Assembly: GCF_016427535.1 (NCBI RefSeq)
Contig: NZ_JAELXV010000003.1
Span: forward strand, 434,001-498,000
Direction of reading: 5' to 3'
DNA: 64,000 nucleotides
Origin: Hymenobacter sp. BT559
GTDB lineage: Bacteria > Bacteroidota > Bacteroidia > Cytophagales > Hymenobacteraceae
In this document: positions 1-64,000 of the stretch, piece after piece
Position numbering within the stretch: the stretch's first letter is position 1
Layout of the letters: each line of letters begins with the position of its first letter
Position numbers and translations under genes: made by a program
Notes under the pieces: generated by a model
What the model was told of the DNA's origin: nothing
Databases searched by the model: none
What the model saw: the letters and a program-made list of their open reading frames with translations, nothing else

Positions 1-1135
1 CTTCGCTAATTGGGGCGTAGTAGCGGCCATTGCGGCAGTAGGCGCCCTAGGGTGGAGCGCGCTAGACCGCAACCGTGCCGAGTACAACACCTTATATTAC
101 TGGCTACGCGTGCTGGTACGCTACCGGCTGGCAGCCGCTCTGCTGGGCTACGGCTTCCTCAAGCTCTTTCCGATGCAAGCCCCGATGCCTTCGCTGAGCC
201 ACCTCAATACGCACTATGGCGACCTAAGCGATTGGAAAGTCTTTGCCCTCAGCCTAGGTATCGTACCCTCGTACCAATCATTCCTAGGGCTAGTCGAAAT
301 CTTAGGGGCTGTGCTGCTGCTGAGCCGCCGCACGGCCAGCACGGGAGCCTTTTTGCTGCTCACATTCTTGGGCAACGTGTTTCTCTCGAACCTGGCTTAC
401 GAGGGCGGCGAGTACGTGTACAGCTTCTACCTCATAGTGCTCGGCCTGCTGATACTCTGGTACGATTTGGCGCGCCTCAACCGGCTGCTCACCTTAGAGC
501 TGCCCACCCGGCCCAACCACTTTCGCCTAGTACTGCCCGCTGGCTTGCCGCGCGAAACCAAGCGCGTAGCCAAAGCCGCTTTTATCCTGCTGTTTGTGGG
601 GCTGTATGGGGTAAAAGCCTACGCCGCCTACCAGCGCGGCACCTACCACTATCCCACGGCGCCGGGCCTAGCGGGAGCCGCCGGGCTCTACAACGTGCGC
701 GAGTTTCGGCTGGCGGGGCAGGTACACCCGTACTCGGCCACCGACCCCGACCGCTGGCAAGATGTCGTGTTTGAGAAATGGGCCACGCTCAGCGTGCGCT
801 CTAACCAGCCAGTAGCCCTCGACCCTAGCAATGAGGAGGTAATTCCTTCCCAGGACATCGAGCGCAACTTCGAGTTTGCGGGCGCGGCGGGCCGCCACTA
901 CTACGGCTACACCCTTGGCCCCGATGGCCAGACCCTGACGCTGCGCAATCGCAACCCCAAGGAAGGTGGCCAGCCGCTGACGCTGCACCTAGCCCGCCCC
1001 GACGCTAACACCATCACCCTAGCTGGGCGCGATGAGCAGGGCCGTGACCTCTACGTGGTGCTCGAAAAGCGCAAAAAGAAGTACCTGCTGGAAGAAGCCA
1101 GCAAGACCGGCCGACGCGGCGGGCTAAGGTTATAA
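1..1135 (+). CDS. DoxX-like membrane protein, 5' end outside window
   Basis: The reading frame is open from base 2 to the TAA at 1133-1135 (377 codons visible), so this is the 3' part of a longer gene rather than a gene starting at the internal GTG at 110. It shows about four hydrophobic segments in the first 180 visible residues (around YRLAAALLGYGFLKLFP and the following helices), a DoxX-like arrangement, followed by a soluble C-terminal domain ending in YVVLEKRKKKYLLEE. It is a clear paralogue of the next gene: both share YYWLRV, GFGFLKLFP-type, LYNV-EFR and YVVLE/D blocks. The substrate is unknown. DoxX relatives are membrane partners in quinone or redox reactions, but nothing here proves that activity. 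Confidence 0.75.
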   Translation, partial: FANWGVVAAIAAVGALGWSALDRNRAEYNTLYYWLRVLVRYRLAAALLGYGFLKLFPMQAPMPSLSHLNTHYGDLSDWKVFALSLGIVPSYQSFLGLVEILGAVLLLSRRTASTGAFLLLTFLGNVFLSNLAYEGGEYVYSFYLIVLGLLILWYDLARLNRLLTLELPTRPNHFRLVLPAGLPRETKRVAKAAFILLFVGLYGVKAYAAYQRGTYHYPTAPGLAGAAGLYNVREFRLAGQVHPYSATDPDRWQDVVFEKWATLSVRSNQPVALDPSNEEVIPSQDIERNFEFAGAAGRHYYGYTLGPDGQTLTLRNRNPKEGGQPLTLHLARPDANTITLAGRDEQGRDLYVVLEKRKKKYLLEEASKTGRRGGLRL

Positions 1136-1186
1136 GTCTTGGCTAACGTGTGCGCCTAATCAGTCGAATTATAATCAATTAGCCCT

Positions 1187-2872
1187 ATGACAACCATCAC
1201 GCTTGAGACGCCTGTAGTCACCGCGCCGCCCGCCACTGCCGCTCGCCGGCCCTGGCAACCTTGGCAGCGCGTGCTGTTTCGCATTGCCTTTCCGTTTTTC
1301 GTGCTGTTGTCGCTGCCTAGCGACGGGGGGTGGTACAAAAACCTCGTCACTATCGACTGGCTGCACGGGCACTACCGCGATGTGTACGACATTGCCCGCT
1401 TCTCCCCGTCGTTCTTCCTGAGTGGGGTCGGGGAGGGGGGCACGCCTGTGCTGCTGGGCTACGGCAACTGGTTTATCGCCCTAGGTATCTCCTTCGTCAT
1501 CGGCTTGGTCTGGACCCTGCTCGACCGCCAGCGCGAGGAGTACGAGGTGCTCTACTACTGGCTGCGCGTCGTGGTGCGGTTTCGGGCGGGCATCGGCATC
1601 ATCGGGTTTGGCTTCACCAAGCTTTTCCCGACCCAAATGCCATACCCCTCCATTGGCTTGCTCAACAGCGACTTTGGCGACATGACGGCCCAAAAAATAT
1701 TCTGGCTGCAAATCGGCATTGTGCCGTGGTACCAGGTGTTTGCAGGCGTGGTCGAGACGCTGGCCGGCGTGCTGCTGTTCTTTCGGCGCACCACCTTCCT
1801 AGGGGCCGCGCTGCTGCTCGGAGCGCTGGGCGATATTGTATTCGTCAACTTCGCTTACGATGGTGGGGTGCACGTGTACAGCTCGTACTTCGTGCTGCTG
1901 GCAGCTTTCCTGATGGTGCAGGACGTTCCTAACCTCTACAACCTGCTTATTCGGGAGCGCTACACAGTGCCGCAGCACTACTACCCGCGCTTTCGGGCGG
2001 CGTGGCAGCGCTGGGGCCGCCTAGGGCTGAAGGTGGCCACTATCGGTATTTTCCTGGTGTACTTGACTTACCTCGAATACCTGAACTTCCGCTTCGACCC
2101 CTATAAACAGCCCGCGCAAAAGGGCGTGGCCGCGTTGCGCGGGCTCTACAACGTCACCGAGTTTCGCCGCAATGGCCAGGTCATTCCTTACTCGCCGCTC
2201 GACAGCGTGCGCTGGCAGCAGGCTACGTTTGAGAAGTGGAGCAGCTTTACCTACAAGGTCAACCGGCCGCTCAAGCTGGACTTGTCAAATGGCGGCGGCT
2301 CGCCCATGCGCGACATCAACCGCACCTTCGAAACCACGGGCCTGGCCGGCGGGCAGCGCGTGTTTTACTACGATGCCGACACCACCGGGCACACGCTGTA
2401 TTTGCAAAGTAAAATCCGCACTGGCACCGACCGCAAAGGCCGGAACAACCGCCCACCCGCAGCCGCCAGGGCCGGCGCCCCACAGGGCAGCAGCAGCGCG
2501 GCCAGCCACGCCAATGGCTACGGCGGCGATGCCGGTGGCAGCTACCTAGGGGGCCAGGTAGCCGCGCAGCAGGCCAAGTACCAGGCATCTCTAGCCAAGT
2601 GGATTCCGGCCCCGGCGCTGGCCCGCATCGGCGACGAGACCAAGAAAATAAATCCCCTGGCCTACAGCACCCGCCGCGACCGCGGCATTAAAGCTGAGCA
2701 GCGCCCCGAGCAGCGCGACCACCTGATATTAGCGTACCGTACCACCGATGGCGGCCGCCACGTCGTACTGCGTGGCACTGACGAACATAAGGACTCGCTG
2801 TACGTGGTGCTTGACCGGGTAGACCGTCGCTACACCTTGTCCGAGTCCACGCTTTCGGCCGGTCAATACTAA
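1187..2872 (+). CDS. DoxX-like membrane protein, tandem paralogue
   Basis: 561 residues starting at an ATG 51 bases after the preceding paralogue. The N-terminus has one membrane segment, a periplasmic-looking stretch, then a DoxX-like set of helices (GFGFTKLFPTQMPYPS about residue 144 onward) and a soluble C-terminal region. Relative to its neighbour it carries an extra low-complexity insert rich in Ala, Gly, Pro and Ser at roughly residues 415-470, before the shared YVVLD...RYTLSE ending. Same strand and short gaps to the FAD oxidoreductase suggest one operon. The function is not established; a membrane redox or electron-transfer partner of the downstream flavoprotein is only inferred from context. 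Confidence 0.75.
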   Translation: MTTITLETPVVTAPPATAARRPWQPWQRVLFRIAFPFFVLLSLPSDGGWYKNLVTIDWLHGHYRDVYDIARFSPSFFLSGVGEGGTPVLLGYGNWFIALGISFVIGLVWTLLDRQREEYEVLYYWLRVVVRFRAGIGIIGFGFTKLFPTQMPYPSIGLLNSDFGDMTAQKIFWLQIGIVPWYQVFAGVVETLAGVLLFFRRTTFLGAALLLGALGDIVFVNFAYDGGVHVYSSYFVLLAAFLMVQDVPNLYNLLIRERYTVPQHYYPRFRAAWQRWGRLGLKVATIGIFLVYLTYLEYLNFRFDPYKQPAQKGVAALRGLYNVTEFRRNGQVIPYSPLDSVRWQQATFEKWSSFTYKVNRPLKLDLSNGGGSPMRDINRTFETTGLAGGQRVFYYDADTTGHTLYLQSKIRTGTDRKGRNNRPPAAARAGAPQGSSSAASHANGYGGDAGGSYLGGQVAAQQAKYQASLAKWIPAPALARIGDETKKINPLAYSTRRDRGIKAEQRPEQRDHLILAYRTTDGGRHVVLRGTDEHKDSLYVVLDRVDRRYTLSESTLSAGQY

Positions 2873-2916
2873 GCCCCCTGTTTTTCTGGCTGGCAGTTAT
2901 TGTCAGCCCCTTGCGC

Positions 2917-4368
2917 ATGAGTGATTCCACGTATGATGCCGTCGTAGTTGGCTCGGGCCCCAATGGGCTAGCGGCCGCCATTACCTTGCAGCAGGCCGGC
3001 TTGTCGGTGCTGCTGCTCGAAGGCAAAAAGGAGCTTGGCGGCGGCCTGCGTACTGCCGAGCTCACGCTGCCCGGCTTTCGCCACGACATCTGCTCGGCCA
3101 TTCACCCGCTGGCGGCGGCCTCGCCATTTTTTCAGACCCTGCCGCTGGCGCAGTATGGCTTAGAGTACCTCACGCCGCCCGTGGCCGCAGCCCACCCCCT
3201 CGACGATGGCACGGCGGCTGCCGTAGTAAACTCGCTAGCCGATACCGCCCAGGGCCTAGGGCCCGATGCCAAAGCCTACCAAAGCTTGCTCGCACCGCTA
3301 GTAGCTAGCTGGCCCGGCCTCGCCAATGATGTGTTGGCGCCGCTGCACTTTCCCAAGCACCCGCTCGATATGGCGCAGTTTGGCTTGTCGGCGCTGCTGC
3401 CGGCCACGGTGCTCACCCGGCGCTTTCAGGGCGAAAAAGCCAAGGCTCTATTTGCTGGCATGGCGGCCCACGCCATTCAGCCGCTGAGCAACCTGACCAC
3501 TTCGGCCATCGGGCTGGTGCTGCTCATTGCGGCGCACCGCGGCGGCTGGCCTCTACCTAGGGGCGGCTCGCAGGCCATCGCCGACGCGCTGGTGGCGCAC
3601 TTTCGGGCGCTGGGCGGGCATGTCGAAACGGGTACCTATGTGTGCTCGCTAGCCCAACTGCCTCCTGCCAAAGCCGTGCTTTTCGATGTGACGCCCGCGC
3701 AGCTTTTGCAGATTGCGGGGCATAGCCTGTCGAGCATCTACCAATGGCAGTTGAGGCGCTACCGCTACGGCATGGGCGTGTTCAAGGTCGATTGGGCACT
3801 GGCCGAGCCTATTCCCTTTACAGCACCTGAGTGCGCCCAGGCCGGCACCGTGCACCTAGGCGGCACTCTGGCCGAAATCGCCGCTGGTGAACAAGCCACT
3901 GCCCAAGGCCAACACCCCGAGCGCCCGTTTGTGCTGCTAGCCCAGCAAAGCCTGTTCGATGCTACCCGCGCCCCGGCCGGCCAGCACACCGCTTGGGCCT
4001 ACTGCCACGTGCCCAACGGCTCGCGGGTGGATAGCACCGCGGCTATCGAGCGTCAGGTTGAGCGCTTCGCGCCGGGCTTTCGCGAGCGCATTCTCGCCCG
4101 TCACACCTTCGACACGGCCCAGATGGAAAGCTATAATCCCAATTACGTGGGGGGCGACATCAATGGCGGGTTGTTAGATATCAGCCAGTTGTACACGCGG
4201 CCGGCCCTGCGGGCTTCGCCCTATCGCACCTCGCAGGCCGGGCTGTACTTGTGCTCGTCGGCCACGCCGCCCGGCGGTGGGGTACACGGCATGTGTGGCT
4301 ATCACGCCGCCAAGCGCGCCCTACGCGACGTGTTCCACCTGCCCGCCTCGCCTTTATACCAAGCCTAA
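2917..4368 (+). CDS. FAD-dependent oxidoreductase, phytoene desaturase/PYROXD2-like
   Basis: 483 residues from the ATG at 2917; a TTG six bases earlier is possible but less likely. The N-terminus has the dinucleotide-binding fold VVVGSGPNGLAAAI (GxGxxG at residues 12-17), then LLLEGKKELGGGLRT, the usual second FAD contact of the phytoene dehydrogenase family, and a late GGGVHGMCGYHAAK motif that also contacts FAD in that family. The length fits. It lies 44 bases after the DoxX-like gene and 19 bases before the YeiH-like gene. No carotenoid gene is near, so the substrate is open; the PYROXD2-like branch is the better fit than a true carotene desaturase. Confidence 0.8.
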   Translation: MSDSTYDAVVVGSGPNGLAAAITLQQAGLSVLLLEGKKELGGGLRTAELTLPGFRHDICSAIHPLAAASPFFQTLPLAQYGLEYLTPPVAAAHPLDDGTAAAVVNSLADTAQGLGPDAKAYQSLLAPLVASWPGLANDVLAPLHFPKHPLDMAQFGLSALLPATVLTRRFQGEKAKALFAGMAAHAIQPLSNLTTSAIGLVLLIAAHRGGWPLPRGGSQAIADALVAHFRALGGHVETGTYVCSLAQLPPAKAVLFDVTPAQLLQIAGHSLSSIYQWQLRRYRYGMGVFKVDWALAEPIPFTAPECAQAGTVHLGGTLAEIAAGEQATAQGQHPERPFVLLAQQSLFDATRAPAGQHTAWAYCHVPNGSRVDSTAAIERQVERFAPGFRERILARHTFDTAQMESYNPNYVGGDINGGLLDISQLYTRPALRASPYRTSQAGLYLCSSATPPGGGVHGMCGYHAAKRALRDVFHLPASPLYQA

Positions 4369-4387
4369 ATTTTCCTCATTTCTGCTT

Positions 4388-5662
4388 ATGTCAACTGTTT
4401 CTCCTGTACTGGTCAAGCGCGCATTTACCCTCCACGAAGACTGGGTAGTCGTGGTGCTGGGGGCGCTGCTCATCGCCTTGTCACTGCTTGGTGTGCCGTT
4501 CGTGGCGCCCGTATTCAATTGGGCCAATGCAGCCGAGCTAACTGGTAAGGTTTTTAGCGCAAGTAACCTGCAGCTTATCCTGACTCAATTCGTATACCTG
4601 GCGGCGGTAGCAGGCATTGGGGCTTGGCTCACGGGCAAGTCGGTACGCAATTTTACCCTAGGCTTTCCGCTCGTGTATGGGCTCACATTGGTAGCGCTGG
4701 TGGTGGCGGGCAGCGCGCAGGCGCGGGGCTTCGGGCTAGAGGCGGTGATTTTTAGCCTGCTTATCGGCTTGCTGGTCAGCAATGTGTTTGGGCTGCCCGA
4801 CTGGCTGCGGGCCACACTCACCACCGAGCTGTTTGTGAAAATCGGACTGGTGCTGCTGGGTACCAGCGTCATTTTTACCGATATCCTCAAGGCGGGTTCC
4901 CTAGGTCTGGTGCAGGCACTGGTAGTAGTGCTGTCAGTGTGGTACTTCGCGTTCTGGCTGTGCCGCAAGTTAAAGGTCGACGACGAGCTGACGATGATGA
5001 TAGCCAGCGGCGTATCCATCTGCGGCGTGTCGGCAGCCATTGCCACGTCGGGCGCCATCAAGGGCGACCCTAAAAAGCTGTCTTACGTCATTTCGCTGGT
5101 GCTCATCACGGCCATTCCCATGATGATTGTGATGCCCTACGCCGCCCGCTGGCTGGGCCTCTCGCAAGAAGTAACCGGTGCCTGGCTCGGCGGCAGCATC
5201 GACACCACGGGCGCGGTAGTAGCCTCGGGCACGCTGGTGGGTGAAACCGCTTTGAAAATCAGCACCATCGTCAAGTTTTCGCAAAACGTACTCCTAGGGG
5301 TGGCCGCCTTCGCTATCTCGCTCTATTGGACCTACACCAACCATCCCGCTGCCCAAGACGCCGAGCAAAAGCCCACGCTGACCATCATTTGGGAGCGTTT
5401 TCCGAAGTTCGTGCTCGGCTTTGTGGCGGCCTCCCTGCTGTTTTCATTCGTGCTCACGCCCACCACGACTGAGGCCGTGAAAGGTGGCTTAAAAAGCGCC
5501 CAGGGACTGTGGTTTGCGCTAGCTTTCACTAGCATCGGGCTCGAAACCAATTTCAGTGACTTGTTCAAGCAAGAGAATAAGCGGCCACTTTACGCTTTCC
5601 TAGCAGCCCAGACTTTTAATATTTTCGTCACTCTAGGTATTGCCTCGCTGCTCTTTCGCTAA
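4388..5662 (+). CDS. YeiH/UPF0324 family putative sulfate exporter
   Basis: 424 residues, almost entirely hydrophobic with around ten predicted membrane helices. Blocks such as GLLVSNVFGLPDWL, KIGLVLLGTSVIFTDI, ASGVSICGVSAAIATS and GGSIDTTGAVVASG are typical of the YeiH family (UPF0324, Cons_hypoth698). Family members are annotated as putative sulfate exporters, with little direct biochemistry. The ATG at 4388 was chosen because the longer frame from 4277 would run into the end of the upstream flavoprotein gene and adds an unhydrophobic, Pro/Thr-rich leader unlike the family. It is the last gene of the + strand run. Confidence 0.85.
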   Translation: MSTVSPVLVKRAFTLHEDWVVVVLGALLIALSLLGVPFVAPVFNWANAAELTGKVFSASNLQLILTQFVYLAAVAGIGAWLTGKSVRNFTLGFPLVYGLTLVALVVAGSAQARGFGLEAVIFSLLIGLLVSNVFGLPDWLRATLTTELFVKIGLVLLGTSVIFTDILKAGSLGLVQALVVVLSVWYFAFWLCRKLKVDDELTMMIASGVSICGVSAAIATSGAIKGDPKKLSYVISLVLITAIPMMIVMPYAARWLGLSQEVTGAWLGGSIDTTGAVVASGTLVGETALKISTIVKFSQNVLLGVAAFAISLYWTYTNHPAAQDAEQKPTLTIIWERFPKFVLGFVAASLLFSFVLTPTTTEAVKGGLKSAQGLWFALAFTSIGLETNFSDLFKQENKRPLYAFLAAQTFNIFVTLGIASLLFR

Positions 5663-5669
5663 GCTTACC

Positions 5670-5703
5670 GGTCGGCCATCCTCCCCTAGGGGAGTGGCCG
5701 ACC
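5670..5703 (+). terminator. Hairpin after YeiH-like gene
   Basis: The arms GGTCGGCCA and TGGCCGACC surround a further self-complementary CTCCCCTAGGGGAG core. It lies 7 bases after the stop codon. No T-run follows, so this may be a weak terminator or an mRNA-protecting stem. Confidence 0.5.
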
Positions 5704-5760
5704 ACCCCAGCCGGAGGTCTTGTCTCACCGCATTCGGCGATTTAGCAAGGTATTAAAAGC

Positions 5761-5798
5761 AAAACACCCACTCGGATTAAAATCTGAGTGGGTGTTTT
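5761..5798. terminator. Bidirectional terminator between YeiH-like gene and tRNA-Val
   Basis: An 18-base inverted repeat (5761-5778 with 5781-5798, 17 of 18 paired) built on AAAACACCCACTC and GAGTGGGTGTTTT has A/T runs on both sides. It lies directly 3' of the minus-strand tRNA and can also end + strand transcription. Confidence 0.8.
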
Positions 5799-5803
5799 TG
5801 GTG

Positions 5804-5878
5804 TGGGAGATACTGGGTTCGAACCAGTGACCCTCTGCTTGTAAGGCAGATGCTCTGAACCAGCTGAGCTAATCTCCC
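5804..5878 (-). tRNA. tRNA-Val (anticodon TAC)
   Basis: A 75-base cloverleaf on the minus strand. The acceptor stem pairs GGGAGAT (5872-5878) with ATCTCCC (5805-5811), with discriminator A at 5804. The D arm reads TAGCTCAGCTGGTTCAGAGC, the anticodon stem-loop is TCTGC-CTTACAA-GCAGA giving anticodon TAC, and the T loop is GGTTCGAACC. The 3' CCA is not encoded, because the next bases read CAC. It would read GTA and, by wobble, other Val codons. Confidence 0.95.
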
Positions 5879-6141
5879 TTTTCCCCGAGTGGCTGTGGCC
5901 GTTTGGGAGTACAAAGATGGGATGATTTTTTGGAATGGCAAAACTCGCCGCTAAAAAAAACGCCTAAAAAGAGGGCCAGTAGGTTCCTGAAAGGCATAAG
6001 CTTTTCAGGCTCAAGGACAAAAATTTTCAGCTAGAAATGAGTTTTAGCGGCTCTTTGTAACGCAAACTAGGCACCGCCGTTAGGTAAGGGCCGAATGCCT
6101 CAGTGCGAAGGCTGTTTTTTCACACACTTTTCTTCTTTCCC
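5879..6141. other. Intergenic between divergent tRNA-Val and TerB-like gene
   Basis: About 260 bases with no credible ORF. It holds the tRNA promoter at 5912-5942, then A-rich sequence. No clear TAnnTTTG element was found for the TerB-like gene. Confidence 0.6.
5912..5942 (-). promoter_or_regulatory. Promoter for tRNA-Val
   Basis: On the minus strand a TTTG (5939-5942) is separated by exactly 19 bases from CATCTTTG (5912-5919). This matches the Bacteroidota sigma-ABfr pattern TTTG-N19-TAnnTTTG with one mismatch. The start of transcription would fall near 5905, about 27 bases before the tRNA 5' end. Confidence 0.7.
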
Positions 6142-7014
6142 ATGGAAACCCAATTGCTCCAGAACTATTCGGAAGCCGAAAAAACGGCTTACCTCAGTGC
6201 CATTGCGGCCCTTGCCACCGCCGACCGCCAGGCTTCGGCCCCTGAAGCAGAGTTTTTGCAGCGCCTCACGCAGCAGGCTGGTCTGTCGCAAGGCGCGGCT
6301 CAGCAAGTGCTGCAGGCCGCTCAAAGCTCGAGCAACCAGACCATCCAGCAAAACCTCGATGCCCTTAAAGGCAGCGACCTTCGCTTTTCGCTCATCACCG
6401 ACCTTATCAGCTTTGCCCGCGCCGATGGCGCCTATTCTAACGAGGAAGAGGCCATGGTAAGCAAAATGGCCAGCTACCTAGGTGTGAATGCCGAGCAAAA
6501 GGCTACGCTCGAAAACGTAGTAGACCAGGCTGCCAATGTGCCGCACAGTGCCGAAGACCCCAATAAACAAGGCTTCTTGAGCGGCATAGGCGATAAGCTC
6601 AGCAACGTAGGTATTCCGAAGGGTGCGCTGATGGCCGGCCTGCTTGGTGTAGTAGCCCCGATGGTTATTTCGAAGGTGATGGGCGGCGGCCATAACCAGG
6701 GCCAGCCCAGCGGCAACATGGGCGGCATGCTCGGCGGCCTGTTGGGCGGCGGTCAAGGCGGCGGCAGCTCTATGGGCGGCTTGCTAGGTGGCCTGCTAGG
6801 CGGTGGCCTGCTCAGCGGGGTGCTCGGTGGTAACAACAACACCTCGGCCTATCCGCAGCAGGGCTCTATGGGCAGCGGGGGCTTGGGCTCCATTATGTCA
6901 GTGCTAGGCGGCCTAGGTGGCCAGCCCAACTCGCAGCCGCGCAGCGCAGGCGGTGGGGGCATCATGGGCAGCGGCATGGGCAGCCTGCTCGGCGGCCTGT
7001 TTGGTGGCCGCTAA
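6142..7014 (+). CDS. TerB-like protein with Gly-rich C-terminus
   Basis: 290 residues from the ATG at 6142; an earlier start at 6103 adds a hydrophobic tail not needed for the domain. Residues about 5-120 form an all-helical TerB-like domain with two acidic repeats, ATADRQASAPEAEFL and RADGAYSNEEEAMV, the metal-binding-type signature of tellurite-resistance TerB proteins. Residues about 155-290 are Gly/Met/Leu-rich with repeated MGGLLGGLLGGG units and a possible membrane segment (GALMAGLLGVVAPMVIS). It is a single gene with its own strong terminator and no other ter genes nearby. The role is unknown; a general envelope-stress function is only a guess. Confidence 0.75.
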   Translation: METQLLQNYSEAEKTAYLSAIAALATADRQASAPEAEFLQRLTQQAGLSQGAAQQVLQAAQSSSNQTIQQNLDALKGSDLRFSLITDLISFARADGAYSNEEEAMVSKMASYLGVNAEQKATLENVVDQAANVPHSAEDPNKQGFLSGIGDKLSNVGIPKGALMAGLLGVVAPMVISKVMGGGHNQGQPSGNMGGMLGGLLGGGQGGGSSMGGLLGGLLGGGLLSGVLGGNNNTSAYPQQGSMGSGGLGSIMSVLGGLGGQPNSQPRSAGGGGIMGSGMGSLLGGLFGGR

Positions 7015-7038
7015 CAGCGGCGACAACTTCGCTTAACT

Positions 7039-7080
7039 AAAGGCGGGGCGGCTTTTCACTGGAAAAGCCGCCCCGCCTTT
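7039..7080. terminator. Terminator between TerB-like gene and MscS gene
   Basis: A perfect 18-base inverted repeat (7039-7056 with 7063-7080) on AGGCGGGGCGGC, flanked by AAA and TTTTT, lies between convergent genes. It probably works in both directions. Confidence 0.85.
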
Positions 7081-7107
7081 TTGCTAGGGTAGGAGCCCGC
7101 TGCCTGC

Positions 7108-8217
7108 CTAGGTGCTTTTGGTAGTAGTGGTGCTGGTGCTGGCAAATATGCCGCCTTCCTTCTCCACTACTTCTACTATGCGGTAGTTAAGGTCCTCTTT
7201 AGTATTGAGGTACTCGTCGTAGTTAGTGGTTTCTACAAAGTACTGCACCGTAACCTCCTTGCCGCTAGGGGTAAGGGCATTGAATTTCATTTGCACATCG
7301 GGCAAAATCAGGGGATGCTGCTGGATAGCGGCTACGGCCCCTTCAATGATGGCGTGCAACTGCGTGCTGGTCGTTTTTTGGTCGAAGACAAGTGTAAAGC
7401 CGACCCGGCGCGAGGTGCGCAGGCTAAGGTTGTCCAGGGGCTTGTCTATCATGCTCTTGTTGGGGACGGTCAGAAAGCTTTTTTCGGCTGTGCGCAGGCG
7501 AGTGCTGCGAAAGCCAATTTTCTCGACCGTGCCGCTCACGTCGCCCGCCGACACCAAGTCGCCCACCCCAAACGGCTGGTCGAGGAAGATGGTGAACGAA
7601 GCCAGCAGGTTCTCAATGCTTTCCTTAGCCGCAAAAGCTACGGCCAGCCCCCCAATACCCAGTGTACCTACAAAGCCCACCACATTCACCCCAAATACGC
7701 GGCCCAGTATGACCATGAGCCCAATGAGCAGCACAAAAACCTTGAGCAAGTCCTTGGCAAACGGTAAAAACTGATTATCAAGCCGGTGGGCGCCAGGTGT
7801 AGCCGTAAGCTCGGCGCGTCGCTGCAGCATCAGTAGGGCAAAATCGACCACCCGCAGCACTACCCACACAATGGTCACAATAATTCCTAGGTGAAATAAG
7901 TTAAGGAGGGCAACCTTAGGCCAGGGCTCCACGCCCTTCACGGCTGTAGGAGGCAGTGGGTAGCGCAAAACGCTAAAGGATAGATAGACTGTGCAGAGGA
8001 AAAGTAACGTGCTAAGTGGTTGGATAAATAAGTCGTGTAGCTCTTGTTCGGTAATGCCAGCCGTGTAGCGTTTGGTTAGCCGAAATAAAGTGCTACTGAG
8101 CAGCCGCGTTAGTAACCGGTTGAGGCCTGCTCCTAGGCCAAAAATTAAGAGGGCAAAAACATAATCTACTAACTCATTACCCAGCACCTCGCGGTGCAAG
8201 AAAGGCGGTATTTCCAT
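7108..8217 (-). CDS. MscS-family mechanosensitive ion channel
   Basis: 369 residues. Several membrane helices occupy the first half. The pore-lining helix and start of the beta domain read VGFVGTLGIGGLAVAFAAKE followed by SIENLLASF and FLDQPFGVGDLV, the most conserved part of MscS proteins. After it come GTVEKIGFRSTRLRT and VPNKSM, also family hallmarks. The channel opens under membrane tension and releases solutes after hypo-osmotic shock. It is a stand-alone gene, convergent with the TerB-like gene. The C-terminus ends in a Ser/Thr-rich tail. Confidence 0.9.
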   Translation of the reverse strand: MEIPPFLHREVLGNELVDYVFALLIFGLGAGLNRLLTRLLSSTLFRLTKRYTAGITEQELHDLFIQPLSTLLFLCTVYLSFSVLRYPLPPTAVKGVEPWPKVALLNLFHLGIIVTIVWVVLRVVDFALLMLQRRAELTATPGAHRLDNQFLPFAKDLLKVFVLLIGLMVILGRVFGVNVVGFVGTLGIGGLAVAFAAKESIENLLASFTIFLDQPFGVGDLVSAGDVSGTVEKIGFRSTRLRTAEKSFLTVPNKSMIDKPLDNLSLRTSRRVGFTLVFDQKTTSTQLHAIIEGAVAAIQQHPLILPDVQMKFNALTPSGKEVTVQYFVETTNYDEYLNTKEDLNYRIVEVVEKEGGIFASTSTTTTKST

Positions 8218-8578
8218 CTACTGCGTGGTTCAAGTGAAGAGAAGCAATAAGGTCGGTACGCGCCTGGCGCCTTGCTAGTTGGCTTTTGCTAGGCCCGCGC
8301 CCAGTGGGCCACCTAGGGCCGCCGGGCACCGCGCTGGCTACCAGGCGGCTGCCACACAAGCAGTTGCTAGCCGCGGCCAAGGCGCAGTATTATTGCTAGA
8401 AAAAATTGCTAATTGTATTATTTAAAAACCTCTCGGTATTAAAATTGTTAAGTCTACATTACTGCAATATAGCGGATTGATTAACAAGGTATAAATGAAA
8501 GCATTAAGTATTTAAGAACTAATTTTCTTACCCAAGCGTAGTACAGATACGCAATTTTCCCCATCTCTATATCCTTCA
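8218..8578. other. AT-rich intergenic between divergent MscS and ArsR-type genes
   Basis: About 360 bases. The half from 8390 to 8570 is strikingly AT-rich for this genome (for example TGCTAATTGTATTATTTAAA), so it probably contains promoters for one or both flanking genes. No exact TAnnTTTG element was found and no credible ORF. Confidence 0.6.
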
Positions 8579-8902
8579 ATGAAACCACTGCATTCGCGTG
8601 TCGAAACGCAACAACTGGACCGCGCTGCTGCTATGCTGAAAGTTCTGTCTCACCCCAAGCGTCTGGCGATTGTCGACCTCCTGGGTAAGCTTAAGGGCAG
8701 CAAAGACCAGCAAATGTCCGTTACCGAAATCTATCAAGCGTTGGACCTACCCCAGGCCATCGCCTCGCAGCACCTCATCACCCTCAAGGACCGTGGTGTG
8801 CTGAAATCGAATAAAATAGGTACCAAAATCTATTACGCGTTGGCGGTACCTCAGTTGATGAAAGTGATTGATACCTTGGAGGATTACTCCGGGCGCATCT
8901 AG
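8579..8902 (+). CDS. ArsR-type winged-helix transcriptional regulator
   Basis: 107 residues, the normal size for this family. The winged helix is plain: MLKVLSHPKRLAIVDLL (helix 1-2), MSVTEIYQALDLPQAIASQH (recognition region) and GVLKSNKIGTKIYYAL (wing). No cysteine metal-sensing motif (CxC) is present, so it is not a classical arsenic or metal sensor. It is transcribed alone into a strong terminator with no partner gene, which suggests distant or self regulation. The effector is unknown. Confidence 0.85.
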   Translation: MKPLHSRVETQQLDRAAAMLKVLSHPKRLAIVDLLGKLKGSKDQQMSVTEIYQALDLPQAIASQHLITLKDRGVLKSNKIGTKIYYALAVPQLMKVIDTLEDYSGRI

Positions 8903-8983
8903 TGCCACCTATCCGGTGAGTAGTTTGCTCACTATCTGCTATGAAAACGCTTCTGGTTAAGTAACCACACCAGAAACCTGAAA

Positions 8984-9013
8984 AAAAGGGCCGCTTGTAC
9001 AAGCGGCCCTTTT
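8984..9013. terminator. Terminator between ArsR-type gene and hemA
   Basis: A perfect 30-base palindrome (AAAAGGGCCGCTTGT and its complement), preceded by A's and followed by CATTTTT, lies between convergent genes. Likely bidirectional. Confidence 0.85.
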
Positions 9014-9046
9014 CATTTTTAGAGGCTAGTGTACCGTGCGAAGCGC

Positions 9047-10327
9047 CTAGGCCGGCACCGACTGGCCCTCCAGGTCAAAAATGCTGGTGAGCAGCGGTAG
9101 CAGCTGCTCGGCTTCGTCGCGGCGGCAAGCAGCTTTTAGCTGCAGCACGTGCTGCTTCAGTACCTTTTGCATAAAGGCGCGCGTGGCCTCATCAAGCAGT
9201 TTGACTTCGGCAGGCGTAGCTTTTTTCTGAAAGCGGTCGAGCTCTTGCTGGCGTAATTGCTCCAGGCCGGCCTTCATGCGCTGGATGAGGGGCGATACCA
9301 GCATCTCGCGGCTCCAGTCGGCAAATTCAACTAGGCTGCTTTCGATGAGGCTGCGCACCTGCGGCACGGCGGCCAAGCGCTGCTCCAGCGCGGCCGAAGC
9401 TTTGCTCTCAATAGCATCGACATTGTATACGAGCACCCCAGGCACCTGCTCAACATCGGCGGCTACCGAGCGCGGCACCGATAAGTCGATGAAGAACTTA
9501 TAGCTCAGCACATCTAGGTGCGCTACCAGCTCGCGGGTGAAGAAGGGGTCGGCGCGGTTGATAGACGAAATAATAACGTCGGCCTCACGCAACGCAGTAG
9601 TCAGTTCTTCGAAGTCTACAACCTGCAAGCGGCCGGGCGCAAACTCGGCGGCGAGCTCTTCGGCGCGGGCACGGGTGCGGTTGCACAGCGTCACGCTGGC
9701 AAAAGCCTTGCTGTCAGCCAAGTGGCGGCACACGTCCGAGCCTATCTCGCCTAGGCCCACTACCAGTACCCTAGGGGCGGCTACGTCGGCCGTGAGCTCT
9801 TCTACCAGCTCCAGGGCGGCGTAGCTCATGCTAGCGGCCCCGTCGCGGAAGCTGGTTTCTTGCTGCACCCGCTTGTTAGTGAAGAAGATAGTGTGCAGCA
9901 GGCGGTGCAGGAAGGGGCCAGCTACGTCAGCGTCGGCGGCCCACTGGTAGGCCAGCTTTACCTGGTTGATAATCTGTAAATCGCCCACTACCTGCGCATC
10001 GAGCCCGATTGCCACCTCAAAAAGGTGGCGAGTGGCCATTTCAGCCTCATTGTAGCGGTCGAAATAGGGCGCGAAGTTGCCAATATCGGCCCGGTGCTTT
10101 AGCTGGCCGAGAGCCTCAATAATGGCGGCCGATTGGTCGTCGTCGTGAGCATAGTAGACCTCGGTGCGGTTGCAGGTGCTGAGAACCAGCAAGTCGCTGA
10201 GGTGCAAGTCGGTGTGTAGCTGCTGCAAGAAGCGGCGACACGCGGGCTCGTCCAGGGCCAACAGCTCGCGGATGGCGAGCGGTGCTTTCTTAAAAGATAG
10301 ACTAACCGCTTTAAAAGAATGAGACAT
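9047..10327 (-). CDS. hemA: Glutamyl-tRNA reductase
   Basis: 426 residues. It reduces glutamyl-tRNA(Glu) to glutamate-1-semialdehyde, the first step of C5 haem biosynthesis. The catalytic block is STCNRTEVY with the nucleophile Cys52; VVGDLQIINQVK (normally GE.QILGQ) and the NADPH fold VLVVGLGEIGSDVC follow, then a helical C-terminal dimerisation domain. The ATG at 10327 is preferred to the TTG at 10357 because a TAATTTTG promoter element covers 10355-10362. The usual GE at the GEDQILGQ block reads GD here, a mild change. No other haem genes are adjacent. Confidence 0.93.
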   Translation of the reverse strand: MSHSFKAVSLSFKKAPLAIRELLALDEPACRRFLQQLHTDLHLSDLLVLSTCNRTEVYYAHDDDQSAAIIEALGQLKHRADIGNFAPYFDRYNEAEMATRHLFEVAIGLDAQVVGDLQIINQVKLAYQWAADADVAGPFLHRLLHTIFFTNKRVQQETSFRDGAASMSYAALELVEELTADVAAPRVLVVGLGEIGSDVCRHLADSKAFASVTLCNRTRARAEELAAEFAPGRLQVVDFEELTTALREADVIISSINRADPFFTRELVAHLDVLSYKFFIDLSVPRSVAADVEQVPGVLVYNVDAIESKASAALEQRLAAVPQVRSLIESSLVEFADWSREMLVSPLIQRMKAGLEQLRQQELDRFQKKATPAEVKLLDEATRAFMQKVLKQHVLQLKAACRRDEAEQLLPLLTSIFDLEGQSVPA

Positions 10328-10354
10328 AGCACGGGACGGCCCAAGGCCGGCCTG

Positions 10355-10362
10355 CAAAATTA
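10355..10362 (-). promoter_or_regulatory. Promoter -7 element for hemA
   Basis: The minus strand reads TAATTTTG, a perfect TAnnTTTG. Transcription would start near 10348 and leave a leader of about 20 bases before the ATG at 10327. No clear -33 TTG was seen. Confidence 0.55.
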
Positions 10363-10513
10363 CGGTATAAATAATAGCTTTAGAAACAGTAATACGAACT
10401 GCCTGGTTCGAGCAGATTGAGGTAAAAGCCCAGATAACAGCGTAATTACCTTAACTTGGAATAGTTCTAAATAGTGGAGGAGGTGCGCAGCCGTCTAAAC
10501 TTTGTCCTACCCC

Positions 10514-10521
10514 GACCTTTG
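10514..10521 (+). promoter_or_regulatory. Promoter -7 element for histidine kinase
   Basis: GACCTTTG is one base off TAnnTTTG and sits only seven bases before the ATG at 10529. The transcript would be almost leaderless. Confidence 0.4.
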
Positions 10522-10528
10522 TGGCTGT

Positions 10529-11737
10529 ATGCTGATTCCTCTTTACGACCAGAAATCCCGAATTAAGCTGATAGTGCTTGTGCTGGCACTGCTCATTGGA
10601 GCAGCTACGATGCTGTACACAAATGCGTTGGTGCAAAAGCTGTCGGAGCAGGAGCAGCATCAGATAGACCTCTATGCCAAAACACTGCGCTACATGATTA
10701 GCACAGAGGAAACATATAGCCTACCTTTTTTACAGGACCAAATAATTGACGCCAACACAACCATCCCCGTAATCCTGACCGACGGAGAAAATATTATCGA
10801 TACGCGCAATCTAGGGCTGGGAAAAAATATTACGATGCCCGATTCGCTGCGGCAGATAAAGCAGATATTGCTCGCAATGCAACAGCGGCATCCGCCCATT
10901 CGCATAGATCTGACAGGTAATACCCGTAATTATATTTTCTACCAAGATTCGGCCTCGCTTCGTCAGTTGCGTACCTATCCTAGGGTGCAGCTAGCGGTCA
11001 TTGCCTCGCTGGCTATGCTGGCCTACCTCAGCTTTAGCTACTCGCGTCGGGCCGAGCAAAACCGCGTGTGGGTAGGCCTAGCTAAAGAAACCGCGCACCA
11101 GTTGGGTACGCCGCTAAGCAGCCTGGTAGGGTGGCAGAGCTACCTGCGCGAGTCGGAGCGCTTCCGCGACGAGCCCATAGTGGAAGAGCTGGGCAAGGAC
11201 ATCAAGCGCTTGGAAATCATTACGGAGCGCTTCAGTAATATCGGCTCGGTGCCGGTGCTCAAGGCCGAAAACCTATACCTGACCACGCGCAACGCCATTG
11301 CTTACCTAGAGTCCCGAGTGTCGCGCAAGGTGAAATTTAGCATCGAAACCGACCTGCCGCTCGATACGCCGGCCTGCCTCAACGTGCCGCTGTTCGACTG
11401 GGTGGTCGAGAATATCTGCAAGAATGCGGTAGACGCTATGGATGGCCGAGGTAGCATTACGCTGCGCCTGCGCCGCGTGCGCCCCCGCCGCCGCTGGTGG
11501 ACGCGGCGCCCGTCGCCCCCACAGGTCGCCATCGACATCACCGATACTGGCAAAGGCATTCCTAAAAACAAGTTGGAAAGCGTGTTCTTGCCCGGCTACA
11601 CCACCAAAAAGCGCGGTTGGGGATTAGGCTTGGCGCTAGCCCGCCGCATCATCGAGAATTACCACCAGGGGCGCCTTTTCGTGAAGTGGAGCGAGGTGGG
11701 CAAGGGAACAACCTTTCGGCTGGTGCTTAATCAATAA
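10529..11737 (+). CDS. Orphan membrane sensor histidine kinase
   Basis: 402 residues from the ATG at 10529. Two membrane segments (KLIVLVLALLIGAATMLYT near the N-terminus and VQLAVIASLAMLAYLSFSY about residue 160) enclose a sensor region of roughly 130 residues. The phosphoacceptor block is ETAHQLGTPLSSLVGW; the ATP-binding part shows NICKNAVDAMDG (N box), ITDTGKGIPK (G1) and KRGWGLGLALARRI (G2). A basic insert RVRPRRRWWTRR lies between N and G1. No response regulator is adjacent, so its partner lies elsewhere. The sensed signal is unknown. Confidence 0.88.
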   Translation: MLIPLYDQKSRIKLIVLVLALLIGAATMLYTNALVQKLSEQEQHQIDLYAKTLRYMISTEETYSLPFLQDQIIDANTTIPVILTDGENIIDTRNLGLGKNITMPDSLRQIKQILLAMQQRHPPIRIDLTGNTRNYIFYQDSASLRQLRTYPRVQLAVIASLAMLAYLSFSYSRRAEQNRVWVGLAKETAHQLGTPLSSLVGWQSYLRESERFRDEPIVEELGKDIKRLEIITERFSNIGSVPVLKAENLYLTTRNAIAYLESRVSRKVKFSIETDLPLDTPACLNVPLFDWVVENICKNAVDAMDGRGSITLRLRRVRPRRRWWTRRPSPPQVAIDITDTGKGIPKNKLESVFLPGYTTKKRGWGLGLALARRIIENYHQGRLFVKWSEVGKGTTFRLVLNQ

Positions 11738-11799
11738 TAAAATCAAGGTAATGCTAGCAATACCTACTCGGTATTACTAGCATTACCCTGATTTTATTA
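11735..11799. terminator. Long hairpin between histidine kinase gene and rmlA
   Basis: Arms 11735-11764 and 11770-11799 pair over 28 of 30 bases with a five-base loop. The left arm begins at the stop codon of the kinase gene, and AT-rich ends flank the stem. It lies between convergent genes and is a likely bidirectional terminator. Confidence 0.75.
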
Positions 11800-11809
11800 C
11801 TACCTACAG

Positions 11810-12688
11810 CTACTCCCCGATAACGAGTTGCTCGGGCAGGTGTAGTAGGTAGTCGCCGTAGCCGCTCTTGCGTAGCGGTTCGGCAATTTTGCGTAGTTGG
11901 TCGGCATCAATAAAGCCTTGGCGGTAAGCGGCTTCTTCGATAGAGCCAACTTTCAGGCCTTGGCGTTGCTCTAGCACGCGCACAAACTCGCCGGCCTGCA
12001 TCAGGCTCTCGAAGGTACCAGTGTCGAGCCACGCCGTGCCCCGGCCCAGAATGCCTACTTTGAGCTTGCCCCGGCGTAGGTACTCACGGTTTACGTCCGT
12101 GATTTCGTACTCGCCGCGCGGGCTAGGCTCTAGGTTCTTGGCGATTTCTACCACATCGTTGTCGTAGAAATACAAGCCTGGCACGGCGTAGTTGCTCTTG
12201 GGGTGGGCCGGCTTCTCCTCAATACTGAGTGCCACCTTGTCATCATCAAACTCCACCACGCCGTAGCGCTCTGGGTCATGCACGTGGTAGGCATACACGA
12301 CGCCGCCGTCGGGGTCGTTGTTAGCTTTCAGCAACGCCTCTAGGCCTTCCCCATGGAAGATGTTATCGCCCAGCACCAGCGCCACCTTATCATCGCCGAT
12401 AAAGTCAGCGCCCAGCACAAAGGCCTGCGCCAGGCCGTTGGGCAATTCCTGCACCACGTACTGGAAGTTGCACCCTAGGCTCTGGCCGTCGCCCAGCAGC
12501 TTCTTAAACTGCGCCTGGTCGTGAGGCGTGGTGATGATAAGGATATCCCGAATGCCCGCCATCATGAGCAGCGATAGCGGGTAGTACACCATCGGCTTGT
12601 CGTAAACCGGCATGAGCTGCTTAGACACGGCCAGCGTGAGGGGGTGCAAGCGGGTGCCGGAGCCGCCGGCGAGGATGATGCCTTTCAT
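11810..12688 (-). CDS. rfbA: Glucose-1-phosphate thymidylyltransferase
   Basis: 292 residues, standard length for RmlA/RfbA. It joins dTTP and glucose-1-phosphate to give dTDP-glucose. The nucleotide-binding signature [11 protein letters not shown] and the following [12 protein letters not shown] are intact, as are [10 protein letters not shown] and GTAWLDTGT. It is the last gene of the minus-strand nucleotide-sugar block and feeds the rfbB product encoded two genes upstream. rmlC and rmlD are not in the window, so the final sugar (rhamnose or another 6-deoxyhexose) cannot be named. Confidence 0.95.
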
Positions 12689-12759
12689 TTGAGTAAAGTA
12701 GTCGAGTAAGTTTAAATAATCTCTTTGCTTGAATAAATAGATTCGTAGCGCCCTAAGTC

Positions 12760-13767
12760 TTAGTTGCGCTCTTTGATAAATTCCTGATTGGCCCCAAACC
12801 AGCTTAGGGTCTGCTTCAAGCCTTCGCGGATGCGCACCTGCGGGGCATACCCTAGGCGGGTTTCGGCCTTGCTGATGTCGGCCAGCGAGTCGCGAATGTC
12901 ACCAGCGCGGTTGGGCCCAAACTTGGGCTCCAGCGTCGAGCCAGCTTCTTCTCGCAATATGTCGTACATCTGCACCAGCGAAGTGCGGTCGCCCACAGCG
13001 ATGTTATACACTTGATTTACTGCCTCGGGGTTGTCCGTAAGGGCTGCCCTAATATTGGCTTGCACGCAGTTCTCCACGAAGGTGAAATCGCGGGTTTGTC
13101 CGCCGTCACCGTTGAGCGTGGGCGGGTTCTCCTGCAAGATGGCGTCGATAAACAGTGGAATTACCGCCGCATAAGCTCCACCTGGGTCCTGGCGCGGGCC
13201 AAAGATGTTGAAATAGCGCAGGCCAATAATCTCCATGCCGTAGGTGCGGGCAAAGACATCAGCATACAGCTCATTGGCGTACTTCGTAACGGCGTAGGGC
13301 GAAAGCGGCTTGCCAATGCGGTCTTCTACTTTAGGTAAACCAGGGTGGTCGCCATAGGTCGAACTGCTAGCCGCGTACACGAAGCGCTTGATACCCGCTT
13401 CCTTGGCCGCGTACAGCATTTTTACGAAGCCACCCACATTTACCTCGTCCGTCGTCACAGGGTCATTAATGGAGCGTGGCACCGACCCTAGGGCCGCCTG
13501 GTGTAGCACTACATCGATGCCCTCGCAGGCGCGAGCACAGGCGTCGCGGTCGCGAATGTCACCTTCCTGCACCTCTAGGGCGGGGTTGTCCCCGAATAGG
13601 CGTAGGTTTTTGCGGAAACCGTTGGAGAAATTGTCCAGCACCCGCACCTTCTTGGCGCCGTACTTGAGCAAGTACTCAACTAGGTTAGACCCAATAAAGC
13701 CCGCGCCACCCGTTACGAGAAATGACGTATCGCCGAGCGGTTGGTTATGGAAAGGAAAATCGTACAC
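12760..13767 (-). CDS. UDP-N-acetylglucosamine 4-epimerase, WbpP/TviC-like
   Basis: 335 residues of an extended SDR fold. [19 protein letters not shown] binds NAD; the catalytic triad region shows [13 protein letters not shown] and [13 protein letters not shown] (YxxxK). The blocks [12 protein letters not shown] and [10 protein letters not shown] are characteristic of WbpP (Pseudomonas) and TviC (Vi antigen), which interconvert UDP-GlcNAc and UDP-GalNAc. It starts 19 bases after rfbB ends and pairs logically with the TviB/WbpO-type dehydrogenase at 16085-17386. The family is clear; substrate preference is inferred. Confidence 0.85.
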
Positions 13768-13786
13768 GTTGTTGAAATTAAGCGCG

Positions 13787-14845
13787 CTAGCGGTCAGCGT
13801 ATTGCTTCTGGTTGTAGTCCTGGTAGGCGCCGCTGGTCACGTGGTCAAGCCACTCCTGGTTGGCCAGGTACCAATCCACGGTCTGGCTCAGGCCCTGCTC
13901 GAAGGTGACGCTGGGCTTCCAACCGAGCTCGTTCATGATTTTAGACGAGTCGATGGCGTAGCGCATGTCGTGGCCGGCGCGGTCGGTTACAAACTTGATA
14001 AGCTTGCGCGAAGTGCCGGCTTCCTGGCCCGTTTTCTCATCTACCACATCGCACAGCAGCTGAATGAGCTTCAGGTTTTGCCACTCGTTTACGCCGCCGA
14101 TGTTGTAGGTATCGCCCAGCTTGCCTTGGTGGAAAACCGCGTCGATGGCCGTAGCGTGGTCTTTTACAAATAGCCAGTCGCGCACGTTCTCGCCCTTACC
14201 ATACACGGGCACCGGCTGGCCGGTGCGCAGGCGGTGGATGGCCAGCGGAATAAGCTTCTCGGGGAAGTGGTTGGGGCCGTAGTTGTTCGAGCAGTTGCTC
14301 AGCTTCACGGGCAGGCCGTAGGTGTGGTGCCAGGCGCGCACAAAGTGGTCGCTCGAGGCCTTAGAAGCCGAATAAGGCGAGCGCGGGTCATAGCTGGTTT
14401 CCTCCGTAAACATCTCGGGGCCAAAATCCAGCGAGCCATACACCTCATCGGTGCTTACGTGGTAAAACGTGTGCCCGTCGTAGCCACCGGGCTGCCACAG
14501 ATTTTTGGCCGCACTCAGCAGGTACACGGTACCTAGGACGTTGGTGCGTACAAAGGCCAGCGGGTCGGTGATACTGCGGTCAACGTGGCTTTCGGCCGCG
14601 AGGTGAATCACGGCGTCAGGCTCCTCCTTGGCAAACAGCTCATTCACGAAGGCCTGGTCGGCAATATCGCCTTTGATGAAGCGGTAGTTGGGGGCGTTCT
14701 CAATATCGCGCAGATTCTCCAGGTTGCCAGCGTAGGTGAGGGCATCCAGGTTGAGAATTTGGTACTCGGGATACTTTGTGACGAACAGCCGCACTACGTG
14801 CGAGCCAATGAAACCAGCCCCGCCGGTAATAAGAATCTTTTTCAT
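13787..14845 (-). CDS. rfbB: dTDP-glucose 4,6-dehydratase
   Basis: 352 residues. It converts dTDP-glucose to dTDP-4-keto-6-deoxyglucose. Key features: [18 protein letters not shown] at the N-terminus, HLAAESHVDRSI, HVSTDEVYGSL (the Thr-Asp-Glu catalytic triplet typical of RmlB), YSASKASSDHFV (YxxxK) and NNYGPNHFPEKLIPL. It is translated just ahead of the WbpP-like gene and works with RfbA in the same cluster. A Hymenobacter-style hairpin repeat separates it from galE upstream. Confidence 0.95.
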   Translation of the reverse strand: MKKILITGGAGFIGSHVVRLFVTKYPEYQILNLDALTYAGNLENLRDIENAPNYRFIKGDIADQAFVNELFAKEEPDAVIHLAAESHVDRSITDPLAFVRTNVLGTVYLLSAAKNLWQPGGYDGHTFYHVSTDEVYGSLDFGPEMFTEETSYDPRSPYSASKASSDHFVRAWHHTYGLPVKLSNCSNNYGPNHFPEKLIPLAIHRLRTGQPVPVYGKGENVRDWLFVKDHATAIDAVFHQGKLGDTYNIGGVNEWQNLKLIQLLCDVVDEKTGQEAGTSRKLIKFVTDRAGHDMRYAIDSSKIMNELGWKPSVTFEQGLSQTVDWYLANQEWLDHVTSGAYQDYNQKQYADR

Positions 14846-14858
14846 ATTAAAAAACGGC

Positions 14859-14959
14859 TGTCATGCAGAGCGTAGCGAAGCATCTCGCATGGCCCACTAA
14901 CTTCTACTAGTTGGATATTACTGCGCCACACGAGATGCTTCGCTGCGCTCTGCATGGCA
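14859..14959. repeat. Imperfect inverted repeat (TGCAGAGCG...CATCTCG element)
   Basis: Arms 14859-14887 and 14931-14959 (29 bases, 27 paired) read TGTCATGCAGAGC/GTAGCGAAGCATCTCG and its complement around a 43-base loop. It fills the gap between galE and rfbB. From memory, closely similar CATGCAGAGC.GAGCGAAGCATCTC-type units are dispersed in Hymenobacter genomes; that could not be searched here. Confidence 0.75.
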
Positions 14960-14968
14960 TTAAATAGC

Positions 14969-15988
14969 TTAAGCGAGCGTTTGCTGCCATTTCCAGGCGC
15001 TGGCCAGGGCATCAAAGAGCGACGTTTCGGTTTTGAACCCTAAGACCTCAGCGGCCTTGGTAGCATCAGCATAGATGGCGGGCACGTCGCCGGCGCGGCG
15101 CGGACCAATGGCGTAGTTGAGCTTCTGGCCGCTGGCTTTTTCGAAGGTTTGCACCACTTCGAGTACCGTGTTGCCATGACCAGTACCTACGTTAAAGGTT
15201 TCGACCACCTCGCTGGCCTTATGGTCGAGCAGACGCTGTACGGCCACTACGTGCGCCTTGGCTAGGTCTACGACATAGATATAGTCGCGTACGTTGGTGC
15301 CATCGGGCGTGTCGTAGTCGTTGCCGAAGATGGTCAGCTTCTCGCGCAGGCCGGCAGCCGTTTGCGTAATGAAGGGCACTAAGTTGTTGGGCACTCCTAG
15401 GGGCAACTCGCCAATCCTGGCCGAGGGGTGTGCGCCGATAGGGTTGAAGTAGCGTAGTAGAATGGTACGCAGCTTGTTGTCCGCAGCCCCTGCTACGTCG
15501 TGCACAATGTCTTCGCACATTTGCTTGGTGCGGCCGTATGGCGAGGAAGCGGGCTTGGTGGGCGTCGCCTCGGTCACAGGCAACTGGTCGGGTACCCCAT
15601 ACACGGTGCACGATGACGAGAACACCAGGTTCTCAACGCCAAACTCATTCATTACTTCTATCAGCGTCAGCAGTGAGCCCACGTTGTTTTGGAAGTAGGC
15701 CAGCGGCTTCTGCAACGATTCGCCTACTGCTTTAAATGCAGCAAAATGAATCACACCCTGCACGTTGCCTTCTTTCTTAAATACCTCACGCAGGGCGTCA
15801 GCATTGCCGCAGTCGACGTGGTAGCACGGCACCTCTCGGCCCAGAATATCGCGTAGCCCGGCCAGTACCGATTCTTTCGAATTGCTGAAGTCGTCGACAA
15901 TGATGGGCTCATAGCCCGCCTGCGCCAGCTCTACCACGGCGTGGGAGCCAATGTAGCCGGCCCCGCCGGTAACCAGAATCTTGGTCAT
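14969..15988 (-). CDS. galE: UDP-glucose 4-epimerase
   Basis: 339 residues. It interconverts UDP-glucose and UDP-galactose. KILVTGGAGYIGSHAVVELA with VDDFSNS is the GalE NAD-binding start; FSSSCTVYG and YGRTKQMCEDI supply the catalytic Ser and Tyr-x-x-x-Lys; ILLRYFNPIGAHPS and GTNVRDYIYVVDLA are also standard. It lies in the nucleotide-sugar block but is bounded on both sides by hairpin elements, so it may be transcribed as its own unit. Confidence 0.95.
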   Translation of the reverse strand: MTKILVTGGAGYIGSHAVVELAQAGYEPIIVDDFSNSKESVLAGLRDILGREVPCYHVDCGNADALREVFKKEGNVQGVIHFAAFKAVGESLQKPLAYFQNNVGSLLTLIEVMNEFGVENLVFSSSCTVYGVPDQLPVTEATPTKPASSPYGRTKQMCEDIVHDVAGAADNKLRTILLRYFNPIGAHPSARIGELPLGVPNNLVPFITQTAAGLREKLTIFGNDYDTPDGTNVRDYIYVVDLAKAHVVAVQRLLDHKASEVVETFNVGTGHGNTVLEVVQTFEKASGQKLNYAIGPRRAGDVPAIYADATKAAEVLGFKTETSLFDALASAWKWQQTLA

Positions 15989-16082
15989 AATGGTTAATTG
16001 TTAGTTGTTAATGGTTAATGGTTAATGTATATAGGCTGATGCTCGGAGGCATTAACCATTAACAGCTAACCATTAACCATTA
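15988..16082. repeat. Long inverted repeat of TTAATGGTTAAT words
   Basis: Arms 15988-16020 and 16050-16082 (33 bases, 31 paired), each made of reiterated GGTTAATG/GTTAGTTG words, sit around a 29-base loop. It occupies nearly the whole gap between the TviB-like gene and galE, with the left arm reaching the galE start codon. It could attenuate or terminate transcription from upstream. Confidence 0.8.
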
Positions 16083-16084
16083 AA

Positions 16085-17386
<1,302 letters not shown>

Positions 17387-17417
17387 GTCTATTGAGTTAG
17401 AAGTTATAAATGTTGAG

Positions 17418-18113
17418 TTAAGGATTGGTGCTATGCATGATAAAACTTTCATCCATAGGTATCACCACTGTTTGGTCGGTGCTCAGCTGGTACTGCTCAC
17501 CGCTTTCGGGGCAGGTAGCAAGACCGGCTGCATCAAACGCCAGGCGGTGTCCATAGGTGCTTACCCAGCCGTGCTGTCTGGCGGGCGTGCCATATACTAG
17601 GGCAAAGGCAGGTACATCCTGCGTGACCACGCTGCCCGCTCCTACAAAGGCGTAGCGCCCAAGGTGCACGCCGCACACTAGTGTGGCATTAGCCCCAATA
17701 CTGACTCCGCGCTCGAGGTAGGTGGGTAAGTAGTAGTCTGCACCACGCCGCGGCACGGCGCTACGCGGGTTCTTGACATTGGTGAACACTACCGACGGAC
17801 CTATGAATACGTCGTCTTCGCACACCACGCCGCTGTAGAGGCTCACATTGTTTTGCACCTTCACGTTGCGGCCCAGGGTCACGCCATCGGCCACAAACAC
17901 GTTTTGGCCCAACGAGCAGTTTTCGCCCAACACGGCGTCCGCCGCCAGGTGGCAAAAGTGCCAGATGCGGCTGCCCGCCCCTACGCGGCAGCCGGCATCG
18001 AGCACGGCGCTGGAATGGGCATAGAACTCGGCAGCAGATTCGGCCACGGGGCAAAAACGAGGGTTGGCACTCGCAAAGGTAACAGCCCGAAGGGGGTTGC
18101 GAAGCAAGACCAT
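17418..18113 (-). CDS. Left-handed beta-helix N-acetyltransferase, WbpD-like
   Basis: 231 residues. Most of the protein is hexapeptide repeats ([46 protein letters not shown]). [14 protein letters not shown] and [15 protein letters not shown] match the WbpD/WlbB family, which acetylates the 3-amino group of UDP-2-acetamido-3-amino uronic acids. It is the first gene of the minus-strand nucleotide-sugar block, 31 bases ahead of the dehydrogenase. The matching 3-dehydrogenase and aminotransferase (WbpB, WbpE) are not in view, so the exact acceptor sugar is uncertain. A C-terminal tail of about 40 residues follows the helix. Confidence 0.82.
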
Positions 18114-18200
18114 ACCTAAGACGCTCCACGGTATATTTCATGCTTGGGGCGGCCCCTAGAGTAGGGGTGGGGCGGTCACGGGCTGGGTAGCACCGACTCC

Positions 18201-18208
18201 TATCTTTG
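18201..18208 (+). promoter_or_regulatory. Promoter -7 element for lipoprotein gene
   Basis: TATCTTTG matches TAnnTTTG exactly, 31 bases before the ATG at 18240. The expected start is near 18214. Confidence 0.6.
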
Positions 18209-18239
18209 CCGGTACTAAAAACTTACTCCGTATCGCTAT

Positions 18240-18779
18240 ATGAAAAATACTACCCTGCTACTTGGCTTAGCGCTGCTGGGGGCATGCTCCTCCAATAATA
18301 AGGAGGTCAAAACTACGGATGGAGCTACGGTTGTGACCTTTAACGATTTTGAAGCGGGCGGCGGATGGCTTCCAGACCCCACTCTGTTAGCCAAAGGGCA
18401 GGCGCACTCGGGGCAGTACGCAATGATAGTAAACAAAGACCACGAGTTTAGTCTCACCTTTAATAGCACGCTAGGTAGGCTCAGTCCGCGCAAGTTTAAA
18501 AAGCTGCGCCTGGAGGCGTGGGCGTACATGCCCGATGCAAACGCTACGGGCAACCTAGGGATTCAGCTAATGGATGCCAGCGACCAGAAGCAGCTATACG
18601 GCGATGGCATCAGCTTTCGCACAACTATCAAGGAATATGGCGAGTGGGTGCCGATTAGTAAGGAGTTCGTGTTGCCTGACACCATTACGGCCAACCAGCA
18701 CCTGCGCATGTTTTTGTGGCGTGCCGACGCCCAAAGCGACGTGCTAGTTGATGATGTAAAACTGAGTATTGTTGAGTAG
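18240..18779 (+). CDS. Secreted lipoprotein, carbohydrate-binding-like fold
   Basis: 179 residues with a lipoprotein signal peptide: MKNTTLLLGLALLGACSS has the lipobox LGAC with Cys16 as the lipid-bearing residue. The remainder alternates short strands (TVVTFNDFEAGGGWLPD, LRLEAWAYMPDANATG, DVLVDDVKLSI), reminiscent of jelly-roll carbohydrate-binding modules that end in a VDDVxL motif. No catalytic residues are evident. It is the first + gene after the sugar block, with its own promoter; a link to surface glycans is plausible but unproved. Confidence 0.7.
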   Translation: MKNTTLLLGLALLGACSSNNKEVKTTDGATVVTFNDFEAGGGWLPDPTLLAKGQAHSGQYAMIVNKDHEFSLTFNSTLGRLSPRKFKKLRLEAWAYMPDANATGNLGIQLMDASDQKQLYGDGISFRTTIKEYGEWVPISKEFVLPDTITANQHLRMFLWRADAQSDVLVDDVKLSIVE

Positions 18780-18880
18780 TCGTTTTGACAATCGGTAGCG
18801 GAGCTGCCTACGTAGGCAACCGTCTGAGCAAGCCTGTGCGCTAAGTCGCCCGAGCTATCTTCATCTTTCTTGCTTCCTCG

Positions 18881-20338
18881 ATGAACAAGCGGTTTCTCAC
18901 CGGCGTGTTGCTGGTTTTCGTGCTGACCGATTTGGTTTTTACCTACTGGCAAAACTATCTATTGCCCCTCGATGGCGACATGGTAGCCGTCACCTTTCCG
19001 TCCCCGTTTTACAGCCAGGTGCTAAAAGACCCCTTTGGCTGGGAAGTACTTACCAAAAACGCCATCTACGCGGCACCTAATCGCTTTTTCGCCCACGCGT
19101 CGGTGTATTACTATTGGCGGCACGTGCCACTGCTTCTGCATGCCGTGCTTGACCCTATTAGCAGCCTCTACGCTGCCAGCGCGCTATTCACAGTGGCTAT
19201 GCAGGCGGCTTTTCTGGGCTTGCTGGCGCAGTATATTCGTCGGGCGAGCGGCGAGCCGCGGGGCTGGCTGGGGCTGGCCGCAGCAGCGGCACTACTGGTG
19301 CCGCTGTTTCAGCGGCACGGCTACTACCAGCAGTTGGGGGTGCATGACTTATCTATCACCTACACCTTCTTTTATGCAATGCCGCTGGTGCTGGTGCTGG
19401 TGTTGCTGTGGCCATTTTTTCGAGCCGCATGCCAGCGGCAACCGCTACGGCTGTCGTGGGCATCGCAGTTTGCCCTAGTAGGACTCATGGTGGTTATTGG
19501 ATTTCATGGCGTCATTGCTACGGCTGCCCTAGCCGTAGTGCTGGGCTGCATCGGTTTGTATTGGGGCTGGTGCAAAATGAGAGCTTGGCGTTATCCCCAG
19601 CAGGCCCAGGTAGCTAACCAATGGTTGTCAGGCCAGGCTATTGGGTTGCTGGCAATGCTGGCACTTATTTGCTTGTACTCTATATACATCGGGCGCAATA
19701 ATATAGAGAACTCGCACGACCACACCCTAGGTGAGCTGTTTCGATTATTGCCCACCGGCGTATACCAATATTTCATCGCGCAGCCAGCGCTGCCGCTATT
19801 AACCGGGCTGCTGCTGCTGAATGCGCAGTTGTTGCGCCGGCTGCCCGAGGGCACGCCTGGCCGGCAGCGTGTGCTGCAGCTACTACGCTGGGTGAGCGTG
19901 TACACCATTCTTTATTTGCTGCTCCTGCCCTTCGGGGGGTACCGGTCCTATCGCCCGTATTTGCTGCGCAATGACTCTATTTCGCCCATTTTGATAGGAT
20001 TGTTCTTTGCCTATGGGGTATCAAGCTACTTGCTGCTATTTCGGCTGCGTGGGCGCAAGCATACGCTGTACCTAGTAGTCATTTGCCTATTCAGTGCGCT
20101 GCTGACGGGCGCCGATGCCCGGCTCAAGCTAGTAGATAACAACAACGACTGCCAGCGCTGGGCCCTCGACCAACTGGCGCGTGCCACTGAGCCTGTAGCC
20201 CAGTTATCAACCTACTGCAATGTGCTGACGTGGCTGCCATTTTATGAGTATCACCAGTCTGAGATACACGCACAAATGCTGAAATATTGGGGCGTAACAC
20301 CCAAAGAACAGCTGTTTTATCAGAAGGCGGATAAGTAA
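18881..20338 (+). CDS. Polytopic membrane protein of unknown function
   Basis: 485 residues with roughly ten hydrophobic segments (for example FLTGVLLVFVLTDLVFTYW at the N-terminus, then PLVLVLVLLWPF and FALVGLMVVIGFHGV). A periplasmic loop with WQNYLLPLDGDM follows the first helix. The layout resembles GT-C-type or related integral membrane glycan enzymes, but no DxD-type motif is convincing, so no function is assigned. It starts 101 bases after the lipoprotein gene on the same strand. Confidence 0.65.
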   Translation: MNKRFLTGVLLVFVLTDLVFTYWQNYLLPLDGDMVAVTFPSPFYSQVLKDPFGWEVLTKNAIYAAPNRFFAHASVYYYWRHVPLLLHAVLDPISSLYAASALFTVAMQAAFLGLLAQYIRRASGEPRGWLGLAAAAALLVPLFQRHGYYQQLGVHDLSITYTFFYAMPLVLVLVLLWPFFRAACQRQPLRLSWASQFALVGLMVVIGFHGVIATAALAVVLGCIGLYWGWCKMRAWRYPQQAQVANQWLSGQAIGLLAMLALICLYSIYIGRNNIENSHDHTLGELFRLLPTGVYQYFIAQPALPLLTGLLLLNAQLLRRLPEGTPGRQRVLQLLRWVSVYTILYLLLLPFGGYRSYRPYLLRNDSISPILIGLFFAYGVSSYLLLFRLRGRKHTLYLVVICLFSALLTGADARLKLVDNNNDCQRWALDQLARATEPVAQLSTYCNVLTWLPFYEYHQSEIHAQMLKYWGVTPKEQLFYQKADK

Positions 20339-20882
20339 GCAATGCGGCGGCGCATAAAGCTGTGCTGGCACTTCTAGAGTATAGCTAATGCGCTTCTGTT
20401 AGGCAAGCATAGCGGCACGGGCCAGTCGCGATAGTCTTTACTTGGTAGAGTTATTTATAGCTTAATGCCAAATATTCCAGGTGAAAATGTCAAACTGGCA
20501 CCAACACTAGTAGCATGACCAGGTAGATTATACTTGTTAGAGTCGTATGCTAAGTCAGCGTCCTGCTCAATGGCATAGTCGCTGGTGGCCTCGCGGGTAC
20601 CAATATGAAGCGTAGCACCTTTGCCTTAACTAACGGTGTGGAGCAGCAGGCACAGTTCAGGGTAACGTAAGAAGAAGGTATTAGGGAAAGGCGGCTGGAG
20701 TGGCGGAGGAAACGGTTATTCTTGCGGAGCGGAATGGCGAAGCAAGCCTTCCTTTACGTGCTGCAAACGTATGTAGCCGCTTGTGGCGCCGCCAGAAATA
20801 GGTGACTTAGTTTTTCTGCAAAGCATAGTTACCCACTTTCTCGCGGCCTCCTCCTCACTTTCTATTCGTAATTCTATATTCT
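20339..20882. other. Gene-poor stretch before 3-HAO gene
   Basis: 544 bases with no complete gene on either strand. The middle carries the minus-strand remnant described separately (20455-20625). The rest shows no tRNA, terminator or TAnnTTTG element that I could recognise. Confidence 0.6.
20455..20625 (-). pseudogene. C-terminal remnant of an outer-membrane-type protein
   Basis: The minus strand is open for 56 codons ending at the TAA 20455-20457. The frame reads as ordinary protein ([20 protein letters not shown], then [20 protein letters not shown], then SPGIFGIKL) with alternating strand-like residues as at the end of a beta-barrel. A stop codon at 20626-20628 interrupts the frame upstream and there is no start codon or recognisable domain ahead of it. 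It looks like the degraded end of a gene whose front is lost. It could also be a chance open frame. Confidence 0.35.
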
Positions 20883-21419
20883 ATGGTTTCGCGTCCCTTC
20901 AACTTTCAAAAGTGGGTTGCCGAGCACCGGCACTTACTGAAGCCGCCGGTGGGCAACCAGCAGGTTTTTAAAGACAATAAAGACTTTATCGTGATGGTGG
21001 TGGGCGGCCCTAACGCCCGCAAAGACTACCACGTGGATGAAGGCGAGGAGTTGTTTTGGCAACTTGAGGGCGAGATGACAGTCAAAATCATCGAGGATGG
21101 CAAGCCTGTGGATATTGTCATCGGGCCCGGCGATATGTTTTTACTGCCGCCCGGCGTACCGCACTCGCCCCGCCGCCCGGCCGGCACCGTGGGCCTAGTG
21201 CTGGAGCGCTACCGCACGGCCGGTGAGCTCGACGGCTTTCAGTGGTACTGCGAAAACTGCGGCAATAAGCTCTACGAGGAGTACGCCGAGATTACCGACA
21301 TTGTGGCCCAGCTGCCGCCCATCATGGACCGCTTTTGGGCCAATGACGACCTGCGCACCTGCAAGGTGTGTGGCACCTATATGGAAGCGCCCGCCAAGCC
21401 AGTACCTGAACCAGCCTAA
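20883..21419 (+). CDS. nbaC: 3-hydroxyanthranilate 3,4-dioxygenase
   Basis: 178 residues, the bacterial length. It opens the ring of 3-hydroxyanthranilate to the semialdehyde that cyclises to quinolinate (kynurenine route to NAD, or tryptophan catabolism). In the cupin core the Fe(II) ligands His50, Glu56 (DYHVDEGEELFWQ) and His94 (GVPHSPRRP) are intact, as are the substrate-binding arginines. The C-terminus has the rubredoxin-like second metal site, WYCENCGNKLY and LRTCKVCGTY. No other kynurenine-pathway gene is in the window. Confidence 0.95.
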   Translation: MVSRPFNFQKWVAEHRHLLKPPVGNQQVFKDNKDFIVMVVGGPNARKDYHVDEGEELFWQLEGEMTVKIIEDGKPVDIVIGPGDMFLLPPGVPHSPRRPAGTVGLVLERYRTAGELDGFQWYCENCGNKLYEEYAEITDIVAQLPPIMDRFWANDDLRTCKVCGTYMEAPAKPVPEPA

Positions 21420-21442
21420 TGCTAGGCTTTTTCGCTTGCCAA

Positions 21443-23194
21443 TCAATGCCTTGTAAACGGCCAAGTGCTCTTGTGGCTGGATTCTGGGAGCTGTTGCCTA
21501 GTAGTGGCACGCTCGCTGGGCAAGTCGCCTTGCGCCACAAGCTGCCCCTGCGGGCGGGCCGCTTTAGAAAATAAGCCGGCCAGAACACTACCTAGGCGCC
21601 GCGGGGAGCGGGCGGGCTTGGGGGCAAGCGCGAGCGCTTGCTGAGCGCTGCTGACGGGGCCTAGTACCACGGCCGGGCTGCCCTCGAGGGTGTATACGGG
21701 GTGGTGGCCAGTGGTGGCATCTTGGCGATACTCTACCACGCTAGCGTAATAGGTGCGCTGCGGGTCGAGGGGGGGCAGCCAGGTGCTGGTGCCCCGCTCG
21801 ATAGCCACTACACGCGTGCCATCGGCCAGGGTACTGGCTACGTGGTAGGCGGTGCCATCGGTGGGGAAGGCCGTGCTGGGGCCATCGGCTTTGAGCAGCA
21901 CCAGCCGGTGGGTGCCCGACCCCGGCGCCCAGGTGAGCTGGGTGGGGCTAGCCGACCGCTGGCCGACTTGCACGGCGCGGGCGGCTAGCGCGGGCGCAAA
22001 TAGGTCGTGCGTGGGCCAGCTTTTTACGGCTGCCCGCCACTTGCCGCCCAGCGCAGTCAGCTCTTGCCAGAACTGGCTTGAGTTGTTGTTGATATTAAGC
22101 AAAATGGCCCAGGTATAGCCCTCCGCGGTGCGCATCATGAGGCTGGCTGTGCCGTCGAGGCAACCGGTGTGCCACTGGGTGCCGCCGTTCACCATCCAGC
22201 CCTTGGCGTAGTAGCTATTCGCGGCCGAAGGCTGCGCCATGCTGCGCAAGCTGGCTGCCGACAGAAGGCCGGGCCGCGAGCCGGAGCCGCTGGTAGCCAG
22301 CAGCAGCCGCACCAGGTCGCGGGCCGAAAATAGCCAGCCACCGTGCGCATTCATAGCCTCCAGCTGGTAGCCGCCATAGGCGGCGGGCACCTGCTGCGCG
22401 GGGTCGTAGCACGAGGGCAGGCAGTAGGCGCTTTGGTAAGCGCTTTCGCGTTCGTGGCGGGCGGCAAGCAGGTTACGGCCTAGGTGGGCTTCGAGTACAC
22501 CGCTGGGCTGCAGCACGTGCTGGCGCACCCAGGCTTCGTAGGGCTGGTGCGTCACGGCCTCCAGCACTTTGCCCAGTACGAGGTAGCCGGTATTAGAGTA
22601 GGCAAAGCGCGTTCCGGGCTCAAAGTTGAGGCCCTGGCGCAGCATGTAGCGAATGAGGGTCGAATCACCCACGGGGTTGGCGACGCCCATCACAGTAGCT
22701 ACGTGCGTCGGAAACTCGACGGGGTCGCAAGTGCCGTAGCCATCGCAGCCAACGCTGCGGTCCCAGCCGGCCGTGTGCTCCAGCAGCTGTTGCACCGTGA
22801 TGCGGTAGAGGCGCTCATCCCGGATTTCCTGGGTGTATGCGGGGGGGGCTAGGTAGCCCTGCGGGCCAAATACGGGGTGCGAGAGGTCGATTTTACCTTC
22901 CTCTACCAGCTTCATGATGGCCAGCGCCGTGACAGTTTTGGAGAGGCTGGCCACCCGCAGCAGGTGGTAGGGCTGCATGGGCAAGGTGCGCGCCACATCG
23001 GCATAGCCAAACCCGCGTTCATACACCAGCCTGCCATCCTTAGCCAGCGCCACGGAGGCCCCAAGCACTTTCCAGCGCTGCATAAATTGCTGCATGGTGG
23101 CATCGCAAGGAGCCAAGGCAGGTACTGCTACGCCGGTCTGGGCAAAGCTGCGCAGGCCTAGCAATACCAGCAAGAAGGTAAAAAGTAGTTTCAA
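21443..23194 (-). CDS. Secreted serine hydrolase, beta-lactamase/class C family
   Basis: The preferred start is the TTG at 23194, giving MKLLFTFLLVLLGLRSFAQ, a clean signal peptide, and 583 residues; an ATG at 23251 is possible but falls inside a putative promoter. The catalytic SxxK is ASLSKT (Ser83, Lys86), the Tyr-x-Asn equivalent is AYSNTGY, and HTG occurs in WHTGCLDGT, all as in class C beta-lactamases and DD-peptidases. After about residue 400 a fibronectin-like region and a basic tail (KPARSPRRLGS) follow, longer than usual. The substrate is unknown; many relatives are peptidases or esterases rather than antibiotic resistance enzymes. Confidence 0.85.
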   Translation of the reverse strand: MKLLFTFLLVLLGLRSFAQTGVAVPALAPCDATMQQFMQRWKVLGASVALAKDGRLVYERGFGYADVARTLPMQPYHLLRVASLSKTVTALAIMKLVEEGKIDLSHPVFGPQGYLAPPAYTQEIRDERLYRITVQQLLEHTAGWDRSVGCDGYGTCDPVEFPTHVATVMGVANPVGDSTLIRYMLRQGLNFEPGTRFAYSNTGYLVLGKVLEAVTHQPYEAWVRQHVLQPSGVLEAHLGRNLLAARHERESAYQSAYCLPSCYDPAQQVPAAYGGYQLEAMNAHGGWLFSARDLVRLLLATSGSGSRPGLLSAASLRSMAQPSAANSYYAKGWMVNGGTQWHTGCLDGTASLMMRTAEGYTWAILLNINNNSSQFWQELTALGGKWRAAVKSWPTHDLFAPALAARAVQVGQRSASPTQLTWAPGSGTHRLVLLKADGPSTAFPTDGTAYHVASTLADGTRVVAIERGTSTWLPPLDPQRTYYASVVEYRQDATTGHHPVYTLEGSPAVVLGPVSSAQQALALAPKPARSPRRLGSVLAGLFSKAARPQGQLVAQGDLPSERATTRQQLPESSHKSTWPFTRH

Positions 23195-23254
23195 CTGAAA
23201 ATCTGCTAGACCAATTCCTGATTTAGTTACAGTAACTGCACAGTTTGGCATTGG

Positions 23255-23262
23255 CAAATTTA
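23255..23262 (-). promoter_or_regulatory. Candidate promoter -7 element for serine hydrolase
   Basis: The minus strand reads TAAATTTG, a full TAnnTTTG. Transcription would begin near 23248, which argues against the upstream ATG and TTG starts and for the TTG at 23194. No clear -33 element. Confidence 0.45.
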
Positions 23263-23622
23263 TTGTATTTAATCGGGTGTTGAAATGCAGGTTTAATGAA
23301 TATTATTTAATTTTTCTAAGAAATATAAGTGGGTGCTATATATGATAAATTTTAATGTGCTGCTCATTTATCATGTCAACAGGGTTTTGCTTGTTCTAGT
23401 CATTCTATTCGAGATAACCGAGTAATGTACTTTGGGCAACTGTAAGAGTATGCCGATTTTAACATTAATTGTATTATCTAGCTATTTTTGTTCAGGTAGT
23501 ACTCATCCGGTAGCTCAAGCACAGCAGGCTTCAGCAGCACATCGTGCGCTTACCTTGCCGGCCCTAGGTTACTGCTGCTAGCTATTTGTCGAGCAAGCGG
23601 GTTGACGCTAATTTTTAAAGCA
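23263..23622. other. AT-rich intergenic between divergent secreted-protein genes
   Basis: About 360 bases, low in GC to 23500. It holds the candidate minus promoter at its left end and a TATTTTTG -7 match at 23483-23490 on the + strand for the glycosidase-like gene. No ORF of substance. Confidence 0.55.
23483..23490 (+). promoter_or_regulatory. Candidate promoter -7 element for glycosidase-like gene
   Basis: TATTTTTG fits TAnnTTTG. It would leave a leader of roughly 130 bases before the ATG at 23623. The surrounding sequence is AT-rich, so a chance match is possible. Confidence 0.35.
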
Positions 23623-25797
23623 ATGAGCAGCTGGACGTTTCGTAGAAAAATTAGTCAGGTGTTATGGTGCGTGGGTGGGCTGCTTGGGCAGCCAGCCGCG
23701 GCGCAGGTGGCAGGCAAGGCTGAAACCACTTCGTTTCAAATAGACCAGCCGTGGAGCGCTGCCGTGGATGTGCGGTCCGATATTGTGATGCTCTATGGTA
23801 TTGGCGACGACTTCCAGACCCGGGCGGCTTCGTGGCTAGGCAAGGGCTACAATGTGCAGTTTATGACGGGCATTGCCTGGGGCAATTACCAGCCCTACTT
23901 CGAGGGGAAGTTTGATGGCCGGCCGCACCCGGAAGATATTCAGCTAGAGCGCAATGGCACTCGCATTATGCACGGCCCCACGGTGCCCTATGTGGTGCCC
24001 TCGCAGCACTACCTCGACTACATGAAAACCCAGGTCAAGCGGGCCATTGACTTTGGGGTGACGGCCATCTACCTGGAAGAGCCCGAGTTTTGGGCACGTG
24101 GCGGCTACAGCGAAACGTTTAAGAAGGAGTGGCAGGACTACTACCACTTTCCCTGGATGCCGCAGCATGAGTCGCCGGAGGCCACGTACCTGTCCTCAAA
24201 GCTCAAGTACCAGCTGTACTTCAGAGCTTTAAAAGAACTATTTTCATATATTAAGACGTGCAGCGAAAGCAAGGGCCAGCGGGTAAAGTGCTTTGTACCC
24301 ACGCACTCGCTACTCAATTACTCGGCTTGGGAAATCGTAAGCCCCGAAGCCAGCCTAGCCGCGCTGCCAGGCATGGATGGGTACATTGCTCAGGTCTGGA
24401 CCGGCACCGCCCGGGTGCCCAACTACTTCAACGGCGTGAAGAAGGAGCGGGTGTTTGAAAACGCCTTCTTAGAGTACAGCTCGGTGCTGTCAATGACGGC
24501 GCCCACCAAGAAGACGGTCTACTTCCTGACCGACCCCATAGAAGATGGCGTGCGGAGCTGGGATGATTACAAGAAGAACTACGAGGCCACCTTCACGGCC
24601 GAGCTCATGTTTCCGACCGTCAACCACTTTGAGGTGATGCCGTGGCCCAATCGCATCTACCTAGGTAAGTTTCCGGTCGAGGGTAAGGCAGAGCCGCAGC
24701 CCATTGCGCCGGCCTACGCCACCCAGATGCAGGTGATGATTAACGCCCTGAACACCATGCCGAAGGCCGCCAGCCAGGTCAGCGGCAGCAAGGGTGTGGC
24801 AGTGTTGCTCGGCAATTCGATGATGTTTCAGCGCTTCCCGACCCACCAGGGGTACGAGGACCCGCAGCTTTCCAATTTCTATGGCCTAGCGCTACCGCTC
24901 TTCAAGCGGGGCGTGCCCGTAGACCTAGTGCACATGGAGAACCTAGGGTACCCCGAGGCCCTGGCGCAAACCAAAGTGTTGCTCGTGTCCTACGCTAACA
25001 TGAAGCCGACCTCTGCGCTGGTGCACGAAAAGCTGGCGGCCTGGGTAAAAGCTGGCGGCGTGCTAGTGTATTATGGCAAGGATGCGGACCCGTTTCAGCA
25101 GGTGAAAGAGTGGTGGAACACTGGCGGCCTGCACTACGCTACGCCGCTGGCGCATTTGCTTCAACTGATGCAGCTGCCCGCTAGCCAGCAGGATGCGGCC
25201 TACGCTTACGGCAAAGGCAAGGTGTACATCACCAAAACCGACCCTAAGGAACTGGTTTTGCAGCCGCAGGCCGACCAGCCATTCATCAAGCAGGTTCAGC
25301 AGGCGTATGAGCGAGATGCCCGCGCAGGCAAGCTGCTATTTAAGAACTCATACCGACTCGACCGCGGCCCTTACACCCTGGCCGCGGTGCTAGACGAGAA
25401 CGAGGACCAGCAGCCACTAGTCATTCAAGGACCTCTGCTGGACCTGTACGACCCCGAGCTGCCCGTGCTACAGTCTAAGTCGGTGGCGCCCAATAAGCAG
25501 GCATTCTTATACCGGCTGCCCGCGCCCACCGAGCGCAAGCTGCCCAAGGTGCTAGCCGCCGCTTGCCGAGTCTACGATTTCAACGCGCAGCCTACCAGCG
25601 TGTCGTTTGCTACCAAAAGTCCCGCTAACACCAACAACGTAATGCGCCTCTTGCTACCCAGCAAGCCAGGTAAAGTAGCCGTAACGCGCAGCGGCACAGC
25701 TGAGCCTGCCACGCACGCCTGGGATGCACAAACTAATACGCTACTTCTGAAATTCCGCAATTATTCCGAGGGCGTGGACGTGAAAATCAATTTGTGA
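23623..25797 (+). CDS. Secreted glycoside-hydrolase-like protein
   Basis: 724 residues. A signal peptide runs to about AAA-QVA (residue 29). The first 400 residues look like a TIM-barrel hydrolase: strands ending in VTAIYLEEPEFWARGGYSE (Glu152/153 as candidate acid), KCFVPTHSL, MDGYIAQVWTGTAR and HFEVMPWPNRIYLGKF. Residues about 395-500 (KGVAVLLGNSMMFQR, LVHMENLGYPEAL, WVKAGGVLVYYG) resemble the amidotransferase-like trimerisation domain of GH42-type enzymes, and the C-terminus is beta-rich. No family could be fixed by eye; a distant beta-galactosidase-like enzyme is the best suggestion. Confidence 0.6.
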   Translation: MSSWTFRRKISQVLWCVGGLLGQPAAAQVAGKAETTSFQIDQPWSAAVDVRSDIVMLYGIGDDFQTRAASWLGKGYNVQFMTGIAWGNYQPYFEGKFDGRPHPEDIQLERNGTRIMHGPTVPYVVPSQHYLDYMKTQVKRAIDFGVTAIYLEEPEFWARGGYSETFKKEWQDYYHFPWMPQHESPEATYLSSKLKYQLYFRALKELFSYIKTCSESKGQRVKCFVPTHSLLNYSAWEIVSPEASLAALPGMDGYIAQVWTGTARVPNYFNGVKKERVFENAFLEYSSVLSMTAPTKKTVYFLTDPIEDGVRSWDDYKKNYEATFTAELMFPTVNHFEVMPWPNRIYLGKFPVEGKAEPQPIAPAYATQMQVMINALNTMPKAASQVSGSKGVAVLLGNSMMFQRFPTHQGYEDPQLSNFYGLALPLFKRGVPVDLVHMENLGYPEALAQTKVLLVSYANMKPTSALVHEKLAAWVKAGGVLVYYGKDADPFQQVKEWWNTGGLHYATPLAHLLQLMQLPASQQDAAYAYGKGKVYITKTDPKELVLQPQADQPFIKQVQQAYERDARAGKLLFKNSYRLDRGPYTLAAVLDENEDQQPLVIQGPLLDLYDPELPVLQSKSVAPNKQAFLYRLPAPTERKLPKVLAAACRVYDFNAQPTSVSFATKSPANTNNVMRLLLPSKPGKVAVTRSGTAEPATHAWDAQTNTLLLKFRNYSEGVDVKINL

Positions 25798-25916
25798 TTG
25801 TATCGCTGAGTCAGCGGGCATTGCACGGCTAGGTTAGCCCGCTAACCACCCTAGGTCACTATGCAGTCATAAACCTACCGTAATGCAGTGCCGTGCAGCC
25901 AAAATGGGTGGCCCGG

Positions 25917-25924
25917 TATCTTTG
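25917..25924 (+). promoter_or_regulatory. Promoter -7 element for PafA-like phosphatase
   Basis: TATCTTTG, an exact TAnnTTTG, lies 25 bases before the ATG at 25950. It supports that start over the TTG at 25893. Confidence 0.6.
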
Positions 25925-25949
25925 CCCACCGGTTCTTACGGTTTACTGC

Positions 25950-27650
25950 ATGAAAAAAATACTGTTGTTGTCGATGCTCGCGCTGCCGGCGCTGGCCCAG
26001 AAGAAGGGCGCGGCCCTCGAGCGCCCCAAGCTGGTAGTGGGAATTGTGGTTGACCAGATGCGCTACGACTACCTCTACCGCTACTGGAATAAGTTTGGTA
26101 AGGATGGCTTCAAACGCCTCCTAGGTGAGGGCTTTAGCTACGAGAGCTGCCACTACAACTACGTGCCCACCTACACCGGGCCGGGCCACGCTAGCGTGTA
26201 CACGGGCACCACGCCCGCCAACCACGGCATCGTGGGCAACAACTGGTACGAGCGCGAAGTCGGCAAGGGCACCTATGTCACCGACGATAAGACGGTGCAG
26301 GCTGTGGGCGGTTCGGCCGCCGCGGGCCAGATGTCGCCCGCGCACATGCTTACCACCACCATTACCGACGAGCTGCGCCTGGCCACCAACTTCCAGAGTA
26401 AGGTAATCGGGCTGAGCATGAAAGACCGGGGCAGCATCTTGCCCGCCGGCCACGCCGCCAACGCCGCCTACTGGTACGATGGTGCCAACGGCGCCTTCAT
26501 GAGCAGTACCTTCTATACTAAGGAGCTGCCGGCCTGGGTGCAGAAGTTTAACGCCGCGGGCCACGCTGCCGAGTACCTCAGCAAGCCCTGGACCACACTG
26601 CTGCCCATTGCCGAGTATACTGAAAGCACGGCCGACGACGTGGCCTGGGAATCGGCCTACAAGGGCGAGGCCAAGCCCGTATTTCCGCACGACCTGCCAG
26701 TGCTGAGCGGCGCCACGCCTACAACAGTGGCTGCCACCATGAGCGCGGCTGGCGAAAAGCCCGCCAAGGCCACTTCCCAAAACCTCGACCTCGTTCGCTC
26801 CACGCCGTTCGGCAACTCGCTCACGGCCGACTTTGCCCTCGAAGCCTTGCGCGCCGAGCAAATGGGCCTAGGTGCCCAAACCGACTTCCTGGCCGTGAGC
26901 TTCAGCAGCACCGACTATGTGGGCCACCAGTTTGGCACTACCGCCATCGAAACTGAGGACACTTATTTGCGCCTCGACCGCGACTTGGCCCGTTTGCTGG
27001 CTGGCGTCGAGAAGCAAGTAGGCAAGGGCAATGCGCTGGTATTCCTCACCGCCGACCACGCCGCCGACCAGGCGCCTGGCTTCTTGCAAGCCCACCGGCT
27101 GCCGGGCGGCGGTGTGGGCCCAGCCATCGTGCGCGATACCGTGCAGCGCGTACTGGCCCGCCAGCACGGCCCCGGCCAGTGGGTGCTGAGCTACGAAAAC
27201 CAACAGATATATCTCAATCGTCCGCTCATTGCCCAGAAAAAGCTGAACCTAAGCCAGGTGCAGGAAGAAGTGGCCGACATATTGCGAGCGCAGCCGCACA
27301 TTACGGAGGCCATCACGGCCCACGACCTGCTGCACGGCAGCTGGAACGAGGGCCTGGGTTATTTCCAGCAAAATGGGTTCTACGCCTCGCGCTCGGGCGA
27401 TGTGCTGGCCGTGCTGGCCCCCGGCTGGCTCGAAGCATACGGCTATCCCGTGGTGAAGGGCACCACTCACGGTGCCTCGTGGGCCTACGATACGCACGTG
27501 CCACTGCTGTTCTGGGGCTGGCATGTGCGCCACGGCGAGTCAGCAAAGAATGTTAAAATTGTAGACATTGCCCCCACGGTAGCCCGCTACCTGCACATTC
27601 AGGAGCCCAGCGGCTGCACCGGCGTGCCACTGACGGAGGTAATGAAGTAA
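25950..27650 (+). CDS. PafA-like alkaline phosphatase
   Basis: 566 residues. A short signal peptide (MKKILLLSMLALPALAQ) precedes the phosphatase superfamily core: VVGIVVDQMRYDYLYRY binds zinc; YTGPGHASVYTG carries the nucleophile Thr; GIVGNNWYER supplies the conserved Asn; SMKDRGSILPAGH supplies the Lys-x-Arg pair that marks phosphomonoesterases such as Flavobacterium PafA rather than diesterases. VSFSSTDYVGHQFG and FLTADHAADQ bind the second zinc. It should release phosphate from many monoesters in the periplasm. It is not linked to pho genes here. Confidence 0.9.
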   Translation: MKKILLLSMLALPALAQKKGAALERPKLVVGIVVDQMRYDYLYRYWNKFGKDGFKRLLGEGFSYESCHYNYVPTYTGPGHASVYTGTTPANHGIVGNNWYEREVGKGTYVTDDKTVQAVGGSAAAGQMSPAHMLTTTITDELRLATNFQSKVIGLSMKDRGSILPAGHAANAAYWYDGANGAFMSSTFYTKELPAWVQKFNAAGHAAEYLSKPWTTLLPIAEYTESTADDVAWESAYKGEAKPVFPHDLPVLSGATPTTVAATMSAAGEKPAKATSQNLDLVRSTPFGNSLTADFALEALRAEQMGLGAQTDFLAVSFSSTDYVGHQFGTTAIETEDTYLRLDRDLARLLAGVEKQVGKGNALVFLTADHAADQAPGFLQAHRLPGGGVGPAIVRDTVQRVLARQHGPGQWVLSYENQQIYLNRPLIAQKKLNLSQVQEEVADILRAQPHITEAITAHDLLHGSWNEGLGYFQQNGFYASRSGDVLAVLAPGWLEAYGYPVVKGTTHGASWAYDTHVPLLFWGWHVRHGESAKNVKIVDIAPTVARYLHIQEPSGCTGVPLTEVMK

Positions 27651-27743
27651 CCTAATCTTATTTGCTAAGCAGGAAAAAGCTAGTTGCTGCTGAAATAGAT
27701 AGCCGTAGCGCTAGCTTTTTTCGACCTAGGGCTGCATCCATCG

Positions 27744-27751
27744 CATCTTTG
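27744..27751 (+). promoter_or_regulatory. Promoter -7 element for pyrophosphatase
   Basis: CATCTTTG, one mismatch to TAnnTTTG, lies 52 bases before the GTG start at 27804. Confidence 0.4.
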
Positions 27752-27803
27752 TCGCGTAATTGCCAGCCCATTTCCCCTTCTTTCACCCCTCCCCCCATTC
27801 AAC

Positions 27804-28358
27804 GTGGCCCATTTTAACCCCTGGCACGACGTATCGCGCGGCGATAACCTGCCCGAAACCGTGACCGGCATTATTGAAATTCCGAAAGGCAGCAAAGGCA
27901 AATACGAGCTCGACAAGGACAGCGGTCTGCTAAAGCTCGACCGCGTGCTGTTCTCGGCCGTGCACTACCCCGCCGCCTACGGCTTCATTCCGCGCACGTA
28001 TTGCGACGACAAAGACCCGCTCGACATCCTGGTGCTATGCTCGGTTGATATTCCGCACATGTGCGTAGTAGAGGCCAAAGTAATCGGCGTGATGCAGATG
28101 CTTGACCAAGACGAGGAAGACGATAAAATCATTGCAGTGGCCGCCCACGACGTGAGCGTGAACCACTACAACGAGCTTGCCGACCTGCCGCCCTACATGA
28201 TGCTCGAAATGCAGCGCTTCTTCGAAGACTACAAAGCTCTCGAAAAGAAGCACGTAGAAGTAAAGCAGTTCCTAGGTCGCGAAGATGCCTACCGCATCAT
28301 CAACGAGAGCGTGAAGCTGTACGAAGAAACCTTTGGCGCCGAGCACCAGCAGGCGTAA
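27804..28358 (+). CDS. ppa: Inorganic pyrophosphatase
   Basis: 184 residues from a GTG; no in-frame ATG is near. It hydrolyses pyrophosphate to two phosphates in the cytoplasm. Family I landmarks are complete: [18 protein letters not shown] (Lys, Glu and Arg-equivalent contacts), [25 protein letters not shown] (with the DxxDxxD metal-binding run) and a downstream DKIIAVA. It is a single gene closed by a strong terminator. The GTG start is unusual for such a highly expressed enzyme. Confidence 0.95.
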
Positions 28359-28378
28359 GCCTTGCCATGCTCCGCTTG

Positions 28379-28417
28379 AACGTCAGGCCGCCCGGGTTTT
28401 CCGGGCGGCCTGACGTT
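28379..28417. terminator. Terminator after ppa
   Basis: A perfect 17-base inverted repeat (AACGTCAGGCCGCCCGG and its complement) with a five-base loop is followed by CTTTTG. It lies 20 bases after the ppa stop codon and before a same-strand gene. Confidence 0.85.
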
Positions 28418-28445
28418 CTTTTGTTAGGTTCGTTTGATTGCTCTC

Positions 28446-29300
28446 ATGTCGCCCCGTCGCGCTCTTCCTCTGCGCCTGCTCGATGCCCTGCTCTACAGCA
28501 GCGTGTGGCTGGCCGCCGCCGCCGCCGCTCAAACGGCAGGGGTGCTGCACGAGCTACCGGGTGGCTTCGTAGGAGCTGGGTGGCAGGCAGTGGCCCTGGT
28601 GTTTGCCGTCACGCTGCTCACTTATAACCTCGATGCTGCCCTGCCCTTCAAGCACCGGCAGCCGGTGGGCACCTCGGGGCGCAAGGCCTGGCAGCACCGC
28701 CACCGCTGGGGTCTAGCCACGCTGGCCGGCCTGGCGGCCCTAGGTGGCGCTTGGCTGCTGCTGGTAGGGGGCTGGCTGCACTACCTGCCGCTGCTGCTGC
28801 CGCTGGCCGCGCTGGCCCTGGGCTACTCGCTGCCGCTGCTGCCCTGGCGCGGCCGCTGGCGGGCCGTGCGCGAAATACCATTGCTCAAGGTGTTCCTGAT
28901 TGGCGGCGTGTGGGCGGCCGTGACGGTGGGCTTGCCCGCGCTGGCGCTGCACCGGCCGCTGGCCCCCCTGGCGCTCCTGCTAGCACAGCGGTTTTGTCTG
29001 GTGTCGGGGCTAGCCATTGTGTTTGATATTCGTGACTTTAGTCGCGACCGGCTTACTAATCTGCGCACCATGCCCGTGGTGCTGGGCCTGGGCGGCGCCA
29101 AAACCGTGGCGCTGGTGCTGCTCAGTATTTCGGTGGCCCTCGGCTTGTGGCGGGGCTCGCCGCTGCTGGTAGTGCTGCTGCCTGCGGCCTTGGCCGCCTG
29201 GGTTATCGCCGTATCGCGCGATACGCGGAGCGACTATTTCTTTGCCCTCATCGCCGATGGAGTGCTGCTGGTGCAGGCCGCGGCCGTGTTCCTGCTGTAG
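28446..29300 (+). CDS. UbiA-like integral membrane prenyltransferase homologue
   Basis: 284 residues from the ATG at 28446. About eight or nine membrane helices. The two places where UbiA enzymes carry aspartate-rich prenyl-diphosphate motifs read VTLLTYNLDAALPFK and VFDIRDFSRDR, so the second (DxxxFxxDR) is preserved while the first lacks the full NDxxD. It is therefore a diverged family member, catalysis uncertain. It is a single gene ending at a 50-base perfect palindrome. No quinone or haem genes adjoin it. Confidence 0.65.
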   Translation: MSPRRALPLRLLDALLYSSVWLAAAAAAQTAGVLHELPGGFVGAGWQAVALVFAVTLLTYNLDAALPFKHRQPVGTSGRKAWQHRHRWGLATLAGLAALGGAWLLLVGGWLHYLPLLLPLAALALGYSLPLLPWRGRWRAVREIPLLKVFLIGGVWAAVTVGLPALALHRPLAPLALLLAQRFCLVSGLAIVFDIRDFSRDRLTNLRTMPVVLGLGGAKTVALVLLSISVALGLWRGSPLLVVLLPAALAAWVIAVSRDTRSDYFFALIADGVLLVQAAAVFLL

Positions 29301-29329
29301 GAAGGAGGGCATGTCATTGCCCGGCAGTA

Positions 29330-29379
29330 AATAGGCCACCTAGGGCCTGGTGCCGGCACCAGGCCCTAGGTGGCCTATT
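29330..29379. terminator. Perfect 50-base palindrome between convergent genes
   Basis: The sequence is its own reverse complement over 50 bases with no loop, centred between 29354 and 29355 (…CCTGGTGCCGGCACCAGG…). It separates two convergent genes and contains two CCTAGG sites. Probably a bidirectional terminator, though T-runs are lacking. Confidence 0.75.
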
Positions 29380-29386
29380 GGGGAAG

Positions 29387-30085
29387 CTATAGTACTATGC
29401 CCAGCTTAAAGCCCGCCGGAAAGTAAATGCCTTGGTGCGCATAGTCAGAAGGCCCACTGCGAAACTGGCTTTCATCGAGCGCTGACCAAAAGTGACTTTT
29501 GCGGACGCCTACGCCGGCGTACACATCGAGCAGGGCCCAGCTTGCTAGTGCTAGCTGGTAGCCAGCTTGGGCGGCTACGCCGTAGCGCAGCACCGTTTCG
29601 CGGTAGCGCAGCGGGCCGTATACTAGGTAGGGTAGGCCGCCCGGTCCGGTTTCCTCGTGCCACTGGTCGCCTTGCGAAAAGTGAAGCCGGAAGAACTGCA
29701 CTTGTGGGCTATAACCCAAATACAAGCCCGTGGCGAAAGACTGGCCAGCCCTAGGGGCCGCCAGATAAAAGCGGTGCTGCCCCTGCAGGCCCGCGCCCCG
29801 CACCAGGTCGTTGTAACGGCGGCGGTTGGGGTCGGGGGCTGCGTCGGGACGGCCGGTGGGCCCCCAGTATAGCTGCGGGCCCACCGTGAGCGTTTGGGTG
29901 GGGTGGCCGGGCCGGGCGTGCTCGGCCTCAAGCCAAAACCCACTTAGCACCAAGTGCTGAGGTGTGGCTTTGAGGACCCAGCCGCTAGGCGCTTGGCCGT
30001 GGGCTCGCCCGCCCAGCAGCCCTAGGGCCAGGCAGCCCAGCCAGCAGGCACCCGCTGGCTGGCTTAATAAGGAAAACGCTGGCAT
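29387..30085 (-). CDS. Probable outer-membrane beta-barrel protein
   Basis: 232 residues. It starts one base after the stop of the LVIVD lipoprotein gene, so the two are almost certainly co-translated. An N-terminal signal peptide (ACWLGCLALGLLGGRAHG) is followed by alternating aromatic/polar strands (QHRFYLAAPRAG, ATGLYLGYSPQVQFFRLHF, VLRYGVAAQAGYQLAL, LLDVYAGVGVRKSHF) and it ends in a strand-like FPAGFKLGIVL. This is the pattern of small barrel proteins of the Bacteroidota. The function is unknown. Confidence 0.65.
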   Translation of the reverse strand: MPAFSLLSQPAGACWLGCLALGLLGGRAHGQAPSGWVLKATPQHLVLSGFWLEAEHARPGHPTQTLTVGPQLYWGPTGRPDAAPDPNRRRYNDLVRGAGLQGQHRFYLAAPRAGQSFATGLYLGYSPQVQFFRLHFSQGDQWHEETGPGGLPYLVYGPLRYRETVLRYGVAAQAGYQLALASWALLDVYAGVGVRKSHFWSALDESQFRSGPSDYAHQGIYFPAGFKLGIVL

Positions 30086-30086
30086 G

Positions 30087-31382
30087 CTACAGTGTAGGCG
30101 AAACCGGGAGCATACTCACCTGCTGCAAGCTGGTGCTACCAACCCGGTACTGGTAGAGGCCACCCGGCCCGATGGCCAGCAGGTAGTCGCCATTCGGAAT
30201 AACGTCGGTGATATTAGTCGTGAAGTGCTGGAGCTGCGTGAGGGCCGGGGCCTTACTGGCATCAAAGGTTTTGAGGCCGTCGTCGCACACGTAGAGGCGG
30301 TTGTTTTCAATACCTAGGCCACCCGGGTTGGTCAGCGGGTAGGTAGCGGCCAGGGTAGGCCGGCTAAGGTTCGTTAGGTCGATGACTTCGAGTGCGTTGG
30401 TAATGCCCCCGCCGCAGGTGCGGCCCGTGCGCAGGGTCACGTAGGCGTAGCGGCCGTCTACCACCACCGGGTCGCAGCTAATCAGGTGCTGGTAGAAGCT
30501 CACCCGCTGCGGGTTGGTGGGCGTGGCTACATCGTAGATGTACATGCCCGACTGCGTACCTAGGAATAGGTAGTGGTCCTGCGGAAAAATTGTTTCAATG
30601 CCAAACCCGACGTTTACCTGCTTGCTCGCCACTGGTGCAGCCGGGTTTTGCAGGTCAAACAAGCGTAGGCTATTGTCGTCTACGGTGTAAAGAGTCTGGC
30701 CCAGAATAGCAAAGCGAGCCAGCGAGCCGCCTTTGCCCGTGGTGGCACCCGGGGCCGCGCTAGAAGCATTGGACAGCGTATTGCTGTAAAACATCGGGCC
30801 CCAGTTCCGATAGGTCACCCGGTAGGGAATTACTTCGCTGGCAGTCAGCTTATGCCAGCCCACTACCACGGCATCGGCGGGGCGCTTGCCGACTTGATAG
30901 GCTTCTTCCAGCGGGCCCATCTCGGGCATGGGCAACTCGCGGAAAGCGTTGCGCACGCGTCCCGTAGGCTTGGCATTGGCCGGGTCGCTGATGTCGATGG
31001 TAACCAGGTCGGGGCCGTTGTCGGCATACAGCAGGTTGCCCCGCACGGCCAGGTCCACGTTGCCCGGAATGCGCAGGAAGCTCACCGGCTTAGGGCTGGC
31101 CGGGTCGCGGTTGTCGATAACGTGGATACCCTCGTATTTCTCATTCACAAATACATAGGCGCCGCGCAAGTAAATCTTGCCAGTATTGTGCAGCGGCTGG
31201 GGCGCTACAGTGGCCACCGAGCTTTCGAGCGTGCTGCGCGTCAGCAGCAGGGGCCGGTAGGCAGCATACACCAGGTAAGAAACGGTGTTTTCGGGCTCCG
31301 GGTCTTGGCGGGTGCAGGCTAGCAGGGTAAGCAGCCCCAGCAGCAGGGCCCAGCTCGATGGGCGAGGTAGTAGTCGGTTCAT
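30087..31382 (-). CDS. LVIVD-repeat lipoprotein
   Basis: 431 residues. The lipoprotein signal LLGLLTLLACTRQ places the lipid-bearing Cys at about residue 23. The body is made of LVIVD repeats predicted to form a beta-propeller: VFVNEKYEGIHVIDNRDPAS, LLYADNGPDLVTIDISDP, LRLFDLQNPAAP, MYIYDVATPTNPQ, ALEVIDLTNLSRP. Such proteins sit on the outer surface in the Bacteroidota; the ligand is unknown. It is co-transcribed with the barrel protein downstream (one-base gap). Confidence 0.85.
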   Translation of the reverse strand: MNRLLPRPSSWALLLGLLTLLACTRQDPEPENTVSYLVYAAYRPLLLTRSTLESSVATVAPQPLHNTGKIYLRGAYVFVNEKYEGIHVIDNRDPASPKPVSFLRIPGNVDLAVRGNLLYADNGPDLVTIDISDPANAKPTGRVRNAFRELPMPEMGPLEEAYQVGKRPADAVVVGWHKLTASEVIPYRVTYRNWGPMFYSNTLSNASSAAPGATTGKGGSLARFAILGQTLYTVDDNSLRLFDLQNPAAPVASKQVNVGFGIETIFPQDHYLFLGTQSGMYIYDVATPTNPQRVSFYQHLISCDPVVVDGRYAYVTLRTGRTCGGGITNALEVIDLTNLSRPTLAATYPLTNPGGLGIENNRLYVCDDGLKTFDASKAPALTQLQHFTTNITDVIPNGDYLLAIGPGGLYQYRVGSTSLQQVSMLPVSPTL

Positions 31383-31571
31383 GTGGCAGTCAGGCTAAAG
31401 GAAAATGACAAAGTAGCCCCACCCAAAAGCGGGGCACTCAATAGAGCCCGTATGACTGCCAAGAGGTTGCAATCCTAAAGTATTTATTTACTTATATGCT
31501 GTCAGCCGCTTGCTTGCAGTAGCCATGCAGCTTGGGCTGCGAACTCCAAACTACATGTCTATCCTCACAAC

Positions 31572-33122
31572 TCAGCCTTCCAACTCCCGCAATGCGGGCC
31601 CGATGTGCTGCACTAAGTCGCCCGCTATCAATCCAGCTTCGCCAGTGTGGGCAGCGGCCAAGTCGCCGGCGCGCCCGTGAGCTAGCACAGCCAGGCGCGT
31701 GGCCAGCAATGGGTTGAGGCGCTGGTCGGCGCGCAGGGCCAAGAGTAGACCCGTGAGCACGTCGCCGCTGCCGCCGGTGCCCATGCCGGGGTTGCCGGTG
31801 CCGTTGAAGTACACCTGCCCATCGGGTGCAGCCGTGGCAGTGTAGGCACCCTTCAATACCACAATGCAGCGGTGGCGCCGGGCAAAATCGCGCAGCAGGT
31901 CGAGGCGGTGGTAGTCGTCCTGGGTCTTCTCGGTGAGGCGCGCAAACTCGCCTAGGTGGGGCGTGAGCACCGTGTTTTCGGGCAGCAGGTCGAGCAGCTC
32001 GCGGTGGGTACCTAGGAGATTAAGCGCGTCGGCGTCGATGACGAGCGGCACTTTGGCTTCGCGCAGCAGCTTTTCGAGCACAACGCGGCTGGCGTCGTCC
32101 TGCCCCAGGCCGGGGCCGATGGCAATGGCCTGGTACGGCTTCAGGTCGGGCAACTCGCTGATGAAATCGGCCTGCGGGTCGGGCAGGCACATGGCCTCGG
32201 GCCGCGTAGTCTGGATGATGTCGTAGCCGCAGCCAGGCACGGCCACCGTTAGCAGGCCCACGCCGCCGCGCAGGCAGGCTCCGGCGCTGAGCACCGCCGC
32301 GCCCACCTTGCCCCGGCTGCCCGCCAGTAGCAGGGCGTGGCCGAAGGTATTTTTATAGGCGAACTTATTGCGCCTAGGTAGTTGCAGCTCGGGCTGCGGC
32401 ACGGCGTGCGGGGCAGCCCAGCCATCGGGCAGTGGCTTAGAATACTGCGTAAAGTGCCAGGGCGTATCGGCGTGGTCGATGTACTGCTGGCTCAGGCGAA
32501 TGTCTTCGAGGTGCCACTCGCCCACGTACTCGGCATTCTGCGGCAGCAAGAAAGCCAGCTTGGGCAAGCCAAAACTGACGGTGTGCATGGCGCGCACCAC
32601 GGGCGCTTCCGGGTCGGGCTGGGGGGCGTCGGCCAGCAGCCCGCTGGGTAGGTCGATGGCTACCACCCGGGCGTGGCTGGCATTGAGGTGCCGCACTACG
32701 TTGGCGGGCAGCCCGGTGAGGGGGCGCGTAAGGCCGGTACCAAATAGCGCGTCAATGACCAGAGTAGTGGGCTGAATGTCGGGCAGTGCATCGGCGGCCA
32801 ACTCCTGCACTGGAATGACCTTGGGCAGCACGTGGTGGTTGTGCTGGTAGTCGTCGGAGTACTTCTCGGCGGGTAGCAGGGCCAGGCGCACGGCGTAGCC
32901 GGCGTAGTAGAGCAGGCGGGCCAGCGCAAGGCCATCGCCGCCGTTGTTGCCGGGGCCGCACAGCAGCAGCACATCGGTGGCCGTGTGTGGGTCGTAGTGC
33001 CCGAGCAGCCACTCGGCCACGGCGGTGGCAGCGCGCTCCATGAGCTCGGTCGAGGTGGTGCGCTGCTCGCGGATGGTGGCTTGGTCAAGCTCGCGGATTT
33101 GGGCGGCGGTGAGGAGTTTCAT
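31572..33122 (-). CDS. nnr: Bifunctional NAD(P)H-hydrate repair enzyme (epimerase/dehydratase)
   Basis: 516 residues from the ATG at 33122 (a TTG at 33134 is rejected). Residues about 1-220 are the YjeF-N epimerase (MKLLTAAQIRELDQ, VLLCGPGNNGGDGLALARLL, IDALFGTGLTRPL). Residues about 235-510 are the ribokinase-like ADP-dependent dehydratase (KNTFGHALLLAGSRGKVGAA, AIGPGLGQ, VLTPHLGEFARL, GNPGMGTGGSGDVLTGLLLA). Together they repair hydrated NADH and NADPH. This fused arrangement is the common bacterial one. Confidence 0.95.
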   Translation of the reverse strand: MKLLTAAQIRELDQATIREQRTTSTELMERAATAVAEWLLGHYDPHTATDVLLLCGPGNNGGDGLALARLLYYAGYAVRLALLPAEKYSDDYQHNHHVLPKVIPVQELAADALPDIQPTTLVIDALFGTGLTRPLTGLPANVVRHLNASHARVVAIDLPSGLLADAPQPDPEAPVVRAMHTVSFGLPKLAFLLPQNAEYVGEWHLEDIRLSQQYIDHADTPWHFTQYSKPLPDGWAAPHAVPQPELQLPRRNKFAYKNTFGHALLLAGSRGKVGAAVLSAGACLRGGVGLLTVAVPGCGYDIIQTTRPEAMCLPDPQADFISELPDLKPYQAIAIGPGLGQDDASRVVLEKLLREAKVPLVIDADALNLLGTHRELLDLLPENTVLTPHLGEFARLTEKTQDDYHRLDLLRDFARRHRCIVVLKGAYTATAAPDGQVYFNGTGNPGMGTGGSGDVLTGLLLALRADQRLNPLLATRLAVLAHGRAGDLAAAHTGEAGLIAGDLVQHIGPALRELEG

Positions 33123-33243
33123 GGGATAAGGCAAGGTAAGGCAGCCACGTGGGGCGGTAGTAATAAGCGGATACTATACCGGTGTGTTGTAGTATTGGGA
33201 GAATTTTATATTCAAGGCTTTAGCTTTTAGCCACCTAGCTGCT

Positions 33244-34422
33244 ATGGAAAAACTTGTCCTTGTGGCCCTGCTGCTGGCTGGCGCCTCGGCCCACGCCCAG
33301 CAGGCCGCCTCACCGTATGTGTTTGCCGACGACATTGCGGCTACCCTGCGCACCCAGCCCGACCAAAATCAGCAAGCCGCCTGGCAATACTCTCGCATCG
33401 GGCGCTACCAAGCGGCACTAGTGGCGCACGAAAAAGGCGTAGTGCCCACCCCGCGCCCCTTGCCCCACGCCGATAGTCTAGCCTTTGCTGCCTACCGCCC
33501 TACCAATGCCAAAGCCTACATTCTGAAGCGGGCCCAGCACGAGCGCATCCTTATTATCAATGAGGCTCACCATGTGCCGCGCCATCGGGCGTTCACGGCC
33601 TCGCTACTACCCGAGCTGGCGGCGCAGGGCTATCACTACCTAGCCGTAGAGGATTTGCTAGAGGACGACTCGCTGAACTGGGCCGCTCGCCGCTACCCCG
33701 TGCAGGCCACTGGCAGCTACGTAGGTGAGCCTAACTTTGGCAACTTGCTGCGTACCGCCCAGCGTCAAGGCTACCAACTACGCTGCTACAACTACGGCTT
33801 TAGCCGCGAGGGCGACTGGGTGGCCCGCATTCGAGCCCGCGAAATGGCTCAGGCTCGCAATATTCAGCATATTCTGCTAGCCGACCCTAAAGCCAAAATA
33901 GTAGTGCACTGCGGCTACAGCCACGCTAGCGAGCAGCCTGACCCCGAAGATCAAACGCGTTGGCTGGCCAGCTACCTGCGCGAGTACACAGGCATCGACC
34001 CGTTTACCGTAGACCAAACCTCTCTCAGTGAGGGAGCTGGTAACCCTTATTACCAGCCGCAGCCCATGCGCGAGAGCGCGGTGTTGCTCGATGCGCGGGG
34101 CCGGCCCTTCAGTACCGCCGACAAGTATATGAGCGTCGATGCATATGTGTACCACCCGCCGGCTGCCTACATACAGGGCCGACCCACTTGGTTATTTACT
34201 GCCAAGCGCCAGCCGGTAGCGGTTGCCAGCCGTGTGCAGGTGCCCTATCCCTGCCAGGTGCTGGCCTACGTAGCCGGCGAGCCCGCCGAAGCCGTGCCGG
34301 TCGATATAATCGAGCTAGCTACCAAAGCGGATGCCACGGCCTTGGCCCTAGCCCCCGGCCGCTACCGCGTGGTAGTACGCAGCCGCAGCGGGCAGGTGCA
34401 AGAATTTGAACTGAAGCGCTAA
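33244..34422 (+). CDS. Secreted EreA/ChaN-like protein
   Basis: 392 residues. The first 19 residues are a signal peptide ending in SAHAQQAAS. The core, RILIINEAHHVPRHRAFTAS then AAQGYHYLAVEDL and VVHCGYSHASEQ, resembles the EreA/ChaN (erythromycin esterase-like or haem-binding) superfamily, where the conserved Glu-His pair (NEAHH) and a later His bind the ligand. Residues from about 290 onward form a separate beta-rich domain. Antibiotic inactivation cannot be claimed, since most family members have other roles. It is 24 bases ahead of an alpha/beta hydrolase, probably co-transcribed. Confidence 0.6.
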   Translation: MEKLVLVALLLAGASAHAQQAASPYVFADDIAATLRTQPDQNQQAAWQYSRIGRYQAALVAHEKGVVPTPRPLPHADSLAFAAYRPTNAKAYILKRAQHERILIINEAHHVPRHRAFTASLLPELAAQGYHYLAVEDLLEDDSLNWAARRYPVQATGSYVGEPNFGNLLRTAQRQGYQLRCYNYGFSREGDWVARIRAREMAQARNIQHILLADPKAKIVVHCGYSHASEQPDPEDQTRWLASYLREYTGIDPFTVDQTSLSEGAGNPYYQPQPMRESAVLLDARGRPFSTADKYMSVDAYVYHPPAAYIQGRPTWLFTAKRQPVAVASRVQVPYPCQVLAYVAGEPAEAVPVDIIELATKADATALALAPGRYRVVVRSRSGQVQEFELKR

Positions 34423-34446
34423 GTAGTAGGCGTTCTACCTTCGGCC

Positions 34447-34986
34447 ATGCAAAGTTCCACTCGCTTTTTCATTGTGCCCGGCCTGGGTAATTCGGGCCCC
34501 AGCCACTGGCAAACGCTTTTTGAGCGTCAATACCCCGATTTCACTCGCGTTCAGCAGCGCAGCTGGGATGCCCCCGACCGCGCCGAGTGGGTCGCAACGC
34601 TAGAGCAAGCCCTAGCGGGCGAAGACCTCAACCAAGTCGTGCTCATTGCTCACAGTCTGGGCTGCGCAACGGTGGCGCACTGGGCCAACACCTACGGCCA
34701 CCGCATCAAGGGCGCGCTACTAGTGGCTCCGGTTGATGTAGAAACTGACGCCTTCGCTACCCTTGCCCCTACCGGCTTTGCGCCTCTACCGTTGCTGCGG
34801 CTGCCTTTTCTGAGCAAAGTAGTGACGAGCACCACCGACCCCTGGGTGAGCGCAGCCCGCGCCGGGCAGTTTGCCGAGGCCTGGGGCAGCGAGTTGGTCG
34901 TAATTGGCGACGCTGGCCACATCAACGTATCCAGCGGCCACGGCGACTGGCCCGAAGGCCTAGCGCTGCTGCGCGATTGGGCCTAA
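34447..34986 (+). CDS. RBBP9/YdeN-family alpha/beta hydrolase
   Basis: 179 residues, the usual small size. FFIVPGLGNSGPSHWQ opens the fold, LIAHSLGCATVAHW carries the nucleophile Ser, and GDAGHINVSSGHGDWPEG carries the catalytic His, with an Asp in the TTDPWVS block. The family includes RBBP9, YdeN and related serine hydrolases; natural substrates are mostly unknown. It follows the EreA/ChaN-like gene closely. Confidence 0.88.
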   Translation: MQSSTRFFIVPGLGNSGPSHWQTLFERQYPDFTRVQQRSWDAPDRAEWVATLEQALAGEDLNQVVLIAHSLGCATVAHWANTYGHRIKGALLVAPVDVETDAFATLAPTGFAPLPLLRLPFLSKVVTSTTDPWVSAARAGQFAEAWGSELVVIGDAGHINVSSGHGDWPEGLALLRDWA

Positions 34987-35060
34987 CGGCTCAGCTTGAA
35001 CTCTGCGCGGTGTCCTGCGTTTTACCTAAGTATATCCCCTGCCTCTAAAACCAACCCGAG

Positions 35061-35519
35061 ATGCAAACCTGGAACGACGTTATTCGCCTGGCCAACCACG
35101 GCGCCCCCGAGCCGCCCCGTCGCGTAGAAAAAACCAATGCCGAATGGAAGCAAGAGCTCACGCCGCAGCAATACCACGTCACGCGTGAGCACGGCACCGA
35201 GCGCGCTTTTACTGGCGAGTACTGCGAGGCCCACGAGGCCGGCCTCTATGCCTGCGTGTGCTGTGGCACCCCACTCTACGACTCGCGCACCAAGTTTGAG
35301 AGCGGCACTGGCTGGCCCAGCTTCACGCAGCCAGTCGAAGAGAACGCGATTAAGTACAAGAAAGACACCAGCTATGGCATGGTGCGCGTGGAAGTGCTCT
35401 GCAACGTATGCGACGCCCACCAGGGCCATGTGTTCCCCGACGGTCCCGCCCCGAGCGGCCTGCGCTTGTGCATCAACTCGGCCAGCATCAAGCTGGTAAC
35501 TGAGAAAGCACCCGCCTAG
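35061..35519 (+). CDS. msrB: Peptide-methionine (R)-S-oxide reductase
   Basis: 152 residues. It reduces methionine-R-sulfoxide in oxidised proteins. The zinc cysteines ([11 protein letters not shown] and [12 protein letters not shown]), the substrate motif SGTGWPSF, and the catalytic Cys in [12 protein letters not shown] are all present. It is a single gene with a terminator overlapping the promoter of the next gene. Confidence 0.95.
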
Positions 35520-35537
35520 GTAGCTAGCCAACCAGGT

Positions 35538-35580
35538 AAACGCCCGTCATGTCTCAGCAAGCTCAGCATGACGGGCGTTT
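35538..35580 (+). terminator. Terminator after msrB
   Basis: Arms 35538-35551 and 35567-35580 (AAACGCCCGTCATG and complement) pair perfectly. The closing TTT runs directly into the TATCTTTG promoter of the next gene. Confidence 0.8.
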
Positions 35581-35588
35581 TATCTTTG
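35581..35588 (+). promoter_or_regulatory. Promoter -7 element for sdaAA
   Basis: TATCTTTG, an exact TAnnTTTG, abuts the msrB terminator stem. Transcription would start near 35594 and the ATG at 35625 is about 30 bases on. Confidence 0.6.
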
Positions 35589-35624
35589 TGCCTCTTCTCT
35601 GTTCCCTGCCTCACTCCACCCACC

Positions 35625-36521
35625 ATGTCGCTCCTTTTTACCGATTTCGCCTCCTGGCAGGCGCACTGCGCCGCCACCGGCGAGCCGCTTTTTCAGCCCG
35701 TGCTGGCCTACGAAATCGAGCAGAAAGGGGCCGCTGAGGCCGACATTTGGCCCGGTTTGCAACGCGCCTACGACGTAATGCGCGACGCTGTGCACACCGG
35801 CCTGACGGGCGACATGACTTCGCGCTCGGGCATGATAAATAACGGGGCCAAGAAGATTGCGGCCTCGCCTGTTACAGTGCTATCGCCCGAGTTCAAAAAT
35901 CTAGTGGTGAGCGCCCTAGGGGCCAAGGAAGTGAACTCGTGCATGGGCCGCGTAGTGGCCGCGCCCACTGCTGGCGCGTCGGGTATTTTGCCGGGCGTGC
36001 TCACTACCATTCAAAATATCCACCACCTGCCCGACCAGAAAATCCTGGAGGGCCTGCTGGTGGCGGCGGGTATTGCGCTTATTATCGAGCAGAATGCCTC
36101 GCTGGCCGGCGCCGTGGGCGGCTGCCAGGCCGAAACTGGCTCGGCCGCTGCTATGGGCTCCGGGGCCATTGTGTACTGCCTAGGTGGCACCGTGGAGCAA
36201 GTTTTTGCCGCCGTGGCCATCACCATTCAGTGCATGCTCGGGCTGGTGTGTGACCCCGTGGCGGGCCTCGTAGAGGTGCCCTGCGTGGTGCGCAATGCCT
36301 CAGCGGCGGCCATCGCATTTTCGTCGGCTCAGATTGCCATTGCGGGCGTCGACCCGGTTATTCCCGTTGACCAGTGCGTGGCGGCCCTGGGCGAGGTGGG
36401 CCAAAGCATGGAAACCCGCTATAAGGAAACCGCCCTAGGTGGCCTGGCCAACACCCGCCGCGGCCGTGAGATTGAGAAGATGGTGTTGGTGCAGGATGTC
36501 AACATCTTGCCCGATGAGTAA
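35625..36521 (+). CDS. sdaAA: L-serine ammonia-lyase, iron-sulfur alpha subunit
   Basis: 298 residues from the ATG at 35625; the longer frame from 35568 would include promoter sequence. It deaminates serine to pyruvate using a [4Fe-4S] cluster. Family blocks: DMTSRSGMINNGAKK, VNSCMGRVVAAPTAGASGIL, GAVGGCQAETGSAAAM, LVCDPVAGLVEVPCVVRN. The cluster cysteines lie within these. The beta subunit (SdaAB) is not in the window, so it must be encoded elsewhere. Confidence 0.93.
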   Translation: MSLLFTDFASWQAHCAATGEPLFQPVLAYEIEQKGAAEADIWPGLQRAYDVMRDAVHTGLTGDMTSRSGMINNGAKKIAASPVTVLSPEFKNLVVSALGAKEVNSCMGRVVAAPTAGASGILPGVLTTIQNIHHLPDQKILEGLLVAAGIALIIEQNASLAGAVGGCQAETGSAAAMGSGAIVYCLGGTVEQVFAAVAITIQCMLGLVCDPVAGLVEVPCVVRNASAAAIAFSSAQIAIAGVDPVIPVDQCVAALGEVGQSMETRYKETALGGLANTRRGREIEKMVLVQDVNILPDE

Positions 36522-36527
36522 GGCGGC

Positions 36528-37592
36528 TTAGTGCAGCGAGCCCATAGCCGGCGCAAACAGCAGCTGGCTCATAAAGCCTAGGGCGCTGTCGTACAGCTGG
36601 CGCCGCTCCTGGTATTGCTGCCAGGCTTCTTCTTCGTCGGGCCGCAGGGGTAGGCCTGCTTCTTGCATTTCCTGCCAGGCTTTGGCGAACTTCTGGCGGT
36701 CGGGTGAAGCTTCCTTAATCTCTTCTTTTGTGCGCAATTCGGCCGGCTCGGTTTCGACTTTGTGGTTGAAAAAGCGGTGAATGCGGTTGAGGGCTAGCAC
36801 CCCAGCCGTAAACGTTAGCTCTACCTGTCGCGAGCGGGGCACGTCGAGTGCCGAGAACAGCAGGTTGGCCGTATCGAGCACCAGCCCGGCCGCCGTAACC
36901 CAGGAGCGCCCTGCTTGAGGCGAGCGAAAAAAGGCCAACACCGGCAGCGAGGTGTGGCTTTCGTCAATCTCAACCAGCCACTCTTCCCAAGCCAGCCATT
37001 GGTCGTCGTCGTTGCTGAAGTTGCCATCGTGGCCCAGCCAGCGCAGCAGCCCGCTAGCCGTGGCCGGAACGCCCGCGCGCAGCTCTATCTGAGCCACCAC
37101 GATTTCGCGCCGCGAAAAAGCCTGGTAGATAGTAGGTAGATAAGAGATGAGCAGCGTGAGCAGCAATAAGCCAATGGTGGCCTCCGAGTAGCTGAAGACG
37201 TTGATGGCAAAACCTGCTTCCGATGTAGTACCTAGGGTGAGCAACGAGCTGCCACTCAGCTCATAGCTCTTGGTAAAGCCATCGACACCGAGCGCCCAGT
37301 AAATGCCGGTGTAGCCGATGCCCACCAATGCCAACCACCCAATAGGCAGGGCCACCAATCCTACCGGCGCGTAGTGCGCTAAGATGCGGTCGCGGTGCGC
37401 ATAGGTATTGGCGCGGCGCGCCGCAAAGTCAAACAAGGCTCGCACACCGCCAAAGACGAAGGCATTGAGCCGCACGGACTCGTTGCGTGGTAGCACAAAC
37501 GAGCGGATGGCCCCCGATACGGTAGTGATAATGAGCCAGCCGCCGGCTATTCCGGCCAGTACGCGCAGGGCGTACTCAACAGTTGAAGACAT
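36528..37592 (-). CDS. Membrane protein with potassium-channel-like pore loop
   Basis: 354 residues. An N-terminal helix (LAGIAGGWLIITTVSGAI) is followed by a helix-loop-helix unit: VALPIGWLALVGIGYTGIYW, then a pore-loop-like LSGSSLLTLGTTSEAG, then ATIGLLLLTLLISYLPTIY. This resembles two-TM cation channels of the Ion_trans_2 type, but TLGTT replaces the potassium filter TVGYG. A soluble domain of about 190 residues follows. Ion selectivity is unknown, and a non-channel function is possible. It is convergent with sdaAA with only six bases between stops. Confidence 0.6.
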   Translation of the reverse strand: MSSTVEYALRVLAGIAGGWLIITTVSGAIRSFVLPRNESVRLNAFVFGGVRALFDFAARRANTYAHRDRILAHYAPVGLVALPIGWLALVGIGYTGIYWALGVDGFTKSYELSGSSLLTLGTTSEAGFAINVFSYSEATIGLLLLTLLISYLPTIYQAFSRREIVVAQIELRAGVPATASGLLRWLGHDGNFSNDDDQWLAWEEWLVEIDESHTSLPVLAFFRSPQAGRSWVTAAGLVLDTANLLFSALDVPRSRQVELTFTAGVLALNRIHRFFNHKVETEPAELRTKEEIKEASPDRQKFAKAWQEMQEAGLPLRPDEEEAWQQYQERRQLYDSALGFMSQLLFAPAMGSLH

Positions 37593-37619
37593 GGCCCCTT
37601 GTACGGAGCCGCTGAGGTT

Positions 37620-39002
<1,383 letters not shown>

Positions 39003-39006
39003 AGGC

Positions 39007-39091
39007 TTCCCGCAGGGTTAGCAGGGTATGGCATAAAGTTTCGCAAAGACAGCCAGAAAACCTGCGCCTTACTCTGCTAACTCTGCGGGAA
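39007..39091. repeat. Inverted repeat upstream of lutB
   Basis: Arms 39007-39024 and 39074-39091 pair over 17 of 18 bases (TTCCCGCAG.GTTAGCAG). It fills the gap between lutB and the M28 peptidase gene, both on the minus strand. It may be a terminator for the peptidase gene or a dispersed repeat. Confidence 0.6.
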
Positions 39092-39096
39092 ATTAC

Positions 39097-40821
39097 TTAA
39101 GGTTTGTTCGAATCTACCACCGGCCGCTCGTCGCGGTTGGCTAGTTCCCAAGCAGTGTAGAACACGAGCCGCGCCCGCGCTTCCATCTTGCCAAACTCAA
39201 TCTTGTCGATTTCGTCGCTCGCTTCGTGGTAGTCGGCGTGCACGCCGTTGAAGAAAAACGCCACCGGCACCTTGTGCACCGCAAAGTTGTAGTGGTCCGA
39301 GCGGTAGTAAAAGCGGTTGGGGTCGTTGGGGTCGTTGAAGCGGTAGTCGAGGTCGAGCTTGGTGTACTTCTGGTTGGCGGCTTCCAGCACGCTGTGCAAC
39401 TGCGACGACAGCTTGTCCGAACCAATGACGTATACGTAGTCGGCCTTGCCCTCGTGGGCCACATCTGTGCGGCCTATCATGTCGATGTTGAGGTCCGTAA
39501 TGGTGTTAGCCAGCGGAAAAACCGGGTGGTTGGCGTAGTACTCCGAGCCCAGCAGGCCTTTCTCCTCGCCCGTGTTGGCCAGGAATAATATGCTGCGGCG
39601 CGGCCCGTGCCCCGCGTGAGCAGCCTTGGTAAACGCCTCAGCAATAGCCAGCATACCGGTTGTGCCCGAGCCATCGTCGTCGGCGCCGTTGTACACCTTG
39701 CCGCCGATAATACCTAGGTGGTCGTAGTGCGCCGATACCACCAAAACCTCGTCCTTCTTATCGGTGCCGGGCAAGAAGCCCAGCACGTTTTCGGTGCCCA
39801 CCGCCGAGCGCTCCTGCGGCGCGCTGATAGTGAACTTGACCGGCTTGAACTTGCTGGCTACCGGTGCCTTAGCAGCGGCCGTGGCAGCGGCATAGCTGCG
39901 CAATGCCGCGTCGGAGGCACCTAGGAGCTTGAGACCTACAGCCGGCGACACGAAAAACGACGGCGCCCGGCCGCCACCCTGCTCGGCTGCCGCAATAATG
40001 GGCTGCATCACGCGCGGGGCCAGCCGCTCCTCCATCTTCTCAAATGCCAGGGCCGGCTCGGTGCTGATGAAGAACACGCTGCGGGCGCCTTTCTGCGCCG
40101 CCAGCGCGGCCTTAGCCCGGAAATCAACGCTCCACTTAGTGGCGCTGCCATCGGAGCTCAGCACCGATTTGCCATCGGTGGTGCGAGGCTCGCCCAGCAG
40201 CATCACTAGGTCTTTGCCTTGCACGTCGCGCCCGGCGTAGTCAGAATAGGTGCCCTGCTCGATGCCGTAGCCCACAAACACCGGCTGCACCGCCGTGGCC
40301 TGCTGAAAAGGCGAGCGCCCAAACGCATAGAAGTCTTTAAGCCAAGCATACGCCTTGCCACCCACCGTAAGCGTGCCACCTTTCTGCCAGGCGCTGCGCT
40401 CTAGGCTAAAGGTTTGCAGGTACGGGTTGGCCGTGTTGGCGGTCACGGGCGCTACCAAGCTATCGGCCCGGAACTGCTGGGTGATGTATTCGGCGGCCAT
40501 CTTCTGGCCTTTGGTGCCGGTTTCGCGGCCTTCGTACTCGTCGGAGGCCAGCACCGAGAGGTCGCGCCGCAGTTTGTCCTGCGTAATGTAGCGCTCAGCA
40601 TACACCGTAGCGTAGTCGGCCGCTGGCAGGGGCGCCACCGGCACCGAGCCATGCGGCGCAATGCCACCATCAGTAGGTTTAGCCGCTGGCTTTTTAGTAA
40701 GCTTGGTTTTTGTCTTGGTCTTGACCTTCACCGCGCCCGGCGTTTGGGCAGCTAGGGTAGCCGGCAGCGCCAGGGCAGCGAGCAGCAACAGGGGGTATTT
40801 CACCAGTTTAGAAGTTATCAT
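39097..40821 (-). CDS. Secreted M28-family metallopeptidase
   Basis: 574 residues from the ATG at 40821 (signal peptide KYPLLLLAALALPATLAAQ). A Lys/Thr-rich linker (KVKTKTKTKLTKK) follows. The M28 zinc sites are complete: VVSAHYDHLG (His), NGADDDGSGTTGML (bridging Asp), LANTGEEKGLLGSEY (catalytic Glu-Glu), LNIDMIGR (Asp) and YRSDHYNFA (His). Residues about 150-300 carry a PA-like insert. It probably acts as a periplasmic or surface aminopeptidase. Confidence 0.92.
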   Translation of the reverse strand: MITSKLVKYPLLLLAALALPATLAAQTPGAVKVKTKTKTKLTKKPAAKPTDGGIAPHGSVPVAPLPAADYATVYAERYITQDKLRRDLSVLASDEYEGRETGTKGQKMAAEYITQQFRADSLVAPVTANTANPYLQTFSLERSAWQKGGTLTVGGKAYAWLKDFYAFGRSPFQQATAVQPVFVGYGIEQGTYSDYAGRDVQGKDLVMLLGEPRTTDGKSVLSSDGSATKWSVDFRAKAALAAQKGARSVFFISTEPALAFEKMEERLAPRVMQPIIAAAEQGGGRAPSFFVSPAVGLKLLGASDAALRSYAAATAAAKAPVASKFKPVKFTISAPQERSAVGTENVLGFLPGTDKKDEVLVVSAHYDHLGIIGGKVYNGADDDGSGTTGMLAIAEAFTKAAHAGHGPRRSILFLANTGEEKGLLGSEYYANHPVFPLANTITDLNIDMIGRTDVAHEGKADYVYVIGSDKLSSQLHSVLEAANQKYTKLDLDYRFNDPNDPNRFYYRSDHYNFAVHKVPVAFFFNGVHADYHEASDEIDKIEFGKMEARARLVFYTAWELANRDERPVVDSNKP

Positions 40822-40889
40822 AGAAGTAGGTCTGTCATGCTGCGCCACGCTCAGCCCGGCAAACGTCTTTTGATTATTAAAATCGATAC

Positions 40890-41369
40890 CTAGGCTTTCG
40901 TAATCAGTACGGTGGCATAAGCCGCTACGCCTTCTTGCCGGCCCACGAAACCAAGCTTCTCGGTAGTAGTGGCTTTGATGGAAATGTCGTCCTCGTCCAC
41001 GCCCATCACCTGGGCCAGCACCGTGCGCATGGCCGGGATGTGCGAGTTCACCTTGGGCCGCTCGAGGCAGATGGTCGAGTCGATGTTGCCGACTTCGTAG
41101 CCTTTCTCGCGCAAGATGCGCATGACCTCGGCTAGCAGCTTTTTACTGTCGATGCCTTTGTACTGCGGGTCGGTATCGGGGAAGTGGAAGCCGATGTCGC
41201 GCAGGTTAGCCGCGCCCAGCAGCGCGTCGCAAATGACATGGATGAGCACGTCGGCATCGGAGTGGCCTAGGGCGCCGTAGGTGTGCGGCACCTCAATGCC
41301 GCCGAGCCAGAAGGGGAGGCCCTCGCGGAGCTGGTGAACGTCGTAGCCGAAGCCAACGCGAATTTTCAT
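40890..41369 (-). CDS. ispF: 2-C-methyl-D-erythritol 2,4-cyclodiphosphate synthase
   Basis: 159 residues from the ATG at 41369. It forms MEcPP in the MEP isoprenoid pathway. The Zn ligands lie in GFGYDVHQL and LGHSDADVLIHVICDALLG; GFHFPDTDPQYKGIDS and SIKATTTEKLGFVGRQEGV complete the family signature. Other MEP genes are not adjacent. It is 68 bases upstream of the M28 peptidase gene on the same strand. Confidence 0.95.
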   Translation of the reverse strand: MKIRVGFGYDVHQLREGLPFWLGGIEVPHTYGALGHSDADVLIHVICDALLGAANLRDIGFHFPDTDPQYKGIDSKKLLAEVMRILREKGYEVGNIDSTICLERPKVNSHIPAMRTVLAQVMGVDEDDISIKATTTEKLGFVGRQEGVAAYATVLITKA

Positions 41370-41680
41370 GGAGTTGAAGTGGAATAGCGAAACCACAAAG
41401 GTATTGGCCCGTGCCTAGGCCAGCGGCAAACTGATAATCACTAAAAAATAGGTAAAAGAATATGGTAATAATTAAACTAATAATATTAGCTTTGTGCAGC
41501 TAATAAAAGTAGTTGGCGCAAGCTGGCTTGCAACCTAGCTGAAAAAATAATGAACCGGCTTAAAGTAATCGGCTGGCCACCGCGTCAGGTGAGCTGATTG
41601 AACCAGACGAGCAGCGCCAAAGAAACTTTGGAAACTTTGAACTCGATAATAGTTTCCGCTGTATCTTTGCCATGCCAATC
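41370..41680. other. Intergenic between divergent ispF and tetR
   Basis: About 310 bases, AT-rich at 41440-41560. It contains the tetR promoter at its right end. No believable gene; only a 15-codon frame around 41550. Confidence 0.55.
41636..41669 (+). promoter_or_regulatory. Promoter of the tetR-efflux operon
   Basis: TATCTTTG at 41662-41669 is an exact TAnnTTTG, with TTTG at 41636-41639 upstream (22-base spacer, slightly long). Transcription would start near 41674, so the ATG at 41672 would be lost and the ATG at 41681 would be nearly leaderless. Confidence 0.6.
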
Positions 41681-42295
41681 ATGGAAACGAAGGACCGAAT
41701 TCTGACCCGCGCTGCTGCACTGTTTTTGCGCAACGGCATCAAGAGTGTGAGCATGGACGACATCGCTGCTGACCTCGGCATGTCGAAGAAAACGTTATAT
41801 AAAACCTTTGCCAGCAAGGATGAGATAGTGATGGCCGTGATGTCGGGGCACCTCTGCCAGGCGCAGGGCGAGTGCACCCGGGTAGCGAGCGCCGCCGCCA
41901 ATGCTGTGGAGGAAATGCTAACGCTATCGGCCTGGGCCGACAAGGAGTTTAGCAACGTGCATCCCAGCATTTTCTACGACCTCAAGAAGTACCACCCCGA
42001 TGCCTGGACTTTGTTCTCCACCCATAAAAACGCCTTCATTCTTGACCAGATAACCCAGAACCTGCGGCGCGGCATTGCCGAAGGGTTGTTTCGGGCTGAC
42101 CTCGACGTGGAAGTGCTGGCCCGCCTCAACCTGGTGCAGATAGAGCTGGCCTTCGACCCCGATATCTACCCACCCGCACAGTTTAGCCCACTGCGGGTAA
42201 ACCGGGTGTTCGACGAGCATTTTCTGCTGGGCGTGGCTACGCTAAAAGGGCACCGGCTTTTTAACAAGTACCGTCAGATTACGGAAGAAGAATAA
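41681..42295 (+). CDS. TetR/AcrR-family repressor of efflux operon
   Basis: 204 residues from the ATG at 41681, chosen because the in-frame ATG at 41672 lies upstream of the expected transcription start. The N-terminal HTH is typical: RILTRAAALFLRNGIKSVSM then DDIAADLGMSKKTLYKTFAS. The C-terminal ligand domain is helical and unassigned. It precedes tolC by 47 bases on the same strand and so is probably co-transcribed with the pump it controls. The inducer is unknown. Confidence 0.9.
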   Translation: METKDRILTRAAALFLRNGIKSVSMDDIAADLGMSKKTLYKTFASKDEIVMAVMSGHLCQAQGECTRVASAAANAVEEMLTLSAWADKEFSNVHPSIFYDLKKYHPDAWTLFSTHKNAFILDQITQNLRRGIAEGLFRADLDVEVLARLNLVQIELAFDPDIYPPAQFSPLRVNRVFDEHFLLGVATLKGHRLFNKYRQITEEE

Positions 42296-42342
42296 CGGTT
42301 TCTCCTGAGATTTTACCCAGACGTTCTGTCTCTCACATTTTT

Positions 42343-44010
42343 ATGAAGAACGCATTAACCAAGGCGTTGCTGGCTGGCCTAGCCCTAGGGGCGGGCGCCC
42401 CCACCTTGGCGCAGACCCCCGCCCCAGCCACGCCGGCGAACCCGGCCGGCCAGGGCCCCATGGCCATAAGCCTGAGCCAAGCCGTGCGCTACGCCGTGCA
42501 AAACAAGCCTAGCCTGCTGGCTACCCGCCTGGCCGAGCAAACCGCCAAGGCAAAAGTAGGCGAAGTAAAAAGCCAAGGTTTGCCGCAGGTAAACGTGGCG
42601 GCTAACCTAGCCGATAACTTCAAGCTGCAAAGGTCGTTGCTGGATGCGGGTGCCTTTTCGGGCCCCACGCTGAGCGGTACTACTCTCACGCCGGGCGACA
42701 TAGCAGCGGCATCGGCTGGCCAAAGCGTGACATTACCGCCGGCTTATGGGGCACCTGTATCGGCGCCGCCCCAGGCTATTGCCTTCGGCTTGCAGTATGC
42801 GGGCAACACCTCAGCTTCGTTTTCGCAAATGCTGTTTGATGGCTCGTACCTAGTAGGCCTGCGGGCGGCTAGGGTGTACGAGGAGCTGGCTAAAAAGCAG
42901 ACCCAGCAGGCCGAAATCGACGTAATCGAGCAAGTAAGCAAGGCCTACTACAGCACGCTGGTAGCCCGCGCCCGCCTGGCCCTGCTGGCCCGCAACGTGC
43001 AGCGCCTCGATACGCTGCTGTACCAAACCGATAAGACGTTCAAGGCCGGCTTTGCCGAAAAGCTCGACGTGGACCGCTTGCGCGTGCAGCGCAACAACTT
43101 AGTGGTGGAGCAGCAGAAAGCGCAGCGCCTCACCGAAGTAAGCGTGGCGCTGCTTAAGTTTCAGATGGGTTTGCCGCAGGCGCAAAACGTGCAGCTTACC
43201 GACTCGCTCGGCGCGGCCGTGGTCGATGCCGGGGCGCTGCGCCAGCGCCTAGGGGTAGCCAATTTCAACACTGGCGGCGGCGACCAGAGCCTCGGCCAAG
43301 TACCCACGGTGGCCGCGCCCACCACCGGCCAGGCGCCCACTACGGCGCCCGTAGCCAATAATACCGGCCAGCCCACGCAGGCCAATGCAGCGTTTAACTA
43401 CAACAACCGCATCGAGTTTTCGACCCTCGAAACGCAGCAGGCGCTGGCTGGCCTCGACCTAGCCAACCGCCAGCGGGGTGCCTACCCGCGCCTGAGCCTC
43501 ACGGCTGCCTATGGCTTCACGGGCTCGGCCAAGTCGGCGCGCGACTTATTTGCCTTCCGCGGCCCTGAGTCGGTTAACGGGCAAGGCCTACTCAACCAAA
43601 ACTGGTTTGGCTTTGGCAACGTGGGCCTGGCCCTGAACGTGCCGGTGTTCGACGGCTTCCGCCGCAAGTACCAGGTGCAGCAGGCGCGCTTGCAGCAGAA
43701 GACCATTGAGCACGGCTTCGAAACGCTGCGCCAAAGCATTGATTTGCAAGATGCCCAAAGCCGCGCCACGCTCGTGAATGCCCTCGACGTGCTCGACAAC
43801 CAGCAGGCCAACCTAACGCTGGCCGCCGATGTAGCCCGGGTGTCGAAAATCAAATTCCAGGCTGGCGTGGGCTCCAACGTGGAGCTGATAACGGCCGAAA
43901 CGGACCTGCGCCAAGCCCAAACCAACTACTACGCTGCCATTTACGATGTGCTGGTGGCCAAGGTAGACCGCGACAAAGCCACCGGCGAGCTGTACCAGCA
44001 GGCCAAGTAA
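42343..44010 (+). CDS. TolC-family outer-membrane efflux channel
   Basis: 555 residues. Signal peptide to about APTLAQT (residue 24). The family repeat start MAISLSQAVRYAVQNKPSLL and the later GVGSNVELITAETDLRQAQTNYYAAIYD are standard. An extended Ala/Thr/Pro-rich insert (around APTTGQAPTTAPVANNTGQ) in the middle is longer than usual. It forms the outer-membrane duct of the pump encoded by the two following genes. Confidence 0.9.
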   Translation: MKNALTKALLAGLALGAGAPTLAQTPAPATPANPAGQGPMAISLSQAVRYAVQNKPSLLATRLAEQTAKAKVGEVKSQGLPQVNVAANLADNFKLQRSLLDAGAFSGPTLSGTTLTPGDIAAASAGQSVTLPPAYGAPVSAPPQAIAFGLQYAGNTSASFSQMLFDGSYLVGLRAARVYEELAKKQTQQAEIDVIEQVSKAYYSTLVARARLALLARNVQRLDTLLYQTDKTFKAGFAEKLDVDRLRVQRNNLVVEQQKAQRLTEVSVALLKFQMGLPQAQNVQLTDSLGAAVVDAGALRQRLGVANFNTGGGDQSLGQVPTVAAPTTGQAPTTAPVANNTGQPTQANAAFNYNNRIEFSTLETQQALAGLDLANRQRGAYPRLSLTAAYGFTGSAKSARDLFAFRGPESVNGQGLLNQNWFGFGNVGLALNVPVFDGFRRKYQVQQARLQQKTIEHGFETLRQSIDLQDAQSRATLVNALDVLDNQQANLTLAADVARVSKIKFQAGVGSNVELITAETDLRQAQTNYYAAIYDVLVAKVDRDKATGELYQQAK

Positions 44011-44034
44011 TTCTCTTTGAAAGCTAGTAACCTC

Positions 44035-45168
44035 ATGAACCTGAATACCGCTCGTTACTCCCTGCTCGCCGCCACGCTTTTCCTCGCTTCGTGCGGCGGG
44101 GGCGACAAAGACCCCAACGCCGAGCTGGCTAAGCTCAAGGCCGAGCAGGCCGCGACCCAGGCCAAAATAGCCGACCTAGAAGCCAAAACCGGCTCGGCCA
44201 AAGCCGCCGAAGCCAACTCGGCCGTGCCCGTGTCGGTAATTAAAGTAGCGCCCCAAAACTTCGCGGGCTACCTCGAAGTGCAGGGCCGCGTTGATTTTGA
44301 CCAGAACGCCACTGTGGGCGCGCGGGCGGCCGGCACGCTCACCAGCGTGCGTGTGCAGCGCGGCGACCAGGTGCGCAAAGGCCAAGTGCTGGCCACCGTA
44401 GATGCCAGCATCCTGGACGCCAACATTGCCGAGCTACGCACGCGCATGGACCTGGCTAAGACGGTTTACGAAAAGCAGGCCGGCCTCTGGAAGCAGCAGA
44501 TTGGTACCGAGGTGCAGTACCTGCAAGCCAAGAATAACTATGAGGCCTTGCAGCGCAACCTAGGTAGCCTCAACCAGCAAAAAGCTCTCTACAACGTGGT
44601 GGCCCCCTACGCCGGCGTGGTCGACAACGTGCTGCCGAAACTGGGTGAAACGGTAGCGCCCGGCGCACCGGTGGTGCAGCTCAATAGCGGCCGGGGCGGC
44701 AAAGTACTCGCCGATGTATCAGAAGCTTACGCGGGCAGCATCAAGGCTGGCGACAAGGCCCTGGTAGCCCTGCCCGACATGGGCAGCGAAGAAATCGAGA
44801 GCACTGTGCGCACCGTGAGCCGCACCATCTCGGCCACCAGCCGCACCTTCACCGTGGAGCTACGCCTGCCCAGCAACGTGGCCGCCCGCCTGCGCCCCAA
44901 CATGGTAGCCACCGTGCGCATCAAAAACTACGGCAACAACAACGCCACCGTGCTGCCAGTCGACCTCATTCAGCACGACGAGGAAAACGCCTACGTGCTG
45001 GTGGTGAACAACGAAGGCGGCAAGCCCGTGGCTGCCAAGCGCGTCATCAAAACCGGCCAGACTTACAACGGCAAGCAAGAAGTACTAAGTGGCCTAAAAG
45101 CAGGCGACGAAGTGATTTCGGCAGGCTACCAGAACCTCAATGAGGGGCAGACGGTGAAAGTCGGCTAA
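44035..45168 (+). CDS. RND efflux periplasmic adaptor, lipoprotein
   Basis: 377 residues from the ATG at 44035. The lipobox LASC makes Cys20 the lipid anchor to the inner membrane. A short coiled coil ([18 protein letters not shown]) precedes the lipoyl half-motifs ([36 protein letters not shown]) that flank the hairpin, then beta-barrel and membrane-proximal domains. It links the permease to TolC. It starts 24 bases after tolC and ends 29 bases before the permease gene. Confidence 0.92.
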
Positions 45169-45197
45169 GTACACTCCTCAACTAGCAACTACCTGTT

Positions 45198-48100
45198 ATG
45201 CAAGATATTGAAAAGGAGTTTGGACCCACCAGTTGGTCCATTAATAACAAGACGAGTATTTACATCATCACCTTGCTCCTGACGGTGATGGGCATTTTTG
45301 CCTACATCAAGCTCGGCAAGGAGAAGTTTCCCGACATCGTGATTCCGCGCATCATCGTGGCTACGGTGTATCCCGGTACGTCGCCGACCGACATTGAAAA
45401 CCTGGTGACGCGTCAGATTGAGAAAGAAATCAAGGGCGTAAACGGGGTTAAGAAAATCAACTCGACCTCGAACCAGGACTACTGTATTGTAGACGTAGAG
45501 TTTAAGTCGGGTATCGATGTGCAGGTGGCTAAGCAACTCATCAAGGATGCCGTAGATAAGGCCCGCACCGAGCTGCCCAACGACCTGCCCACCGAGCCCA
45601 CGGTGCAGGAAGTCAACATCTCGGAGCAGCCGATTATGTACGTCAACCTGAGCGGCAACCTGCCGGCCTCGCAGCTCAAAAAGCTGGCCGACGACTTCCA
45701 GGATAAGATTGAGGCACTGCCCGAAATCACCCGCGTCGACATCGTGGGTGCCCTGGAGCAGCAGGTGAACGTAGACGTGGACTTGCAGAAGCTGCAAGCC
45801 TCGCAGCTGAGCTTTACGGACATTGAGAATTCCATCGCCCGCGAGAACATCACGGTGTCGGGTGGCTCTATCGACGTGGGCGACCAGAAGCGCGCTGTGC
45901 GCGTGGCCGGCCAGTACGTGAATGCCGCCGACATCGCCGACATCCAAATTAAGAACCTGCGCGGCGCTCCGGTGCGCCTAGGTGACATTGCCACCGTGCA
46001 AGACGCCTTTAAGGACCGCGAAAGCTATGCCCGCCTCGACGGCCAGCCCACCGTGACCCTGAACGTGGTGAAGCGCCAGGGCGAAAACCTGCTCGACGCC
46101 TCAGACAAGATTCACACCCTAGTGAAGGACGCCGAAGCCAGTCTGCCCAAAGGCACCAAAATCACGATTACGGGCGACTCGTCGAACGAAACCCGCAATA
46201 CGCTGAATGACCTGATTAACACCATTATCATCGGCTTCCTTCTGGTGACCTTGATTCTGATGTTCTTCATGGGTACCACCAACGCGCTTTTCGTGGGCTT
46301 GTCGGTGCCGCTGTCGATGTTCTTGGCCTTCGTGATGCTGCCCATGTTTGGCTTCTCGCTGAACATGATTGTCCTCTTTGCCTTCTTGCTGGCCCTAGGT
46401 ATCGTGGTAGACGATGCTATCGTGGTTATCGAAAACACGCACCGCCTGCTGCACGAGCACCCCAACCTGAGTACTGCTAAGGCGGCCAAATTCGCGGCCG
46501 GCGAGGTGTTCATTCCAGTACTGGCCGGTACGCTCACTACGGTGGCGCCGTTCGTGCCGCTCATGTTCTGGCCCGGCATTGTGGGCTCGTTCATGTTCTT
46601 CTTGCCGGTGACCCTAATTCTGACCCTAGGGGCTTCGCTCATCGTGGCGTTCATCATGAACCCCGTGTTTGCCGTGAGCTTCATGGAGCGCGAAGAGCAC
46701 CTCGACCGTGTTGAAACGCCCAAGCTGACCCGCAACTTCCTGCTCGGCATGGGCGGGCTGGCGCTGGTAGCGCTAGCGGGCTACCTGGCCGGCTCCAAGT
46801 TCTTGGGCAACTTGATGGTGACCATCATCGTGCTCTGCTTCCTCGATAAGTACGTGTTTGTGTACATGATAGCTGGCTTCCAGCGCAGCATCCTGCCGCG
46901 TTTCCAGGATGGCTACGCTCGCCTCGTAGAGATTGTGGTGGGTGGTTCGGTGTGGCGCCAGGTGGGTATCATGCTAAGCTTGGTAGTGCTGTTTGTGGGT
47001 AGCATCATGGCCGTGGGCGCCCGCAAGCCCAAGGTGGACTTCTTCCCCAAAGGCGACCCCAAGTTCATTTACACCTACTTACGCATGCCAGTGGGCACCC
47101 GCGTAGAAGTAACCGACTCGGTAACTAAGATTCTCGAAAAGCGCGTGTACGGCGTTATTGGCCGTAACAACCCCGACGTAGAATCGGTGATTACCAACGT
47201 GGCCATCGGCGCCGGCGACCCCACTGAGGCTACCGCGTCGGGCGTGTCGCAGTCGCACCTAGGTAAGGTGGGCGTGGCCTTCAAAGAGCTGGCCGAGCAA
47301 ACCGGCCCGGCTACTCATACCTACATGGATAAGATTCGGGAGGTAGTGAAAGGCATTCCCGGCGCCGAGGTGTCCGTTGACCAAGAAGCCAGCGGCCCGC
47401 CCCAGGGTAAGGAAGTAGCCATCGAAGTATCGGGCGACGACTACCCCAAACTGGCCGCCCTGAGCAAGAAAGTAGAGCGCTACGTCGATTCGCTGAAAAT
47501 CGGTGGTATCGAAGACCTGCGCTCCGATTTGCAGGACCGCAACCCCGAAATTGGCGTGCGCATCAACCGCGTGCGGGCCAACCGCGAAGGCATCTCGACC
47601 GCCCAAATCGGCTCGGAAGTCCGCACGGCTATCTACGGCTTCGAGGCTAGCAAATTCAAGACCCCCGACGATGAGTACCCCATCCAGGTGCGCTACGCCA
47701 AGCCCTACCGCGACAACGTAGATGCCATCGTAAACTCGCCGCTCACCTTCCGCGACGCCACTGGCGCCGTGCGCCAGGTGCCTATTTCGGCCGTGGCCGA
47801 TGTGAACTATGGCACTACCTACGGCGGTATCAAGCGCAAGGACACGCACCGCCTCATCACGATTAGCTCCAACGTGCTCAACGGCTTCACTGGCCCCGAT
47901 GTGGTGGCCAACGTGCAGCGCGCGCTCAAAAGCTTCCCCACACCGCCCGGCTACACCGTGCGCATGGGTGGCGCCCAGGAAGACCAGAAGGAAACCAGCG
48001 ACTTCCTAGGGGTGGCTGCTATTGGCGCCATCGCCCTCATCTTCTTGGTGCTCGTGACGCAGTTCAACTCGGTAGCTAAGCCGCTCATCATCCTCACCGA

Positions 48101-48638
48101 AGTTATCTTCTCTATCATCGGCGTAATGCTCGGCCTCGCCATCACGGGCATGAATATCTCCATCGTAATGACGGGGGTAGGTATTATCGCCCTAGCTGGT
48201 ATTGTGGTGAAGAATGGCATCTTGCTGGTGGAATTCACCGACATGCTGCGGGCCCAGGGCATGAACCTGCACGACGCCCTTGTGCTGGCCGGCCGCACCC
48301 GTCTCAACCCGGTTATTCTCACGGCTACGGCCGCCATCCTAGGTCTGATTCCGCTGGCTATCGGCCTGAACATCGACTTCTACGAGCTCTTCAACTCGGG
48401 CCACCCACACTTCTTCCTAGGTGGCGAGTCGGTGGTGTTCTGGGGCCCGCTGGCCTGGACCATCATTTTCGGGTTGTCGTTTGCAACCCTTGTGACCCTG
48501 CTGGTAGTCCCGGTAATGTATCTGCTCAATGAGAAGATACAAGCGGCCTTTACCGGGCGCGATGTTAACAGCCCGCCACCTTCGGTTCCAGCCGACCGTG
48601 AGGAGGTAGAAGCTGCTACGCCGCCCGTGCTGGCCTAG
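45198..48638 (+). CDS. RND-family efflux permease
   Basis: 1146 residues, twelve membrane helices in two halves with large periplasmic loops, as in AcrB/MexB and relatives. Recognisable blocks: IRPRIIVATVYPGTSPTDIE-like N-terminus, GLSVPLSMFLAFVMLPMFGF, ALGIVVDDAIVVIENTHRLL (the proton-relay Asp pair), and GIIALAGIVVKNGILLVEF. Helix 4 proton-coupling residues fit the hydrophobic-amphiphile (HAE) subgroup rather than metal-CzcA, though this call is by eye. It completes a TetR-TolC-adaptor-permease operon exporting hydrophobic or toxic compounds. Confidence 0.93.
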   Translation: MQDIEKEFGPTSWSINNKTSIYIITLLLTVMGIFAYIKLGKEKFPDIVIPRIIVATVYPGTSPTDIENLVTRQIEKEIKGVNGVKKINSTSNQDYCIVDVEFKSGIDVQVAKQLIKDAVDKARTELPNDLPTEPTVQEVNISEQPIMYVNLSGNLPASQLKKLADDFQDKIEALPEITRVDIVGALEQQVNVDVDLQKLQASQLSFTDIENSIARENITVSGGSIDVGDQKRAVRVAGQYVNAADIADIQIKNLRGAPVRLGDIATVQDAFKDRESYARLDGQPTVTLNVVKRQGENLLDASDKIHTLVKDAEASLPKGTKITITGDSSNETRNTLNDLINTIIIGFLLVTLILMFFMGTTNALFVGLSVPLSMFLAFVMLPMFGFSLNMIVLFAFLLALGIVVDDAIVVIENTHRLLHEHPNLSTAKAAKFAAGEVFIPVLAGTLTTVAPFVPLMFWPGIVGSFMFFLPVTLILTLGASLIVAFIMNPVFAVSFMEREEHLDRVETPKLTRNFLLGMGGLALVALAGYLAGSKFLGNLMVTIIVLCFLDKYVFVYMIAGFQRSILPRFQDGYARLVEIVVGGSVWRQVGIMLSLVVLFVGSIMAVGARKPKVDFFPKGDPKFIYTYLRMPVGTRVEVTDSVTKILEKRVYGVIGRNNPDVESVITNVAIGAGDPTEATASGVSQSHLGKVGVAFKELAEQTGPATHTYMDKIREVVKGIPGAEVSVDQEASGPPQGKEVAIEVSGDDYPKLAALSKKVERYVDSLKIGGIEDLRSDLQDRNPEIGVRINRVRANREGISTAQIGSEVRTAIYGFEASKFKTPDDEYPIQVRYAKPYRDNVDAIVNSPLTFRDATGAVRQVPISAVADVNYGTTYGGIKRKDTHRLITISSNVLNGFTGPDVVANVQRALKSFPTPPGYTVRMGGAQEDQKETSDFLGVAAIGAIALIFLVLVTQFNSVAKPLIILTEVIFSIIGVMLGLAITGMNISIVMTGVGIIALAGIVVKNGILLVEFTDMLRAQGMNLHDALVLAGRTRLNPVILTATAAILGLIPLAIGLNIDFYELFNSGHPHFFLGGESVVFWGPLAWTIIFGLSFATLVTLLVVPVMYLLNEKIQAAFTGRDVNSPPPSVPADREEVEAATPPVLA

Positions 48639-48767
48639 TTCTTGTGGTAAGTTGATTGCCGGGTGTGGAGAGGTACTTGTCTTCCTAACAAGCGCCGCTC
48701 GATGCTCGGCAATCAATTTTAAAAAGGCATTCTCACCCGACGTTTCTGCAATTTTACACTTCTATCT

Positions 48768-49040
48768 ATGTTCGCTGCTACTACCTCTGCCACCCAGGCT
48801 GCTTCCAAAAATATTGAGCAGCAAGTGCTTCGAATCATTAGCAAGCGCAAGGCCATCAAGGCGGTGCGCCTGCGTCGTACCGCTAGCCTCAGCCGCGACC
48901 TCCGCTTCGATACCGTTGACCTAGTCGACATCATTCTGGAGCTAGAGCGCAACTTCCACATCACCGTGCCCGATGAAGTTCCGTTTTACACCGTCGGCGA
49001 CTTTGTGCGCTACGTCACGGCCCACGCCGCAGCGGCTTAG
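48768..49040 (+). CDS. Acyl-carrier-like protein lacking the phosphopantetheine serine
   Basis: 90 residues with the acyl carrier fold: a basic first helix region, then LRFDTVDLVDIILELERNF and ITVPDE. Aligned to E. coli ACP without gaps from Asp35 (DSLD) to Phe50, the attachment Ser36 is Thr49 here (DTVD). A threonine is not a normal phosphopantetheinyl acceptor, so this may be a structural or regulatory ACP homologue. An extended N-terminus (MFAATTSATQAASK) and the Arg/Lys-rich helix 1 are also atypical. It is a single gene closed by a terminator. Confidence 0.75.
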   Translation: MFAATTSATQAASKNIEQQVLRIISKRKAIKAVRLRRTASLSRDLRFDTVDLVDIILELERNFHITVPDEVPFYTVGDFVRYVTAHAAAA

Positions 49041-49042
49041 TT

Positions 49043-49224
49043 GTCTGAACCGCAGATTCGTCGGATTTATCGGATGAGGCGGATTTTGGAGCTAGTAGCT
49101 TACTTGTTCGTTAAATGCGTATTCATTAAAAAAGGCTGCCCTAGGGCAGCCTTTTTTGTGACTATACTAATCAATGAGGGTTGTCCTCAAAATCAGACTA
49201 ATTCGATGAATCCGCGGTTCAGAC
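49043..49224. repeat. Imperfect inverted repeat framing a terminator
   Basis: Outer arms 49043-49067 and 49200-49224 pair over 22 of 25 bases (GTCTGAACCGC...ATTCGTCGG type). Between them sits the terminator at 49128-49157. The right arm ends exactly at the stop codon of the next minus-strand gene. A related half-element may recur near 60230. Confidence 0.6.
49128..49157. terminator. Bidirectional terminator between ACP-like and YkvA genes
   Basis: AAAAAAGGCTGCC and its complement surround CCTAGG, giving a perfect stem with A- and T-runs on both sides, between convergent genes. Confidence 0.85.
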
Positions 49225-49989
49225 CTAGCGGTCGTTGCCGCCCGTGTCGTTGCGCTGGCCAGTATTGCCATCGCGCGAGCCGTCGCTCACGTTGGCGATG
49301 TCATCAACGCCAGCCGACTTAGCCGACTCGTTGGTGGGCTCGGGTAGCGGGCCGTCGGGACCCACATCGCTGATGGGCTTGGTCGTAGAGGAGGTTGGCG
49401 AACCTAGACCTGCATCAGTGGCCGACTGGCCGGTGCCGGCCGGAGCGGTAGGGTAGTCGGTAGTGCCGGTGTTCTTAGCCGACTGGTTGGTGGTAGTTGA
49501 CATAGCGAGTGCAGGGGTAGAGGGGCGGTTTTTGTAGATTTCTTCATCCGACACCACGGTAGCAGCCTTGGCCGTTTCCCAGGCGTGAAACTTGTCGAGC
49601 TCGTGCTTGATGGAGGTTGAAAACCACGCCACCAGCGCCATATCATCGAGCAGGCCCACTACCGGAATAAAGTCGGGAATCAGGTCAATCGGCGACAGAA
49701 AGTAGATGAGCACGGCTACCGCCGCTACCACTGTTGAGGTAGGCAGTTCGGTGTACTCGCCCGAGATGCTGAGCTTGATGAGCCGAAATAGGCTTTGCAG
49801 CGTGTCCCAGGCTTCGTGTGCCAGCGTGCCTAGCTCTTTCTTCTCACTAGCCTTTTGGTAAGCGTCAGTCAGAAGCTTCTTAAGCCGAGTGGGTTGCTGA
49901 ATGTAGCTCTCGGCCGCAGCCAGAAACTTCTTGAAAAACTTGGACCCGGCCACATCGTTGCCGGAAGGGGGGGAGTTGTAAGTAGCCAT
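49225..49989 (-). CDS. DUF1232/YkvA family membrane protein
   Basis: 254 residues from the ATG at 49989; the frame upstream to 50079 adds no family sequence. The DUF1232 core reads VAVLIYFLSPIDLIPDFIPV then VGLLDDMALVAW. An N-terminal helical region and a long low-complexity, Ser/Thr/Gly-rich tail (about residues 175-254, no membrane segment) flank it. YkvA relatives are small membrane proteins of unknown function. The tail is unusually long for the family. Confidence 0.75.
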   Translation of the reverse strand: MATYNSPPSGNDVAGSKFFKKFLAAAESYIQQPTRLKKLLTDAYQKASEKKELGTLAHEAWDTLQSLFRLIKLSISGEYTELPTSTVVAAVAVLIYFLSPIDLIPDFIPVVGLLDDMALVAWFSTSIKHELDKFHAWETAKAATVVSDEEIYKNRPSTPALAMSTTTNQSAKNTGTTDYPTAPAGTGQSATDAGLGSPTSSTTKPISDVGPDGPLPEPTNESAKSAGVDDIANVSDGSRDGNTGQRNDTGGNDR

Positions 49990-50080
49990 GCGGAAAAAAG
50001 GGAATGCAAAGAGGCAAGCGGCGCCACCGCCGCCAGGGCTTAGTACTGCATTCGGGCCGGCAATGTTTTGGCTAACCAAA

Positions 50081-50113
50081 AACGGCCCTTAGCAGCGAGA
50101 GCTAAGGGCCGTT
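50081..50113 (-). terminator. Terminator after NlpC/P60 gene
   Basis: A perfect 13-base stem AACGGCCCTTAGC/GCTAAGGGCCGTT with a seven-base loop lies downstream of the minus-strand NlpC/P60 gene; the following minus sequence is T-rich. Confidence 0.75.
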
Positions 50114-50138
50114 GAAAAGGCGAAAGTGCTAAGTATGA

Positions 50139-50834
50139 CTAGTTGGCTAGTTGCACAGTAGCTGCTTCGAGCATCGCTTCGGCTTGGGGCACTTCGGTGC
50201 CTTCTACGCGGCCGGCAGCGTAAAAATTGCGGTGGTAGTAGGCTTGGTTGAGCGAGCTCACCATCACGCCGCCATTGGTGGCCGAGTGGGCAAACTTGCC
50301 GTCTTTCAAGTAGATGCCTACGTGGTAGATATTGCCCTTGCCGTGGCTGAAGAAGACAAGGTCACCAGCTTTCATCTCCGTCTTGGCCACGCGCTTGGCC
50401 GAGCCAAACATGGCCCGCGAGCTGTGCTTGAGGGTGATGCCGTACACCTTCTTGTAAACCTGCGTCACAAAGCCCGAGCAATCGGTGCCGCGGCGCGAGC
50501 TGGCGCCGTAGCTGTACGGCGTGCCAATCCAGTCAATCACGGTTTGGAGCAGGCTCTTGTTCTCGGTCTGGGTCAGCTTAAGACCTAGGGTTTGGCCATA
50601 GTAGCCGTAGGCCAGCGAGTCGCGGGTGGCCGTTACTAGTGCCGACTCGGGCGCGGCCGTGGGCTCATCGCCTTCGTTGCTGGGCAGCAGGCCCGAAAGC
50701 AGCGATGCTTCGGCTACGGCGGGCACAGCGTGGGTAGCAGTACCGGCCGAGGCCGAAGCATCGGGTGCTTTATCAAAGCAGAAGGAGAGAGCCAGGGAGG
50801 CAGCGGCGAGGCAACACAGCAGGGTATTCTTCAT
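50139..50834 (-). CDS. NlpC/P60 peptidoglycan endopeptidase
   Basis: 231 residues from the ATG at 50834 (MKNTLLCCLAAASLALSFCF is a signal peptide; the Cys residues may allow lipid modification). The catalytic domain reads YGASSRRGTDCSGFVTQVYKK (nucleophile Cys), then KGNIYHVGIYLKDGKF (catalytic His) and a third polar residue downstream. It cleaves the gamma-D-Glu-diamino-acid bond in cell-wall peptides. A linker of about 70 residues without an obvious SH3 domain precedes the catalytic part. Confidence 0.9.
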   Translation of the reverse strand: MKNTLLCCLAAASLALSFCFDKAPDASASAGTATHAVPAVAEASLLSGLLPSNEGDEPTAAPESALVTATRDSLAYGYYGQTLGLKLTQTENKSLLQTVIDWIGTPYSYGASSRRGTDCSGFVTQVYKKVYGITLKHSSRAMFGSAKRVAKTEMKAGDLVFFSHGKGNIYHVGIYLKDGKFAHSATNGGVMVSSLNQAYYHRNFYAAGRVEGTEVPQAEAMLEAATVQLAN

Positions 50835-51153
50835 AGTCCGTTGGTTGGGGTGAGCACCGGCCAGTGCCATCGAGCTACTCGGCCGGGAAAAAAGGTGGTG
50901 ACTGTTGCGCTAGGCGAAGCGGTAATTACCGCCAGAATTAGAGTGAGTAAAATGAAATCGAATGACTCAATTTTGGGTTGAGCTAAGAAATAGGCTCGGC
51001 CAAATCTAAGTCATAAAAAGTGATACAATTGAATGGAAAGCAATAAAAGTGCAAATTTTATTAGAAAAGTACCGTATTAAAGCAAAAATAACTGTTCAAG
51101 AGCCGTAACTATTACCAAATCAACCTCGTAGTTTCGCCCGAGTTTTGTACTTT
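50835..51153. other. AT-rich intergenic between divergent NlpC/P60 and HExxH genes
   Basis: About 320 bases, low GC at 50940-51120. A minus-strand TAGATTTG (51001-51008) fits TAnnTTTG for the NlpC/P60 gene, with TTG 17 bases further upstream. For the + gene, TAGTTTCG (51129-51136) is one mismatch from consensus. No ORF of note. Confidence 0.5.
51001..51008 (-). promoter_or_regulatory. Candidate promoter -7 element for NlpC/P60 gene
   Basis: The minus strand reads TAGATTTG, fitting TAnnTTTG, about 165 bases upstream of the start. Confidence 0.4.
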
Positions 51154-51474
51154 ATGGAGCCACGCACACTCGTTAATTCTCCGCTCGCCCGGGTGGCCCG
51201 GCTAGTGCTAGGCCGCGCCCCGCGGGTAGCTATGGTGCTAGGCCAGACGGTGCACCTAAGCGGCGCCACACGTGCCGAATTCTTGGCCGACCCTGAATGG
51301 GTGGCGCATGAGGAAGTGCACCTGCGCCAAGTGCGTGACCTAGGTCTGCCGCGCTTTTTGTGGCAGTACTTGGTAGAGTCGGCGCGAGTGGGCTACTACC
51401 AAAATAGGTTTGAGGTAGAAGCTCGCGAAGGCGCCCGGCTCTTCATGGAAAACCTAGCCAAAAAGGCGACCTAG
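51154..51474 (+). CDS. Small HExxH metallopeptidase-like protein
   Basis: 106 residues from the ATG at 51154 (a TTG at 51145 is the alternative). AHEEVHLRQ gives a zinc motif His52-Glu53-x-x-His56 and NRFEVEAREGA places a third acidic ligand (Glu87 or Glu89) about 30 residues on, as in gluzincin-type folds. There is no signal peptide and the protein is shorter than usual metallopeptidases. Activity is unproved. It faces the NlpC/P60 gene across a shared promoter region. Confidence 0.55.
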   Translation: MEPRTLVNSPLARVARLVLGRAPRVAMVLGQTVHLSGATRAEFLADPEWVAHEEVHLRQVRDLGLPRFLWQYLVESARVGYYQNRFEVEAREGARLFMENLAKKAT

Positions 51475-51485
51475 GGCCAAAAAGA

Positions 51486-51517
51486 AAAGCCTAGGTCGCT
51501 TACCGCGACCTAGGCTT
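51486..51517. terminator. Terminator between HExxH gene and SDR gene
   Basis: A perfect 14-base inverted repeat AAAGCCTAGGTCGC with a four-base loop, between convergent genes, with A- and T-rich flanks. Each arm contains a CCTAGG. Confidence 0.8.
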
Positions 51518-51541
51518 TCAAAAGGCGTAGTGACTAGCGTG

Positions 51542-52273
51542 TTAGAGCTGTGCCAAGCGGCCACCATCGACTACGAGCGTGGTGCCGTTGATGAAATTGG
51601 CCTCGTCGGAGGCTAGGAAGCAGATGGCGGCGGCCAGCTCGTCGGGAGTACCTATCTGGCCGGTTATCTTCTCGGTGCCGTTCTGCACGTTGGGGTTGCT
51701 GCGCAGCATGGGCGTTTCGACGGCTCCCGGCGCTACGCCCACAATGCGAGCCTGGGTGTAAGGAATTTCGAGGCTAAGGCCGCGAATGAGCGCCTCCGTA
51801 GCGCCTTTGCTAGCGGCGTAGGGCACCACGTTGGGGGTAGTTTGGAAGGCGTGCACCGAGCTGATGGCCACCACGGCGCCGCCCTGCATGTGCGGCACGC
51901 AGAGCTGGCAGAGCCGGAACAAGGCCCGCACGTTTACGCTCTGCACGCGGTCCCAATCGGCGGGGGCCATTTCGAGCAGGGGAGTGTAGGTCATCATGGC
52001 CGCGTCGTTTATCAGTACGTCGATGCGCTTAAATCGCGCCAGGGTGCGCTCCACGATGCGCACCAGGTCGGCGTCTTTGCCCACATCGGCTTTGATGAAT
52101 AGTGCTTCGCTACCGCCAGCCTTTATCTCGGCCTCTACTTCGCGGCCTTCTTTGGCTTCGCGGCCTATGCAAATAACTGATGCCCCTTCGCGCCCTAGGC
52201 GCACAGCTGTGGCCCGGCCAATGCCGGAAGTGGCGCCCGTGACCAGGCAAACTTTATTCTGAAAACGGAACAT
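51542..52273 (-). CDS. SDR-family oxidoreductase (FabG-like)
   Basis: 243 residues of a classical short-chain dehydrogenase. VCLVTGATSGIGRATAVRLG binds NAD(P); DVLINDAAMM (NNAG equivalent), ISSVHAFQTTPNVVPYAASKG supplies Ser and Tyr-x-x-x-Lys; the C-terminus is FINGTTLVVDGG. The substrate is unknown. It is a single gene, divergent from a DUF421 gene. Confidence 0.9.
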   Translation of the reverse strand: MFRFQNKVCLVTGATSGIGRATAVRLGREGASVICIGREAKEGREVEAEIKAGGSEALFIKADVGKDADLVRIVERTLARFKRIDVLINDAAMMTYTPLLEMAPADWDRVQSVNVRALFRLCQLCVPHMQGGAVVAISSVHAFQTTPNVVPYAASKGATEALIRGLSLEIPYTQARIVGVAPGAVETPMLRSNPNVQNGTEKITGQIGTPDELAAAICFLASDEANFINGTTLVVDGGRLAQL

Positions 52274-52434
52274 ATAACGAGTAGCAATAGTAGCGCTTAG
52301 TAGTTGCCTACCTAACGGTGGCGGCGACCTAGGGTTGTTCGGCTAAGGTGGGCTATTCGCCTAAAAAAGCAATTGCTAGCCAGTTTATGACGAGTAAGGC
52401 AGCCATTGGCCTGATGCGGTCGTAAAGAGGAGCT

Positions 52435-53166
52435 ATGGTTTTATCTGCATTGCTCCTAGCGGCCGTTGAGCCCTTTTCACTAAAGCGGCTACTGATATCA
52501 GACGAGGCGCCCGTTAGCTTCCTGCTCGAAATCGTGCTGCGCAGCGTGCTTATGTTCTTGCTCACCGTGGGGGCACTGCGTATTTCGGGCAAGCGTGGGG
52601 TAAGGCAGCTCTCCCTGTTTGAGTTTGCGCTGATACTGGTGCTGGGTTCGGCTGCCGGCGACGCTACCATCTACCACGACACGCCCCTGCTACACGCGGT
52701 CGCTGTATTTGTAGTAATTATTGCCCTATATGTGCTTTTTAACTACTGGACCGATAAGTATCCCCGGGTAGAGCGCATGCTGGAGGGTGAGCCTGAGTTG
52801 ATTGTTCAGGATGGTGAAATCGACTTGCCCGCTTTCAACAAAGCTAGCCTGACGGGACAGGAACTGAATGGCCAATTGCGGCAGCTGCAAGTGGAGCACC
52901 TAGGGCAGGTGCGGCGCCTATACATTGAAGCAACCGGTGAGATAAGTGTTTTTTTCTTTGAGCCCGAGCACGAGCGCCCCGGCCTACCTATTTGGCCCGA
53001 GATATATAAGCACCCCCTGTACGAATTGCCGAAGGCTGGCGCCTACGCCTGCCACGCCTGCGCCACCGTGCGCGAGCTGCCTGCTGGGCCAGTACCCACC
53101 CCGTGCCCACGCTGTGGCCGAGCCGATGGCTGGCTGCCTGTGTGCGCCACGCCCCGCATTACGTAA
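52435..53166 (+). CDS. DUF421/YetF membrane protein with C-terminal zinc-ribbon-like tail
   Basis: 243 residues. Three N-terminal helices (ends GSAAGDATIYHD and YVLFNYWTDKYP) precede the cytosolic DUF421 domain (EPELIVQDGEIDLPAFNKAS, GQVRRLYIEATGEISVFF). The last 50 residues carry two Cys pairs, CHACA and CPRCG, as in a zinc ribbon, not usual for YetF/YcaP proteins. A GAGGAG lies four bases before the ATG, one of the few Shine-Dalgarno-like sites in the window. Function unknown. Confidence 0.8.
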   Translation: MVLSALLLAAVEPFSLKRLLISDEAPVSFLLEIVLRSVLMFLLTVGALRISGKRGVRQLSLFEFALILVLGSAAGDATIYHDTPLLHAVAVFVVIIALYVLFNYWTDKYPRVERMLEGEPELIVQDGEIDLPAFNKASLTGQELNGQLRQLQVEHLGQVRRLYIEATGEISVFFFEPEHERPGLPIWPEIYKHPLYELPKAGAYACHACATVRELPAGPVPTPCPRCGRADGWLPVCATPRIT

Positions 53167-53281
53167 GCCCTAGGGCTAGCTCGGCCGCAACCCGCCAGCC
53201 ACAACTTACGAATACTAACGCTTACTAGCCCAGCCGGGTCGGCAGGGCCTCTTAGTCCTTTCCCTTATCATCTTTTCGCTC

Positions 53282-54031
53282 ATGGAACCTACTTCCCACC
53301 AGCCGTCTTACGGCTCTACTGGCGCCGCCAATACGCCTCATTCTGACAATACCTCGTCGGCCGATTCGAGCTTCTCGACTACAGCTGCGCACGCCACGGG
53401 CAGCAGCCCGTACCCAACCAATGCCTCGGCACCGCAGCCCGCCGCTAGCGGTGTAAAAGCTAAGCTTGACAACGCGCTCGAAAGCGGCAAAAAATGGCTC
53501 AACGATTCGGGCGTGGCCGAGCAAGCGCAGCAACTGCCCCAGAAAGCCAAAGACCTCAGCAACAAAGCCTGGACGGGCATTAGTGGCCTCACTACCACCC
53601 AAAAAGCAGTGGGTGTAGGCCTGCTGGCCGCCGGAGTAGCCTTCCTGGCCACACGCGGCAAGAGCAAGAAATCGGCCGGCGAGTACCGCGACCGCCCCCG
53701 CAAGTCGCCCTTCGACCACCAGCCCCACACCAAAGACGGCGACCACGCCTACGACCGCAAAGGCCAGCGCCCCTGGGGTGCCAGCCGCTATGGCTCAGGC
53801 TCCGCAGCAGCCGGCAAGCCCCGCGTAAGCTCGGGCAGCGGCTACACGTCGTCGCCTTCTTCGTCGCACAGCAATGACCTAGGGCGCCAGGCCCCGGCCA
53901 GCCGCCACCAAGATGCCCCGGCCTCTGGCCAGCGCCGCGACCAAGGCCCCGCCTCGGGCAGCCGCTACGACGCAGGTACCTCGGGTGGCCAAAACCCGAA
54001 TAACCTCGACCAGCTCAATAGCGCATATTAA
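53282..54031 (+). CDS. Hydrophilic low-complexity protein with one membrane segment
   Basis: 249 residues, no recognised family. Residues 1-50 are Ser/Thr/Asn/Pro-rich; 57-100 look like an amphipathic helix (AKLDNALESGKKWLNDSGVA); about 107-123 (KAVGVGLLAAGVAFLAT) is the only hydrophobic segment; the rest is Gly/Ser/Arg/Asp-rich and repetitive, with a basic RGKSKK next to the membrane. Such tails occur on stress-induced or YtxH-like proteins, but I cannot assign one. The stop codon lies inside the left arm of the hairpin that follows. Confidence 0.6.
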   Translation: MEPTSHQPSYGSTGAANTPHSDNTSSADSSFSTTAAHATGSSPYPTNASAPQPAASGVKAKLDNALESGKKWLNDSGVAEQAQQLPQKAKDLSNKAWTGISGLTTTQKAVGVGLLAAGVAFLATRGKSKKSAGEYRDRPRKSPFDHQPHTKDGDHAYDRKGQRPWGASRYGSGSAAAGKPRVSSGSGYTSSPSSSHSNDLGRQAPASRHQDAPASGQRRDQGPASGSRYDAGTSGGQNPNNLDQLNSAY

Positions 54032-54108
54032 TGATTAATTATTAAGGGTTAATTGTTAATTTCTCTCCATGAGCCATTAACAATTAACCCTTAATAATTA
54101 ATCATTAA
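54028..54108. repeat. Perfect long inverted repeat (TTAATTGTTAAT words)
   Basis: Arms 54028-54060 and 54076-54108 are perfect over 33 bases with a 15-base loop. Each arm is AT-only apart from a GGG/CCC core. The left arm overlaps the stop codon of the preceding gene. A second, GC-rich stem follows at 54111-54142. Confidence 0.85.
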
Positions 54109-54110
54109 CG

Positions 54111-54142
54111 AAAAGGCCGACTGCTCGCGCAGCCGGCCTTTT
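54111..54142 (+). terminator. Terminator before acyltransferase gene
   Basis: AAAAGGCCGACTGC and GCAGCCGGCCTTTT pair over 13 of 14 bases with a four-base loop and a T-run. It follows the large hairpin and precedes the acyltransferase gene by about 22 bases. Confidence 0.75.
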
Positions 54143-54163
54143 TTAGTGTAAACTTGCCTGCCT

Positions 54164-55513
54164 ATGCTCTTCTACACCGTTATGAAGCCCGTAGTGCGCC
54201 TTGGGCTGCGCGTGTTTTTTCGGCGCCTTGAGGTGCGCCACCGCCAGCGCCTGCGCCTGCCGGGCCCACTCATGCTGTGTAGCAACCACCCTAATACGCT
54301 CATGGACCCGCTCGTAACGGCTGTGCAGCGGCACCAGCCCATCGCGTTTCTGGCCAAGAGCACGTTCTTCAAAAACCCGGTACTCGGCGCCATTATGCGC
54401 TCAGGCAACTGCATTCCCATCTACCGTCGCCAAGATGCCGAAGGCGAGGGTGCCAGCACGGCCCGGCAGCTAGCCGCCAGCAACGAAGCCAGCTTTGGCC
54501 GCTGCTACGACTACCTAGAGCGCGGCGGCACGGTCATGATTTTTCCGGAAGGCACCAGCGTGAGCGAGCGCCGTCTGCGCCCGCTCAAGACCGGGGCCGC
54601 CCGCATTGCCCTAGGGGCCGAGGCGCGGCACGACTTTAAGCTGGGCCTCAAGCTAGTGTGCGTGGGCACCAATTACTTTGACCCCACGCGCTTCCGCTCC
54701 GATGTGCTGCTCAATGTGGCCCCGCCCATCGTGGTGGCCGACTACGCGGCCCGCTACCACGAGGACCCCGCCGCCGCGGCCGACGAGCTCACCGAGGAAA
54801 TCAGGCAGCGCCTCACGCGGCGACTCGTCATCAGCCGCGCTGCCGAGGACGACGAGCTGGCCCAGCAGGTAGAGCGCACCTTCGGTGACCACCTCAATCC
54901 CGACGACGACCCCACCACGCTCTACGACAACTTTGAGCTGAGCCGCACGCTGCTCGACGCCGTGGCTTGGTTTGAGCAGCATAACCCCAATCGGCTGGCA
55001 GCGTTGCGCACCGCCCTAGGGCAGTACCTAGCCAGTTTACAAGCCTATAGACTCGAAGACGACGACCTCGACCAAACCCAACGCCCCGGCGCGCGCCTGG
55101 CCGACTTCCTCAACCTGGTGCTGGGCTTGCCGGTATGGCTCTATGGGCTCATTACTAACTATGTGCCTTATAAGATTCCGGCGCAAGTAGCCCGTCGGGC
55201 TACTAAGGACACTGAGTTTATCGCTGCTATCCTACTAGGCGTGGGCATCATCACGTTTCCGGTGGCTTACGCCATTGAAGCGGCTGCCGTGCAGCACTGG
55301 CTCACGCACGACTGGCGCCTGACGAGCTTGTTTGTGCTCAGCCTGCCGCTGGCAGGTTTCTACGCCCTAGGGTACTGGCAAACGCTGAGCGCCCGCCTGC
55401 GCCGCCTGCGGGTGCGCTGGCTACCGGCTGCTACCCGGGCTGGCCTGCGGGCGCAGCGTGCCGAGGTCCTGCGTCTGCTGGATGACGCACGAGCCGAATA
55501 CTTAAAGCAATGA
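54164..55513 (+). CDS. Lysophospholipid acyltransferase-family protein
   Basis: 449 residues. The PlsC-type domain occupies the first 230: SNHPNTLMDPLVT carries the catalytic His and Asp (H-x5-D spacing rather than the usual H-x4-D), FPEGTSVSERRLRPLKTGA is the lysophospholipid-binding block. The C-terminal half has a helical region and two membrane segments (around FIAAILLGVGIITFPVAYAIE and SLFVLSLPLAGFYALGYW). Longer than plain PlsC. It probably acylates a lysolipid or glycerol-phosphate backbone; the exact substrate is open. Confidence 0.85.
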   Translation: MLFYTVMKPVVRLGLRVFFRRLEVRHRQRLRLPGPLMLCSNHPNTLMDPLVTAVQRHQPIAFLAKSTFFKNPVLGAIMRSGNCIPIYRRQDAEGEGASTARQLAASNEASFGRCYDYLERGGTVMIFPEGTSVSERRLRPLKTGAARIALGAEARHDFKLGLKLVCVGTNYFDPTRFRSDVLLNVAPPIVVADYAARYHEDPAAAADELTEEIRQRLTRRLVISRAAEDDELAQQVERTFGDHLNPDDDPTTLYDNFELSRTLLDAVAWFEQHNPNRLAALRTALGQYLASLQAYRLEDDDLDQTQRPGARLADFLNLVLGLPVWLYGLITNYVPYKIPAQVARRATKDTEFIAAILLGVGIITFPVAYAIEAAAVQHWLTHDWRLTSLFVLSLPLAGFYALGYWQTLSARLRRLRVRWLPAATRAGLRAQRAEVLRLLDDARAEYLKQ

Positions 55514-55582
55514 GCAGTTAACAATGAACAATGAGCAGACGGAATGACGCCTCTGCCCATTGTTCATTGTTAACTGCTCATT
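55509..55582. repeat. Inverted repeat (AACAATGAACAATGAGCAG words) between convergent genes
   Basis: Arms 55509-55538 and 55553-55582 pair over 29 of 30 bases with a 14-base loop. The left arm contains the stop codon of the acyltransferase gene and the right arm ends 10 bases before the stop of the minus-strand gene, so it probably terminates both. Confidence 0.8.
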
Positions 55583-55591
55583 ATTAATTGA

Positions 55592-57247
55592 CTATTCGTC
55601 CAAGTATTGGTGCACAAACTTGATAGCCATGCTGCCCTCGCCCACGGCTGAGGCCACGCGCGCCATGGCGCCAGCGCGGCCATCGCCGGCGGCAAACATG
55701 CCGGGCACGCAGGTTTCGAGCAGGTAAGGCTCGCGCTCCTTTTTCCAGGAGGCGCCGTAGCGCGGGTCAGCTACCAGGTCGCGGCCGGTGAGCAGGTAGC
55801 CCTTGGCATCGCAAATGGCGAGGTGGCATATCCACTCGGTGCTGGGCCGGGTGCCGATGAAGATGAACAGGGCGCGCGCAGGGTGCTTTTCAGGCTCCTG
55901 GCCATCGCGCTGAATCACGACGGCCTCCAGCGAGGTGTCGCCGCACGCCTCGCGCACCTGGGTGCGGGGTAGCAGTTCGATGTTCGGCGTCTGGCTAATC
56001 TGCTCGATGAGGTAGGCCGACATGCTGGCCGCCAGGCTCTCGCCCCGGATAACAATAAATACCTTCGACGCATACGTGGAGAGGTACATAGCCGCCTGCC
56101 CCGCCGAGTTGCCCCCGCCGATGATGTACACCGGCTGGTTGCTGCAGCTGCGGGCTTCGGTGCGCGCCGCGCCGTAGTACACGCCCGCCCCGCTTAGGCG
56201 GTCGAGGCCCGGCGCTTGCAGTGTGCGGTAGCTGACGCCGGTAGTAAGGACTACGGCGCGGGTTTTTATCTCAGTTTTGTCGCCCAGAGTCAGTACTTTG
56301 TAACCATCTTTTACGCACAGGTCTACTACCTCTTGCGGTGCCATAAACTCGGCACCTAGGCGGGTGGCCTGACTCCAGGCGCGGTGGGCCAGCTCGGCGC
56401 CGCTCAGCCCGGTGGGGAAGCCTAGGTAGTTTTCGATGCGCGACGACGAGCCCGCCTGCCCGCCGGGCGTTTGCCGCTCAATGATGAGCGTTTTCAGACC
56501 TTCCGATGCGCCGTACACGGCGGCTGCCAGCCCGGCTGGGCCCGCCCCAATAACGACCACATCGTACAGCTCTTGCTTGGCCTCTACCAGCAGCCCTAGG
56601 TGCCGGGCTAGGTCAAGTTTATCGGGCCGCGACACCACCTTACCATCGGGGCAAAATACCACGGGCAGGTCGTCGGGCCCGAAGCCGCTGGCTTGCAGCA
56701 GCGTAGTAGCTTCGGCATCCTTCTCAAAATCAAGCCATTGGTAACCCACCATGTAGCCGCTTAAGAAGTCCTTGAGGTCGTGCGACAGTGGCGACCACTG
56801 AAACCCAACCAGCCGAATGCCCGCAAATGCCGGCCGGTAAGTGGCTTGCCAGCTAGCCAGCAGGTCGTGCAGGGTAGGGTAGAGAAGTTGCTCGGGCGGG
56901 TCCCAGGGCTTGAGCAGGTAGTAGTCGAGCTGCGCCGAATTGATGGCCTGAATAGCGGCTGTAGTATCGGCGTAGGCTGTCAGCAGCACGCGCTTGGTGC
57001 TCGGAAACAGGCCGCGGGCGTGGGTTAGTACCTCCACCCCCTCTACTTCGGGCATACGCTGGTCGGCCAGCACCAGGGCCAGGGGCTCGGCGCGGGCGCG
57101 CAGCTCGTCGAGCGTTTTTAAGGCCTCTGGGCCCGAGCCTACGCTCAAGATGCGGTAGTCTTTGTGAAACTCCTTGCGCAGGTCGCGGGTAATAGCGCCC
57201 AGCACCTGCGGGTCATCGTCAACAGTCAGGATAATGGGCTTTTTCAT
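55592..57247 (-). CDS. Response regulator fused to thioredoxin-reductase-like flavoprotein
   Basis: 551 residues in three parts. Residues 1-125 are a receiver domain with phospho-acceptor Asp62 (LVLADQRMPEVEG) and Lys113. Residues about 140-225 are a thioredoxin-like module whose CxxC position reads SPLS. Residues about 230-551 are an FAD/NAD(P) reductase of the TrxR fold (VVVIGAGPAGLAAAVYGASE, TPGGQAGSSSRIENYLGFP, VYIIGGGNSAGQAAMYLS), but the TrxR active site CATC is GAAR here. The normal disulfide chemistry is therefore missing. It probably partners the adjacent kinase. The output reaction is unknown. Confidence 0.9.
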   Translation of the reverse strand: MKKPIILTVDDDPQVLGAITRDLRKEFHKDYRILSVGSGPEALKTLDELRARAEPLALVLADQRMPEVEGVEVLTHARGLFPSTKRVLLTAYADTTAAIQAINSAQLDYYLLKPWDPPEQLLYPTLHDLLASWQATYRPAFAGIRLVGFQWSPLSHDLKDFLSGYMVGYQWLDFEKDAEATTLLQASGFGPDDLPVVFCPDGKVVSRPDKLDLARHLGLLVEAKQELYDVVVIGAGPAGLAAAVYGASEGLKTLIIERQTPGGQAGSSSRIENYLGFPTGLSGAELAHRAWSQATRLGAEFMAPQEVVDLCVKDGYKVLTLGDKTEIKTRAVVLTTGVSYRTLQAPGLDRLSGAGVYYGAARTEARSCSNQPVYIIGGGNSAGQAAMYLSTYASKVFIVIRGESLAASMSAYLIEQISQTPNIELLPRTQVREACGDTSLEAVVIQRDGQEPEKHPARALFIFIGTRPSTEWICHLAICDAKGYLLTGRDLVADPRYGASWKKEREPYLLETCVPGMFAAGDGRAGAMARVASAVGEGSMAIKFVHQYLDE

Positions 57248-57340
57248 AGAAGGAAGCTAGCACGCAGCATGAGTAAGCAGCGTGCAAAATAATAGTAGAT
57301 GCGTACCACATTCAATACGCAGCGATTGGGTAACACTTCC

Positions 57341-58738
57341 TTAACCAATCGGCAGCCAGGTGGTGAACTCGGTGTGCCCAGGCTGCGATGCGGCCTCTAG
57401 GCGCCCGCCATGCTCCTGCACGATGCGCCGCGCTATGTCAAGGCCCTGGCCCGAGCCCTCGCCGGCCGGCTTAGTGGTATAGAAAGGCTCGAACATGTGC
57501 GCTAGCACCTCGGGTGTGATGCCCGAGCCGTTGTCTTGTATACTGACGCACACGAAGTCGCTTTGCTTGGTTACGCGCACCGTGAGCTCGCCGCCTTTGT
57601 CTGGTAGCGCATCCAAAGCATTGTCAATCAAATTAGTCCACACTTGATTAAGGCTGCCGGCCTGGCCCATTATCAGCGGTAGGCTGGGGGCATAGTCGCG
57701 GGTGAGGCGCACGTTTTTCTGGCGTAGCGTGTGGGCGAAGATGTTGAGCGTGCTATCAAGCCCGGTCGTGACGGCCAGCTTCTCGCGGCCCCCGGCACGG
57801 TCCATGTGCGAGTAGGTTTTGACATCGTTTACCAGCGTGCTGATGCGCTGGCTAGCCTCCCTGATGTCGTGAGCTAGGCGTAGCGTGGCCAAGTGGCCAG
57901 CCAGCCAGGTCAGTGCCGGAGTGCGGGCCGCGTCCGGTAGCTGGGCCACTACCGGCGCCAGGGCATCTAGGTCCAGGCCCGCGTCGAGGAGGTTGGCAGC
58001 TAGGGTGTAGCCATCGGGGCAGCCCTGTGTTTCAAGCCAGTCGGCCAGTTCTTCTTCGCGGTCCGAGGCTTGCAGCGCCGAGAGTACCGGAGGCGCCTCG
58101 GTGGGTAGCACCGCCAGCGCCGTGAGGGCCGCCATGGCGTCGGCCGGTGGGCAAGCGGCGAGCATATCTAGCAGCAGCTGTGGCTTCAGAAGCAGGGAGT
58201 CGGCCAGTGCGGCGGCGGCGCGGCTAATGGCGGCGGCTGGGTTATTGAGCTCGTGTGAGAGGCCAGCCGACAGCTTCCCTAGAGCCCGCAGCTTGTCGTC
58301 CCGCTCCTGAGTGCGTGCTTCTTCGCGGGCGCGGTCGCTCATGATGCCTACTAAGCGCTGTACTAGCTCGGGGCTCACATGCTCTAGCGCTGCAAACTGG
58401 CTGCGCGGCAGTTGATACAAGATAGTTTCGCCAACTGCTACACCTTGGCCACGAAATATTTGCAGTCGTGAGTAGGGGAGCACTCCGGTCACGCGGCCTG
58501 CTTCGACGCTAAAGACGGGTGTGCGGCCGGTGGGGGCCGTGGCGTAGTACTGCATGGCGCCCTTCACCACGGCCAGCATACGGTCGGCGGGGGCACCGGC
58601 TTCTACGACGATTTCGCTGGGGGCGTACTGCCGCACTTCTCCTGCTTCGAGTAGCCAGGTCAGTACTTCGGGCGGCAGGTTTTCGAAGGCCGTAATGCCA
58701 CCTAGGAGAGCAGGGTCGGGAGGAAGGAGCTGAGACAT
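57341..58738 (-). CDS. Soluble histidine kinase with cyclic-nucleotide-binding-like N-terminus
   Basis: 465 residues, no membrane helix. Residues about 15-130 form a cNMP-binding-like beta-barrel (LPPEVLTWLLEAGEVRQYAP, VEAGAPADRMLAVVKGAMQY). Phosphoacceptor His162 lies in KLSAGLSHELNNPAAAIS; the ATPase part has NLIDNALDALPD, IQDNGSGITPEV and GEGSGQGLDIARRI. It ends 93 bases upstream of the receiver/reductase gene, so the pair is one operon and presumably one phosphorelay. The N-terminal ligand (cAMP, a flavin or redox cue) is unknown. Confidence 0.9.
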   Translation of the reverse strand: MSQLLPPDPALLGGITAFENLPPEVLTWLLEAGEVRQYAPSEIVVEAGAPADRMLAVVKGAMQYYATAPTGRTPVFSVEAGRVTGVLPYSRLQIFRGQGVAVGETILYQLPRSQFAALEHVSPELVQRLVGIMSDRAREEARTQERDDKLRALGKLSAGLSHELNNPAAAISRAAAALADSLLLKPQLLLDMLAACPPADAMAALTALAVLPTEAPPVLSALQASDREEELADWLETQGCPDGYTLAANLLDAGLDLDALAPVVAQLPDAARTPALTWLAGHLATLRLAHDIREASQRISTLVNDVKTYSHMDRAGGREKLAVTTGLDSTLNIFAHTLRQKNVRLTRDYAPSLPLIMGQAGSLNQVWTNLIDNALDALPDKGGELTVRVTKQSDFVCVSIQDNGSGITPEVLAHMFEPFYTTKPAGEGSGQGLDIARRIVQEHGGRLEAASQPGHTEFTTWLPIG

Positions 58739-58841
58739 ACTAGGGCAACCAGCCAGCCGCTGGCAGAGTTAAGCGAGGAAGACGGGCCAAAGAAAAGGCC
58801 CCGGCCCGCACTACTGGCGGCCAGTACGTGTTATTTGCGCT

Positions 58842-60155
58842 GTGACTGACGTTTCTGCTCCTGACTCCCCGGCGCCTGCCGCCCCGCTGCTCACCCGCGA
58901 GCAGGTGCTGCGTGCCCTGCGCCTCGTGGAGCGCGAAGGCCGCCAACTGCCACCCAGCACCGTGTACGAGTTGCTGTATCGCAGCCGCCGCTACCCACCT
59001 CGCGCTGTGGCCGAGCTGGCCTATCGCCTCGCGCACCGCGACCCCAAAATTCGCTGGCCCCACCCCGCCGGCCAGCCTACCAATACGGTGCTCGAAGCGC
59101 TCGACTTTACCATCGTGGCCAAGCGTCCCATCCTAGCCGCGGGCTCGGCCCAAGACCAGGGTCAGGCCGCCGAGCAGCAGGCCGAAGACCTGTACACCGG
59201 CCCGCCCCTGGCCGACAAGGTGGCCGCCGACTCCGCTGTGGCCGAGCCTGCCCCCACCTACGCGAGCCCGCCGCCAGCGGCCTACGACGAAAAAACGGCC
59301 CTAGGTGAGCTGTTTATCTCGAAGGAAGAGCTAACCGCAGCCCTGGCCGGCCTGCGCCGCCGCCGCGCCCTGTTGCTACAGGGCCCGCCCGGCACCGGCA
59401 AAACGTTTTTGGCGCGCCGGCTGGCTTGGCTGCTCCTGGGTGCCCAAGACGATAGCCGCATCGAGTTGGTGCAGTTTCACCCTAGCTACGGCTACGAAGA
59501 CTTCGTGCTCGGCTTTCGGCCTGGCCCCGACGGACAGTTTAGCTTGGTGCCCGGCGTGTTGCCGCTGCTGTGTCAGCGCGCCGCGCTCGACCCCGAGCGG
59601 CCTTATTTCCTATTGATTGATGAGCTAAACCGCGGCAACGTGGCCCGCATTTTTGGTGAGCTCCTAGTGCTGCTAGAGCCCTCGCAGCGCGGCCCGGCTC
59701 ACGCCCTGCGCCTGCCCTACGCCCCGCCCGAGGAGCCACTGTTTTACGTGCCTGAGAACCTATACGTCATCGGCACGCTCAACCTCGCCGACCGCTCGCT
59801 GGCGCCCCTCGACTACGCCCTGCGGCGCCGCTTTGCGTTCGTGACCATGCAGCCGCAGTTTAGTGGCGCCCTGCAAGAGCTGCTGCACGCTGCCCGCGTA
59901 CCCGGACCCCTAGCCGCCCACGTAGCCGAGCGCATGGCCGAGCTCAACCAGGCCATTGCCGATGACCCCGACCTAGGGCCCGATTTTGCGGTAGGCCACA
60001 GCTACTTCTGCGCCCCGCCCGCCGCCCCTGCCGAGGCAGCAGTTTGGCTGCGCCTAATCTTCGAGCAAGAAATAGGCCCGCTGCTGGCCGACTACTGGCG
60101 TGAGCAGCCCGCCACGGCCGCCGCCCATCAGCGCCGGTTATTGCAAGGGTTGTAA
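58842..60155 (+). CDS. mcrB: McrB-like AAA+ restriction GTPase/ATPase subunit
   Basis: 437 residues from a GTG. An N-terminal domain of about 95 residues (TVYELLYRSRRYPPRAVAE and TNTVLEALDFTIV) resembles the YPPKAV-type head domain seen on some McrA/McrB proteins, presumably for modified-DNA recognition, then a Pro/Ala-rich linker. The AAA+ module has P-loop GPPGTGKT (181-188), Walker B LLIDELNR (257-264) and the McrB signature GTLNLADRSLAPLDYALRRR. With McrC downstream it should form a type IV restriction enzyme that cuts methylated foreign DNA. Confidence 0.9.
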   Translation: MTDVSAPDSPAPAAPLLTREQVLRALRLVEREGRQLPPSTVYELLYRSRRYPPRAVAELAYRLAHRDPKIRWPHPAGQPTNTVLEALDFTIVAKRPILAAGSAQDQGQAAEQQAEDLYTGPPLADKVAADSAVAEPAPTYASPPPAAYDEKTALGELFISKEELTAALAGLRRRRALLLQGPPGTGKTFLARRLAWLLLGAQDDSRIELVQFHPSYGYEDFVLGFRPGPDGQFSLVPGVLPLLCQRAALDPERPYFLLIDELNRGNVARIFGELLVLLEPSQRGPAHALRLPYAPPEEPLFYVPENLYVIGTLNLADRSLAPLDYALRRRFAFVTMQPQFSGALQELLHAARVPGPLAAHVAERMAELNQAIADDPDLGPDFAVGHSYFCAPPAAPAEAAVWLRLIFEQEIGPLLADYWREQPATAAAHQRRLLQGL

Positions 60156-60269
60156 AATACAGGCCGCAGTATCTCGCGCAACTACTGGATAGCCCCCGCC
60201 CCCAACTAGTCAGCCCGCCGCAGGCGGGCGTATCCGCGCAATCAGTTAAATCCGCTAAATCTGCGATAA

Positions 60270-61301
60270 ATGATACCGCTCGCCACGCTCTACTACTTGT
60301 TGTGCTACGCCTGGCAGCGCCTGCCCGTGCCGGCCGTGCTGCAAGCCACCGAGGCCACGCCCTTCCACCGCCCGCTGGAGCTGCTGACCCAAATGCTGCT
60401 GCACGCCACCCGCGAGCTGCTGCGCACCGGCCTGCCCCGCGGCTACCAAACCCAGGAAGCCGAGTTGCGCGAGCTGCGGGGCCGCATTGAGTTGGCACCC
60501 AGCCTAGGCCGTGGGCTGTTGCCCCAGGGCCGCGCCGTGTGCACCTACGACGAGTTGAGCCCCAACCAGCCGCTGTACCGGCTGGTAGCTGGTACCCTAG
60601 CGGCCCTGGCCAACCACCGGGCCGTGCCCGTGGCCCTGCGCCGCGACCTAGGCCATGTGCGCCGCCGCCTGCCCGCCGAGGTAGTGCCGCTAGTGCCCAC
60701 GGCAGGCATCTTCGCGGAGCTGCGCCGCCAGCGCCCGGCCAGCCAAGAGGCGTTTTTACTGCACCTCTGCGAGCTCATCTACCAAACTGCTCTGCCCGAG
60801 CCAGCCGAGGAGGGCAGAGGACGCTTTGTAGATTTTCGGCGCGACGAGCGCCTGATGGCGCGCTTGTTTGAGCAAGCCGTGCGCAATTTTTACCGCCGCG
60901 AGCAGCGCCAGTACCGCGTATTTGCCGAAACCATTACCTGGCAGGCTGCCGCCCCGCAGCCAAAAGACCTAGACTTACTGCCCACTATGCTCACCGACAC
61001 GACCTTGGATAGCCCGGCCCGTAAGATTATTCTCGATACCAAGTACTACGCGGCGGCCCTGCGCCCACGCTACGACCAGCAGCGCCTCATTTCGCCGCAC
61101 CTCTACCAGCTCTACGCCTACCTCCAAAACGTGCGCCCCGCTGCGGGCCAGCAGCTCGAAGGCATCTTGCTCTATCCCGCTGCTACGGCCGCCGTCGATG
61201 TGCGCTATACCCTAGGCGGCCACCCGGTGCGCATCGTCACCCTAGATTTACACCAGCCCTGGCCCGGCATCGCTGCCGACTTGCTGGCGCTGGTTGCCTA
61301 A
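60270..61301 (+). CDS. mcrC: McrC-like restriction nuclease subunit
   Basis: 343 residues. The McrC family N-terminal domain includes GRIELAPSLGRGLLPQGRAV and CTYDELSPNQPLYRL. The PD-(D/E)xK nuclease is at the C-terminus: FEQAVRNFYRRE (Glu201), PTMLTD (Asp243) and ILDTKYY (Asp256, Lys258). It starts 115 bases after McrB, longer than usual for an mcrBC pair, and the gap holds a small GC stem (GCCCGCCGCAGGCGGGC) plus a repeat-like AATCCGCTAAATCTGCGATA. Confidence 0.9.
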   Translation: MIPLATLYYLLCYAWQRLPVPAVLQATEATPFHRPLELLTQMLLHATRELLRTGLPRGYQTQEAELRELRGRIELAPSLGRGLLPQGRAVCTYDELSPNQPLYRLVAGTLAALANHRAVPVALRRDLGHVRRRLPAEVVPLVPTAGIFAELRRQRPASQEAFLLHLCELIYQTALPEPAEEGRGRFVDFRRDERLMARLFEQAVRNFYRREQRQYRVFAETITWQAAAPQPKDLDLLPTMLTDTTLDSPARKIILDTKYYAAALRPRYDQQRLISPHLYQLYAYLQNVRPAAGQQLEGILLYPAATAAVDVRYTLGGHPVRIVTLDLHQPWPGIAADLLALVA

Positions 61302-61336
61302 GCTGGCCTTGCGAGCTTAGGGAGCACCTAGGTCAC

Positions 61337-61376
61337 AAAAAAGCGGCTCACACTAGGTAGTGTGAGCCGCTTTCAG
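61337..61376. terminator. Terminator after mcrC
   Basis: A 16-base inverted repeat AAAGCGGCTCACACTA with loop GG, flanked by A and T runs, between mcrC and the minus-strand lipoprotein gene; likely bidirectional. Confidence 0.8.
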
Positions 61377-61406
61377 AAAAATACTCCGGGCTAGGCCCGG
61401 GCGTAA

Positions 61407-61631
61407 TTACATTTTCTTGGTGGTGTCGGTGCTCATAGCGCCGGTGCCGGTAGCAGCATCAGCAGGAGCAGCGCTCATCGACGAGGTCGAGTCGGTGGTA
61501 GCCGTGGTGGTCGACTCCGTGGTAGCGGGCGTAGTGGTGGTGGTTTCGGTGGTAGCGGGCTTCGACTCGCACGAGGTCAGGCCAACAGCGAAGAAAAGAG
61601 CAGCAGCCGATACTTTCAGAAGGTTGTTCAT
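61407..61631 (-). CDS. Small Thr/Ser-rich lipoprotein
   Basis: 74 residues. MNNLLKVSAAALFFAVGLTSC ends in a lipobox (GLTSC, lipid-bearing Cys21). The mature part is almost only Thr, Ser, Ala and Glu (for example TTETTTTTPATTESTTTATT), so it is probably a disordered surface or envelope peptide. No domain is recognised. Such small lipoproteins are frequent in the Cytophagales and are often stress- or sigma-factor-controlled, but no promoter evidence is seen here. Confidence 0.7.
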   Translation of the reverse strand: MNNLLKVSAAALFFAVGLTSCESKPATTETTTTTPATTESTTTATTDSTSSMSAAPADAATGTGAMSTDTTKKM

Positions 61632-61777
61632 CTTGAGGTAAATTTGAAAATGGGAGTAGTTAAAATCTGCCCTTAATCCGCCAGCCGCCCCTAGGTAACC
61701 CAGTGGGTGGAAAAATTTTTTAAATAAATTATTTTGGGTTACTAATGCCCGTTAGCCGGCATTAACCCCCGAAGCGA

Positions 61778-62374
61778 ATGAACATGGATAGCACAACGGC
61801 GCTGGCGGCCGATGCCCAACTTATCCGAGCCATCCAAAGTGGCGACGAGCGGGCGCTGAGCCAGCTCTATCGACTGCACTGGCCCATGGTGTCGCACTTC
61901 GTGCTGCAAAACAGCGGAACCGAAGACGACGCCCGCGATGTGTACCAGGAAGGCGTAATGGTGTTTTATGAAAAAGTACGCGAAGGCTCCCTGGAGCTGA
62001 GCTGCCAGATTAAAACTTACCTCTACGCAGTGTGCCGCCGCCTGTGGCTCAAGCGCCTCACCACCAAGAGCCGGCTGCACGGTGTGCGCCTGCTCGATGA
62101 TGATGACTACGGACCCTACCTCAACACGGGGGCCGAAGATGACCTCCACGAAGCCGAAGAGCGCGACCGGCGCTTTGCAACCATGAGCGAGGCGCTCACC
62201 CACCTAGGGGAGCCCTGCCGCTCGCTGCTCGAAGGCTTTTACCTGCTCGATAAGTCGATGCAGGACCTCACGGCGGAGCACGGCTATACCAACGCCGACA
62301 CCGCCAAAACCCAGAAGTACAAGTGCCTCACGCGCTTGAAGAAGTTGTTTTTTGCTAGTTATAAAGAAGTATAG
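61778..62374 (+). CDS. ECF-type RNA polymerase sigma factor
   Basis: 198 residues. Region 2 is clear: LIRAIQSGDERALSQLYRLH and DDARDVYQEGVMVFYEKV then QIKTYLYAVCRRLWLKRL. Region 4 (SLLEGFYLLDKSMQDLTAEH, KTQKYKCLTRLKKLF) is less canonical than usual. The following gene, 99 bases downstream, is a probable membrane anti-sigma partner, so the two should form a sigma/anti-sigma pair controlling a stress or envelope response. The regulon is unknown. The start could instead be the ATG at 61784. Confidence 0.88.
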   Translation: MNMDSTTALAADAQLIRAIQSGDERALSQLYRLHWPMVSHFVLQNSGTEDDARDVYQEGVMVFYEKVREGSLELSCQIKTYLYAVCRRLWLKRLTTKSRLHGVRLLDDDDYGPYLNTGAEDDLHEAEERDRRFATMSEALTHLGEPCRSLLEGFYLLDKSMQDLTAEHGYTNADTAKTQKYKCLTRLKKLFFASYKEV

Positions 62375-62385
62375 TTTAGGGCATA

Positions 62386-62465
62386 GTGCCTAGCTGCTAG
62401 TGCTTAGTAAATGGTCGACCAAGCCAGTACTAAACGCCAAGCACTAAGCACTAGCAGCTAGGCAC
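62386..62465. repeat. Inverted repeat (GTGCTTAGTGC words) between sigma and protease genes
   Basis: Arms 62386-62408 and 62443-62465 pair perfectly over 23 bases (GTGCCTAGCTGCTAGTGCTT) around a 34-base loop. It sits inside what would otherwise be an operon, so it may tune the level of the downstream gene. Confidence 0.75.
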
Positions 62466-62473
62466 CAATCAAA

Positions 62474-63643
62474 ATGCAAACCGAAGCCGACTACTACGCG
62501 CTCTTTGAAGCTTACCAGCGCGGTGAGCTTGCCGCCGGGGCGCGGGCCGACCTAGAAGCGCGCCTCAGCACCGACCCGCGGCTGCACCAGCGCTACGCCG
62601 AGTTTGAGGAGCTGACCGGCACGCTACGTGCCTACGGCGAACGCCGCCGCACCCGCCAGATGCTAGGTGGCTTGCACGAAGCCATGCTGGCTGCCGACGA
62701 GGCGCCAGCTGCAGAAGAAAAACAGGCAGATGGCTTGTCGTATTCGGTAAACCCGCGCCTGAGCATTTCGCGCACCGAGCGCCGGCTGCGCGAGTTTTGG
62801 AATGGCCACCGCGCCACTATGGGCGTGGCCGCTTCGGTCGCCGTGTTGGCGGTGTTTTGCACGTTGCTAGGCCTCGATTTGTGGCGTGCTACCACTGCCG
62901 CGCCGGCCAGTAGCCTGCGGGAGTTGCGAGGTGAGGTAGCCCGCATTACACGCCGTACGGATGCGCTCACCCGGAAGGTGAATAACGTGGCTGGTACAAC
63001 CGATGCTGTAGCACCAGTACGCGTGAATAAATATAGCGGTACCGGTTTTGCGCTCACCGCCGATGGCTACCTCGTAACCAGCGCGCACGTTATTAAAGGA
63101 GCCGATTCGCTACTGGTAGAAAGCCGTGACCACCGACGCTACCACGCCGAAACCGTGTATACTGACCGCAAGCACGACCTCGCTATCCTACGCATCAAGG
63201 ACCGTAATTTCAAGCCCTTTAATCGACTGCCTTACACGTTTAAGGCTGGTCAAGCTGACCTAGGCGAACGCGTGTACACCTTGGGCTACCCCCGCGAAGA
63301 TGCTGTGTATGGCGAAGGTGCGCTAAGCGCCCGCTCGGGTTATGACGGCGACACGGCGTTTTACCAAGTAAGTATTCCCTTGAACCCCGGTAACTCGGGC
63401 GGTCCGCTGCTTGATGGGCAAGGCAACCTGATTGGGGTGGTAAGCAGCCGGCAAGACGATGTGCTGGGCGCGGCCTTTGCCACTAAGTCGTCGTACCTGG
63501 TGCATCTGGTCGATTCGCTCAAAAACAAGCAGCCCTTGCAGCCCTACCACTTGCCGCGCACCAACCAGCTGGCCGGCGCCGCCCGCCCGCAGCAACTCAA
63601 GCGCCTGCAAGACTTTGTGTTTGTAGTAAAGGTTTATGAATAG
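62474..63643 (+). CDS. Membrane anti-sigma-like protein with DegP-type periplasmic protease domain
   Basis: 389 residues. Residues 1-50 resemble the helical N-terminus of anti-sigma factors (ADLEARLSTDPRLHQRYAEF) but without the zinc His-Cys set. One membrane helix spans about 113-136. The periplasmic part is an S1C trypsin-like protease: YSGTGFALTADGYLVTSAHVIKG (His205), TDRKHDLAIL (Asp235) and IPLNPGNSGGPLLDG (Ser308). There is no PDZ domain. It would join cytosolic sigma binding to a periplasmic protease, an uncommon layout. A plain membrane-anchored DegP-like protease is the alternative. Confidence 0.85.
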   Translation: MQTEADYYALFEAYQRGELAAGARADLEARLSTDPRLHQRYAEFEELTGTLRAYGERRRTRQMLGGLHEAMLAADEAPAAEEKQADGLSYSVNPRLSISRTERRLREFWNGHRATMGVAASVAVLAVFCTLLGLDLWRATTAAPASSLRELRGEVARITRRTDALTRKVNNVAGTTDAVAPVRVNKYSGTGFALTADGYLVTSAHVIKGADSLLVESRDHRRYHAETVYTDRKHDLAILRIKDRNFKPFNRLPYTFKAGQADLGERVYTLGYPREDAVYGEGALSARSGYDGDTAFYQVSIPLNPGNSGGPLLDGQGNLIGVVSSRQDDVLGAAFATKSSYLVHLVDSLKNKQPLQPYHLPRTNQLAGAARPQQLKRLQDFVFVVKVYE

Positions 63644-63672
63644 ACTTTCATCCTGCTTTCTGCAAAATTTAG

Positions 63673-63704
63673 AAAAAGCCCCGCTCTCCAGTGGGGCTTT
63701 TTTT
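63673..63704 (+). terminator. Terminator after anti-sigma/protease gene
   Basis: AAAAAGCCCCGCTCT and its near complement, closed by TTTTTTT. It ends the sigma-factor operon. Confidence 0.8.
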
Positions 63705-63885
63705 GTGGCTGGTAGCCTTCTAAATAGCAGGCTGCTTGCTACCGCCCTAGGGCTGGCACCCCCTACGCTAGGTACCAAATAATAATTAACTCGGCCAAAA
63801 CGCCAGGCTGACTTTCGCGTACAACCGTTGCACAGGCCGCCAGCTACCGGCCGGCCGTGCTCCCTCACCAAAATACCCTCCCCCA

Positions 63886-64000
63886 ATGGCTGACCAACTC
63901 CAACAAGTCGAAAAAATTCTCCCCGAGGATATTGCGCGCACGTTTGAGGCCGCCGTCAATGTGTTTCAAGGCAAGACCGAGCACATGGATGACCTACTCA
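63886..64000 (+). CDS. Unidentified gene, 3' end outside window
   Basis: The ATG at 63886 opens 38 codons to the window edge without a stop (MADQLQQVEKILPEDIARTF then EAAVNVFQGKTEHMDDLL). It is hydrophilic and helical-looking, without a signal peptide. The family cannot be named from this fragment. The start is supported mainly by the open frame and position. Confidence 0.5.
   Translation, partial: MADQLQQVEKILPEDIARTFEAAVNVFQGKTEHMDDLL

What the first reader, a model, noticed from the sequence alone, without database searches (positions are those of the whole stretch)
55592..58738. cNMP-domain kinase paired with a receiver/thioredoxin-reductase fusion lacking redox cysteines
The receiver (Asp62) is joined to a thioredoxin-like module with SPLS at the CxxC place and to a TrxR-like flavoprotein with GAAR where TrxR has CATC. 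The kinase, 93 bases away, has an intact His162 and a cyclic-nucleotide-like N-terminus. Together they suggest a phosphorylation-controlled flavoprotein with a non-disulfide function.
Basis: partly seen in the sequence, partly recalled or inferred. Interest (0 to 1): 0.6.

Follow-up and report, generated by a model that had tools for sequence, protein, structure and literature searches.

The report
Kinase-paired cysteine-free thioredoxin-reductase-like flavoprotein
A bacterial flavoprotein built like thioredoxin reductase, but without the cysteines that reaction needs, carries a receiver switch and travels with its own histidine kinase, so it probably does a different, signal-controlled redox job.

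Summary
The window (by its relatives a Hymenobacter genome) holds a kinase gene (57341-58738, -) and, 93 bp downstream, a receiver + glutaredoxin-like + thioredoxin-reductase (TrxR)-like fusion (55592-57247, -). In 60 aligned homologues from five phyla none has CxxC at either redox site, and no displaced Cys pair is conserved. Instead Tyr358, Glu364 and Arg401 are 60/60 and Ser152 59/60. Receiver Asp62 and Lys113 are 58/58.

Receiver-type flavoprotein and kinase occur in the same genomes: 41 = 41 of 296 Bacteroidota and 74 = 74 of 150 Hymenobacteraceae, at cut-offs I set. Sister proteins carry a cNMP-fold domain in cis. A ubiquitin-protease-type zinc finger (zf-UBP) lies within 5 kb of 22 of 47 flavoprotein genes; the window locus lacks it, the genome's paralogous locus has it.

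The kinase's cNMP-fold domain lacks the canonical cyclic-nucleotide cassette. Receiver-TrxR fusions are already in print. Phosphotransfer, flavin binding and the electron acceptor are not shown. Verdict: real, new variant of a known kind.

The parts
57341..58738 (-). Sensor histidine kinase, 465 aa: cNMP-fold sensor domain, HisKA helix with His162, long stretch between the two dimerisation helices, HATPase_c
58385..58633 (-). cNMP-fold sensor domain (kinase residues 36-118) with GVLPYSR at residues 85-91 in place of the usual phosphate-binding cassette
   Evidence: the canonical cassette is recalled knowledge
57935..58153 (-). About 73 residues (196-268) between the two long dimerisation helices of the model; mostly helical; the stretch 180-292 is weakly conserved
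55592..57247 (-). Receiver + glutaredoxin-like + TrxR-like flavoprotein, 551 aa
56873..57247 (-). Receiver domain (about residues 1-125); phospho-acceptor Asp62, Lys113
56582..56830 (-). Glutaredoxin-like domain (residues 140-222) with SPLS where glutaredoxins have CPxC; Pro195 60/60
55595..56569 (-). TrxR-like FAD/NAD(P)H domain pair (about residues 227-551); FAD and NAD(P)H glycine motifs intact; YYGAARTEA in place of the redox CxxC
55715..55786 (-). Insert (about residues 488-511) with W501, R505, P507 each in 59 of 60; absent from the genome's own TrxR (L003)
57248..57340 (.). 93-bp gap between kinase and flavoprotein, same strand; consistent with one transcript
   Evidence: co-transcription is inference

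Best explanation
A two-component system whose output is a redox protein rather than a DNA-binding protein. Inferred: a signal sensed by the kinase's cNMP-fold domain (ligand unknown, probably not cAMP/cGMP in this lineage) changes autophosphorylation at His162; the phosphoryl group moves to Asp62 of the receiver; the receiver then changes how the glutaredoxin-like and TrxR-like domains pack. The TrxR-like domains bind FAD and NAD(P)H (motifs shown, binding inferred) but cannot pass electrons to a disulfide by the TrxR route; reduced FAD would pass them to a non-disulfide acceptor, with Tyr357/Tyr358/Glu364 around the place of the disulfide. In many relatives a zf-UBP protein is encoded alongside; in sister proteins a cNMP-fold domain fused in cis stands where the receiver would be and no such kinase is present. 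Shown: domains, absence of redox cysteines, conservation, pairing. Inferred: phosphotransfer, gating, non-disulfide chemistry.
For: No CxxC at the two sites in 60 of 60 homologues while Y358, E364, R401 are 60/60 and G234, G236, G377, N380, G521, D522 are 38 of 38 in the 37 non-Hymenobacter receiver-type rows plus the window: selection for a flavoprotein without the dithiol. Receiver D11, D12, D62, K113 58/58 and T90 38/38. Kinase H162, N166, N373, G404, G430, G432 42/42. Genome sets identical: 41 = 41 of 296 and 74 = 74 of 150; the 4 and 3 genomes whose flavoprotein matches do not reach the receiver have no such kinase. 40 of 42 receiver-type genes in the phylum sample have the kinase within 4 kb; all 10 receiver-type loci fetched from cyanobacterial, Deinococcus, Burkholderiales and actinobacterial replicons have one within 3 kb.
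Against: No biochemistry. The genome sets depend on E-value cut-offs I set (flavoprotein 1e-60; kinase 1e-45 and 1e-30), and genomes are related, so the Fisher values overstate independence. The structure model of the fusion is poor (pLDDT 62.2), so packing and gating are untested. In 2 of 42 phylum-sample genes the kinase is 29 kb away or on another contig. Locus L019 has only kinase fragments, G298's kinase lies in two frames, and G086's matches only from residue 144 on.
Confidence: 0.5

Rival explanations
1. Pseudoenzyme sensor: the TrxR-like part binds FAD and NAD(P)H only to read cellular redox state, and its conformation feeds back on the receiver, the kinase or the zf-UBP partner. No turnover with an outside acceptor.
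For: Both electron-relay sites (TrxR dithiol and glutaredoxin CPxC) are lost together in every homologue aligned; the core has exchangeable heads (receiver, cNMP, none).
Against: FAD and NAD(P)H motif residues are strictly kept, and invariant Y358 and E364 with near-invariant W501 suggest a specific active site. In five further sister proteins this is looser: position 364 is N in L088 and D in L091.
Confidence: 0.27
2. Hidden thiol chemistry: the near-invariant Ser152 of the glutaredoxin-like domain holds a low-molecular-weight thiol as serine-type glutathione transferases do (recalled), or a partner supplies the cysteines, and the flavoprotein reduces a mixed disulfide.
For: Ser152 59/60 and Pro195, the expected cis-Pro (recalled), 60/60; 5 of 27 members match GST_N_2 weakly.
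Against: No universal Cys that could relay electrons from the flavin: C368 is 39/58 and C513 42/58.
Confidence: 0.13
3. TrxR-like ferredoxin/flavodoxin-NADP oxidoreductase: the protein passes electrons between NAD(P)H and a ferredoxin or flavodoxin. A special case of the best explanation with a named acceptor.
For: Same fold, no CxxC in that group (PMC10294844, passages).
Against: Sequence is far closer to TrxR (157.7 bits, 7aaw) than to any chain named ferredoxin-NADP reductase among the 60 of 119 hits shown (best 53.6 bits, 5xhu). No ferredoxin or flavodoxin gene is annotated in the 9 annotated neighbourhoods of the 12 fetched (three records carry no annotation there).
Confidence: 0.07
4. 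Ordinary thioredoxin reductase with a sequencing error or recent decay at the active site.
For: Some cNMP-headed relatives are named thioredoxin-disulfide reductase in public records; the receiver-headed ones with a listed gene are named FAD-dependent oxidoreductase.
Against: The cysteines are absent across five phyla, the score for TIGR01292 is 213.7 against a cut-off of 343.45, and the genome has a separate CxxC TrxR (L003, CAVC).
Confidence: 0.01

Closest known systems
[quoted passage not shown] PMC5847659, passages)
   Same: Same overall architecture, already noted as a response regulator with an enzymatic output domain.
   Different: The passages seen do not mention missing cysteines, a glutaredoxin-like module, a dedicated kinase or zf-UBP. 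I did not align the mycobacterial or archaeal proteins meant there.
Low-Mr thioredoxin reductase (TIGR01292)
   Same: Best sequence relative of residues 224-551; FAD and NAD(P)H motifs kept.
   Different: No redox CxxC, an extra W/R/P insert, below the family cut-off.
AhpF / NTRC type reductases
   Same: TrxR-like domains joined to a Trx-fold domain; 1hyu (AhpF) is the top structural hit of the poor model.
   Different: AhpF has two Trx folds and both dithiols (recalled); here both sites lack Cys. Score for AhpF TIGR03140 127.7 vs cut-off 502.9.
[quoted passage not shown]
   Same: TrxR fold lacking CxxC, with substrate preference influenced by the residue stacking on FAD (PMC10294844, passages).
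   Different: Much weaker sequence match; no receiver or glutaredoxin-like part known to me.
cNMP-headed relatives (Rhodococcus L066, Deinococcus L067, Bacteroidota L088 and L091)
   Same: Same Cys-free glutaredoxin-TrxR core; zf-UBP beside it in Rhodococcus.
   Different: cNMP domain in cis instead of receiver plus kinase; insert and position 364 differ in L088 and L091.
Bacterial zf-UBP proteins (PF02148; solved example 2IDA)
   Same: The zf-UBP of the paralogous locus (C1) and of C6 belongs here.
   Different: Not found at the window locus.

Membership tests
Thioredoxin reductase (TIGR01292) | Redox-active CxxC next to the flavin | tested here: not met
   0 of 60 homologues
Thioredoxin reductase (TIGR01292) | Score over curated cut-off | tested here: not met
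   213.7 vs 343.45 bits
Thioredoxin reductase (TIGR01292) | FAD and NAD(P)H glycine motifs | tested here: met
   G234, G236, G377, N380, G521, D522 38 of 38 rows
Two-component response regulator | Receiver domain with acceptor Asp, acidic pair, Lys | tested here: met
   PF00072 54.1 bits; D11, D12, D62, K113 58/58
Two-component response regulator | Phosphotransfer from a cognate kinase | not testable with these tools
   Only pairing evidence
Histidine kinase | H-box His and HATPase N, G1, G2 boxes | tested here: met
   H162, N373, G404, G430, G432 42/42; D402 41/42
Cyclic-nucleotide-binding domain | Fold/profile match | tested here: met
   29 of 29 members of A4 match PF00027
Cyclic-nucleotide-binding domain | Phosphate-binding cassette (Gly-Glu ... 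Arg-Ser/Thr-Ala; recalled) | tested here: not met
   G-x-[L/I]-P-x-S-R in 29 of 29 selected rows of A4 instead. In the wider set, 28 of 42 rows have it (27 of 28 Bacteroidota rows and 1 Deinococcus); the other 14 vary. L021 has Ala for the Ser
Glutaredoxin | Fold/profile match | tested here: met
   Family profile vs 2LQO E 1.3e-7; single window sequence below Pfam cut-off
Glutaredoxin | CPxC or CPxS active site (recalled) | tested here: not met
   Position 152 Ser 59/60 and Asp 1/60; position 155 Ser 53/60, Cys 2/60
TrxR-like FNR | Ferredoxin/flavodoxin reduction | not testable with these tools
   Sequence evidence weak
YpdA/Bdr bacillithiol-disulfide reductase (TIGR04018) | Score over curated cut-off | tested here: not met
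   64.2 vs 339.9 bits; its single active-site Cys in the FAD motif (recalled) is absent from GAGPAG

The most novel reading that the evidence does not exclude
A widespread redox-signalling system distinct from the thioredoxin system: a Cys-free TrxR-fold NAD(P)H flavoprotein with exchangeable input heads (receiver plus dedicated kinase, or a cNMP-fold in cis), acting with or through a bacterial ubiquitin-protease-type zinc finger that is sometimes fused to a Na+/H+ antiporter, so that redox or ligand state controls a zinc-finger adaptor or ion transport. The cNMP-headed relatives now annotated as thioredoxin-disulfide reductases would be misnamed.
Probability: 0.35. Interest if true: 0.72.

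Novelty: new variant of a known kind. Interest (0 to 1): 0.5.

Why it matters
The strict kinase pairing gives a clean, testable case of a flavoprotein under phosphorelay control. The core is Cys-free throughout the homologues aligned, yet some cNMP-headed relatives are named thioredoxin-disulfide reductase in public records, so their stated function is doubtful. The recurring zf-UBP offers a lead on what orphan bacterial zinc fingers of the ubiquitin-protease type do.

Tried and rejected
Structure of the fusion: AlphaFold2 on 17 Hymenobacter sequences gave pLDDT 62.2 and pTM 0.41 with the last 88 residues below 50. Foldseek still listed AhpF and TrxRs first, but with TM 0.19-0.25 by query length in the 50 rows shown, so I draw nothing on packing or the flavin site. 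The kinase model (pLDDT 81.7, pTM 0.37) supports local secondary structure only; Foldseek returned histidine kinases in the 50 rows shown.

Cyclic-nucleotide sensing was considered and set aside for this lineage. Some cis-headed sisters look nearer the canonical form: L066 has LGELGLL and L067 FGELPLL, so such relatives may bind a cyclic nucleotide.

Ubiquitin-tail binding by the zf-UBP: the five bacterial zf-UBPs printed have GCCD where the human USP16 and USP49 chains show GCGR and ACGR. That Arg is, from recall, a contact to the ubiquitin C-terminus, so I do not assume ubiquitin-like binding.

Displaced Cys pair: all columns with 6 or more Cys in 58 rows were listed; none is universal. The only CxxC motifs in the 60 sequences are one in a likely false N-terminal extension (L021) and one in the cNMP-headed L067 at residue 426.

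Defence context: McrBC-like genes lie next door, but PADLOC has no match to the flavoprotein or kinase at E up to 1e-5.

Literature: ten searches. Six gave no paper; 38 listed 20 of 29, 56 listed 20 of 43, 83 listed 10 of 41 (none of those listed holds the term zf-UBP), 84 gave one. Seen as passages only: PMC4506424, PMC8945050 (hits in its reference list only), PMC5847659, PMC10294844. Burroughs, Iyer and Aravind 2011 on prokaryotic treble-clef fingers (PMC5938088, cited) is not held; I recall that it may describe zf-UBP gene neighbourhoods, so I claim no priority for that link.
Full report
What is there. The window lies in a 5.8-Mb genome (G000:C8:434001-498000) that is Hymenobacter by its relatives (nearest named one H. 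setariae, 99% identical flavoprotein). On the minus strand a 465-aa kinase gene (57341-58738) is followed after 93 bp by a 551-aa gene (55592-57247). Pfam gives receiver and pyridine-nucleotide oxidoreductase domains in the second, and cNMP_binding, HisKA and HATPase_c in the first. The stretch between receiver and oxidoreductase is glutaredoxin-like: a profile of 27 relatives matches the mycobacterial glutaredoxin Rv3198.1 (2LQO) at E 1.3e-7, and 15 of 27 members match Pfam Glutaredoxin at E up to 1.

The missing cysteines. I aligned 60 homologues (58 receiver-headed, 2 cNMP-headed) plus the genome's own TrxR. They are the window, its paralogue L002, 17 of the 18 loci, 29 loci (18 of its 47 matches are the window, its paralogue, or ones for which no locus was returned) and 12 plasmid-collection loci. 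Left out before counting: L001, a copy of the window, and L025, whose gene is split in two frames. They cover Bacteroidota, Cyanobacteriota, Deinococcota, Pseudomonadota and Actinomycetota. Twenty of the 60 are Hymenobacter rows besides the window, so invariant residues were also counted without them (38 rows). Position 152 is Ser in 59 and Asp in 1; position 155 is Ser in 53 and Cys in 2; 358 is Tyr, 364 Glu and 401 Arg in all 60; W501, R505 and P507 are each in 59. The own-genome TrxR has CAVC at this place and lacks the insert. Cysteines elsewhere are partial: C368 39 of 58, C513 42 of 58, C435 31 of 58. Five further flavoproteins, two with a cNMP head (L088, L091) and three of 422-425 aa without a head (L089, L090, L092), also have no CxxC and keep Ser at 152, but Glu364 is Asn in L088 and Asp in L091, and the W/R insert is different there. 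The family test for TrxR is failed on score (213.7 vs 343.45).

The kinase. The catalytic residues are intact in 42 of 42 kinases (41 from outside Hymenobacter plus the window, rows cut to their last 480 residues). Its N-terminal domain matches the cNMP fold in 29 of 29 sequences of A4, and all 29 have Gly-x-[Leu/Ile]-Pro-x-Ser-Arg where a cyclic-nucleotide cassette would be. Those 29 were selected: 27 of the 42 rows and two more Hymenobacter rows. Of all 42, 28 have the motif (27 of 28 Bacteroidota and 1 Deinococcus); 14 do not, 13 of them from Cyanobacteriota, Actinomycetota, Burkholderiales and Deinococcus, and one Bacteroidota kinase (L115, G086) whose match lacks the sensor part. Among 15 Hymenobacter kinases one (L021) has Ala for the Ser. 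Between the two long dimerisation helices the model has about 73 extra residues, mostly helical; the stretch is weakly conserved.

The pairing. In 296 Bacteroidota genomes 45 have a flavoprotein match at E up to 1e-60; in 41 it spans the receiver and in 4 it does not. Kinase matches at E up to 1e-45 are in 41 genomes, exactly the same 41. In 150 Hymenobacteraceae genomes 77 have a flavoprotein, 74 with the receiver, and the kinase at E up to 1e-30 is in exactly those 74; in G298 the kinase lies in two frames, and five genomes have an extra weak match (1e-30 to 1e-32) to the catalytic part of another kinase. For scale, the next-best kinase in the window's own genome is at 2.4e-25. Of 42 receiver-type genes in the phylum sample, 35 have the kinase within 1 kb, 34 of these on the same strand; five more lie within 1.1-3.9 kb, one is 29 kb away and one on another contig. 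Of the 18 Hymenobacter loci, 17 have a full-length kinase ORF in the fetched stretch; L019 has fragments. All ten receiver-type plasmid-collection loci have a kinase within 3 kb. Trees of 19 Hymenobacter pairs plus an outgroup share the zf-UBP-linked group (L078, L018, L020) and the pairs L010/L012, L022/L026 and L023/L100; the flavoprotein tree is poorly resolved around the window, so this is weak support.

Third partner. In three of the four actinobacterial receiver loci (Streptomyces, Tsukamurella, Nocardia) a zf-UBP gene follows the kinase; my profile found none in the Nonomuraea stretch. In Rhodococcus a zf-UBP gene overlaps the start of a cNMP-headed flavoprotein gene. In the window's own genome the paralogous locus on C1 (flavoprotein 85% identical) has zf-UBP, kinase, a short-chain dehydrogenase and flavoprotein in a row. 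In the phylum sample 28 of 31 genomes with a zf-UBP over the cut-off have a flavoprotein, and 22 of 33 zf-UBP domains lie within 5 kb of one. In the family sample 62 of 66 zf-UBP genomes have a flavoprotein. Linkage there was worked out for ten picked genomes of genera g142 and g144 only: seven have the zf-UBP 84-170 bp from the flavoprotein match. At two flavoprotein loci (L080, L081) the zf-UBP is the C-terminus of a Na+/H+ exchanger-TrkA_N protein; at a third (L082) it ends a 677-aa protein whose other domains I did not test. Against a fixed trio: 17 of 45 flavoprotein genomes in the phylum sample and 15 of 77 in the family sample have no zf-UBP, only 22 of 47 flavoprotein genes have one within 5 kb, only 3 of the 18 Hymenobacter loci have one in the stretch, and the window locus has none.

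Reading. Two electron-relay sites are missing together and other residues are conserved in their place, while cofactor motifs and signalling residues stay intact. This is the pattern of a repurposed flavoprotein, not of decay. I put 0.5 on a phosphorylation-gated NAD(P)H flavoprotein with a non-disulfide acceptor, 0.27 on a redox-sensing pseudoenzyme, 0.13 on hidden thiol chemistry and 0.07 on an FNR-like acceptor.

Known and new. A receiver-TrxR combination is called Mycobacterium-like in a 2018 census (PMC5847659, passages). Public records name some cNMP-headed relatives thioredoxin-disulfide reductase and the receiver-headed ones, where a gene is listed, FAD-dependent oxidoreductase. In the ten searches listed I saw no paper on the missing cysteines, the kinase pairing or the zf-UBP link for this family; the library holds only open-licence papers, and one likely relevant paper (PMC5938088) could not be read.

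Noticed in passing
window 55509-55582: 31-nt inverted repeat, 97% complementary, 12-nt loop, between the convergent acyltransferase and flavoprotein genes; its 24-nt core has no other copy in the window with up to 3 mismatches. Possibly a two-way terminator.
   Followed up: partly
window 58842-61301 (+): AAA_5 ATPase gene and McrBC-domain gene, a McrBC-like restriction pair, divergent from the kinase.
   Followed up: partly
window 61778-63643 (+): Gene with a sigma-70 region 2 domain followed by one with a trypsin-like peptidase domain; possibly a regulatory pair.
   Followed up: no
L080 6578-8602, L081 5267-7312, L083 5971-8097: Na+/H+ exchanger + TrkA_N + C-terminal zf-UBP proteins; the first two sit beside a receiver-flavoprotein and kinase, the third is in a genome (G085) with no flavoprotein match at E up to 1e-60.
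   Followed up: partly
L079 5739-6011 (own genome C6): Second stand-alone zf-UBP gene with no flavoprotein or kinase of this family in the 12-kb stretch.
   Followed up: partly
L025 6001-7651: Flavoprotein gene split in two frames in a metagenome-assembled contig; could be assembly error or a pseudogene.
   Followed up: no
L056, L059, L060: In three cyanobacterial plasmids the system sits beside glycogen-debranching (glgX) and AGE-family epimerase genes.
   Followed up: no
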